Source: Candidatus Cryptobacteroides avistercoris (GTDB lineage Bacteria > Bacteroidota > Bacteroidia > Bacteroidales > UBA932). From it: DNA of 44,438 nt. This document shows positions 1-44,438 of this stretch, in pieces. The stretch's first letter is position 1, and the number at the start of each line of letters is the position of its first letter. The DNA lies in the NCBI GenBank assembly GCA_017695095.1, contig JADILW010000062.1:1-44438 (forward strand), written 5' to 3'. The notes under the pieces were generated by a model. The model saw only the letters and a program-made list of their open reading frames with translations, searched no databases and was not told the DNA's origin. Position numbers and translations under genes: made by a program.

Positions 1-322
1 GCGCCGCGGCCAGCAGCTGCGGGTCGGCGTCGAAGCGCTGCGGCTCTCCTTCGACCTGCCCCGGCAGGTTGGGTTCGCCGCACCAGACGTCGTGGTAGGC
101 GCACTGCGCGCCGATGACCACGTCCATGACCCTGACGTCAGCCTTCAGACTGCCCGCGCAGCCGGAGTTTATGATGCAGTCCGGCCTGTCGAGCAGAATC
201 ATCTCCGCCGCTGTGGCCGCCGCGTTGGCCTTGCCTATGCCCGACATCGTGGCGGCCGCGATTCCGCTCCGCCTCAGCGCATCGTATTCTCTGCGCATAG
301 CTACTATGACTCCTGCTTTCAT
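1..322 (-). CDS. mtnN: 5'-methylthioadenosine/S-adenosylhomocysteine nucleosidase, N-terminal part (truncated by window edge)
   Basis: Reverse complement reads MKAGVIVAMRREYDALRRSGIAAATMSGIGKANAAATAAEMILLDRPDCIINSGCAGSL..., typical MTAN N-terminus (MKIGIIGAM-like start, GIGK.NA, NSG.AGSL). Absent from the ORF track because it runs off the left edge. Confidence 0.9.
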   Translation of the reverse strand, partial: MKAGVIVAMRREYDALRRSGIAAATMSGIGKANAAATAAEMILLDRPDCIINSGCAGSLKADVRVMDVVIGAQCAYHDVWCGEPNLPGQVEGEPQRFDADPQLLAAA

Positions 323-329
323 GATGCCG

Positions 330-337
330 CAAAATTA
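330..337 (-). promoter_or_regulatory. Bacteroidota -7 promoter element TAATTTTG for mtnN
   Basis: Matches TAnnTTTG on the minus strand, 7 nt upstream of the mtnN start codon. Confidence 0.55.
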
Positions 338-370
338 AAAATTCCGGCGCAGTTTCTTCGCGCAATTCGC

Positions 371-378
371 TATCTTTG
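371..378 (+). promoter_or_regulatory. Bacteroidota -7 promoter element TATCTTTG for luxS
   Basis: TAnnTTTG match 18 nt upstream of the luxS ATG at 397. Confidence 0.6.
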
Positions 379-396
379 ACGTCAAACTTCGCAAGA

Positions 397-882
397 ATGG
401 AAAAGATAGCCAGTTTCACCATCAACCACCTCAAGCTTTCGAGGGGTATATTCGTATCGCGCAGGGACCTGGTCGGCGGCGAGGTAGTCACTACCTTCGA
501 CATACGCATGAAGGAGCCCAACCGCGAGCCCGCCCTCGGGCAGGGCGCCATCCACACCATAGAGCACCTTGCTGCGACTTACCTGCGCAACAATCCCGAG
601 TGGCGCGACCGCATTGTCTACTGGGGTCCGATGGGTTGCCTGACCGGCAATTACCTGCTTCTGCGCGGCGATTACAGTTCCGCCGACATCCTGCCGCTGA
701 TGCGCGACACCTTCAGCTTCATAGCCGGCTACGAGGGCGAAGTGCCCGGCGCCACCCCCGCCGACTGCGGCAACTGGCTGCTGCACGACCTGCCCATGGC
801 CCGCTACGAGGCCCGCAAGTACCTGACCGAAGTCCTGGAACATCCGTCCAGGGAGAACCTGGAGTACCCGGCAGGCTCATAG
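397..882 (+). CDS. luxS: S-ribosylhomocysteine lyase LuxS
   Basis: MEKIASFTINHLKL..., HTIEHLAATYLRN (HxxEH) and GPMGCLTGNYLL motifs. The ATG at 397 is preferred over 376, which lies inside the promoter element. Confidence 0.95.
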   Translation: MEKIASFTINHLKLSRGIFVSRRDLVGGEVVTTFDIRMKEPNREPALGQGAIHTIEHLAATYLRNNPEWRDRIVYWGPMGCLTGNYLLLRGDYSSADILPLMRDTFSFIAGYEGEVPGATPADCGNWLLHDLPMARYEARKYLTEVLEHPSRENLEYPAGS

Positions 883-899
883 TCCCCTGGTTCAAGACG

Positions 900-1649
900 T
901 CATATCACCCTTTCCAGCAGCACAAGCCCCACGAAGCCGAGCACGAGGCACCAGGTGGCGGTCTTCTCGTAGCCGTGGGCGTGCGTCTCGGGAATCATCT
1001 CGTCGCTGACCACATATAGCATCGCGCCGCCGGCGAACGAGAGCATCAGAGGAAGCATCTTCATGCTGATGGCTCCGAGCGCGTAGCCGGTCCACACGCC
1101 CGCGACCTCCAGCATCGCGATTGCGAGCGAGATCAGCAGCGTGCGCATCTTGCTGACTCCGGCGAGCAGCAGGGGAGCGATCACCACCATGCCCTCCGGG
1201 ATGTTCTGAAGTGCGATTCCGGCGGCCACGGTCCATGCGTCGCTGACATCTTCAGAGTTGAACCCGACTCCGCTGGCGATGCCTTCCGGGAACTTGTGCA
1301 GCGCAATCGCCAGCACGAACAGCAGGATGCGGTTGAGCGAGGCGTTGTGCAAGTGTTCTTCCTGGTCGAGTCCGGTAATCTTATGCAGGTGCGGCGTGAG
1401 CTTGTCGAGCACATTGAGGAACAGCATGCCCAGCACCACGCCAGCCAGCACGAGCCACCATGCGCCTCCCGCCTGCTCCGCTGCGGGAACTATCAGTCCG
1501 AGGGTCGACGCTCCGAGCATGATTCCGGCGCAGAATCCCAAAACTCCGTCGTTCCATTTGTGCGGCAGCTCCTTGAACGCGAAGCCCAGCAGCGACCCCA
1601 GCAGAGTCGCCGCCGAAAGCCCGGCCGCGGTTATCCATATCTGTTGCAT
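900..1649 (-). CDS. ZIP family divalent metal transporter
   Basis: Translated ORF has HKFPEGIASGVGFN and NIPEGMVVIAPL (ZIP TM4/TM5 motifs) and multiple TM segments; start taken as MQQIWITAAG. Confidence 0.85.
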   Translation of the reverse strand: MQQIWITAAGLSAATLLGSLLGFAFKELPHKWNDGVLGFCAGIMLGASTLGLIVPAAEQAGGAWWLVLAGVVLGMLFLNVLDKLTPHLHKITGLDQEEHLHNASLNRILLFVLAIALHKFPEGIASGVGFNSEDVSDAWTVAAGIALQNIPEGMVVIAPLLLAGVSKMRTLLISLAIAMLEVAGVWTGYALGAISMKMLPLMLSFAGGAMLYVVSDEMIPETHAHGYEKTATWCLVLGFVGLVLLERVI

Positions 1650-1695
1650 TCTGTAAAGATACGCAAATCCGACTGCATAAGACAAAAAGAATTGA

Positions 1696-1703
1696 TACCT
1701 TTG
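1696..1703 (+). promoter_or_regulatory. Bacteroidota -7 promoter element TACCTTTG
   Basis: TAnnTTTG match ending 5 nt before the ATG at 1709. Confidence 0.45.
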
Positions 1704-1708
1704 CCCCC

Positions 1709-2368
1709 ATGTCTTCAAGAACCTACAATGACCCTGAAATAGGCCCGGTGCGGCTCGTGAAGAGCGCGCGGGCGAGGCGTATCAGCGTCAGGGTGCATCC
1801 GCTGAAAGGCGTGACCGTGACGGTGCCGCGGTTCTGCTCATACGCTGCCGGCTTGCAGGTCTTCGGGCAGTGCCGAGGGTGGGTGCTGAAGACGTTGGAG
1901 AAGCAGAAGTCCCTTCGGGAAACCGCTTCCGCCTCTGCCGTGGCTCCGGAGCAGATCGAGGCCATGCGCCAGGAGGCGAAAATGCTGCTGCCCCGTCGGC
2001 TCTCCGAACTGGCGGAGCGCTATGGTTTCAGCTATGGCCGCGTATTCATAAAGCACAATTCGTCCAACTGGGGCAGTTGCTCCGCCCGGGGCAACATCAA
2101 TCTCAACCTGAACCTCGTACGCCTGCCGCAGCTGCTGCGCGACCATGTGATCCTGCACGAGCTCTGCCACCTCAGGCATCCGAACCACGGGCCGGAGTTC
2201 CACGCGCTTCTGGAGCGGCTGGACGCGGACAATCTCCGGCTGCTCGCCGGGGCGGGGGAGCAGGAGCAGGCATTCAGGCAGCTGCAGGATACGATCAGAC
2301 GCAGCCGTGCCGGATTCCCGGTCCAGTACGTTCTTCAGCAAGAGTTGAAAAAGTACCCGCTTGTCTGA
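1709..2368 (+). CDS. YgjP/DUF45-like metal-dependent hydrolase (SprT/WLM-like)
   Basis: HELCHLRHPNHGPEFHALLERL zinc-binding signature and SNWGSCSARGNINLNLNLVRLP motif typical of YgjP family. Confidence 0.85.
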   Translation: MSSRTYNDPEIGPVRLVKSARARRISVRVHPLKGVTVTVPRFCSYAAGLQVFGQCRGWVLKTLEKQKSLRETASASAVAPEQIEAMRQEAKMLLPRRLSELAERYGFSYGRVFIKHNSSNWGSCSARGNINLNLNLVRLPQLLRDHVILHELCHLRHPNHGPEFHALLERLDADNLRLLAGAGEQEQAFRQLQDTIRRSRAGFPVQYVLQQELKKYPLV

Positions 2369-2431
2369 CGCCCGGCTTCTTCGGGCGGAAATTTTTGCTA
2401 TCTTGGCGCAGAAATCAAACAACGGACTGAT

Positions 2432-2899
2432 ATGACAAAAGAAGAACTGATGCGGAAGGCGATTGAGCTTTCGGTGAAGAACGTCGCCGAGGGCGGCGGA
2501 CCTTTCGGCGCCGTGATAGCCAGGAACGGAGAGATAGTGGCGACGGGGGTGAACCGCGTTACCGACGAGCACGACCCCACCGCGCACGCCGAGGTGAGCG
2601 CGATCAGGGCCGCCTGCCGCAAGCTGAACACCTTCGATCTCAGCGGCTGCGAGATCTACACCTCCTGCGAGCCCTGCCCGATGTGCCTGGGCGCCATCTA
2701 CTGGGCGCACCTCGACCGCATGTACTACGGCAACAACCAGCACGACGCAGCAGAAATCGGCTTTGACGACGCGTTCATCTACGAAGAGATCGCCCTGAAA
2801 CCCGAAGAGCGCCGGCTGGCCCCTACGAGGCTGCTCCCGGAGGAGGCGATCAAGGCCTTCGAAGCCTGGAGGCTCAAGGACGACAAGGTCGAATACTAG
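2432..2899 (+). CDS. Nucleoside deaminase, guanine deaminase-like
   Basis: HAEVSAIRAAC and TSCEPCPMCLGAIYWAHLDRMYYG cytidine-deaminase-fold motifs; C-terminus DKVEY as in GuaD-type proteins. Confidence 0.85.
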   Translation: MTKEELMRKAIELSVKNVAEGGGPFGAVIARNGEIVATGVNRVTDEHDPTAHAEVSAIRAACRKLNTFDLSGCEIYTSCEPCPMCLGAIYWAHLDRMYYGNNQHDAAEIGFDDAFIYEEIALKPEERRLAPTRLLPEEAIKAFEAWRLKDDKVEY

Positions 2900-3534
2900 A
2901 CGAGCTTCAGAAGTTCGGCGAAGCTGCCGATGAGATGGTCAGGAGACGCAGTGCGCAGCTGCGTCTCCTTCTGGTTTCCGTAGGTCACCCCGCAGGTGCG
3001 GCAGCCGGCGCCGGAACCCATCAGCATGTCGTATACCGTGTCCCCGACCACGAGGGTGCTTCCGGCAGGCTGATTCATGCGGGCGAGCAGCGTGAGAACC
3101 ATGTCGGGCGCAGGTTTCGGCGCGAGGCGGTCGGTGGCGGTGACCATCTCCTCGAAATATCCGCCGACGCCGTAGGGCGCCATGATGGCCTCCAGCGACT
3201 CCCGTCCGCGCGAGGTGGCTATCGCCATCCGGTATCCGCGCGCGTGCAGTTCGCCGAGGGTCTCCGGCACTCCGGGGAAGAGGCTGCTGTTCACCTCCCC
3301 GTATTCCGGGAATATCTCCCGGTACAGCCGGGCCGCATCCCGGGTCTGGGCGTCGGAGAGGTCTCCGATCTGCTGGAGTGACTGTTCCAGGACCAACCCG
3401 ATGGTGGGCCTGATGCGCTCGTCGTCGGCTCCCTGGAAGCCGAGGCGTCTGAAAGTCTCCTTGACGGTGGCGAGAATCCCGGCGGCGGTGTCGGCCAGCG
3501 TGCCGTCGAAATCGAATATTATGCAGTCTGTCAT
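2896..3534 (-). CDS. HAD family hydrolase, phosphoglycolate phosphatase-like
   Basis: IIFDFDGTLADTAAGIL motif I, ATSRGRE motif II, KPAPDMV and VGDTVYDML motifs. Confidence 0.85.
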   Translation of the reverse strand: MTDCIIFDFDGTLADTAAGILATVKETFRRLGFQGADDERIRPTIGLVLEQSLQQIGDLSDAQTRDAARLYREIFPEYGEVNSSLFPGVPETLGELHARGYRMAIATSRGRESLEAIMAPYGVGGYFEEMVTATDRLAPKPAPDMVLTLLARMNQPAGSTLVVGDTVYDMLMGSGAGCRTCGVTYGNQKETQLRTASPDHLIGSFAELLKLV

Positions 3535-3554
3535 CTGTCCTTTCTTTTCGGCTG

Positions 3555-3562
3555 CAAAATTA
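3555..3562 (-). promoter_or_regulatory. Bacteroidota -7 element TAATTTTG for HAD hydrolase
   Basis: Minus-strand TAnnTTTG 20 nt upstream of the start at 3534. Confidence 0.5.
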
Positions 3563-3768
3563 GAAGTTGTTTTGAAATTTTGCGAATATTCTTTTCATTG
3601 CGGCTTCTTTAATGAATGTGCGATTACTGCAATATTCCTTCTTTCGTTTTTTATTCTTGCGTGATGATACAGGGTGCAATAACTGTCCACTTGCTCTCCG
3701 CTCCGGTGATGCTTCGGCAAATATGTCTGTTTCTGAACGAAAACTGAACAACGGAACGGAAATATCAA

Positions 3769-3776
3769 TATATTTG
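3769..3776 (+). promoter_or_regulatory. Bacteroidota -7 element TATATTTG for TetR operon
   Basis: TAnnTTTG match immediately before a palindromic operator candidate. Confidence 0.55.
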
Positions 3777-3785
3777 CATCGTTGT

Positions 3786-3813
3786 TAACGATATCGTTAG
3801 ACAATATCGTTAG
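3786..3813 (+). promoter_or_regulatory. Candidate TetR operator: TAACGATATCGTTA palindrome plus repeated half-site ATATCGTTAG
   Basis: Perfect 14-nt palindrome 3786-3799; ATATCGTTAG at 3791-3800 repeated at 3804-3813; between the promoter and the tetR start. Confidence 0.55.
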
Positions 3814-3858
3814 CCGCCGTCCCGCAATCAGGGCCGATATTGTTGACGACATGAACAA

Positions 3859-4497
3859 ATGCAGATGACAAAGGAACAGGAAATACTCTCGGCCGCATCG
3901 GAGGAGTTCTTCGAGAAAGGCTACGACGGCACATCCACTGCGGTGATAGCGCGGAAGGCGGGTGTCACGCACGCGATGGTCAACTATTATTTCAGGACGA
4001 AGGAACAGCTGTTCCTCAGGATACTCGACTCCGCGGTCTACGACTTCGTTCAGGGTCTCAAGCCTATAATGCATGGGGAGGGGGATTTCCTCCGGACCAT
4101 CCTGAATGCCGCTTCGGCAATCTTCGACTGCATGGACAGACATCGGAGGCTGCCTTTCATGATCATGGACCTTGCGCGCAACCATCCCGAACTTCTTGAC
4201 CGCTACCTTGAATCCGGAATGAGCGAAGCAAGGGGAGTGATAGCCGGGCATTCCGGGCGGCTTGCGGCGCAGATAGCCGCCGGAACATTTCCCGAAACGG
4301 GCATAGAAGACATTCTGGATACTGTGCTGACTCTTGCGACGGCGCCTTTCCAGAACATACCGCTGCTCGAGAACGTGCTGCATTTCACCTCCGGACAGAT
4401 TGAAGATTATCTTCAGGCCCGCAAGTGTGAGATGCTCTGCATGCTCGAACGGCGCTACTCCCTTCAGCCGCCGGAGGGAGCCGATGAAGACAAATGA
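3859..4497 (+). CDS. TetR/AcrR family transcriptional regulator
   Basis: N-terminal HTH ILSAASEEFFEKGYDGTSTAVIARKAGVTHAMVNYYFRTKEQLF. Confidence 0.9.
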   Translation: MQMTKEQEILSAASEEFFEKGYDGTSTAVIARKAGVTHAMVNYYFRTKEQLFLRILDSAVYDFVQGLKPIMHGEGDFLRTILNAASAIFDCMDRHRRLPFMIMDLARNHPELLDRYLESGMSEARGVIAGHSGRLAAQIAAGTFPETGIEDILDTVLTLATAPFQNIPLLENVLHFTSGQIEDYLQARKCEMLCMLERRYSLQPPEGADEDK

Positions 4498-4520
4498 CAA
4501 GACTGATAAACAATGATATT

Positions 4521-5507
4521 ATGACAGAAAAGAAATTGTACTGGGGCAGGACGATAGCGTCGTTCTTCCTCGTTCTGTTCACGATGCCCCTCGGACATGC
4601 GCTGATGCGCGTTATGGAGGAGACGATGGAGACTTCGGTGATGAACACCTGCGCTTTCATAATGGGTGCTGTCGGACTGGCGATAGTTGTCTGGGGCGTG
4701 TTCGTCAAGGGAGACACGAAGCAGACCCTGTTCGGACTGTTCGGCGGCCTGCTGTTCTGGACCGGCTGGGTGGAGTTCCTCTACGGGTATTTCGCGATGC
4801 GTTTCGGCGTGCATTACGACCTGGTGGGCTCCGGCACGGTGCAGACGATCACCGAATACGTCAACGGCATCGGCGTGAGCCATGACATGCTGATAAACGG
4901 CGTCAATGTGAACGACATCCCGGCCGACGTGCTGAAGGAGATGCGTGGTTCGCGCCCGGAGTACCTGATAATGCCGGCTTCATTCGGTTTCTGGGTGATG
5001 TTCATCGTGCTCTACCTCTTCGGCTCGCGCACCGGCTGCCATGCGCTGAACTGGCTGCAGAAGGTGTTCTTCGGCAAGAAGATGCAGGAGATAGTGCCGC
5101 GCTCGATGAGCCGCCATACGGCAATCACGACCTTCATGGAGTTGAACATCATGATGTGGACCATGTATCTGCTGCTGATGTTCGTCTACGACCCGGCGTT
5201 TCTGGGGGAGAGCCATCCGGTCACGATAGCCATTGCGATCGGCTGCCTCGTGGGCTCGATCTTCATGTTCCGCTATGAGCTCGGTCTGCACGGCTGGGGC
5301 CCGAACATCCGCATGGCGATATCGACCGTGGTGATCTTCTGGACGACCGTGGAGGTCTTCGCCCGCAACGGTTTGCTGACCGAATTCTGGATCGACCCCA
5401 TGAACCATGTTGCCGAGATGGTGAGCATACTCGTATGCTTCGTCGCCCTCGCCGCCTTCCTGATCATCCGCGCCGTCCGTCACAGGAAAGCCGTAGAAAG
5501 CAATTAG
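4521..5507 (+). CDS. Conserved multi-pass membrane protein of unknown function
   Basis: Several hydrophobic segments; probably co-transcribed with the TetR gene (alternative start 4494 overlaps the tetR stop). Confidence 0.6.
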   Translation: MTEKKLYWGRTIASFFLVLFTMPLGHALMRVMEETMETSVMNTCAFIMGAVGLAIVVWGVFVKGDTKQTLFGLFGGLLFWTGWVEFLYGYFAMRFGVHYDLVGSGTVQTITEYVNGIGVSHDMLINGVNVNDIPADVLKEMRGSRPEYLIMPASFGFWVMFIVLYLFGSRTGCHALNWLQKVFFGKKMQEIVPRSMSRHTAITTFMELNIMMWTMYLLLMFVYDPAFLGESHPVTIAIAIGCLVGSIFMFRYELGLHGWGPNIRMAISTVVIFWTTVEVFARNGLLTEFWIDPMNHVAEMVSILVCFVALAAFLIIRAVRHRKAVESN

Positions 5508-5514
5508 TATTATA

Positions 5515-5631
5515 ACCTATGTCAGATGCTCCCTGCAGAGAGGTTCCGCTTCGCTCCATCCCGCCGCTTTCGCGGCACCCACTTACGGCCGTGGGCGGCC
5601 AGCCTCTCTGCAGGGAGCATCTGACATAGGT
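5515..5631 (+). repeat. Structured repeat copy E1: 29-nt perfect inverted repeat around a 59-nt core
   Basis: Arms 5515-5543 ACCTATGTCAGATGCTCCCTGCAGAGAGG and 5603-5631 (exact reverse complement); core 5544-5602 TTCCGCTTCGCTCCATCCCGCCGCTTTCGCGGCACCCACTTACGGCCGTGGGCGGCCAG. Confidence 0.9.
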
Positions 5632-5661
5632 AACAGATATAATAATAGATATATTGCGTGT

Positions 5662-5772
5662 CGGCAGGTGTGCCGGCGTCCGGGAGGCTTGCCGTCCGCG
5701 GCAGTGAGCGGACGATGCGAAGCATCGATGGAGCGCTTGCGCGTAACCTCCCGGACGCCGGCACACCTGCCG
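5662..5772 (-). repeat. Structured repeat copy E2: 26-nt perfect inverted repeat around a 59-nt core (opposite orientation to E1)
   Basis: Arms 5662-5687 CGGCAGGTGTGCCGGCGTCCGGGAGG and 5747-5772 (exact reverse complement); core on the minus strand reads TTACGCGCAAGCGCTCCATCGATGCTTCGCATCGTCCGCTCACTGCCGCGGACGGCAAG. Confidence 0.9.
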
Positions 5773-5782
5773 CTACAACATG

Positions 5783-6625
5783 CTACCGGGTTCTGATGAC
5801 GCAGTCGGCGGGCGGCAGTATGTTCTCGTCGAGAGTGACGGAGCCGATGGAGTCCGCGACAATCAGCCCCGAGGTCGGATTCTTGATGTTGGCGATCGAA
5901 CCGCGGATGTCTGCTCGCAGAGTCGAATACTCGAAAGCCCTGTCGCAGGCCGCGTCGAAAGTACAGTTCTCCAGCACCAGGTCGTGAGCATAGCACAGAG
6001 GCTGCTCGCCCGAGATATGGCAGTTCACCAGACGCAGGTTCCTGGAATGCCAGCCGAGATATTCACCGTCCAGCACCGAGTCATAGATTGTCACGTTCTC
6101 GACCTCCCAGAACGCATCCTTGGTAGTTATCCTCGCATTGTGAATCTCCACGTTCTTCACATACTGGAACACGTACTTGCTGTCGCTTTCCAGTCCGTCC
6201 ACGATGATGTCCCTGCTGAACATGAAAGGATAGGTGCCCTCATGCAGCTTCAGGTTCTTCACCCTGATGCCGCTGCAGCGCCAGAACACCTCGTCGGCGT
6301 CGTTCATCACGACGTTCTCGATGTCGATCTCGCTCATCTCGCGGAACATTTTCGGCGCGTCGATCACCGTGTCCTTCATCTTCAGGTGGTCCGAATACCA
6401 GAGCGCCGAGCGTCCGCCGACCGCGAAGTAGCAGTTCTCGATCGTGAAGCCGTGGACATGCCAGAAAGGGTAGTTGCCCTCGAAGCGGCAGTTCGTAGCC
6501 ACGATGTTGCTGCATTCCTTGATCGCGGACTCGCCGGCGAGTATGGTCACGTTGTCCAGATGGAGGTCGTGCGACGCGAACAGCGGGCGCTCGCCCCCGA
6601 ATTCCCTATTCTTGATCAGCTGCAT
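5783..6625 (-). CDS. DUF3737-like beta-helix protein
   Basis: Repetitive beta-helix pattern with MQLIKNREFGGERPLFASHDLHLDNVTI...GESAIKECSNI; resembles DUF3737 proteins. Confidence 0.7.
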   Translation of the reverse strand: MQLIKNREFGGERPLFASHDLHLDNVTILAGESAIKECSNIVATNCRFEGNYPFWHVHGFTIENCYFAVGGRSALWYSDHLKMKDTVIDAPKMFREMSEIDIENVVMNDADEVFWRCSGIRVKNLKLHEGTYPFMFSRDIIVDGLESDSKYVFQYVKNVEIHNARITTKDAFWEVENVTIYDSVLDGEYLGWHSRNLRLVNCHISGEQPLCYAHDLVLENCTFDAACDRAFEYSTLRADIRGSIANIKNPTSGLIVADSIGSVTLDENILPPADCVIRTR

Positions 6626-6647
6626 GGTTCCAAAGTTTTTAACGCTG

Positions 6648-6655
6648 CAAAAATA
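6648..6655 (-). promoter_or_regulatory. Bacteroidota -7 element TATTTTTG for the DUF3737-like gene
   Basis: Minus-strand TAnnTTTG 22 nt upstream of the start at 6625. Confidence 0.5.
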
Positions 6656-6716
6656 CTATGAATTCCAGATTTTAGTATCTTCATATCATCGTTTGAACTA
6701 CCCGATTTACAGAAAT

Positions 6717-6860
6717 ATGAGAAAAATCCATCTGCTCTGCGCGGCGCTGCTGTCCGCCGCGACCCTGCTTTCCGGATGCGGACACGCCCCGGTGACCCCG
6801 GAGACGCCCTCGGGAGACTACATTTCCAGCGCCAGCAGGTCGGCCACGGCGAGCATATAG
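6717..6860 (+). pseudogene. 47-codon lipoprotein-like ORF, possibly a truncated lipoprotein gene
   Basis: MRKIHLLCAALLSAATLLSGCGHAPVTPETPSGD.. has a signal peptide and lipobox (LLSGC); its 3' third is antisense to the end of the downstream tolC-like gene. Confidence 0.45.
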
Positions 6861-8017
6861 TCCAGCTGGGTCTGCAGAGCCAGTTCGCGGGAGCTGTAGA
6901 AATACTCGATTTCGTTCATATAGTCCAGCAGCGACATCTGCCCGCTGTCGAGAGCCTTGCGCAGGTCGTCCAGGCCTCCTGCCGCGGCTGAACCGGATGA
7001 TGCGGCTGATTTCAAATCAGCCGCATCCGCAACTGCCGCAGCGGACTCGGCAAGCCTCATGGCCTTGTCGTAGAGATTCTCGGCGTTGGTGCGGAACTGC
7101 ACCAGAGCGTCCTGCTCGGCGATGCGGGCGGCTTCCAGCTGCTTCTTCGCGCTGGAAATCTTCTTGCCGGCCGACCAGAGAGGGATGCTCATGCCCACTG
7201 ACACGCCCCTGAATCCCTCGCCGGGAACTACTTCCGACTTGTAGCCTATCGAGAGACTGGGGAGCGCCTCGCTGCGGCTCAGCCTGAGCTGCTGCTCGGA
7301 TGCTTCTGTCGAGCAGCGGACATAGTTCAACGCGCTGCTTCTGGATGACGCCTCGTCGAGCCACTGCTCGAAACTTGCGGGCAGCAGCAGAGTCTCCTGC
7401 TCGCATGCTGTCACGCTGATCTCGATTCCTCCGTTGAGATTCCTGAGCTCGGCAAGCATTCCGTCGCGTTCGACCTCCAGCAGTTTCAGATTGCCTTCGG
7501 CCTCGGCGAGGCTCACCGCCGCCTTGCGGTAGTCGATCACCGAGAATTCGCCCTTCTCATAACCGGAGCGGTAGGCGCGCTCCACGGTCCTGGCGTTCTC
7601 CACACGCTGCCCGTATTCGGCGATCAGCGCGTTGCGGTGGATTATCTGGTAGACGAGCTTCCTCGCGGAAGTCAGCACGTCGCGGCGGCTGGCGCGGTAT
7701 TCCAGCCGGAGCAGCTCGTTCTGGCCAAGAGCGGCCTTGCGGCGGGCTCCGGTCAGCGTGCCGAAGTCTATGCTCTGGCTCACGCCGAAGTCGTGTCTGC
7801 GTCGTCCGTCGTCGCCGAAGAGGTAGCCGAACTCGATTTCCGGCCCTTCGAGCGATGATTCGGCCAGGTTGGCGTCGCCCTGCGCATCCACCTGTTGCTG
7901 GAGTGCCTTGAGTGTCAGGTTGTTGTCGGAAATCTGCGAGAGTATCTCGTCGATGTTTTGTGCGCCTGCCGCGGAGTAGGCGAGCAGAGCGGCAAGCAGT
8001 GTCAGGATTCTTTTCAT
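6818..8017 (-). CDS. TolC/CusC/CzcC-family outer membrane efflux protein
   Basis: Signal peptide, paired OEP-like coiled-coil repeats, operon with an RND pump. Confidence 0.85.
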   Translation of the reverse strand: MKRILTLLAALLAYSAAGAQNIDEILSQISDNNLTLKALQQQVDAQGDANLAESSLEGPEIEFGYLFGDDGRRRHDFGVSQSIDFGTLTGARRKAALGQNELLRLEYRASRRDVLTSARKLVYQIIHRNALIAEYGQRVENARTVERAYRSGYEKGEFSVIDYRKAAVSLAEAEGNLKLLEVERDGMLAELRNLNGGIEISVTACEQETLLLPASFEQWLDEASSRSSALNYVRCSTEASEQQLRLSRSEALPSLSIGYKSEVVPGEGFRGVSVGMSIPLWSAGKKISSAKKQLEAARIAEQDALVQFRTNAENLYDKAMRLAESAAAVADAADLKSAASSGSAAAGGLDDLRKALDSGQMSLLDYMNEIEYFYSSRELALQTQLDYMLAVADLLALEM

Positions 8018-11000
8018 TTCTGTTCCTCCTTTTCGCTGAAGATGTCGTAGACAATGGGAATCACGAAGGCGTTGAGCAGCGTCGAGCTGAGCAGGCCGCC
8101 GAGTATGACCTTGGCCATCGGACTCTGTATCTCGTTGCCCGGGAGTTCGCCGCCGAGGGCGAGGGGAATCAGGGCGAGCGCCGACGACAGCGCCGTCATC
8201 AGTATGGGGTTGAGCCTGTCGAGCGAGCCTGTCATCACGGCGTCGCCGACGCTGAGTCCGCCGTGGCGGAGGTCGTTGTAGCGGTCAATCAGCAGCATGC
8301 CGTTGCGCGTCGCGATGCCGAACAGCGAGATGAAGCCTATGATCACCGGTATCGAGAGCACCTTGTCGCTGAAGAACACCATCAGAACGCCGCCTATCAG
8401 CGCGAGCGGCAGGTCGATGAGCACGATGGCAGACTGCTTGAAGCTGCGGAACTGGTTGTAGAGCAGCAGGAAGATCACGATGATGGCGAGCACCGTCAGG
8501 ATGGACAGCGTGCGCGACGCACTCTGAGCGCTCTCGAACTGTCCGCCGAATTCGATGTGGTAGCCTTCGGGCAGCGCCACCTTCTCGGAGATGGCGGCCT
8601 GCATGGCGTCCACCGCACCCTGGAGGTCGCCTCCGGTGATGTTGGCCGACACGACCACCTTGCGCTGCGCGTTCTCACGGTTGATGGTGTTCGGACCGGA
8701 GGTCGAACGGATTTCCGCTATGCGGTCGAGCGGCACCTTGCCGTAGGGCGTGTCCACGGTCATGTCGTGGATGGTTTCGATACGGTCGCGCCAGTCGCCC
8801 GAGGCCTTCACGGTGAGGTTGAACACCTTGCCGCCCTCGTAGACCTGGGACACGGCGCGTCCTCCGAGGCAGACTTCCACATATTCCACGAATTCCGACA
8901 TCGTGACGCCGTAGCGCGCCAGCATCTCGCGGCGGGGCACGATGGCGAGCTCCGGCCTCTCGATCTGCTGCTCCACGTTCAGGTCGGCGAGCCCTTCGAC
9001 ATCAGCGACTGCCTCCTTGATCTCGTTGCCTATGTTGAACAGCGTGTTCAGGTCGTCGCCGAATATCTTCACGGCTATCGCAGCCTGGGTGCCCGACAGC
9101 ATCGCGTCGATGCGGTGGGAGATTGGCTGGCCTATCTCCACGTTGACTCCGGGCAGGGTGCCCAGCTTCTCGCGCAGTTCGGCGATGATTTCGCTCTTGG
9201 GGCGTCCGCCGAATTCGAAGGGAGCCTCCATCTCGGAGGTGTTGACTCCGAGCGCATGCTCGTCGAGCTCGGCACGGCCCGTCTTGCGGGCCACGGTCTT
9301 GATTTCGGGAACCGAGAGTATGAGTTCCTCGGCCTTTCGGCCTATGGCGTCGCTTTCCTCAAGCGAGACTCCGGGGAGGGTGCTCACGTTGATCGTGAAC
9401 GAGCCTTCGTTGAACGGCGGCAGGAAGCTGGAGCCGAAGCCGAAGGCCATGACTATGGCGCCGACAAGGGCGGCCGCGGACACTCCGAGCACCGCCTTGC
9501 GGTGGTGAAGGGCGCCGGCCAGGGCCTTGCCGTAGACCTTCTTTAGCCAGCGGGTCACCGGGGATTCCTTGCTGGTACTCTTTGTCGCTCCGGTGTTCTT
9601 GAGCAGGAAGCTGCAGAGCACGGGGGTGAGCGTCAGGGCCACGAGCGTAGAGGCGAAGAGCGACACGATGAACGCGACTCCGAGAGGAATCAGCATCCTT
9701 CCTTCGATGCCGGAGAGGAAGAAGATGGGGATGAAGCTGACAACTATGATGAAGGTGGAGTTCAGTATGGGCATGCGGACCTCCTTGGAGGCGTCGAACA
9801 CCACGTCGAGCACCCTGCGCCTCTGTCCTTCGGGCTTCAGGCGGTTTTCTCTCAGACGCTTGAACACGTTGTCCACGTCCACGATCGCGTCGTCGACCAG
9901 CGAACCGATGGCGATCGCCATGCCTCCGATGCTCATCGTGTTGATGCTCATGCCGCTGATGCGCAGCACTATGATGGTGATAAGCAGGGAGAGAGGGATG
10001 GTAACCAGCGAGATCAGCGTCGTCCTGACGTTCATCAGGAACAGGAAGAGCACGAGAATCACGAACAGCGCACCTTCGATCAGCGCGCTCCGGATATTGC
10101 CTATCGACGCGTCGATGAAGTCGCTCTGGCGGAAGATGTCGGTCTTCACCTGCACGTCGGAGGGCAGGGTACGGGCGATTTCGGCTATCTTGGCGTCGAG
10201 GGCGTCGGTGAGGTCGTTGGTGGAGACTTTTGGCTGCTTGGTCACGGTCAGCAGCACTCCGGGCCTGCCTTCGATGGAGGCGGTTCCGGTGCGCGGCTCC
10301 TGGGGGCCGGTGCGCACCTCGGCGATATCCCTCAGGGTTATCGGCCTGCCGTCGGGGGCAGTCTTGACCACCGCAAGGGCGATGTCGTCGACGGCGGTCG
10401 TGGACGACATTCCGCGTATTATGTATTCATTGGAATATTCATACAGCACGCCGCCAGAGGCGTTGCGGTTCATGTCCTCAGTGGCTGCGAGCACCTCGTC
10501 GGTCGTGACTCCGTAGCGGCGCATGCGGTCCATGTCGAGCAGTATCTGGTATTCCTTGATGTCGCCGCCGAGCACGGCCACCTGGGCGACTCCGCCCACG
10601 GCGAGCAGCTGGGGCCTGATGGTCCAGTCGGCTATGGTGCGCAGCTCCTCGAGTGAGGTCTGTCCGTCGGCGGTGAGGCCTATTATCAGCACTTCGCCGA
10701 GAATCGAGGACTGGGGGCCGAGCGTGGGCGTGCCCACGTTGGCGGGAAGCTGGTCGCCGAGGGTGGCGAGCTTTTCGGAGACTATCTGCCGGTCGCGGTA
10801 GATGTCGGTGCCCCAGTCGAACTCAACCCATACGACGGAGAATCCGGTGGTCGACGACGAGCGCACGCGGCGCACGTCCGTGGCTCCGTTGACAGCCGTC
10901 TCGATGGGGAAGGTCACGGTCTTTTCGACCTCTTCCGGGGCCATGCCCTGGGCTTCGGTCATTATGACCACGGTGGGAGCGTTCAGGTCGGGGAACACGT

Positions 11001-11109
11001 CCACCTCCATGGTTTCGGTGACATAGATGCCGCCGAAGGTCAGGAGCACCGCCGTCAGCAGGATGAACAGCCTGTTGTGCAGCGCGAATTCGATTATCTT
11101 GTTCAGCAT
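8014..11109 (-). CDS. CusA/CzcA heavy-metal efflux RND transporter
   Basis: 1031 aa; NRLFILLTAVLLTFGGIYVTETMEVDVFPDLNAPTVVIMTEAQGMAPEEVEKTVTFPIE; TM4 motif AIGSLVDDAIVDVDNVFKRLREN. Confidence 0.95.
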   Translation of the reverse strand: MLNKIIEFALHNRLFILLTAVLLTFGGIYVTETMEVDVFPDLNAPTVVIMTEAQGMAPEEVEKTVTFPIETAVNGATDVRRVRSSSTTGFSVVWVEFDWGTDIYRDRQIVSEKLATLGDQLPANVGTPTLGPQSSILGEVLIIGLTADGQTSLEELRTIADWTIRPQLLAVGGVAQVAVLGGDIKEYQILLDMDRMRRYGVTTDEVLAATEDMNRNASGGVLYEYSNEYIIRGMSSTTAVDDIALAVVKTAPDGRPITLRDIAEVRTGPQEPRTGTASIEGRPGVLLTVTKQPKVSTNDLTDALDAKIAEIARTLPSDVQVKTDIFRQSDFIDASIGNIRSALIEGALFVILVLFLFLMNVRTTLISLVTIPLSLLITIIVLRISGMSINTMSIGGMAIAIGSLVDDAIVDVDNVFKRLRENRLKPEGQRRRVLDVVFDASKEVRMPILNSTFIIVVSFIPIFFLSGIEGRMLIPLGVAFIVSLFASTLVALTLTPVLCSFLLKNTGATKSTSKESPVTRWLKKVYGKALAGALHHRKAVLGVSAAALVGAIVMAFGFGSSFLPPFNEGSFTINVSTLPGVSLEESDAIGRKAEELILSVPEIKTVARKTGRAELDEHALGVNTSEMEAPFEFGGRPKSEIIAELREKLGTLPGVNVEIGQPISHRIDAMLSGTQAAIAVKIFGDDLNTLFNIGNEIKEAVADVEGLADLNVEQQIERPELAIVPRREMLARYGVTMSEFVEYVEVCLGGRAVSQVYEGGKVFNLTVKASGDWRDRIETIHDMTVDTPYGKVPLDRIAEIRSTSGPNTINRENAQRKVVVSANITGGDLQGAVDAMQAAISEKVALPEGYHIEFGGQFESAQSASRTLSILTVLAIIVIFLLLYNQFRSFKQSAIVLIDLPLALIGGVLMVFFSDKVLSIPVIIGFISLFGIATRNGMLLIDRYNDLRHGGLSVGDAVMTGSLDRLNPILMTALSSALALIPLALGGELPGNEIQSPMAKVILGGLLSSTLLNAFVIPIVYDIFSEKEEQK

Positions 11110-11118
11110 GGCGGTCGA

Positions 11119-12279
11119 CTAATGGTTGTGGGTGTGGCCGGGGATTACTGAAGCCGAGGAGAGCCTGACCTGGTATGCTCCCTTGACGACCACGTTCTCT
11201 CCTCCGGCGAGGCCGGACAGAATCTCCACGTTGACGCCGTTGCGGCCGCCGACAGTCACGGGCACTTTCTTATAGCATTCGGCGTCGAGCTGCACATAGA
11301 CGAAATATTCGCCCTGCTCCTCGGTGAGGGCGGTCTCGGGCACGGCGATCACGCCGTCACGGCTCTCGGTGAGCAGCCAGACCTCGACATAGGAGCCGGG
11401 CATCAGACCGTCGCGGTTGCTGAACTCGAAGGTCACGGGGATGTAGGCGGTGCCGGCGGTGACCGAGCGGCCTACGGAGACGGGGCGGCCTTCGGAGCCG
11501 CTGAGGCTCAGCGTGGCGTCGTCATACATGAGGCGGAAGTTCGCACCGGAGATGGAATTGCGCAGGCCGGCGTATTTTTCCGGCAGGTCGGCCACGAGCC
11601 GCAGGCGGGAATCGGCCGACACGGTGGCTATGGCTTCGCCGGCGGCCACATAGTCACCCTCGTTCTTGAGCACGTCGACGATGTAGCCGGAGAGGGGAGA
11701 GCTGACCGCCACCCCGTCGGCGGCTCCGTCGGCGGTGGAGCCCTGATATGCGTTGAGCGCGGTCCTGTAGTCGGCTTCGATCGCGGTGAACTCTCTCTGG
11801 GAGATGATCTTGTCTTCCAGGAGCGCCCTGGCTCTGTCGTATTCCGTCTTCGCGGCCTCGTAGGCGATCGCGGCGCGGGTCACGGCGTCGCCTTCACCCA
11901 TTCCGCCGGCGGATATCCTGGCCATCACTTCCTTTTCGCCCACCCTCTGTCCGGGCACGGGGGTTCCGCCGCTCCAGGCGAGGATGCCGGCGGTGCGCGA
12001 GGCTATGGTCGCCGATCCGCTGCCGGCGGGGGAGAGGACTCCGGAGGTCCTGACGGCGGCGCTGAATCTGCCCGGATTGATGGTTGCGACCTCCACTCCG
12101 GCTTCCTTCGCCCTTTCGGGCGAGAGGACGATTTCGCCGTGGGCGGCTTCTCCTTCGTGGGCGTGCGCCTCCGCGGCCGCTTCGGCTTCATGGTCGTGAT
12201 CGTGGTCTTCTGTCTTGTCTTGACAGGCTGTGGTGGCGAGCAGGCTCAGGGCTGCCAGAATCAGGTATTTCTTTTTCAT
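11119..12279 (-). CDS. CusB/CzcB-type periplasmic adaptor (HlyD family), His-rich lipoprotein
   Basis: Start at MKKKYLILAALSLLATTACQDKTEDHDHDHEAEAAAEAHAHEGEAAHGE; lipobox and HlyD barrel/hairpin pattern; operon with CusA/C. Confidence 0.9.
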   Translation of the reverse strand: MKKKYLILAALSLLATTACQDKTEDHDHDHEAEAAAEAHAHEGEAAHGEIVLSPERAKEAGVEVATINPGRFSAAVRTSGVLSPAGSGSATIASRTAGILAWSGGTPVPGQRVGEKEVMARISAGGMGEGDAVTRAAIAYEAAKTEYDRARALLEDKIISQREFTAIEADYRTALNAYQGSTADGAADGVAVSSPLSGYIVDVLKNEGDYVAAGEAIATVSADSRLRLVADLPEKYAGLRNSISGANFRLMYDDATLSLSGSEGRPVSVGRSVTAGTAYIPVTFEFSNRDGLMPGSYVEVWLLTESRDGVIAVPETALTEEQGEYFVYVQLDAECYKKVPVTVGGRNGVNVEILSGLAGGENVVVKGAYQVRLSSASVIPGHTHNH

Positions 12280-12339
12280 TATAGGTTTTTGGTTTGTTTT
12301 CGGCATCCGGCGCCGGAAGTGTCTTTTTCCGACGGCTGG

Positions 12340-12347
12340 CAAAGATA
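12340..12347 (-). promoter_or_regulatory. Bacteroidota -7 element TATCTTTG for the efflux operon
   Basis: Minus-strand TAnnTTTG about 60 nt upstream of the cusB-like start. Confidence 0.5.
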
Positions 12348-12407
12348 GATTTTATTCAGTGCAATCAGATTGCAAAATTCCGTGTCGGAATTTAGAGGAG
12401 ATTTTTT

Positions 12408-12415
12408 TATATTTG
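12408..12415 (+). promoter_or_regulatory. Bacteroidota -7 element TATATTTG for gdhA
   Basis: TAnnTTTG match 23 nt upstream of the gdhA ATG. Confidence 0.55.
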
Positions 12416-12438
12416 GAGGTTAGTTAAAAATTTCCCTT

Positions 12439-13794
12439 ATGGACAAATTCACGAAAAATTATGTAGAGAAGTTCATGTCTGAACTCATCTCGCGCAATCC
12501 CGGTGAGAGCGAATTCCACCAGGCGGTAAGAGAGGTTGTGGAAAGCGTGGCCGACTATGTGGTGGCCTACCCCTACCTGATGGACCTCAAGATTCTCGAG
12601 AGGATGGTCGAGCCCGAGCGCGTGATCATGTTCAGGGTACCGTGGACTGACGACCGCGGGGAGGTGCACATCAACCGCGGCTATAGGGTGCAGATGAATA
12701 GCGCCATCGGCCCGTACAAGGGAGGAATCCGTTTCCATGCGAGCGTGAACCTCAGCATCATGAAGTTCCTCGCATTCGAGCAGACCTTCAAGAACGCCCT
12801 CACCACCCTGCCAATGGGCGGCGCGAAGGGCGGTTCCGACTTCAACCCCAGAGGCAGGTCCGACGCCGAGGTGATGCGCTTCTGCCAGAGTTTCATGACC
12901 GAACTCCAGCGCCATATCGGCCCCGACACCGACGTGCCCGCAGGCGACATCGGAGTGGGCGGACGCGAGGTCGGCTACATGTTCGGCCAGTACAAGCGTC
13001 TGCGCGACGAGTTCACCGGCTCCATGACCGGCAAGGGCCTCGCCTGGGGCGGCAGCCGTCTGCGTCCCGAGGCCACCGGCTACGGAGTCTGCTATTTCGC
13101 CCAGGAGATGATGGCCCTGAAGGGCAAGTCCTTCGAGGGACAGACCGTGGCGATCTCCGGCTCCGGCAACGTGGCCCAGTATGCCGCCCAGAAGGCGATG
13201 AGACTTGGCGCCAAGGTCGTGACCCTTTCCGATTCCGACGGCTACATCCATGACCCCGAGGGACTTGACGAGGAGAAGATGGCATACGTGTTCGAACTCA
13301 AGAACGTGCGCCGCGGACGCATCAGGGAGTACGCCGAGAAATATCCTCAGGCCAAGTATTTCCCCGGCGAGAGGCCCTGGGGCGTGCCCTGCGACATAGC
13401 TCTGCCCTGCGCGACCCAGAATGAGATCGAAGCCGCCGACGCCGAAAAGCTCGTGAAGAACGGATGCTGGTGCGTGGCCGAGGGTGCGAACATGCCCACG
13501 ACCCCCGAAGCCATCCAGATCTTCCAGAGCGCGAAGCTGCTCTATTCTCCCGGCAAGGCGTCGAACGCCGGCGGAGTCGCGACCTCCGGACTGGAGATGA
13601 CCCAGAACTCCATACGCCAGAAGTGGACCGCGGAGGAGGTCGACGCCCAGCTGCACCGAATCATGTCCGACATCCACGCATCCTGCCTCAAGTACGGCAA
13701 GGAGGAGGACGGATATATCAACTACGTGAAGGGCGCCAACATCGCAGGCTTCATCAAGGTGGCCAACGCGATGGTCGACCAGGGACTCGTTTAA
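12439..13794 (+). CDS. gdhA: Glutamate dehydrogenase, NADP-type, hexameric class
   Basis: PYKGGIRFHASVNLSIMKFLAFEQTFKNALTTLPMGGAKGGSDFNPRGRSD, VAEGANMPTTPEA. Confidence 0.95.
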   Translation: MDKFTKNYVEKFMSELISRNPGESEFHQAVREVVESVADYVVAYPYLMDLKILERMVEPERVIMFRVPWTDDRGEVHINRGYRVQMNSAIGPYKGGIRFHASVNLSIMKFLAFEQTFKNALTTLPMGGAKGGSDFNPRGRSDAEVMRFCQSFMTELQRHIGPDTDVPAGDIGVGGREVGYMFGQYKRLRDEFTGSMTGKGLAWGGSRLRPEATGYGVCYFAQEMMALKGKSFEGQTVAISGSGNVAQYAAQKAMRLGAKVVTLSDSDGYIHDPEGLDEEKMAYVFELKNVRRGRIREYAEKYPQAKYFPGERPWGVPCDIALPCATQNEIEAADAEKLVKNGCWCVAEGANMPTTPEAIQIFQSAKLLYSPGKASNAGGVATSGLEMTQNSIRQKWTAEEVDAQLHRIMSDIHASCLKYGKEEDGYINYVKGANIAGFIKVANAMVDQGLV

Positions 13795-13803
13795 TCTCCA
13801 ACC

Positions 13804-16746
13804 ATGTTCGGACAGGACTACACCCGGCTGATGACCAGGAAGATACGGAGCATCCTCCTGATCTGCAACAACTACGACAGCTTCTCCCTCGAGGAGGACG
13901 GCCACATCGAAGGGCAGATTTCGCAGGACTATGCGGAGCTGAACCTCAGCAACCCTCCTTCCATCGACCGGGTGGAGTCCACGCTGGAAGCTCTGGAGCT
14001 GCTCAAGCACCAGGGCGACCGCTACGACCTCATCATCACCATGTTCAATGTCGGGAAGCTCGACGTGTTCGAGTTCTCCCGGCTTGCCAAGGTGATAGCC
14101 CCGCACACCCCGATCGTTCTGCTTTCGTCGTACTCCAAGGTCATCTACAACTACATCGCGAAGCAGGACAAGACCAACATCGACTACGTGTTCAGCTGGA
14201 ACAACAGCACCGACCTGATCATCGCGATCATCAAGCTGCTGGAGGACAAGATGAACGCCGAGCACGACGTGCTGGAGATGGGAGTGCGCACCATAATGCT
14301 GGTGGAGGATTCCGTCCACTACTATTCGGCCTATCTGCCCATCCTCTACAAGCTCGTGCTTCGCCAGAACAACGAGGCGGTGCGCGACGCTCTCAACGAG
14401 GAGCAGCAGTTCATGCGCAAGCGCGCCCGTCCGAAGATAATGCTGGCCACCTGCTACGACGAGGCGGTGGAGCTCTACCAGAAATACAAGACCAACATGC
14501 TCGGCATCATCTCCGACGTGGGCTTCATCCTCCACAAGGGCGACGACCGCGCCACCGAGGTGATCGACGCCGGCATCAATCTCTGCCGGCTCATCAAGGC
14601 CGACAACCCCACGCTGCCGTACCTGCTGCAGTCCTCGCAGGAGAGCATGAGGTCGGTGGCGGAGGAGCTCGGGGTGGGCTTCGTGCGCAAGACGTCCAAG
14701 ACACTGATCCACGAGCTCAGCGAATACATCGCCCGCGAGTTCGCGTTCGGCGACTTCATAGTCACCGACCCGATGACCGGGCAGGAGACAGCCCGCGCCC
14801 GCAATCTCTACGAGTTCGAACGTCTGATCAAGACCATGTCCGACGAGTCCCTGCGCTATTTCGCAGGCAGGAACTATATCTCGCGCTGGCTCTACAGCCG
14901 CGGTCTGTTCAGCATCGGCGACTCTTTCCGCGACATCGACGTCAACGACGAGACCGACCTCGGCGAGATACGCAAGCTCAACCTCCGGATGCTGCACGAC
15001 TACCGCATGCGCCAGGGGCTCGGAGTCGTGGCGCGTTTCGACCCCGCCACCTACAACGACGCCATCTGGTTCTCCCGCCTCGGCGACGGTTCCCTGGGCG
15101 GAAAAGCCAGGGGCCTCGCCTTCCTGAACCACATTCTCTCCAAATACGACCTCTACGGCAAGTGGGAGGACGTGAGGGTGCTCGTGCCCCGCACGCTGGT
15201 GGTCACCACCGAATATTTCGACCGATTCATACTCGAGAACGGCCTCCAGTACGTGATCAACTCCGACCTCAGCGACGCCGAGATTCTTTCGGAGTTCGTG
15301 GCCTCCACCCTGCCTCCGGACCTCACCGACGCCTTGCGCGTGTTCATACGCAACGTGCGCCGTCCGCTCGCGGTGCGCTCCTCCTCGATACTCGAAGACT
15401 CCTACTACCAGCCCTTCGCCGGCGTGTATTCGACCTACATGATACCGCATACCGAGAATGAGGACCAGGAGCTGCGCCTGCTCTCCAAGGCAATCAAGAG
15501 CGTCTACGCCTCCGTCTATTTCGCATCGTCGAGGGGCTACATAATCTCGACCTCCAACGTGATTTCGGAGGAGAAGATGGCCATCGTGCTGCAGGAAGTC
15601 TGCGGAAGCGAGGACGGCGGCTACTATTTCCCTACCTTCTCGGGAGTCGCACGCTCCATCAACTTCTACCCCATAGGCTACGAGACTCCAGAGGACGGAG
15701 TCGCGAAGCTGGCGTTCGGACTCGGCAAGGCCGTGGTCGACGGCGACCAGGTGCTTCGCTTCTCGCCGAAATACCCCAAGAACGTGCTGCAGACCTCAAC
15801 TCCCGATCTCACGATGCGGGAGACGCAGCAGGCGATGTTCGCGCTGAACCTCCAGCCCGACAAGTTCAAGACTTCGGTCGACGACGCGGTGAACCTCGAA
15901 CGCATCCCGATTTCCGACTGCGGACGTTTCCGCTCGTTCTCGAAGGTGGTCTCCACCTGGGACTACGAGAACCAGCGCATCGTGGATTCGCCTGTTCCCA
16001 AAGGGCCCAAGTTCGTGACCTTCGCCCACATCCTGAAATATAACACCTTCCCGCTCGCTGACATACTCAACACTCTGCTGGAGATCACCCGCAAGGAGGT
16101 GAAGTGCGCCGTGGAGATAGAGTTCGCCGCCGACCTCGACAGGGGCGACAGGGCGGCTCTGTTCAACGTGCTGCAGATACGTCCCATCACGTCGGTCAAC
16201 AGCTTCAACGCAGTGGACTGGAATTCGCTGGACACCGAAGGCGCCCTGATCTCGTCGGGCTGCGCTATCGGCCCCGGAATGATACAGGGCGTCAGGGACG
16301 TGGTCTATCTGCGCAGGCAGAATTTCGACGTGATGAAGACGCGCGAGATGGCCGCGGAGATGACAGCCATCAACAACCGCATGCGCGACGAAGGGCGGAA
16401 CTATGTGCTGATAGGTTACGGCCGCTGGGGCTCAAGCATCCCCTCGCTTGGCGTGCCGGTGCAGTGGAGCAACATCTCGGAAGCCAAGGTGATCGTGGAA
16501 TGCTGCCTGGAGAATTTCCGCATCGACCCAAGCCAGGGCACGCATTTCTTCCAGAACATGACCTCTTTCAATGCGGGCTACGTCAACGTGAACCCGTATT
16601 CCCGCCCCGGTGAGTACTGCGACCTCGACGCGCTCGACTCGATGCCCGCCGAATACGAGAGCGACTTCGTGCGCATCGTGCATTTCCCCGAAGACCTCAC
16701 CGTCTGCATCGACGGCAAGGAGAACCGCGCCCTGGTGAAGGCGTAG
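13804..16746 (+). CDS. Receiver-domain-containing PEP synthase/PPDK ATP-grasp-like protein
   Basis: N-terminus with receiver-like folds (IRSILLICNNYDSF..; VRTIMLVEDSVHYYSAYLPILYK..), then GGKARGLAFLNHIL, RPLAVRSSSILEDS, QIRPITS typical of the PPDK_N ATP-grasp domain. Confidence 0.85.
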   Translation: MFGQDYTRLMTRKIRSILLICNNYDSFSLEEDGHIEGQISQDYAELNLSNPPSIDRVESTLEALELLKHQGDRYDLIITMFNVGKLDVFEFSRLAKVIAPHTPIVLLSSYSKVIYNYIAKQDKTNIDYVFSWNNSTDLIIAIIKLLEDKMNAEHDVLEMGVRTIMLVEDSVHYYSAYLPILYKLVLRQNNEAVRDALNEEQQFMRKRARPKIMLATCYDEAVELYQKYKTNMLGIISDVGFILHKGDDRATEVIDAGINLCRLIKADNPTLPYLLQSSQESMRSVAEELGVGFVRKTSKTLIHELSEYIAREFAFGDFIVTDPMTGQETARARNLYEFERLIKTMSDESLRYFAGRNYISRWLYSRGLFSIGDSFRDIDVNDETDLGEIRKLNLRMLHDYRMRQGLGVVARFDPATYNDAIWFSRLGDGSLGGKARGLAFLNHILSKYDLYGKWEDVRVLVPRTLVVTTEYFDRFILENGLQYVINSDLSDAEILSEFVASTLPPDLTDALRVFIRNVRRPLAVRSSSILEDSYYQPFAGVYSTYMIPHTENEDQELRLLSKAIKSVYASVYFASSRGYIISTSNVISEEKMAIVLQEVCGSEDGGYYFPTFSGVARSINFYPIGYETPEDGVAKLAFGLGKAVVDGDQVLRFSPKYPKNVLQTSTPDLTMRETQQAMFALNLQPDKFKTSVDDAVNLERIPISDCGRFRSFSKVVSTWDYENQRIVDSPVPKGPKFVTFAHILKYNTFPLADILNTLLEITRKEVKCAVEIEFAADLDRGDRAALFNVLQIRPITSVNSFNAVDWNSLDTEGALISSGCAIGPGMIQGVRDVVYLRRQNFDVMKTREMAAEMTAINNRMRDEGRNYVLIGYGRWGSSIPSLGVPVQWSNISEAKVIVECCLENFRIDPSQGTHFFQNMTSFNAGYVNVNPYSRPGEYCDLDALDSMPAEYESDFVRIVHFPEDLTVCIDGKENRALVKA

Positions 16747-16771
16747 ATATAGGCAAATCACAGAGAAATTG

Positions 16772-16779
16772 TATTTTTG
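16772..16779 (+). promoter_or_regulatory. Bacteroidota -7 element TATTTTTG
   Basis: TAnnTTTG match 23 nt upstream of the Cof-type HAD start. Confidence 0.5.
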
Positions 16780-16802
16780 TGCCCGGATTACAGTGAACGC
16801 TG

Positions 16803-17582
16803 ATGATAAAGGCTATATTTTTTGACATCGACGGCACCCTGGTGAGCCTCAGGACCCACCGCATCCCGCAGTCAGCGATAGAGGCGATAACGCAGGCGAA
16901 ACGGCGGAGCGTGAAGATATTCATCTCCACCGGGCGTCCGTTTCCCTTGATAGACAACATAGAAGAGATAAGGCATCTGGTCGACGGCTACATCACCACA
17001 AACGGCGCCTGGTGCTTCATAGGCGACAGGGTCATCGCCTGCTCGCCGATTTCGCAGAATGACGCGGCGGCCATGGTGCGTCTGGCCGATGAAATGGGGT
17101 TCGGGACTCTCGTGGTAGGGGAGAAGGACGTCATCATGTACAACGACCACGGTGCAAGCGAGGTGTTCCGGCAGCTTCTCAACGTCCGGAACATGAAGAG
17201 CGACGTGCCTGTGGAGACCGTCCTCTCGCAGCGCGTCCTGCAGTTCACGCCGGTGATAACTCCAGAGCAGGAGGAGCGTCTGATGCCACATCTTCCAGGC
17301 TGCGAGTCCAGCCGTTGGTGCCCGGAATTCGCCGACGTCACCGCGCGCGGCGTGAACAAGGGGAAGGGCCTGCATGCCATGATTGCCGACCTGAACATCG
17401 GTATCGGGGAGACCATGGCCTTCGGCGACGGCGGCAACGACCTCGCCATAGTCAGGGCCGCCGGGCTCGGCGTGGCCATGGGCAACGCCAACGATTCCTT
17501 GAAGGCCGTCGCGGACTATGTGACCGACTCCGTCGACGACGACGGCATCAGCAACGCGCTGCACCGCTGGGTGCTGGAATAA
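16803..17582 (+). CDS. Cof-type HAD-IIB family hydrolase
   Basis: IKAIFFDIDGTLVSLRTHRIPQSAIEAI..., FGDGGNDLAIVRAAGLGVAMGNAND. Confidence 0.9.
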   Translation: MIKAIFFDIDGTLVSLRTHRIPQSAIEAITQAKRRSVKIFISTGRPFPLIDNIEEIRHLVDGYITTNGAWCFIGDRVIACSPISQNDAAAMVRLADEMGFGTLVVGEKDVIMYNDHGASEVFRQLLNVRNMKSDVPVETVLSQRVLQFTPVITPEQEERLMPHLPGCESSRWCPEFADVTARGVNKGKGLHAMIADLNIGIGETMAFGDGGNDLAIVRAAGLGVAMGNANDSLKAVADYVTDSVDDDGISNALHRWVLE

Positions 17583-17624
17583 GGCTGTCCGCTTCCCGCG
17601 TGCGGCTCCGGCTGGTTATCTGTA

Positions 17625-18629
17625 TTACTTTTCGTGCTGGATGAGATACTCCGCTATCTGCACGGCGTTGAGCGCGGCGCCCTTGCGTATCTGGTCGCCG
17701 GAGAGCCAGAGGGTCATGCCGTTCTCGTCGGCGATGTCGCGGCGTATGCGGCCCACGTAGACGTCGTCCTTGCCGCCGGTGAAGAGAGGCATGGGGTAGG
17801 TCTTGGTCGCGGGGTCGTCCTGCACGGTGACTCCCGGGGCGGCCTCGAGCGCGGCGCGTACCTGCTCCTCCGTGAGAGGCTCCTCGGTCTCTATCCATAC
17901 TGCCTCGGAATGTGAGCGCAGCGAGGAAATCCTCACGCAGGTGGCCGAGCAGCGGATGTCCGAATGCAGGATCTTGCGCGTCTCGTTGAACATCTTCATC
18001 TCCTCCTTCGTGTAGCCGTTGTCGGTGAACACGTCGATCTGCGGAATCACGTTGTAGGCCAGCTGGTAGGCGAACTTGTCGACCGTGACGGGCTCGCCGT
18101 TCACTATCTGCCGGTATTGCTCCTGGAGTTCGGCCATGGCCTGGGCGCCGGCTCCCGACGCCGACTGATAGCTCGCCACGTGCACGCGGCGGATGTGCGA
18201 GAGCCTGTCGATCGGTTTCAGGACCACCACCATCATTATCGTGGTGCAGTTGGGGTTGGCTATGATGCCGCGCGGACGCACCAGGGCGTCTTCGGCATTG
18301 CACTCAGGCACCACGAGAGGCACGTCGGCGTCCATGCGGAACGCGCTCGAGTTGTCGATCATCACGGTGCCGTGCTTCGTTATGGTCTCCGCGAATTCGC
18401 GGGAAGTGCCCGCCCCTGCGGAGACGAAGGCGTAGTCAACGCCCTTGAAGTCGTCGTTGTGCTGGAGCAGCCTGACTTCAATCTCTCTGCCCTTGAAGGT
18501 GTATTTGCTTCCGGCGCTTCTCTGCGAACCGAAGAGCAGAAGTTCGTCTACCGGGAAATTTCTCTGTTCGAGCACGCGGAGGAACTCCTGTCCCACCGCT
18601 CCGCTCGCTCCTACTATCGCTGCTTTCAT
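17625..18629 (-). CDS. asd: Aspartate-semialdehyde dehydrogenase
   Basis: [33 protein letters not shown], and [10 protein letters not shown] active-site regions. Confidence 0.95.
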
Positions 18630-18643
18630 ATCTTTGTGTCTGC

Positions 18644-21073
18644 TTAAATGTTTGCTATGCTCATAATGTCCGCGAACACTCCCGCGGCGGTCACGTCGGC
18701 GCCCGCTCCGTAGCCCTGGATCAGCATGGGGTGGCGGTTGTAGCGCTCGGTGGTCAGGCGTATGATGTTGTTGGAGCCGTCCAGCACGTAGAAGGAGTGG
18801 CTGCTGTCCACCTCCTGCAGGCCGACCGAACATCTGCCGTGGTCCATCACGGCCACGAACCTGAGGCGCTTGTGCTCACGCTCGAGAATCTGCCTGCGCC
18901 TCTCGAATTCGGCGTCGAGTCCGGGCAGCTTCCGCCAGAACTCTTCCATCGGGCAGCGGAAGAGTTCGTCCGGAATGAAGAGCTTCGCCTCCACGTCTTC
19001 GAGGTTCACCTCGTAGCCGGCCTCCCGCGAGAGAATCACGAGCTTGCGCATCACGTCCTTGCCGGAAAGGTCTATCCTGGGGTCAGGTTCGGAGAAGCCC
19101 TGTTCCTGGGCCATGCGCACCGCGCGGCTGAAAGGCACCTCGGCCGAGATTGTGTTGAAGATGAAGTTCAGCGTGCCGCTGAGCACCGCCTCCAGCCGGA
19201 GTATCCTGTCGCCGCTGTTGCACAGGTCGTTGATGGTGTTGATTATCGGAAGCCCGGCGCCCACGTTGGTCTCGAACAAGTATTTCACGCTGTGGCGCAG
19301 CGCGGTGTCCTTGAGCCTGCGGTAGACGGGGTAGTCGGAAGAGGCCGCCACCTTGTTGGCCGCGACCACCGAAATGCTATGCTTGAAGAAGTCCTCGTAG
19401 AGCGCGGCAATTTCCTCGCTGGCGGTGCAGTCCACGAACACGGAGTTGAAGATGTTCATGCCCGTCACCTCGTCGCGCAGAGCCGCGGGCGTGATTTCCT
19501 TTCCGGAGGCCAGGGCTTCGCGCCAGCAGCGCAGGTCGATGCCGTCGCGGTCGAAGACCGCACGGGTGCTCCTCGCGATACCGACCACGTTGATCTTGAG
19601 ATTCCTCTCCTTCATCAGCCTCTCGCGCTGCGAGGCGAGCTGCTCGAGCAGCTTTCCGCCCACTGTGCCGACTCCGCACACGAAGAGGTTCAGCTCCTGG
19701 TACTCCGAGAGGAAGAAGCTGTCGTGAATCACGTTTAGCGCCTTCCGGAGGTTCTTCCGGTTGACAATGAAGGAAATGTTGCTCTCCGACGAGCCTTGGG
19801 CGCACGCGATGACGCTGATGCCGTTGCGGCCCAGTGTGCCGAAGAGTTTTCCGGCTATGCCGGCATGGTATTTCATGTTTTCGCCGACCACCGCCACCGC
19901 GGCCAGCTCGTATTCCACCTGCACGGGGAGAATCGCCCCGCTTTCGATCTCGTGGGCGAATTCACGGTCGATCACCTCGGCCGCGGGGACAGCGTCGCGC
20001 CGGCTCACACCTATGGTGATTCCGGTTTCCGAAGCCGACTGGCTCACGAGGAAGGCGCTTATGTTCTCTTCCGCAAGCACCTTGAAGATGCGGTTGTCGA
20101 TGCCGACTATGCCGACCAGCGAAGTGCCCGAGAGGGTGATGAGGCAGATGTCGTCTATGGACGAGATGCCCTTGATGAGCCTGTCGTCGCGGCGACATTC
20201 CCGCTTCACCGCGGTGCCGGGGAAGCCGGGGTTGAAGGTGTTCTTTATCAGGATGGGGATGCCCTTGGCGCAGACTGGGTACAGGGTGGGGGGATAGATC
20301 ACCTTCGCTCCGAAGTTGCAGAGCTCCATGGCCTCGGCATAGCTCATCTCCTCGATTACGTAGGAAGTCTTGATGATTCTGGGGTCGGCGGTCATGAAGC
20401 CGTCCACGTCCGTCCATATTTCTAGCTGCTCCGCGTCCAGCGCAGCGGCGATCAGGCTGGCGCTGTAGTCTGAGCCTCCGCGGCCGAGATTGGTGATGTC
20501 GCCGGTGGAGCTGTCGCGCGCGATGAAGCCGGGGACGACCGCCACTGCGGCGCCGAAATCCGCGAAAGCTTCGCGGATGAGCCTCGATGTGTTCTCCGTG
20601 TCCGCCACGTTCTCGCCGCGCTGGCGCACGGTGCGCATGAAGCTCAGGGAGTCGTACAGAGCGGATGAAGGTATCGCTGCGCTCACTATCAGTGCCGACA
20701 TGCGCTCTCCGAAGCTCACGACCTCGTCAAGGGTCTTGGCGGGCAGCACCTGGAGCAGCAGGATGCCCTCGCAGATGCTCAGGAGCCTGTCCAGCATGAT
20801 GCCCAGTTCGGTCTCCACCTCAGCCCTGCGCTCCGCGGGCACGACTTCCGAACATACGGAGAAATGCCGTCCGCGCATCGCGGCGATCTCGTCGCGGAAG
20901 GCCGGGTCACCCTCCTCGGCGAGCCGCGCCGAGCGGATGAGCTGGTCGGTGACGCCCGAAAGGGCGGAGACCACGACTATCGGCGCTTCAGGCCGCGATG
21001 TGACTATTTCCTTGACCTTGAGTATGCTTTCGGGCGTACCGACGGACGTGCCGCCGAACTTGAGTACTTTCAT
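18644..21073 (-). CDS. thrA: Bifunctional aspartokinase / homoserine dehydrogenase
   Basis: [17 protein letters not shown] aspartokinase N-terminus; [13 protein letters not shown] and [27 protein letters not shown] homoserine dehydrogenase C-terminus. Confidence 0.95.
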
Positions 21074-21099
21074 CTTGTCTTTCCGGGCTTTTGGGATGC

Positions 21100-21107
21100 C
21101 AAAAGTA
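21100..21107 (-). promoter_or_regulatory. Bacteroidota -7 element TACTTTTG for thrA-asd
   Basis: Minus-strand TAnnTTTG 26 nt upstream of the thrA start. Confidence 0.5.
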
Positions 21108-21201
21108 GAGAAATTATCGCTTTCTTCAAAAGAAAAATTCGGCAACTATTTGCTTTTTCGCCGTAAAACCCGAACTTTATAAGCCGTAAGTTGTTTGTAG
21201 C

Positions 21202-23034
21202 ATGAAGTTGAGAAGTAGTGTAACCACCGAAGGCCGCCGCATGGCGGGAGCGAGAGCTCTCTGGCGGGCCGCCGGAATGAAGGAGGGGCAATTCGGTAAA
21301 CCTGTGATAGCCATAGCGAATTCCTTTACGCAGTTCGTCCCGGGACATACCCATCTGCACGATGCCGGACAGATCGTCCGGCAGGAGATCGAGCGCCTCG
21401 GCTGCTATGCCGCCGAGTTCAACGTCATCGCCGTGGACGACGGAATCGCCATGGGCCATGACGGGATGCTCTATTCGCTGCCCTCGAGAGACCTGATCGC
21501 CGACAGCGTCGAGTATATGGTCAACGCCCACAAGGCCGACGCTCTCGTGTGCATCAGCAACTGCGACAAGATCACCCCGGGAATGCTTATGGCGGCGATG
21601 AGGCTCGACATTCCGACCGTGTTCGTGTCGGGCGGCCCCATGGAGGCGGGAGTCAGAGGAGAGTCGAGGCTGGACCTGATAGACGCGATGGTCATGTCGG
21701 CCGATTCCGAAGCCTCCGACGAGGAGGTCGCCGGAATCGAAGCCTGCGCCTGCCCCGGCTGCGGCAGCTGCTCGGGAATGTTCACCGCCAACTCCATGAA
21801 CTGCCTGGCCGAGGCCATAGGGCTCGCCCTGCCCGGAAACGGGACGGTGCTGGCCACCCACGTGCAGCGCCGCGAGCTCTTCCTGAAGGCGGCGAGGCTC
21901 ATAGTCAGGAACGCATTCAAATATTACCGCGACGACGACGCCTCGGTGCTGCCCCGCAGCATCGCCACCCGTCAGGCGTTTCTCAACGCCATGTCGCTCG
22001 ACATAGCCATGGGCGGCTCCACCAACACTGTCCTCCACCTGCTCGCCGTGGCTTCGGAGGCCGGAGCCGACTTCAGCATGTCCGACATCGATTCCCTGTC
22101 GCGCCGGGTGCCCTGCATCTGCAAGGTGGCGCCCAACACCGCGCGCTACCACATTCAGGACGTCGGCCGGGCCGGCGGGGTCGTGGCCATCATGGCCGAA
22201 CTCGCCCGGGCTGGGCTGGTCGACACCTCCGTCCTCAGAGTCGACGGCATGACCCTCGGGGAGGAGATAGCCGCCTACGACATAAACGGAGCGGAGCCCT
22301 GCGAGGACGCGCTGAAGATATATTCGAGCGCCCCTGCCGGGAAATTCAGCACTGAGCTGGCTTCCCAGGACTGCAGCTGGCCTGAACTGGACAGGGACAG
22401 GGCCGCCGGATGCATACGCGACGTCGCCCACGCATATACTACCGACGGAGGCCTGGCCGTGCTCTCCGGCAACCTTGCCCCCGACGGCTGCATAGTCAAG
22501 ACCGCCGGAGTCAGCGAGGACATCTTCCGTTTCAGCGGTCCGGCCAGGGTGTTCGAATCCCAGGAGGAGGCGTGTGGGGGCATACTGGGCGGCCGCGTCC
22601 GTCCCGGCGACGTCGTGGTGATAGCCTATGAGGGGCCTAAGGGCGGACCGGGAATGCAGGAAATGCTCTACCCGACTTCATATTTGAAGTCCATGCACAT
22701 GGGAAGCAGCTGCGCCCTGCTCACCGACGGAAGGTTCAGCGGCGGCACCTCGGGGCTGAGCATAGGGCATGTGTCGCCCGAAGCCGCGTCTGGCGGAACG
22801 ATAGCGCTCGTTCGCGACGGCGACATCATAGACATAGACATCCCGTCGCGCAGCATCTCGCTGAGGGTGTCGGACGAGGAGCTTGAGGCCCGGCGCGCGG
22901 AGGAGAAGGACAGAGGCGTGCGGGCGTTCACGCCACATGACCGCGACCGGAAGGTTTCCCGCAGCCTGAAAGCGTACGCTTCCATGGTGAGCAGCGCGGA
23001 CAAGGGGGCGGTCAGGATAATAAGGGAGGACTGA
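21202..23034 (+). CDS. ilvD: Dihydroxy-acid dehydratase
   Basis: [66 protein letters not shown]. Confidence 0.97.
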
Positions 23035-23036
23035 GA

Positions 23037-24761
23037 ATGAAGAAAAGGATGACAGGAGCGGAGATTCTGCTCGAATCTCTGATAGCTGAAGGCGTGGACA
23101 CGCTGTTCGGCTATCCGGGCGGGCAGATACTGACGGTCTACGACAAGCTGTACGATTATTCCGACAGGCTCAACCACGTGCTGGTCCGCCACGAACAGGG
23201 GGCGATTCACGCCGCCCAGGGCTATGCGCGCGCCACTTCGCGTCCCGGGGTGGTGATGGTGACTTCCGGTCCGGGCGCGACCAACGTGATCACCGGAGTC
23301 GCCGACTCGATGATAGATTCCACTCCGGTGATAGTGATCGCCGGACAGGTGGGGACCGCCCTGCTGGGCAGCGACGCCTTCCAGGAGACCGACGTCGTTG
23401 GTATGACCCGCCCCATCGACAAATGGACCTTCCAGATACGCAGGGCGGAGGATGTCGCCCCCGCAGTGGCCAAGGCCTTCCACATAGCCGCAACCGGGCG
23501 TCCCGGTCCTGTAGTGCTGGACTTCACGCGCGACGCGCAGGTGGGTGAGGCGGAATTCGAATACCGGAAATGCAGCTCGATGCGCAGCTATGTGCCGGAG
23601 AAGGAGATCTCCGTGGAGGCTGTGGAGACGGCGGCGAAGCTCATCGACGAAGCCGAGAGGCCGCTCGTGGTCTATGGCCAGGGCGTCCTGCTTTCGCATG
23701 CCGAGAAACAGCTGCAGGACTTCCTTAAGAAAGGAGGCATCCCGGCGGCGTCGACCCTGCTCGGCCTGAGCGCCCTGCCGTCCGATTTCCCGTACTATCT
23801 GGGGATGGCGGGGATGCACGGCAACATAGCCGCCAACATGATGACCCAGCGCTGCGACGTCCTGGTCGCGGTCGGAATGCGCTTCGACGACAGAGTGACC
23901 GGCAAGGTCTCGGAATACGCCAGGCAGGCAAAGGTCATCCATATCGACATCGACGAGACGGAAATCGGAAAGATCATCCCCGTGGAGGTGGGAATAGCCG
24001 GCGATGCCGCCAAGGTGCTCGAAATGCTCACCGCACGCATCAGGTTCGCCTTCCATGACGAGTGGAGGCTGACGGCGCGCGGCTACTTCGAGGTAGAGGA
24101 CAGGGAGGTCATGGCTCCGGAACTCCGCCCAGGCGCGGGGCCGCTGAACATGGGCGAGGTAGTGGCGAAGGTCTCCGAACTCTCCGGCGGCGACGCGATA
24201 GTAGTCACCGACGTGGGCCAGAACCAGATGAGTTCGGCGAGATATTCGCGCTTCACGCGCAGCCGCTCCTTCATCAGCTCCGGCGGACTGGGGACCATGG
24301 GCTTCGGGCTGCCTGCTGCGATAGGGGCGAAGCTCGGAAGACCCGACAGGCAGGTCTGTCTCTTCGTGGGTGACGGCGGCCTTCAGATGACCATCCAGGA
24401 GCTCGGCACGATAATGCAGACCGGAGCGGCGGTCAAGATAGTGCTGCTCGACAACAACTGGCTGGGCAACGTCCGCCAGTGGCAGGAACTCTTCTACGAC
24501 GAGCGCTATTCCCAGACCAGGATGATGAATCCCGACTATTCGAAGATCGCCGAAGCCTACGGCATAGCCTGCCGGACAGTGGAGCGCAGGGAGGAGCTGG
24601 ACGATGCCGTGCGCAAGATGCTGGACTCCCCGCAGGCCTTCATCCTCGACGCGCATATCCGCGAGCAGGGCATGGTCTATCCCATGATACCGGCCGGACG
24701 CCGCGTCGACGAAATCATGTTGAACAAGGGCAAATGGTTTGAAGAAAATGGACAGAGCTAG
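23037..24761 (+). CDS. ilvB: Acetolactate synthase large subunit
   Basis: GAEILLESLIAEGVDTLFGYPGGQIL; GLGTMGFGLPAAIGAKLG; GDGGLQMTIQELGTI (ThDP-binding). Confidence 0.97.
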   Translation: MKKRMTGAEILLESLIAEGVDTLFGYPGGQILTVYDKLYDYSDRLNHVLVRHEQGAIHAAQGYARATSRPGVVMVTSGPGATNVITGVADSMIDSTPVIVIAGQVGTALLGSDAFQETDVVGMTRPIDKWTFQIRRAEDVAPAVAKAFHIAATGRPGPVVLDFTRDAQVGEAEFEYRKCSSMRSYVPEKEISVEAVETAAKLIDEAERPLVVYGQGVLLSHAEKQLQDFLKKGGIPAASTLLGLSALPSDFPYYLGMAGMHGNIAANMMTQRCDVLVAVGMRFDDRVTGKVSEYARQAKVIHIDIDETEIGKIIPVEVGIAGDAAKVLEMLTARIRFAFHDEWRLTARGYFEVEDREVMAPELRPGAGPLNMGEVVAKVSELSGGDAIVVTDVGQNQMSSARYSRFTRSRSFISSGGLGTMGFGLPAAIGAKLGRPDRQVCLFVGDGGLQMTIQELGTIMQTGAAVKIVLLDNNWLGNVRQWQELFYDERYSQTRMMNPDYSKIAEAYGIACRTVERREELDDAVRKMLDSPQAFILDAHIREQGMVYPMIPAGRRVDEIMLNKGKWFEENGQS

Positions 24762-24765
24762 CAGG

Positions 24766-25068
24766 ATGCACATAATAACCGTCTATTCGGAGAATCAGAT
24801 AGGGCTGCTCTGCTCCATCTCCGGAATATTCGCGCGCAGGAACATCGACATCGACAGCCTGACGGTCTTCCCGTCGGAGTTCCCTGGCATATACCGCTTC
24901 ACCTTCAGGCTCTCGGTCAACGAAGAGACGGCTGAGCGCCTGGTCAGGATAATCGAGAAGAACGTCGAAGTGCTCAAAGCCTTCTGCTTCAGGAGCAACG
25001 AGGTGTGGGACAGCGAGCATGAGACGGTAGCCGCATATTTGAGAGAACATATGAACAATAATCAATAG
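24766..25068 (+). CDS. ilvN: Acetolactate synthase small (regulatory) subunit
   Basis: ACT domain MHIITVYSENQIGLLCSISGIFARRNIDIDSLTV; start could also be 24739 or 24748, overlapping ilvB. Confidence 0.9.
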   Translation: MHIITVYSENQIGLLCSISGIFARRNIDIDSLTVFPSEFPGIYRFTFRLSVNEETAERLVRIIEKNVEVLKAFCFRSNEVWDSEHETVAAYLREHMNNNQ

Positions 25069-25072
25069 CACT

Positions 25073-26116
25073 ATGGCAAAGATGAATTTCGGCGGAGTTG
25101 AGGAGAATGTCGTCACCCGCAGTGAATTTACGTTGGACAAGGCACGCGAAGTGCTCAAGAACGAGGTGGTGGCCATCATAGGCTACGGAATCCAGGGCCC
25201 CGGACAGGCTCTCAACCTCAGGGACAACGGCATCAACGTGATCGTCGGCCAGCGCAGGAGCAAGACCTACGATAAGGCGGTAGCCGACGGATGGGTGCCC
25301 GGAGAGACGCTTTTCAGCATCGAAGAGGCCTGCGAGAGGGCCACCGTGATCGAGTTCCTGCTCTCCGACGCCGCCCAGATCGAGCAGTGGCCGGTGGTCA
25401 AGAAACATCTCACCGCGGGCAAGGCCCTCTATTTCTCGCACGGCTTCGGCATCACTTTCAGCGACCGCACCGGCATCGTGCCTCCCGAGGATGTCGACGT
25501 GATCATGGTCGCCCCCAAGGGCTCAGGAACCTCTGTGCGCAGGCTCTTCCTGCAGGGCAGGGGCATCAACTCCTCCTACGCCGTGTACCAGGACGCCACC
25601 GGCAGGGCGCTCGAGCGCACGCTGGCCCTCGGCATCGCCATCGGCTCCGGCTATCTCTTCGAGACCGACTTCAAGCGCGAGGTCTACTCTGACCTCACGG
25701 GGGAGCGCGGCACGCTGATGGGAGCCATCCAGGGCATGCTGCTCGCCCAGTTCGAAACCCTCCGCGAGCACGGCCACACCCCCTCCGAAGCCTTCAACGA
25801 GACCGTGGAGGAGCTCACCCAGTCGCTGATGCCGCTCTTCGCCGAGAAAGGCATGGACTGGATGTACGCCAACTGTTCCACCACAGCGCAGCGCGGCGCC
25901 CTCGACTGGATGGGCCGCTTCCACGACGCGACCAAGCCGGTGTTCGAGCAGCTCTACGAGGAGGTTGCCAGCGGCCGTGAGGCCCAGCGTTCCATAGACT
26001 CCAACTCGAAGCCCGACTACCGCGAAGGTCTCGAAAAGGAACTCAAGGAACTGCGCGAAAGCGAGCTCTGGCGCACCGGCGCCGCCGTCCGTGAACTCCG
26101 ACCCGAAAACAAGTAG
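25073..26116 (+). CDS. ilvC: Ketol-acid reductoisomerase
   Basis: VVAIIGYGIQGPGQALNLRDNGINVIVGQRRSKTYDKA; HGFGITF; VMVAPKGSG. Confidence 0.95.
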   Translation: MAKMNFGGVEENVVTRSEFTLDKAREVLKNEVVAIIGYGIQGPGQALNLRDNGINVIVGQRRSKTYDKAVADGWVPGETLFSIEEACERATVIEFLLSDAAQIEQWPVVKKHLTAGKALYFSHGFGITFSDRTGIVPPEDVDVIMVAPKGSGTSVRRLFLQGRGINSSYAVYQDATGRALERTLALGIAIGSGYLFETDFKREVYSDLTGERGTLMGAIQGMLLAQFETLREHGHTPSEAFNETVEELTQSLMPLFAEKGMDWMYANCSTTAQRGALDWMGRFHDATKPVFEQLYEEVASGREAQRSIDSNSKPDYREGLEKELKELRESELWRTGAAVRELRPENK

Positions 26117-26122
26117 AGTCAG

Positions 26123-27622
26123 ATGGACGGCAACAGAGTCTACATTTTCGACACGACCCTCAGGGACGGAGAGCAGGTGCCGGGATGCCAGCTCAACACC
26201 ATTGAGAAGATCCAGGTCGCCAAGGCGCTTGAAAGTCTCGGGGTCGACGTGATCGAGGCCGGATTCCCGGTGTCGAGCCCCGGCGACTTCAATTCGGTGG
26301 TCGAGATATCCAAGGCAGTGACCTGGCCCACGGTCTGCGCCCTCACGCGGGCGGTGCAGAAGGATATCGACGTGGCCGCCGAAGCCCTGCACCACGCGAA
26401 GAAGAAGCGCATCCACACTGGAATAGGCACCTCCGACCAGCACATACGCTACAAGTTCAACTCGAACCGCGAGGAGATAATCGAACGGGCCGTCAGGGCG
26501 GTCAAATACGCACGACAGCTCGTGGATGAAGTGGAGTTCTACGCCGAGGACGCCGGGCGCACCGACAACGAGTACCTCGCCCGGGTGGTCGAGGCGGTCA
26601 TCAAGGCCGGGGCCGGCATAGTGAACATCCCCGACACCACCGGCTACTGCCTGCCCGGGGAGTATGCCGCGAAGATACGCTATCTGATGGAGCATGTCGA
26701 AGGCATTGAGAACGTGATTCTCTCGACCCACTGCCACGACGACCTCGGACTCGCGGCGGCCAACACCGTGGCCGGACTGTCGGCCGGTGCGCGGCAGTGC
26801 GAGGTGACGGTCAACGGAGTCGGGGAGAGGGCCGGCAACACGGCTCTCGAGGAGGTGGCCATGATACTGCGCTGCCGCCATGACCTCGGCCTGCAGACCA
26901 ACGTCAACACGACCAAGATCTCCTCGGTCAGCCGTCTTGTGTCCGGCCTGATGAACATGCCGGTACAGGCGAACAAGGCCATAGTCGGACGCAACGCCTT
27001 CGCCCACTCCTCCGGCATCCACCAGGACGGAGTGCTGAAGGACAGCTCGACCTACGAGATCATGTGCCCTCAGGACGTGGGGGTCGACGACAACAACATA
27101 GTCCTGACCGCGCGCAGCGGCCACGCGGCTCTCAAGTACAGGCTCGAGGTGCTCGGCATCTCGATGAGCCCCGAAAGGCTGGACAGCTTCTATCAGGAGT
27201 TCCTCAGGCTCGCCGACCAGAAGAAGCAGGTCAGCGACGACGACCTGCTGGTGCTCGCCGGAGCCCACAGGCAGGAGACGGCTCACGTGCGCCTGGACTA
27301 TCTCCAGGTCACGAGCGGACGCGGCCTGAAGCCGGTGGCCAGCATAGGCCTGGACATTTCAGGGGAGAAATTCGAGGCCGCCGCGAGCGGCAACGGTCCG
27401 GTCGACGCCGCGATCAACGCGCTCAAGCTCATCATACGCCGTCAGATGACCATCAAGGAGTTCACCATACAGAACATCACCAAGGGCTCCGATGACGTCG
27501 GCAAGGTGCACATGCAGGTCGAGCACGACGGCAGGATATACTATGGCTTCGGCGCCGACACCGACATCGTCAGCGCTTCGGTCGAGGCATACATTGACTG
27601 CATCAACAAATTCAAGAACTGA
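26123..27622 (+). CDS. leuA: 2-isopropylmalate synthase
   Basis: [60 protein letters not shown]. Confidence 0.95.
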
Positions 27623-28989
27623 TGAACACTCTTTTTGACAAGATATGGGACTCGCACGTGGTCTCGGCAATCGACGGCGGCCCCCAGCAGCTCTACATCG
27701 ACAGGCTCTACTGCCATGAGGTCACGAGCCCCCAGGCGTTCGACGGCTTGAGAGCCAGGGGGATCGGCTGCCTGCGGCCCTCGAAGGTAGTATGCATACC
27801 TGACCACAACATCCCCACCCACGATCAGGACAAGCCAATAGCCGACCCCGTGTCGGCGGCGCAGGTCGAGACCCTCAGGCGCAACGCCTCCGAGTTCGGC
27901 CTCACGTACTACGGCATGATGGATCCCGGCAACGGCATAGTGCATGTCGTAGGTCCGGAGAAGGGACTCTCGCTGCCCGGCATGACCATAGTCTGCGGCG
28001 ACTCCCACACTTCCACCCACGGCGCCGTCGGGGCGGTGGCCTTCGGAATCGGCACCAGCGAGGTGGAGATGGCCCTCGCATCGCAGTGCATACTCCAGCA
28101 GAAGCCTAAATCCATGCGCATCAGCATCGGAGGCAGGCTCGGCAGGGGCGTGACCGCCAAGGACATGGCTCTCTTCCTGATGATGAAGCTCAGCACTTCC
28201 GGAGCCACGGGATATTTTGTGGAATATGCCGGCCAGGCAGTCAGCTCGCTCTCGATGGAGGGCCGCCTGACCCTCTGCAACCTCTCGATCGAGATGGGCG
28301 CGAGGGGCGGTTTCATCGCACCCGACGAGACCACGTTCGAATACCTCAAGGGCAGGGAATACTCCCCTAAGGGCGAAGACTGGGACAGGGCGGTGGAATA
28401 CTGGAAGACCCTGCGCAGCGGCGACGACGCCGTGTTCGACAGGGAGCTCAGCTTCGACGCCTCCGAGATCTCGCCCATGATCACCTACGGCACGAACCCC
28501 GGCATGGGCATGCCCATAGACGGCACCATACCCTCCGACGCCAGTCCCAAGGCTCTGGCCTATATGGGACTCGAGGCCGGCCGCCCTCTGCTCGGCCACA
28601 AGGTCGACTACGTCTTCCTCGGAGCCTGCACCAACGGACGCATTGAGGATTTCCGCGCCTTCGCCTCATTGGTCAGGGGCAGGAGGAAGGCCGACGGGGT
28701 CACCGCCTGGCTGGTACCGGGCTCCTGGGCCGTGAAACGGCAAATCGAGGAGGAGGGCCTTGACAGAGTGCTCGGCGAGGCGGGATTCGAGGTGCGCCAG
28801 CCCGGCTGCTCCGCCTGCCTCGCGATGAACGACGACAAGATTCCGGAAGGCAAGTATGCCGTGTCCACGAGCAACCGTAATTTCGAGGGCCGCCAGGGCC
28901 CAGGTTCGAGGACTCTGCTTGCGAGCCCCCTTACAGCAGCGGCAGCAGCCGTGACAGGAAGAGTAACCGATCCAAGAGAATTGCTATGA
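27622..28989 (+). CDS. leuC: 3-isopropylmalate dehydratase large subunit
   Basis: [56 protein letters not shown]. Confidence 0.96.
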
Positions 28990-29585
28990 AACAGAAATTC
29001 GACATAATTGAAAGCACCTGCGTGCCCCTGCCTCTGGAGAACGTGGACACGGACCAGATAATCCCCGCACGCTTCCTCAAGGCCACCACCCGCGACGAGA
29101 AGTTCTTCGGAGAGAATCTCTTCCGCGACTGGAGATATCTGCCCGACGGCAGCCCGAACCCCGGTTTCGTGCTCAACGACCCCCGCTACGGCGGCTGCGT
29201 GCTCGTGGCCGGCAAGAATTTCGGTTCGGGAAGCAGCCGCGAGCATGCTGCCTGGGCCCTGGCCGGATATGGATTCAGAGCGGTGATCTCCAGCTTCTTC
29301 GCCGACATCCACAGGAACAACGAGCTGAATAATTTCGTGCTTCCCGTGACCGTGTCCGAAGCCTTCCTGGCCGAACTTTTCGACTGCATCGCCGCCGACC
29401 CCGCGACCAGGGTCAGGATAGACGTGCATGAACTCACGGTAACCAACCTTGCGAGCGGGAGGAGCGAGAAGTTCGAGATGAACGCCTACAAGCAGTACTG
29501 CTTTCTCAACGCGATGGACGACATAGACTATCTTCTCGCCCACAAGGACAGAATCGAGGAATACGAAAGGAATTCAGCCTTATGA
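28986..29585 (+). CDS. leuD: 3-isopropylmalate dehydratase small subunit
   Basis: [37 protein letters not shown]. Confidence 0.96.
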
Positions 29586-31111
29586 TAGAGATAATGGACA
29601 CCACCCTCAGGGACGGCGAGCAGACTGCCGGGGTCTCGTTCAACGCGAGCGAGAAACTTGCCATAGCCCAGCTGCTCATTGAGGAGCTCCACGTCGACAG
29701 GGTCGAAGCGGCATCCGCCAGGGTCTCGAAAGGAGAGTCCGAGGGATTCCGCCGCATCTGCTCGTGGGCGGCCTCCTGCGGCTGTCTCGACAGGATAGAG
29801 GCACTCGGCTTCGTGGACGGGGGTGTCTCGGTCGACTGGATAGCCGGCAACGGGGGCAAGGTGGTCAACGTACTCTCCAAGGGGTCTCTACGCCACCTGA
29901 GCGGGCAGCTCCGCAAGACCCCGGAGCAGCATCTCGCCGATATCGCGGCGGTGCTGGAGCTTGCAGTCGCCAGGGGCATGACGGCCAACATCTATTTGGA
30001 GGACTGGTCCAACGGCATAGTCGATTCGCCCGACTACGTGCGCTTCCTGCTCGACGGGCTGAGCCGTCTGCCGGTCAGGAGGGTGATGCTCCCCGACACT
30101 TTGGGTATCTTCAATCCCTGGCAGGTCGAGAAATACTGCGGGGAAATGCTTTCTCTCTACCCGGATCTGCATTTCGACTTCCACGCCCACAACGACTACG
30201 GGCTTGCGGTGGCCAACACTCTCGCCGCCGCGAAAGCCGGCGTCCACGGCGTGCACACCACCGTGAACGGCCTCGGTGAAAGAGCGGGCAACGCGCCTCT
30301 CGCGAGCGTCACCGCCGGTCTGAACGACCAGGTCGGACGCCGTGTCGCCCTGGATGAAAGCCGGCTGACCCACGTGTGCAGATATGTGGAGAGCATCTCA
30401 GCTGTCAGGATACCGGGCAACGAGCCCGTGGTGGGGGAGAACGTGTTCACCCAGAGCAGCGGGGTGCATGCCGACGGCGATAAGAAGGACAACCTCTACG
30501 CCAACCGCCTGCTTCCCCAGAGATTCGGCCGCATCAGGACATACGCCCTGGGCAAGGTCAGCGGCAAGGCCAACATCATCAACAATCTCGACAAGCTAGG
30601 AATCAAGCTCACCGAGCAGCAGGTGAAGCTGGTGACCGCAAGGGTCGTGGAACTGGGCGACAAGAAGGAGACGGTGACCGCCGAGGACCTGCCTTTCATC
30701 GTGGCCGACGTCCTCAAGAGCGCCGGACCGGCGACTGCGGACAACATCCATATCGTGAACTACTCGCTCCAGCTTGCCAGAGGCATGCGCCCGGTGGCCA
30801 TAGTCAAGGTGAGCATCCACGGAAAGGAGTATGAGGCGTCATCGCCCGGCGACGGCCAGTACGACGCCTTCATGAAGGCCCTGTGGATCATCTACGCCAG
30901 GCTGGGCAAGGAGCATCCGGTGCTCACGGACTATCAGGTCAGCATTCCTCCGGGAGGAAAGACCGACGCCCTCGTGGCCACCACGATTTCGTGGAAGAAC
31001 GGGGACAGCGAATTCAAGACAAGGGGCATAGACTCCGACCAGACGGAAGCCGCCATCAAGGCTACCGTCAAGATGCTGAACATTATAGAGAACATAAACA
31101 TCAAGAACTGA
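29582..31111 (+). CDS. Second isopropylmalate/citramalate synthase family protein (LeuA2/CimA-like)
   Basis: [47 protein letters not shown]-terminal LeuA-dimer-type allosteric domain. Confidence 0.9.
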
Positions 31112-31112
31112 A

Positions 31113-32183
31113 ATGAAACTCAGGATAGCACAGCTTCCGGGGGACGGAATCGGCCCCGAGGTCGTGGCCCAGGCGGCGAAGGCCATAGACGCCGTCTGCG
31201 CAAGATTCGGACATGAAGTCGAGTACAGATACGCAAGCGTGGGCGCCTGCGCGATCGACAGATACGGCGACGCCTTTCCCGAGGAGACCTACCGCATCTG
31301 CCTCGAAAGCGACGCGGTCCTCTTCGGAGCGGTCGGCGACCCCCGCTACGACAACGACCCCACCGCGAGGGTCAGGCCGGAGCAGGGTCTGCTCGCGATG
31401 CGCAAGAAGCTCGGGCTCTACGCAAACCTGAGGCCGGTGGAGACTTTCCCCGCCCTGATTGACAAGTCGCCTCTGAAGAGGGAGCTTGTCGAGGGGGCCG
31501 ACTTCGTGTGCGTGCGTGAGCTCACCGGAGGAATGTATTTCGGCGAGAAAGGCCGGCGCGACGACGGCGACACCGCCTACGACACCAATGTCTACAGCCG
31601 CTTCGAGATCGAGCGCATCCTCAGGCAGGCGTACTCGCTCGCCCGGCTCAGGCGGCGCCATCTGACCGTGGTCGACAAGGCCAACGTCCTCGAGTCCTCC
31701 CGTCTGTGGAGGCAGGTCGCCCAGGAGATGTCGGCCGAGTATCCTGACGTGCAGACCGACTACATGTTCGTGGACAACGCCGCCATGAAACTGATCACGA
31801 ACCCCAGGTTCTTCGACGTGCTGGTCACCGAGAACACCTTCGGCGACATCCTGACCGACGAGGCGAGCTGCATCTCCGGTTCGATGGGTCTGCTCGCGTC
31901 CGCGTCGATAGGCGAGCGCACCGGCGTCTATGAACCGATCCACGGCTCATACCCCCAGGCCGCGGGCAAGGACATCGCCAACCCGCTGGCGACGATACTT
32001 TCGGCCGCGATGATGTTCGAGACAGCCTTCGGGCTCAAGGAGGAGGGCGCGGCGCTGCGCAACGCCGTCAGGGCGAGCATCGAGGCGGGCTTCGTCACCG
32101 AGGACCTCGCCGACGGAGCCGTAGCCCGCAGGACTTCGGAGGTGGGCGACTGGGTGGCCGCAAGGATATCGGAAGAGAAATAA
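31113..32183 (+). CDS. leuB: 3-isopropylmalate dehydrogenase
   Basis: [49 protein letters not shown]. Confidence 0.97.
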
Positions 32184-32204
32184 ACAACAAAAAATCAGAA
32201 TATC

Positions 32205-33242
32205 ATGGTAGAACTGGACTGGTCAAATCTCGCATTCAGCTATCGCAAGACCAACGCGATCATCATCAGCAGATTCAAGGACGGCAAATGGTCGGAACCC
32301 GAAATCTCCAACGACTTCGACTTCCATCTCAACGCCTTCGCCGGCGTCTTCCACTACGCCAACTCCTGCTTCGAGGGGCTCAAGGCCTTCAGGGGAGCGG
32401 ACGGGAAGGTGAGGATCTTCCGTCCCGACGAGAACGCAAGGCGCCTGATACGCAGCGCGGCGAGGATAGGCATGGCCGCACCTCCCGAGGAACTCTTCAT
32501 CAGGATGTGCCGCATGTGCGTACACGAGAACCTCGACTTCCTGCCGCCTTTCGGCTATAACGCGTCGCTCTACATACGCCCCGTGCTCGAAGGGATTAAC
32601 CCCCAGATCAACATAGTCTCCTCCGAGGAGGTGATGTTCGCGGTGATGTGCCTGCCCGTGGGGACCTACGCCGACTCGAAGCCCCTGACTCCCGTGAGCG
32701 CGGTCATCTCCAGGGACTTCGACAGGGCAGCACCCAACGGCACGGGAGCCTATAAGATCGCGGCCAACTATGCGCTCGCCTTCTATCCCTACAATGCCGC
32801 CCACCGTCTTGGCTATACCGAACTTCTCTTCCTCGACCCCGCAACCAAAACCAAGGTCGACGAGTTCGGCTCGTCCAACTTCCTCGCCATCAAGGGCGAC
32901 ACCTACGTGACCCCGCTTTCGGACAGCGTGCTGCCCTCGATAACCAACAAGTCTCTCCAGACCCTGGCCGCCGACCTCGGCCTGAAGGTTGAGAAGCGCG
33001 TGATTCCCGTGGAGGAAATCGCCGAATTCGACGAAATCGACGCCTGCGGCACAGCCGTGGTGATCACGCCTGTCAAGTCCATCGACGACAAGCCCAGGCT
33101 CGAAGGAGACGTGGTCTCAAGGACCTGGAGGATGCCTTCCGGCGACGAGTGCGGCAAGGTCAGCAGAAAGCTGTTCCAGATGATACGAGGAATCCAGAAT
33201 GGAGAGGAGCCCGACATCCACTCCTGGTGCTATGAGCTCTAG
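32205..33242 (+). CDS. ilvE: Branched-chain amino acid aminotransferase
   Basis: FAGVFHYANSCFEGLKAFRGADGKVRIFRPDENARR; fold-type IV PLP motifs GTGAYKIAANYA. Confidence 0.95.
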   Translation: MVELDWSNLAFSYRKTNAIIISRFKDGKWSEPEISNDFDFHLNAFAGVFHYANSCFEGLKAFRGADGKVRIFRPDENARRLIRSAARIGMAAPPEELFIRMCRMCVHENLDFLPPFGYNASLYIRPVLEGINPQINIVSSEEVMFAVMCLPVGTYADSKPLTPVSAVISRDFDRAAPNGTGAYKIAANYALAFYPYNAAHRLGYTELLFLDPATKTKVDEFGSSNFLAIKGDTYVTPLSDSVLPSITNKSLQTLAADLGLKVEKRVIPVEEIAEFDEIDACGTAVVITPVKSIDDKPRLEGDVVSRTWRMPSGDECGKVSRKLFQMIRGIQNGEEPDIHSWCYEL

Positions 33243-33245
33243 GCC

Positions 33246-34562
33246 ATGAAGCTGTTCAGTGATAAGCTTGTCGCCGAGGCCTGCTCAGCCTGCAACGTGT
33301 CCGACCTCTCGCACGCCACCATCGGAGAGATTCTGCTTGCCGCGCAGTATCTCGAGAACAAGACGGGCATCCCCTTCGTCCGCATGGACCAGGGCTCTCC
33401 TGGCCTGCCTGTCAACCGCTACGGCGTAGAGGCGGAGAAGAAGGCTCTCGACTCCGGCATCTGCTCGCAGTATCCCGCTGCAGAAGGGTTCAATGGGCTG
33501 AAGGAGGCCGCCTCCCGTTTCGTGAAGGCCTTCATCGACGTGGACATCGACCCGCGCGGCTGCGTGCCCACGACAGGTTCGGTGGAGGGAACCTTCGCTG
33601 CGTTCATAGCGTGTACGCAGAGGATTCCAGGCAAGGACAAGGTTCTGTTCATAGACCCGGGCTTCCCCATACAGAAGTCCCAGCTGCGCATACTCGGCAT
33701 AGAATGGCGGAACTTCGATGTCTATTCCTGGAGGGGAGCAGAGAAGCTGCGCTCCAGGCTTGAGGAGGAGCTTGCTTCCGGCGACATAGCCGCCATAATC
33801 TATTCCAACCCCGACAATCCTGCCTGGATATGCCTCGAGGAGGAGGAACTGGAGGTGATAGGCGAGCTCGCCACCAGGTATGACGCGGTGGTGCTCGAGG
33901 ATCTTGCATATTTCTGCATGGACTACCGCAAGGAGCTCGGCAGGCCGTTCGAGCCGCCGTATCTGCCCACCGTGGCGCGCTATACCGACAACTACATCCT
34001 GCTGCTCTCGGCGTCCAAGATATTCAGCTATGCCGGTCAGCGCATTGCGATGATGTGCATCAGCGACGGACTCTTCAACAGGAGATATCCCGCCCTGGCG
34101 GAGAGATACCACGACTCCGGCGTGTTCGGTGTCACCCTGACCGCCTCAATCCTCTACATGATCACCAGCGGCTGCACCTACAGCACCCAGTTCGGCTACA
34201 TGGAGATGCTGAACCTCTCCTGCGAGGGCGTCATCGATTTCGTGGGCGACACTCGGGAGTACGCGGCCAGGACGCGCCGCATCAAGGAGATCATGCTGCG
34301 CCACGGCTTCCACGTGGTCTACGACAAGGACATCGCCCAGCCCGTCGGCGACGGATTCTTCTTCACGGTCGGCTATGAGGGTCTCAGCGGCGACGAGCTT
34401 GTCGTGGAACTCATGCACTACGGCGTCAGCTGCATCAGCCTGTCGACTACCGGCAGCCTGCAGCAGGGCGTGCGCGGGTGCAGCAGCCGCATGCGCGAGG
34501 ACCTCTATCCGCTGCTCGAGGAGAGAATGGCGGAATTCGAAAAAGACCATCCCGTAAGATGA
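33246..34562 (+). CDS. Class I/II pyridoxal-phosphate-dependent aminotransferase
   Basis: YSNPDNPAWICLEEEEL; PLP-lysine region LLLSASKIFSYAGQRIAMM. Confidence 0.85.
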   Translation: MKLFSDKLVAEACSACNVSDLSHATIGEILLAAQYLENKTGIPFVRMDQGSPGLPVNRYGVEAEKKALDSGICSQYPAAEGFNGLKEAASRFVKAFIDVDIDPRGCVPTTGSVEGTFAAFIACTQRIPGKDKVLFIDPGFPIQKSQLRILGIEWRNFDVYSWRGAEKLRSRLEEELASGDIAAIIYSNPDNPAWICLEEEELEVIGELATRYDAVVLEDLAYFCMDYRKELGRPFEPPYLPTVARYTDNYILLLSASKIFSYAGQRIAMMCISDGLFNRRYPALAERYHDSGVFGVTLTASILYMITSGCTYSTQFGYMEMLNLSCEGVIDFVGDTREYAARTRRIKEIMLRHGFHVVYDKDIAQPVGDGFFFTVGYEGLSGDELVVELMHYGVSCISLSTTGSLQQGVRGCSSRMREDLYPLLEERMAEFEKDHPVR

Positions 34563-35596
34563 AATACCACAAGATTGAAATCGACGAACCCTTCGAATTC
34601 GAAGCCGGAGGGCGGCTGGACAGGCTTGAGCTCGTCTACCACACTTCAGACCGGGAATACCGCCCCGGCGAGACCGTAGTGTGGATATGCCATGCCCTCA
34701 CGGGCAATTCCAATCCCGAAGACTGGTGGCCGCAGACCGTCGGCAAGGGGAGGCTCTTCGACCCGGACAAATACTACATCGTGTGCGCCGGCATGCTGTG
34801 TTCGCCCTACGGCTCCAGCTCTCCGGCGTCCGTGAATCCCGCTACCGGCAGGCCGTATATGATGGACTTCCCCAAGACCACCGTGCGCGACGTCGTCAGG
34901 GCCAACATACTGGTGCGCAAGCACCTCGGAATCGAGCACATCGACCTTATGATAGGGCCGTCGATAGGCGGCTTCCAGGCTCTGGAATGGGTCATCATGG
35001 AGCCTGACATGGTCTCCGACGCAGTCTTTCTCGCCACCTCCACCCGCGTGACGCCCTACATGACCGCCTTCAACGAATCGCAGCGCATGGCGCTCGAGGC
35101 GGACCCGGAGTTCATGACAGCGGAAAGCCTGGATTCGGGAAAGGCCGGACTCGCCTGCGCGCGCTCCATCGCCCTGATCTCCTACAGAACCTTCGAGGGC
35201 TACAACCGCACGCAACAGGAGCCTGACAAGGAGACGCTGTTCGCGGGCCGCGCCTGCTCGTATCAGCGCTATCAGGGGAAGAAGATGGTCGACAGGTTCG
35301 ACGCCTACTGCTACTGGTATCTGACCTGGATGCTTGACAGCCAGAACGTGGGAAGGGGCCGCGGGGGAGTGGAGGCCGCGCTCGCGCAGATCAAGGCCGA
35401 CTGCCTCGTGGTGAGCATCGACAGCGACGTGCTCTTCCCGCCCGCGCACGGCAAGGCCACGGTCGCCGAGCTCCGGCATGCAAGATATGCGGAAATCAGC
35501 TCCGCCTTCGGCCACGACGGTTTCCTTATCGAGAACGACCAGCTGGTCGGCATCCTGCAGCCACTGCTAGATAAACTAGATAAATATGATCGATGA
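34559..35596 (+). CDS. metX: Homoserine O-acetyltransferase (alpha/beta hydrolase fold)
   Basis: CHALTGNSNPEDWWPQTVGKGRLFDPDKYYIVCAGMLCSPYGSSSP; LMIGPSIGGFQALEW; FGHDGFLIE. ATG overlaps the preceding stop (ATGA). Confidence 0.85.
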   Translation: MKYHKIEIDEPFEFEAGGRLDRLELVYHTSDREYRPGETVVWICHALTGNSNPEDWWPQTVGKGRLFDPDKYYIVCAGMLCSPYGSSSPASVNPATGRPYMMDFPKTTVRDVVRANILVRKHLGIEHIDLMIGPSIGGFQALEWVIMEPDMVSDAVFLATSTRVTPYMTAFNESQRMALEADPEFMTAESLDSGKAGLACARSIALISYRTFEGYNRTQQEPDKETLFAGRACSYQRYQGKKMVDRFDAYCYWYLTWMLDSQNVGRGRGGVEAALAQIKADCLVVSIDSDVLFPPAHGKATVAELRHARYAEISSAFGHDGFLIENDQLVGILQPLLDKLDKYDR

Positions 35597-35598
35597 CT

Positions 35599-35650
35599 GA
35601 CTGCGGAAGGGGTGGCTAGCCTCTCCTGAGGCAGCACCCCTTCCGCAGTC
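35599..35650 (+). repeat. Structured repeat relic E4: 16-nt inverted repeat retaining only the GGCTAG-CCTCTC end of the core
   Basis: Arms 35599-35614 GACTGCGGAAGGGGTG and 35635-35650 (exact reverse complement); interior GCTAGCCTCTCCTGAGGCAG matches the 3' core/arm junction of E3. Confidence 0.7.
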
Positions 35651-35670
35651 GACGCGATTTTGATATATAT

Positions 35671-36261
35671 ATGTCAAGTGAAAAAGAAAAATGCCGCGCA
35701 GGCGGGCTCTATGACGCCAATCACGACAGGCAGCTTATTGAGGAGAGGCTCAGGTGCAAGCGCCTGTGCTTCGAATACAACCGGCTTGACCCAGGGTTGG
35801 AGGAGCGCCGGGAGGAGATGCTGCGCGGACTGCTCGGAAAGACAGGAAAGAACTTCCTGATAGAGCAGCCGTTCCTCTGCGACTACGGCTACAATATCGG
35901 AATCGGGGAGAATTTCTACGCGAACGTCAATTGCGTGATACTCGACGAGGCCGCCGTGACTTTCGGGGACAACGTTTTCATAGGCCCGAACTGCGCCTTC
36001 TACACTGCCGCTCATCCTCTCGATGCTGGACAGCGCCGGCTCGGACTGGAGTTCGCACGCCCTATCTCCGTCGGCAGCGACGTATGGATAGGCGGCAACG
36101 TGGTCGTGCTTCCCGGAGTCACGATTGGGGACGGCTGCATCATAGGTGCGGGCAGCGTGGTGACCCGGGACATACCGGCCGGCTGTCTCGCCTTCGGCAA
36201 TCCCTGCCGCGTCATCCGCGCAGACTATGACCAGACTTGGTCGTTGTCCGATGCGCCGTAA
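35671..36261 (+). CDS. Maltose/galactoside-type O-acetyltransferase (left-handed beta-helix)
   Basis: EQPFLCDYGYNIGIGENFYANVNCVILDEAAVTFGDNVFIGPNCAFYTAAHPLDA; hexapeptide repeats. Confidence 0.9.
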   Translation: MSSEKEKCRAGGLYDANHDRQLIEERLRCKRLCFEYNRLDPGLEERREEMLRGLLGKTGKNFLIEQPFLCDYGYNIGIGENFYANVNCVILDEAAVTFGDNVFIGPNCAFYTAAHPLDAGQRRLGLEFARPISVGSDVWIGGNVVVLPGVTIGDGCIIGAGSVVTRDIPAGCLAFGNPCRVIRADYDQTWSLSDAP

Positions 36262-36373
36262 GGCCGGTGGGCTGCCTTCAAGGTTCCGCTGCGCTCCATC
36301 GATGCTCCGGAGCATCGCCCGCTCACAGCCGCGGGCGGCTAGCCTCTCAGGCAGCCCACCGGCCTTACGGCGC
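36253..36373 (+). repeat. Structured repeat copy E3: about 31-nt inverted arms around a 59-nt core
   Basis: Outer 25 nt perfectly paired (36253-36277 with 36349-36373), a 3-nt mismatch, then AGG/CCT; core 36284-36342 TTCCGCTGCGCTCCATCGATGCTCCGGAGCATCGCCCGCTCACAGCCGCGGGCGGCTAG. Confidence 0.9.
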
Positions 36374-36410
36374 GCAATACGATGAATAAGTTCAACAAAA
36401 AAGCAATAAT

Positions 36411-37067
36411 ATGATGAAAAGACTGATTTTCGCAGGCCTCGCCCTGATAGCGGGCATGCAGCTTGCCGGGGCCCAGACCCTCGAGAAGATGATCTGGTTC
36501 AACGAACCCGAACACTGGGAGATCAAGGACAACGCCCTCACGATGTCCGTCACACCTCAGAGCGACTACTGGCGCATATCCCACTACGGCTTCACCGTCG
36601 ACGACGCGCCCTTCTACTACACCACCTACGGCGGCGAATTCGAAGTCAAGGTCAAGATATCCGGCGACTACAAGGTGCGCTTCGACCAGGCCGGCCTGAT
36701 GCTCCGTATCGACAAGGAGAACTACATCAAGACCGGAATCGAATACGTGGACGGAAAGTTCAACCTCAGCACCGTGGTGACCCACCACACCTCCGACTGG
36801 AGCGTGATCACCCTCGACGAGCCCGTCCCCTACATCTGGATCAAGGCTGTGAGGAGGCTCGACGCAGTGGAGATATTCTACTCGTTCGACGATGTGAACT
36901 ACGTGATGATGCGTAACTGCTGGCTGCAGGACAACTCGCCCGTGATGGTGGGGCTCATGGCCGCATGCCCCGACGGACAGGGATTCGAAGCAAGGTTCGA
37001 GAACTTCAGCGTGAAGCACCTTCCCGACCAGCGCCGCCTGGAATGGCTCGAGGAGAATCCCGAATAA
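36411..37067 (+). CDS. Secreted DUF1349-like (concanavalin-like) protein
   Basis: Signal peptide MMKRLIFAGLALIAGMQLAGAQ, then QSDYWRISHYGF...FEVKVKISGDYKVRFDQAGLMLRIDKENYIKTGIEYVDG typical of DUF1349. Confidence 0.8.
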   Translation: MMKRLIFAGLALIAGMQLAGAQTLEKMIWFNEPEHWEIKDNALTMSVTPQSDYWRISHYGFTVDDAPFYYTTYGGEFEVKVKISGDYKVRFDQAGLMLRIDKENYIKTGIEYVDGKFNLSTVVTHHTSDWSVITLDEPVPYIWIKAVRRLDAVEIFYSFDDVNYVMMRNCWLQDNSPVMVGLMAACPDGQGFEARFENFSVKHLPDQRRLEWLEENPE

Positions 37068-37079
37068 GCGAAATTTGAT

Positions 37080-37087
37080 TATTTTTG
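37080..37087 (+). promoter_or_regulatory. Bacteroidota -7 element TATTTTTG for lysC-lysA
   Basis: TAnnTTTG match 22 nt upstream of the lysC ATG. Confidence 0.55.
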
Positions 37088-37109
37088 CACCTGCAAAAAG
37101 TGTGCAGAA

Positions 37110-38429
37110 ATGAAAGTGATGAAATTCGGCGGCACCTCCGTCGGAAACGCAGAAAGAATAAGAAACGTGGCCGGACTCTCAGCAGAATCCGGCCGCAATC
37201 TCGTCGTGGTCTCGGCCGTGTCCGGAACCACCAACTCGCTGGTTGAATTCTCCGACTACCTCTACAACGGCAACCCCGACGGAGCCAAGGACGTGGTCTC
37301 ACGCCTGGAGGCCTCCTACGACGTGCTGATCCGGGAACTCTACCATACGGAGGAGGCGGCCTGCAAGGCCAGGACCTACGTGCAGGAAGTCTTCAGCTAC
37401 CTGCGCACCATGACGCGGCAGCTCTTCACCACGACCGAGGAGAAGGTGGCGCTGGCCCAGGGAGAACTTATCTCCAGCCATCTGCTCAGCTGGTACCTCG
37501 AAGAGGCGGGCGTGAAGGTGTGCCTGCTTCCCGCCCTCGAGTTCATGAAGATCGACGGCCGCGGCGAGCCTGATACCGACTACATAAAGACGGAGCTGAA
37601 CGCCCTGATCGAAAAGCATCCCGAGGCCGAACTCTTCGTGACCCAGGGTTTCATCTGCCGCAACCTGCACCACGAGATCGACAACCTGAAGCGCGGAGGC
37701 TCCGACTATACCGCATCCCTTGTCGGGGCGGCCGTCGGCGCAGAGGAGATACAGATCTGGACCGACATCGACGGTCTGCAGAACAACGACCCCAAGATCG
37801 TCGAGAACACCGCTCCGGTGCGCCACCTCCATTTCGACGAGGCTGCCGAACTCGGATATTTCGGAGCCAAGATACTCCACCCGACCTGCATACAGCCGGC
37901 CAAGTTCGCGAACATCCCAGTGCGTCTGCTCAACACCATGGCCCCCGCCGCCCCCGGCACGCTGATCGACAACGTGCGCGACCGCGGAAGCATCAAGGCC
38001 GTGGCCGCCAAGGGCAACATCACCGCCATCAGCATACGCTCGTCGAGAATGCTCCTCGCACACGGCTTCCTGCGCCGCGTATTCGAGATTTTCGAGAGCT
38101 GGCAGACCTCCATCGACATGATCTGCACCTCCGAGGTGGGAGTGTCGGTGTCGGTCGACAACACTGCCCACCTCAATGAGATAGTCCACGACCTGAAGAA
38201 ATACGGCACCGTGACCGTCGACATGGACATGTGCATCATCTGCGTGGTCGGCGACATGGACTGGGAGAACGTGGGCTTCGAGACCCGCGCGATGGAAGCC
38301 ATGAAGGACATCCCCGTGCGCATGGTCTCCTACGGTGGAAGCAACTACAACATCTCCTTCCTGGTGAAGGACGAAGACAAGGTAAGGACCCTGAGGTCCC
38401 TCAGCAAATGCCTGTTTGAGAAATGCTGA
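37110..38429 (+). CDS. lysC: Aspartokinase (monofunctional)
   Basis: [65 protein letters not shown]-domain C-terminus. Confidence 0.95.
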   Translation: MKVMKFGGTSVGNAERIRNVAGLSAESGRNLVVVSAVSGTTNSLVEFSDYLYNGNPDGAKDVVSRLEASYDVLIRELYHTEEAACKARTYVQEVFSYLRTMTRQLFTTTEEKVALAQGELISSHLLSWYLEEAGVKVCLLPALEFMKIDGRGEPDTDYIKTELNALIEKHPEAELFVTQGFICRNLHHEIDNLKRGGSDYTASLVGAAVGAEEIQIWTDIDGLQNNDPKIVENTAPVRHLHFDEAAELGYFGAKILHPTCIQPAKFANIPVRLLNTMAPAAPGTLIDNVRDRGSIKAVAAKGNITAISIRSSRMLLAHGFLRRVFEIFESWQTSIDMICTSEVGVSVSVDNTAHLNEIVHDLKKYGTVTVDMDMCIICVVGDMDWENVGFETRAMEAMKDIPVRMVSYGGSNYNISFLVKDEDKVRTLRSLSKCLFEKC

Positions 38430-39577
38430 AAGGTTCTTTTCCCGTCGAGAAGTTCGGGGGCCTCAGGACCCCGTTCTACTACTATGACCTCAGGCTGCTG
38501 CGCCGCACGCTCGAGACCATAAGGTCCTGCACCGAAGCTATCCCCGAATTCAAGGTCCATTATGCCGTCAAGGCCAACGCCAACCCCGTGCTGCTTGCCG
38601 AAATAGCCGCCGGCGGCCTCGGGGCCGACTGCGTGAGCGGAGGGGAGATTAGGGCGGCCGTGGAAGCCGGTTTCCGGCCCGGCGACATCGTCTACGCCGG
38701 AGTAGGGAAGAGCGACGCCGAGATTCTGCTCGCCCTCGAGACCGGCATATCCCGGTTCAACGTCGAATCCGCGGCGGAGCTGGAAGTCATCAGCGAACTT
38801 GCGGCCGCGGCGGGAAAGAAGGCCCCCGTAAGCCTGCGCATCAACCCCGACATCGGAGCGCACACGCATTCCAACATAACCACCGGCCTCGCCGAGAACA
38901 AGTTCGGCATCAACTACGAGCAGATGGAGGATGTGCTGCGTATGGCGCTGGAGCTGCCGGGTGTCGAATACAAGGGGCTGCATTTCCATATCGGCTCGCA
39001 GATTCTCGACATGATGGATTTCGTGGCGCTGTGCAACCGCGTCAATTCCCTGGTCGACGAACTGACCAGGGCCGGTCTGCCGGTGGGCGACATCAACGTG
39101 GGCGGCGGCCTCGGGGTGAGCTATGAGCATCCCAATCTGCTGCCCGTGCCCGATTTCAAGTCGTATTTCGAGACCTTCCGCCGCCACCTGAGGCTTCCCG
39201 CGGGCACCTGCGTGCATTTCGAGCTTGGAAGGAGCGTGGTCGCGCAGTGCGGCAGCCTGATCTCCCGAGTGCTCTACGTCAAGCAGGGCACCACGAAGCA
39301 GTTTGCTGTAGTAGACGGAAGCATGACGGAACTTATACGCCCCGCGCTCTACAAAGCCTACCACAGAATCGAGAATCTGAGTTCAGAAGGCCCTGAAGAG
39401 ATATACGACGTGGTCGGACCCGTCTGCGAGAGCTCCGACGTGTTCCTGAAGGCGGCGCATCTCAACAAGTGCAGTCGCGGAGACCTGCTCGCCATCCGCA
39501 GCGCCGGCGCCTACGGCGAAGCCATGGCCTCGCGCTACAACTGCCGCCCGCTCCCGGAAGCGTATTACGACAGATAA
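38423..39577 (+). CDS. lysA: Diaminopimelate decarboxylase
   Basis: TPFYYYDLRLL; VHYAVKANANPVLL; GLHFHIGSQI; DVVGPVCESSDVF. Confidence 0.95.
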   Translation: MLKGSFPVEKFGGLRTPFYYYDLRLLRRTLETIRSCTEAIPEFKVHYAVKANANPVLLAEIAAGGLGADCVSGGEIRAAVEAGFRPGDIVYAGVGKSDAEILLALETGISRFNVESAAELEVISELAAAAGKKAPVSLRINPDIGAHTHSNITTGLAENKFGINYEQMEDVLRMALELPGVEYKGLHFHIGSQILDMMDFVALCNRVNSLVDELTRAGLPVGDINVGGGLGVSYEHPNLLPVPDFKSYFETFRRHLRLPAGTCVHFELGRSVVAQCGSLISRVLYVKQGTTKQFAVVDGSMTELIRPALYKAYHRIENLSSEGPEEIYDVVGPVCESSDVFLKAAHLNKCSRGDLLAIRSAGAYGEAMASRYNCRPLPEAYYDR

Positions 39578-39599
39578 TCTGACCGGAAACGGAGCAGAA

Positions 39600-39648
39600 A
39601 TTGCCCCGTAGCAGGCGAGAACTTGAGAAAAGCCTGCTGCGGGGCAAT
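39600..39648. terminator. Bidirectional hairpin terminator between convergent lysA and nadE
   Basis: ATTGCCCCGTAGCAGGC (39600-39616) pairs with GCCTGCTGCGGGGCAAT (39632-39648) with one G-U wobble. Confidence 0.75.
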
Positions 39649-39662
39649 CTCTGCGCAACAGT

Positions 39663-41591
39663 CTACAATTTCCACCAAGTCTCCAGGTCCGAGGGCATGC
39701 GCCAGTCGCCGCGAGGCGACAGCGACACCAATCCCACCTTGGGCCCGTCGGGCAGGCAGGAACGCTTGAACTGCTGGGCGAAGAAGCGCTTCATGAAGGT
39801 GGAGAGCCAGTGGCTCACGGTCTCCTCGTCATAACGCCCGGCGAACGCCTTGAGCGCCAGGAAAAGGATCTTCCGGGGGTTGTAGCCGCAGCGGAAGAAA
39901 TTGTACAGGAAGAAGTCGTGAAGTTCGTAGGGCCCGACCAGGTCCTCGGTCTTCTGGGCTATGCTTCCGTCGTCGGCCGCGGGCACGAGTTCCGGGCTGA
40001 TCGGAGTGTCGGCGATGTCGAGCAGCACGTCGCGCAGTTCGGAAGTGTCGCCGAAGCGGTTGTTCGCCGCCCAGACCACCAGCGTTCGCACAAGGGTCTT
40101 GGGTACGCTCACGTTGACCCCGTACATCGACATGTGGTCGCCGTTGTAGGTGCACCAGCCCAGGGCGAGTTCCGAGAGGTCGCCGGTTCCGACGACTATT
40201 CCGCCCTCCTTGCCGGCTATGTCCATGAGCAGCTGCGTGCGTTCGCGCGCCTGGCTGTTCTCGTAGGTCAGGTCGTGAACGTCCTCGTCCTGTCCGATGT
40301 CGGCGAAATGCTGGCGCACCGCCGGGAGTATGGATATTTCGCGGAAGTCAGTGCCCAGCAGCTCCATTAGCCTGGTCGAATTGTCGTGCGTGCGCCCGCT
40401 GGTGCCGAAGCCGGGCATGGTCACGGTTACGATGTTCCTGCGGGGCAGTCCGAGCTCGTCGAAGGCCAGCACGGCCACCAGCAGGGCGAGGGTGGAGTCC
40501 AGGCCGCCGGAGACGCCTATCACCGCCTTGCGGCAGCGGATGTGCTCCAGACGCGAACTCAGGCCGGCAACCTGGGATGAGAGTATCTCCCGGCAGCGCG
40601 CTGCGAGAGCTTCAGGGTCGCCCTGGGGTACGAAGGGGTGGGGTTCGACATGCCGCAGCAGCGAGGTGCAGAAGTCGGTGAGGGCCGGCTTGCCGGCGTC
40701 TCTTACCTCATATTCGGGGATGCTGCCCGCATAGCCGTAGCAGTGTTCCCTGGTGCGGAGGGTCTCCATCCTCTCGATGTCCACGTCGCCGCAGAGCAGG
40801 CTGGAGCCGCGCTGGAAACGCCGGCTTTCGGCTATCAGGGAGCCGTTTTCATATATCAGTGAGGAGCCTGCCCAGACAAGGTCCTGGGTGGATTCCCCGT
40901 AGCCGCAGGAGCAGTAGAGATAGGCTGCGAAAAGGCGGGACGAGGTGGCGGACACGAGCATCTTCCTGTATTCATGCTTCATGAGCACTTCGTTGCTGGC
41001 GGAGAGGTTGATGATCAGCTGTGCGCCGGCCAGAGCGGCCCATGAGCTCTGGGGTACGGGAGACCAGAGGTCCTGGCAGATCTCCACCCCGAACAGGGCG
41101 TTTCCCACCCTGAAGAGCTGACGGACGCCGAAAGGTATGTCCTTCTGCCCGGCGAAGTCCACGCCGACGCAGCGCCCGGGCAGCTTGTCGGCGGATTCGA
41201 ACCAGCGCGGCTCGTAGAACTCCCCGTTGCCGGCGAGGTAGGTCTTTGGAACGATTCCGATGATCTTCCCGCCCCTCGAGACCACGGCGCAGTTGTACAG
41301 CCGGCCGCGCCAGCGCATCGGTGTGCCGAACACCAGCACGCAGTCCATTCCTGCCGACATCCTCACGATGTCGGCGCAACTCTGCTCGGCCTTGTCGACG
41401 AGTGTCTGCTGGCCGAAGAGGTCGGCGCAGGTGTAGCCGGTGACGCTGAGCTCGGGGAAGGCAACTATCGAGACTCCGCGTATGACCGCGTCGTTCACTA
41501 GGTTCAGTATCTCCCTGGTGTTGGATGCAGGGTCGGCCACATGCACCCTGGGCATCGCCGCCGCCACTCTCAGAAAGCCGTAATTCTCCAT
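39663..41591 (-). CDS. nadE: Glutamine-dependent NAD+ synthetase
   Basis: N-terminal nitrilase domain (FPELSVTGYTCADLF; LFGVEICQDLW) and C-terminal synthetase (VIGVSGGLDSTLALLVAV; GTGDLSELALGWCTYNGDHMSMYGVN). Confidence 0.96.
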   Translation of the reverse strand: MENYGFLRVAAAMPRVHVADPASNTREILNLVNDAVIRGVSIVAFPELSVTGYTCADLFGQQTLVDKAEQSCADIVRMSAGMDCVLVFGTPMRWRGRLYNCAVVSRGGKIIGIVPKTYLAGNGEFYEPRWFESADKLPGRCVGVDFAGQKDIPFGVRQLFRVGNALFGVEICQDLWSPVPQSSWAALAGAQLIINLSASNEVLMKHEYRKMLVSATSSRLFAAYLYCSCGYGESTQDLVWAGSSLIYENGSLIAESRRFQRGSSLLCGDVDIERMETLRTREHCYGYAGSIPEYEVRDAGKPALTDFCTSLLRHVEPHPFVPQGDPEALAARCREILSSQVAGLSSRLEHIRCRKAVIGVSGGLDSTLALLVAVLAFDELGLPRRNIVTVTMPGFGTSGRTHDNSTRLMELLGTDFREISILPAVRQHFADIGQDEDVHDLTYENSQARERTQLLMDIAGKEGGIVVGTGDLSELALGWCTYNGDHMSMYGVNVSVPKTLVRTLVVWAANNRFGDTSELRDVLLDIADTPISPELVPAADDGSIAQKTEDLVGPYELHDFFLYNFFRCGYNPRKILFLALKAFAGRYDEETVSHWLSTFMKRFFAQQFKRSCLPDGPKVGLVSLSPRGDWRMPSDLETWWKL

Positions 41592-41681
41592 AAGTCCGTT
41601 TTTCAGGCGCTAATATACAACATCCTTGTCGGGGCGGCAAAAATTTTTGGTGCCGGGATGTTGCAAGAAAAAAATTTTTTC

Positions 41682-41689
41682 TAAATTTG
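41682..41689 (+). promoter_or_regulatory. Bacteroidota -7 element TAAATTTG (with TTG at 41661) for the glutamine synthetase leader
   Basis: TAnnTTTG match with a TTG -33-like element 18 nt upstream. Confidence 0.65.
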
Positions 41690-41709
41690 CCCCTTGAGTT
41701 TTGGAACGA

Positions 41710-41790
41710 ATGTACAGCATGAATGTATACAGCCAGCAGCAGATGCAGCAGCAGGGCCAGTCACAGGTTCTGCGTCTCTTTGCGTGCTGA
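41710..41790 (+). CDS. Putative glutamine-rich leader peptide MYSMNVYSQQQMQQQGQSQVLRLFAC
   Basis: 26-codon ORF with 8 CAG codons between promoter and terminator hairpin, upstream of glutamine synthetase; not in the supplied ORF track (too short). Confidence 0.7.
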   Translation: MYSMNVYSQQQMQQQGQSQVLRLFAC

Positions 41791-41865
41791 CCAGCCGGCA
41801 CACATGTCAGGCAGACATTCATCTTGTTGATATTCAGGCTGGCCCGGTACGGACCGGCCTTTTTT
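41791..41865 (+). promoter_or_regulatory. Putative attenuator: antiterminator (41791-41842) and terminator (41841-41865)
   Basis: CCAGCC 41791-41796 can pair with GGCTGG 41837-41842 (enclosing ATGTC/GACAT hairpin 41804-41818); terminator stem GGCCCGGT-ACGG-ACCGGCC 41841-41859 (one bulged C) followed by T6. Confidence 0.7.
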
Positions 41866-41888
41866 GTTGACATCTAATTTATACTCTT

Positions 41889-44063
41889 ATGGATAGATTT
41901 GACCTCGTTAAGGAATCCTTCGAAAAGAAGGCGGTGAAAGTGGAGAGTCCTTCGCGCAAGACCTCCGATTATTTCGGCGAACTTGTGTTCGACCGCACCA
42001 AGATGCACAAGTATCTCGACGCCGGAAGCCTCAAGGCCCTGCTGGAGTGTATCGACAACGGCATCCCCCTCGACCGCGAGACCGCCGACGGAGTTGCGCG
42101 CGGAATGAAGGAGTGGGCTATGGAGAACGGCGTAACCCACGTCACCCACTGGTTCCAGCCCCTCACCGAAGGCACGGCCGAAAAGCATGACTCCCTGATC
42201 GACTACGACGGCAAGGGCGGAGTCATCGAGACCTTCAGCGGCAAGGACCTCGTTCAGCAGGAACCCGACGCCTCGTCTTTCCCCAGCGGCGGAATCCGCG
42301 CCACCTTCGAGGCCAGAGGCTACACCGCCTGGGACCCCACCTCGCCCGTCTACATCCAGGACGACACGCTCTGCATACCCACCGTGTTCATCTCCTACAC
42401 CGGCGAGGCCCTCGACTACAAGACGCCCCTGAAACGCGCCCTCAAGGCCGTGAGCGACGCCGCACTGCCAATCTGCAGGCTCTTCGACCCCTCCGTGGGC
42501 AAGGTTTACTCCTACCTCGGATGGGAACAGGAATACTTCCTCGTGGACGAGTCTCTCTATTCGGCGCGCCCCGACCTCATGATCACCGGACGCACGCTGA
42601 TGGGCCACAATTCTTCCAAGAACCAGCAGCTCGACGACCACTACTTCGGCTCGATCCCGACCCGCGTGGCCGCCTTCATGAGAGAGCTTGAGATAGCCGG
42701 ACACCGCCTCGGAATACCTCTCAAGACCCGCCACAACGAAGTCGCCCCCAACCAGTTCGAACTCGCTCCCATCTACGGGGAGACCAATCTGTCCAACGAC
42801 CAGAACCAGATAGTGATGAACCTGATGAACAAGATCGCCCGCAAGCACGGCTTCGTGGTGCTCTTCCACGAGAAGCCTTTCGAGGGCGTGAACGGTTCGG
42901 GCAAGCACAACAACTGGTCGCTCGGCACCGACACCGGAGTCCAGCTCTTCGCCCCCGGCAAGGACCCCAACGGCAACCTGCAGTTCATCGCCTTCTTCGT
43001 CAACGTGCTCGCCGCGGTGCAGAAGCACAACGCCCTGCTCAAGGCGTCCATAGCTTCGGCCACCAACGCCTACCGCCTCGGCGCCAATGAAGCACCCCCT
43101 GCAATCGTGTCGGCCTTCCTCGGCACCACTATGACCAACGTGCTGCGCAAATTGCTCGAGGTGCCTTCCGACACCCCCATCGAGATTTCCGGCAAGAAGG
43201 GGAAGAGCGTAGGCCTGATAGAGATTCCCGAGATCTTCGTCGACAACACCGACCGCAACAGGACTTCGCCTTTCGCGTTCACCGGCAATCGTTTCGAATT
43301 CAGAGCTGTCGGGTCAAGCGCAAACTGCGCAAGCGCCATGACGACGCTCAACGCTGCCGTGGCCGAGCAGCTCACCGTCTTCAAGGCCGCGGTCGACAAG
43401 GAGCTCGCAGCCGGCAAGCCGGTCAACGTGGCGGTGATGGACGCGCTCAAGCCCATAATCGCTTCGGTTATCGACGTGGTCTGCTTCGACGGCAACGGCT
43501 ACACCGAGGAATGGAAGAAGGAGGCGGAGCGCCGCGGGCTCGACGTGGAGACCAGCGTGCCCGAGATGATAAAGGATTTCGTGAAGCCGGAATCAATCAA
43601 ACTTTTCACCTCCACGGGCGTCTACACCGAGAAGGAGCTCGAGGCCCGCAACGAAGTGAAGTGGGAGACCTATTGCAAGAAGGTTCAGATCGAGTCCCGC
43701 GTGATGGTCAGGATGGCCACCAACCACATCATCCCCGCGGTGCTGGAGTACAAGACCAAGCTGCTCAAGGACATCGCCCTCACCAAGGAGATCTTCGGCG
43801 ACACCACCAGGTGCTCCTACGAACTCGACCTGCTCGGAAAGATCAACTCCTACGTGGAGGAGGTGCATCAGAAGGCCGCCGAGATGAAGGAGGCACGCAA
43901 GAACGCCAACGCCATCGAGGACATCTACAAGAAGGCCGTTGCATATCATGAGATTGCCGAGAGTCTTGCCGACCTGCGCAAGCCTATCGACAAGCTCGAG
44001 GACATCGTCGACAACAAGATGTGGCCGCTTCCGAAATACCGCGAACTGCTGTTCATCAGCTAG
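41889..44063 (+). CDS. glnN: Glutamine synthetase type III
   Basis: 724 aa; PTVFISYTGEALDYKTPLKRAL; GWEQEYFLVDE; HNEVAPNQFELAPIY; HEKPFEGVNGSGKHNNWSLGTDTG; NRTSPFAFTGNRFEFRAVGSSANCA. Confidence 0.96.
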   Translation: MDRFDLVKESFEKKAVKVESPSRKTSDYFGELVFDRTKMHKYLDAGSLKALLECIDNGIPLDRETADGVARGMKEWAMENGVTHVTHWFQPLTEGTAEKHDSLIDYDGKGGVIETFSGKDLVQQEPDASSFPSGGIRATFEARGYTAWDPTSPVYIQDDTLCIPTVFISYTGEALDYKTPLKRALKAVSDAALPICRLFDPSVGKVYSYLGWEQEYFLVDESLYSARPDLMITGRTLMGHNSSKNQQLDDHYFGSIPTRVAAFMRELEIAGHRLGIPLKTRHNEVAPNQFELAPIYGETNLSNDQNQIVMNLMNKIARKHGFVVLFHEKPFEGVNGSGKHNNWSLGTDTGVQLFAPGKDPNGNLQFIAFFVNVLAAVQKHNALLKASIASATNAYRLGANEAPPAIVSAFLGTTMTNVLRKLLEVPSDTPIEISGKKGKSVGLIEIPEIFVDNTDRNRTSPFAFTGNRFEFRAVGSSANCASAMTTLNAAVAEQLTVFKAAVDKELAAGKPVNVAVMDALKPIIASVIDVVCFDGNGYTEEWKKEAERRGLDVETSVPEMIKDFVKPESIKLFTSTGVYTEKELEARNEVKWETYCKKVQIESRVMVRMATNHIIPAVLEYKTKLLKDIALTKEIFGDTTRCSYELDLLGKINSYVEEVHQKAAEMKEARKNANAIEDIYKKAVAYHEIAESLADLRKPIDKLEDIVDNKMWPLPKYRELLFIS

Positions 44064-44083
44064 TTCCGCAGCAGCCATACACA

Positions 44084-44119
44084 AAGGGCGGCGTCAGACT
44101 CTCATCTGGCGCCGCCCTT
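44084..44119 (+). terminator. Hairpin terminator downstream of glutamine synthetase
   Basis: AAGGGCGGCGTCAGA (44084-44098) pairs with TCTGGCGCCGCCCTT (44105-44119) with one G-U; followed by GTTTTC. Confidence 0.75.
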
Positions 44120-44144
44120 GTTTTCTGATATTGTGCCGCCGGGA

Positions 44145-44438
44145 CTAGAATTCCAGGCCTATGGATAGCTTGGGCATGAAGCCGAAAGCGGTGCCGCCTG
44201 TCACCGGGTAGGAGAAGGTGGTCAGGCCGAGGGTCAGATTGAGACCCAGATTCTCGTTGAAGGTCCAGGCCCAGCCGGCGTGGGGCTCGAATTCGGCCGC
44301 TTTGGAAAAACGGTTCCCGGGTGCGTCACCGTTCAGGGGACCCATACATCCGAACTTGAAGCCGACCACCGGGGTACTGTTCTTCTTCAGGATATAAGCC
44401 TTGTACTCCATGAAGATGTGGGCGAAAGGTGGTGTGGC
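44145..44438 (-). CDS. Outer-membrane beta-barrel-like protein, C-terminal part (truncated by window edge)
   Basis: Frame stays open to 44438; ends ...GGTAFGFMPKLSIGLEF* with alternating hydrophobic pattern and terminal aromatic typical of OM beta-barrels. Confidence 0.6.
   Translation of the reverse strand, partial: ATPPFAHIFMEYKAYILKKNSTPVVGFKFGCMGPLNGDAPGNRFSKAAEFEPHAGWAWTFNENLGLNLTLGLTTFSYPVTGGTAFGFMPKLSIGLEF

Follow-up and report, generated by a model that had tools for sequence, protein, structure and literature searches.

How long inverted arms can remain perfectly paired in neighbouring elements whose arm sequences differ is the question raised by two adjacent palindromes, E1 and E2, that lie in opposite orientation in the genome of Candidatus Cryptobacteroides avistercoris. 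The original prediction, made from the sequence of the whole 44,438-nt stretch analysed here (the window), described perfect arms of 29 nt in E1 and 26 nt in E2 around exactly 59 nt, and cores that share TTNCGC...CGCTCCATC, a hairpin of variable sequence and a closing AG-CCTC. All of these features are present as described, and the arms are 100% complementary. E1 lies 7 nt downstream of the stop codon ending the plus-strand gene 4494-5507, and the stop of the convergent minus-strand gene 5783-6625 (DUF3737) is 10 nt from the end of E2. The third copy, E3, has 71 nt between 25-nt perfect arms, and its left arm covers the final 9 nt of plus-strand gene 35671-36261 (acetyltransferase-like). Across the window, exact inverted 16-mer pairs separated by 30-150 nt all fall inside E1, E2 or E3, and a scan of the 44 kb found no further inverted repeat of comparable quality. 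An intergenic 23-nt inverted repeat between two genes at 39594-39654 (91% complementary, 15-nt loop) falls outside the family by the model and is perhaps a terminator. As RNA, E1 and E2 fold with z = -11.5 and -11.7 against dinucleotide shuffles; the E1 core folded alone gives z -0.98, no gain over shuffles, such folding being blind to pseudoknots. The anatomy of the three copies and of a core-deleted remnant is collected in Table 1.

Table 1. Features of the palindromic elements in the window, in window coordinates.
Feature	Coordinates	Strand	Description and basis
E1, whole palindrome	5515-5631		Opposite orientation to its neighbour E2
E1 left arm	5515-5543	.	29 nt, perfect complement of the right arm; from sequence
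E1 core	5544-5602	-	59 nt, structured strand minus; core model and strand analysis
E1 right arm	5603-5631	.	29 nt
E1 pseudoknot	5578-5601	-	Placed by hand from the sequence on the covarying model
E1 pseudoknot, S1	5601-5597 with 5590-5586		UGGCC/GGCCG; L1 = 5596
E1 pseudoknot, S2	5595-5591 with 5582-5578		CCCAC/GUGGG; L3 UAA = 5585-5583
E1 variable hairpin	5563-5576	-	GCCGC-GAAA-GCGGC; placed by hand
E1 minihairpin	5548-5554	-	GC-GAA-GC (GNA triloop); family-wide GC-GNA-GC pattern
E2, whole palindrome	5662-5772
E2 arm	5662-5687	.	26 nt
E2 core	5688-5746	+	59 nt, structured strand plus; structure placed by hand on the covarying model
E2 S1	5689-5693 with 5700-5704	+	UUGCC/GGCAG
E2 S2	5695-5699 with 5708-5712	+	UCCGC/GCGGA
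E2 hairpin	5714-5726	+	GAUGC-GAA-GCAUC
E2 minihairpin	5733-5742	+	GCGC-UU-GCGC
E2 arm	5747-5772	.	26 nt
E3, whole element	36253-36373		Third copy in the window
E3 left arm	36253-36277	.	25 nt, perfect outer part
E3 core and inner arm	36278-36348	-	Inner arm TCAAGG/CCTCTC, 3 mismatches
E3 right arm	36349-36373	.	25 nt
Remnant	35599-35650	.	16-nt perfect arms; 20-nt middle with only the core end (GCTAGCCTCTCCTGAGGCAG)

E1, E2 and E3 belong to an uncatalogued family of repeats that occurs across the gut genus Cryptobacteroides. In the 1.64-Mb draft genome of the host, a covariance model made from their three cores matched 49 sites with E no higher than 1, about 45 of them at E < 0.01 and the best of them the core of E3 (E 2.4e-21). 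A second, wider model built from 82 matches recognised 241 of the 400 congeneric genomes with hits at E up to 0.001, the number of hits reported for each genome being capped. In a sample of 295 genomes of the order, mostly non-congeneric, it matched nothing beyond the host itself, a single sister genus and a single genome from another family, and an exact-pattern scan of GTDB genomes brought up two MAGs in which true copies are numerous, Candidatus Cryptobacteroides merdipullorum (G212) and the Bacteroidales MAG BRZ_GE__bin89 (G342), both same-genus relatives of the window's genome (G000). Matches of that scan in Actinobacteria, Proteobacteria and other groups lack arms and were set aside as chance. 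The search thus took in the genus, the order and a single pattern scan. Every carrier genome is a draft, in many cases a MAG, and the copies are phylogenetically related, so that the p-values given here are indicative. Rfam (release 15) at its gathering cut-offs has no match in the window; at a permissive E-value, six loci drew eukaryotic miRNA models only, below cut-off, and these score any long hairpin. The family proposed as novel therefore has further copies in abundance and matched neither Rfam nor a known family with conserved termini, and literature searches for palindromic or noncoding repeats in Bacteroidetes and bacteria, or for Cryptobacteroides by name, turned up nothing relevant. 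Copies often lie at contig ends, and assemblies of the genus have probably been broken by such palindromes in many cases. At one locus (L113, C. merdipullorum contig DVLC01000006) the contig end is folded back through the element, an assembly artefact, and its apparent arms of 163 nt were discarded.

The core length of 59 nt, correct for E1 and E2, does not extend to the family, in which cores range from 56 nt to a long form of 159 nt and lengthen either by growth of the internal hairpin or by addition of a further structured segment. On the strand opposite to that used in the original prediction, the core starts with an H-type pseudoknot (S1 of 4-7 bp, L1 of 1 nt, S2 of 5 bp and L3 of 3-4 nt ending UGA or UAA), continues with the variable hairpin and carries in its 3' part a GC-GNA-GC minihairpin, found in 111 of 121 copies; what had been taken for a second hairpin is better read on this strand as part of the pseudoknot. 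Over 35 distinct sequences, 94.8% of the pseudoknot cells are paired and 39 are changed on both sides, against 9.2 in shuffles, with none of 500 shuffles as high, and every slid control drops to 32-53% paired. On the reverse strand a single nucleotide would have to span the minor groove of a 5-bp helix, a sterically improbable arrangement. The pseudoknot is sterically sensible only on the strand opposite to the one first read, to which we assign the structure. The folding energy of the core favours the same strand in three of four sets, with no preference in the G000/G342/G212 set. The long form (L091:4420-4638; also L038-L042, L196 and L201), whose 159-nt core includes a highly conserved structured segment (CTCAACCTCCATTTCATTCCGGTTGGC...), is alike in G342 and G000 and often lies at contig ends; it is possibly the fuller or active form of the element.

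Among 121 deduplicated copies the arms have a mean length of about 28 bp and end abruptly near 30 bp, and beyond the inner few positions pairing is mostly about 95%. Beyond about position 22 from the core, the information content in the 55 copies of the G000/G342/G212 set is about 0 bits, yet these outer positions mostly pair. The original statement that the arms share nothing is too strong: the inner arm shows a weak consensus across copies, and in the host genome a subfamily of some 15 copies has identical arms in every copy. Shared arms occur also in G225/G100, and arms common to the copies of a subfamily indicate that arms can travel with the element. Some subsets of genomes contain many copies of one identical or near-identical core, about 80 nt long, and the arms differ from copy to copy; identical cores with such different arms require either homogenisation of the cores or fast change of the arms. 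Mismatches in the inner arm are inherited with the core and stay uncorrected (TCGAGG/CCTCTC in the host genome, GGTACC/GGTGCG in G294/G296), so that any conversion between arms is incomplete and its correction partial. With these inherited positions excluded, arm mismatches in the orientation first read are A-C in 52 cases and G-T in 19, a bias that amounts to G-U-type mismatches being favoured on the structured strand; these counts are sums over sets in which some copies are related, and so are partly dependent and of approximate significance. Each arm also shows slight self-folding.

Comparison of flanks among the genomes of three species (G000, G342 and G212) gave 21 orthologous element pairs, whose arms, with the innermost six positions left out, have an identity of 0.68 as against 0.40 between non-orthologs, and whose cores have one of 0.825 as against 0.731. 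The E1/E2 pair is kept in G342 with its order, orientation and E1 core type unchanged, and the E1 arms differ there at 12 of 29 positions, each of them changed on both arms. The persistence of pairing through sequence change, first noticed between E1 and E2, thus extends to orthologous copies, and the matched changes in E1 and other orthologs indicate that, by descent, the two arms change together. Of the 21 pairs, 10 have the core inverted, and exchange between the arms would explain this inversion. At the L022/L116 pair, the G000 arms match the orthologous element and the G000 core is 95% like that of a neighbouring G342 element; neighbouring copies may exchange cores. The ortholog in C. merdipullorum of the core-deleted remnant at 35599-35650 is a full element. 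E3 was rejected for a comparison of insertion with empty site, as synteny breaks there.

With genes predicted by a simple codon model trained on the window, 97 of 99 copies with enough flank lie outside genes; 44 lie between convergent and 12 between divergent genes, and in tandem contexts 17 are in sense and 20 in antisense orientation. These counts form the pattern of tolerated interspersed repeats and not that of cis-acting terminators. The absence of a sense/antisense bias and the copies between divergent genes defeat a reading as intrinsic terminators, as the original prediction had anticipated. Insertion into terminator hairpins was likewise rejected, a native terminator-like hairpin being intact beside L230.

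The family belongs to the class of short interspersed palindromic repeats, apart from REPs, MITEs, retrons and invertons. MITEs, like Correia-type and BOX/RUP repeats, are non-autonomous interspersed repeats with inverted ends; the Cryptobacteroides elements were rightly held to be unlike a standard MITE, since their arm ends are unconserved and their terminal repeats differ between most copies, the shared-arm exceptions being those of the host subfamily and of G225/G100. Invertons, common in Bacteroidales, are segments between inverted repeats that are flipped by recombinases; here too a segment between inverted repeats occurs in both orientations, but the arms are without a strong common site, the core is a structured repeat and not a promoter, and flips are seen only between species. 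In the msr/msd RNA of retrons the a1/a2 ends pair and close a structured RNA, whereas the present family is high-copy, and a reverse transcriptase (RVT_1) was found in none of eight carrier genomes, all drafts. A close likeness is to the RAYT-associated REPINs, REP doublets and BIMEs, which are likewise short and intergenic, occur in many copies and consist of paired inverted sequences that fold into long hairpins (PMC3116915, PMC2817692), part of which shows compensatory changes. In REPINs the ends are conserved 16-mers and the hairpin of the spacer varies, with compensatory changes (PMC3116915), whereas the Cryptobacteroides family has a conserved centre and free ends. It is, as REPs and REPINs are, an intergenic many-copy inverted doublet that forms a hairpin; it is without their tagged conserved ends, and no Y1 gene flanked by the repeat was found, four of eight draft carriers giving no match. 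We therefore describe it as a new, REP-like family of interspersed elements in which the REPIN layout is turned "inside-out". GTAG- and CGTC-tagged repeats, among them the palindromic elements of Rickettsia, are similar in their heterogeneous stems, dimers and likely RNA hairpins, but they carry an unpaired terminal tag, GTAG or CGTC, that this family does not have; CGTC repeats are without a known transposase (PMC3733652).

Our preferred reading, to which we give a probability of about 0.55, is that of a non-coding palindromic family recognised by its fold, in which conversion between the two arms preserves their match and also flips the core. Its spread, present or past, would be that of a non-autonomous unit recognised by fold and not by the sequence of its ends. 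In a resident element, conversion between the arms would keep them matching, through a DNA hairpin or cruciform, through template switching during replication or through recombination of one inverted arm with the other; these exchanges would flip the core as well. Both template-switch correction of quasi-palindromes and perfect inverted repeats that evolve in concert have precedents in other systems (PMC7202029, PMC6649704). In nematomorph mitochondrial genes the arms of perfect inverted repeats evolve in concert, and template-switch conversion has been proposed; those repeats lie in coding genes and are without a conserved core (PMC6649704).

Conversion between the arms leaves the strand-biased wobble unexplained, for which selection on one RNA strand is a better fit, and this pattern keeps alive the alternative that the element is a functional RNA. 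Selection on a transcript would then maintain arms and pseudoknot, for example as an element of 3'-end stability, RNase III processing or termination, with arm changes arising as ordinary compensatory mutations via G-U pairs. The pseudoknot whose loop lengths make steric sense on one strand only, the GNA triloops on that strand, the 52 to 19 excess of G-U-type mismatches toward it and its lower folding energy in three of the four sets all argue in this direction. A cis-acting function would be intolerant of elements that lie in sense and antisense almost equally, also between divergent genes, and that are flipped in nearly half of the ortholog pairs; moreover, the G000/G342/G212 set lacks the energetic preference and the mismatch counts are not fully independent, and on balance we consider an RNA function unlikely. 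Rather improbable, in our view, is movement of a REP/REPIN-like element by a RAYT (Y1 HUH) transposase acting on single-stranded hairpins. The REPIN-like size, intergenic location, hairpin architecture and copy number would suit it (PMC3116915), as would the slight self-folding of the arms, and Y1 transposase genes (Y1_Tnp, PF01797) are present in four of eight carriers (G294, G296, G323 and G142), beside other palindromes, some of which share the plan of conserved core and locus-specific arms. However, Y1_Tnp has no match in G000, G212, G342 and G001, which have many copies each, an absence that is provisional in drafts 74-93% complete; the ends of the element are without a conserved tag, unlike those of REPs, which bear GTAG or CGTC (PMC3733652), and the inspected loci are flanked by other palindromes, with one loose, unconfirmed pattern match to a core of the E1-E3 type (L375). 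Palindromes with a third core (GGAGCGTTTTACCCCCTTTTTTGCTCC type) and perfect arms of 15 and 23 nt occur near Y1 (RAYT-like) genes at L375:793-879 and L378:1226-1328, and these are the better candidate for a RAYT-linked repeat in the genus.

The original prediction ascribed the paired arms to selection on structure or to a mechanism that regenerates the palindrome; the pairing is indeed conserved, but its regeneration from flanking target DNA is not supported by the empty alleles. Were each insertion to copy flanking host DNA into an inverted second arm, outer arm positions would pair without sequence information and locus-specific outer arms would surround identical cores, as is observed, and two empty sites, L281/L279 (a family-2 element, 9 nt) and L011/L147 (8 nt), are suggestive. 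In 13 comparisons of element and empty allele, however, similarity of the empty allele to the arms at its own locus did not exceed its similarity to those of other copies (Fisher p 0.51), and such capture is very unlikely. L229/L238 and L020/L318 were dropped as evidence of native arms, as their "empty" alleles may be deletion remnants. No target-site duplication is evident in the element/empty alignments, in which the flanks have diverged. Since arms are absent from empty alleles and common to some subfamilies, they belong to the element. That the family consists of chance palindromes or assembly artefacts, as the fold-back at L113 and the many copies at contig ends might suggest, is practically negligible as an explanation, because the family recurs with intact arms in many genomes assembled independently, and at orthologous sites.

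To return to conversion between the arms, a more far-reaching form of this reading, which we put forward only tentatively and regard as doubtful, is a class of elements defined by fold, in which free arms are actively held perfect and the core flips continually through palindrome conversion at the DNA level, a process that would be new as the way in which a bacterial repeat family exists. Such a process may be general in Cryptobacteroides, since palindromes with different cores (e.g. GTGCCACAATGCAGGCTGACGCCGAAAGCAC) follow the same plan in the same genomes. This second family, with a core of about GTGCCACAATGCAGGCTGACGCCGAAAGCAC and locus-specific, nearly perfect arms, was seen in flanks L281, L287, L292, L218 and L333 (G294, G001, G296 and G323). 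At site L239/L281 a palindrome of this type occupies the intergenic place held by a family-1 element in another species, and at L287 one adjoins a broken family-1 copy.

Conserved sequence is the usual mark by which interspersed repeats are recognised, and compensatory change is as a rule read as proof of RNA function. In the family described here, arms of about 28 bp keep pairing as their sequence changes between orthologous loci, in elements that flip and have no preference for sense or antisense. The family also offers ready-made markers throughout a common genus of the gut, the assemblies of which it appears to break. It makes directly testable whether compensatory change can come from palindrome conversion at the DNA level instead of from selection on RNA, which bears on covariation-based claims of structured RNA.
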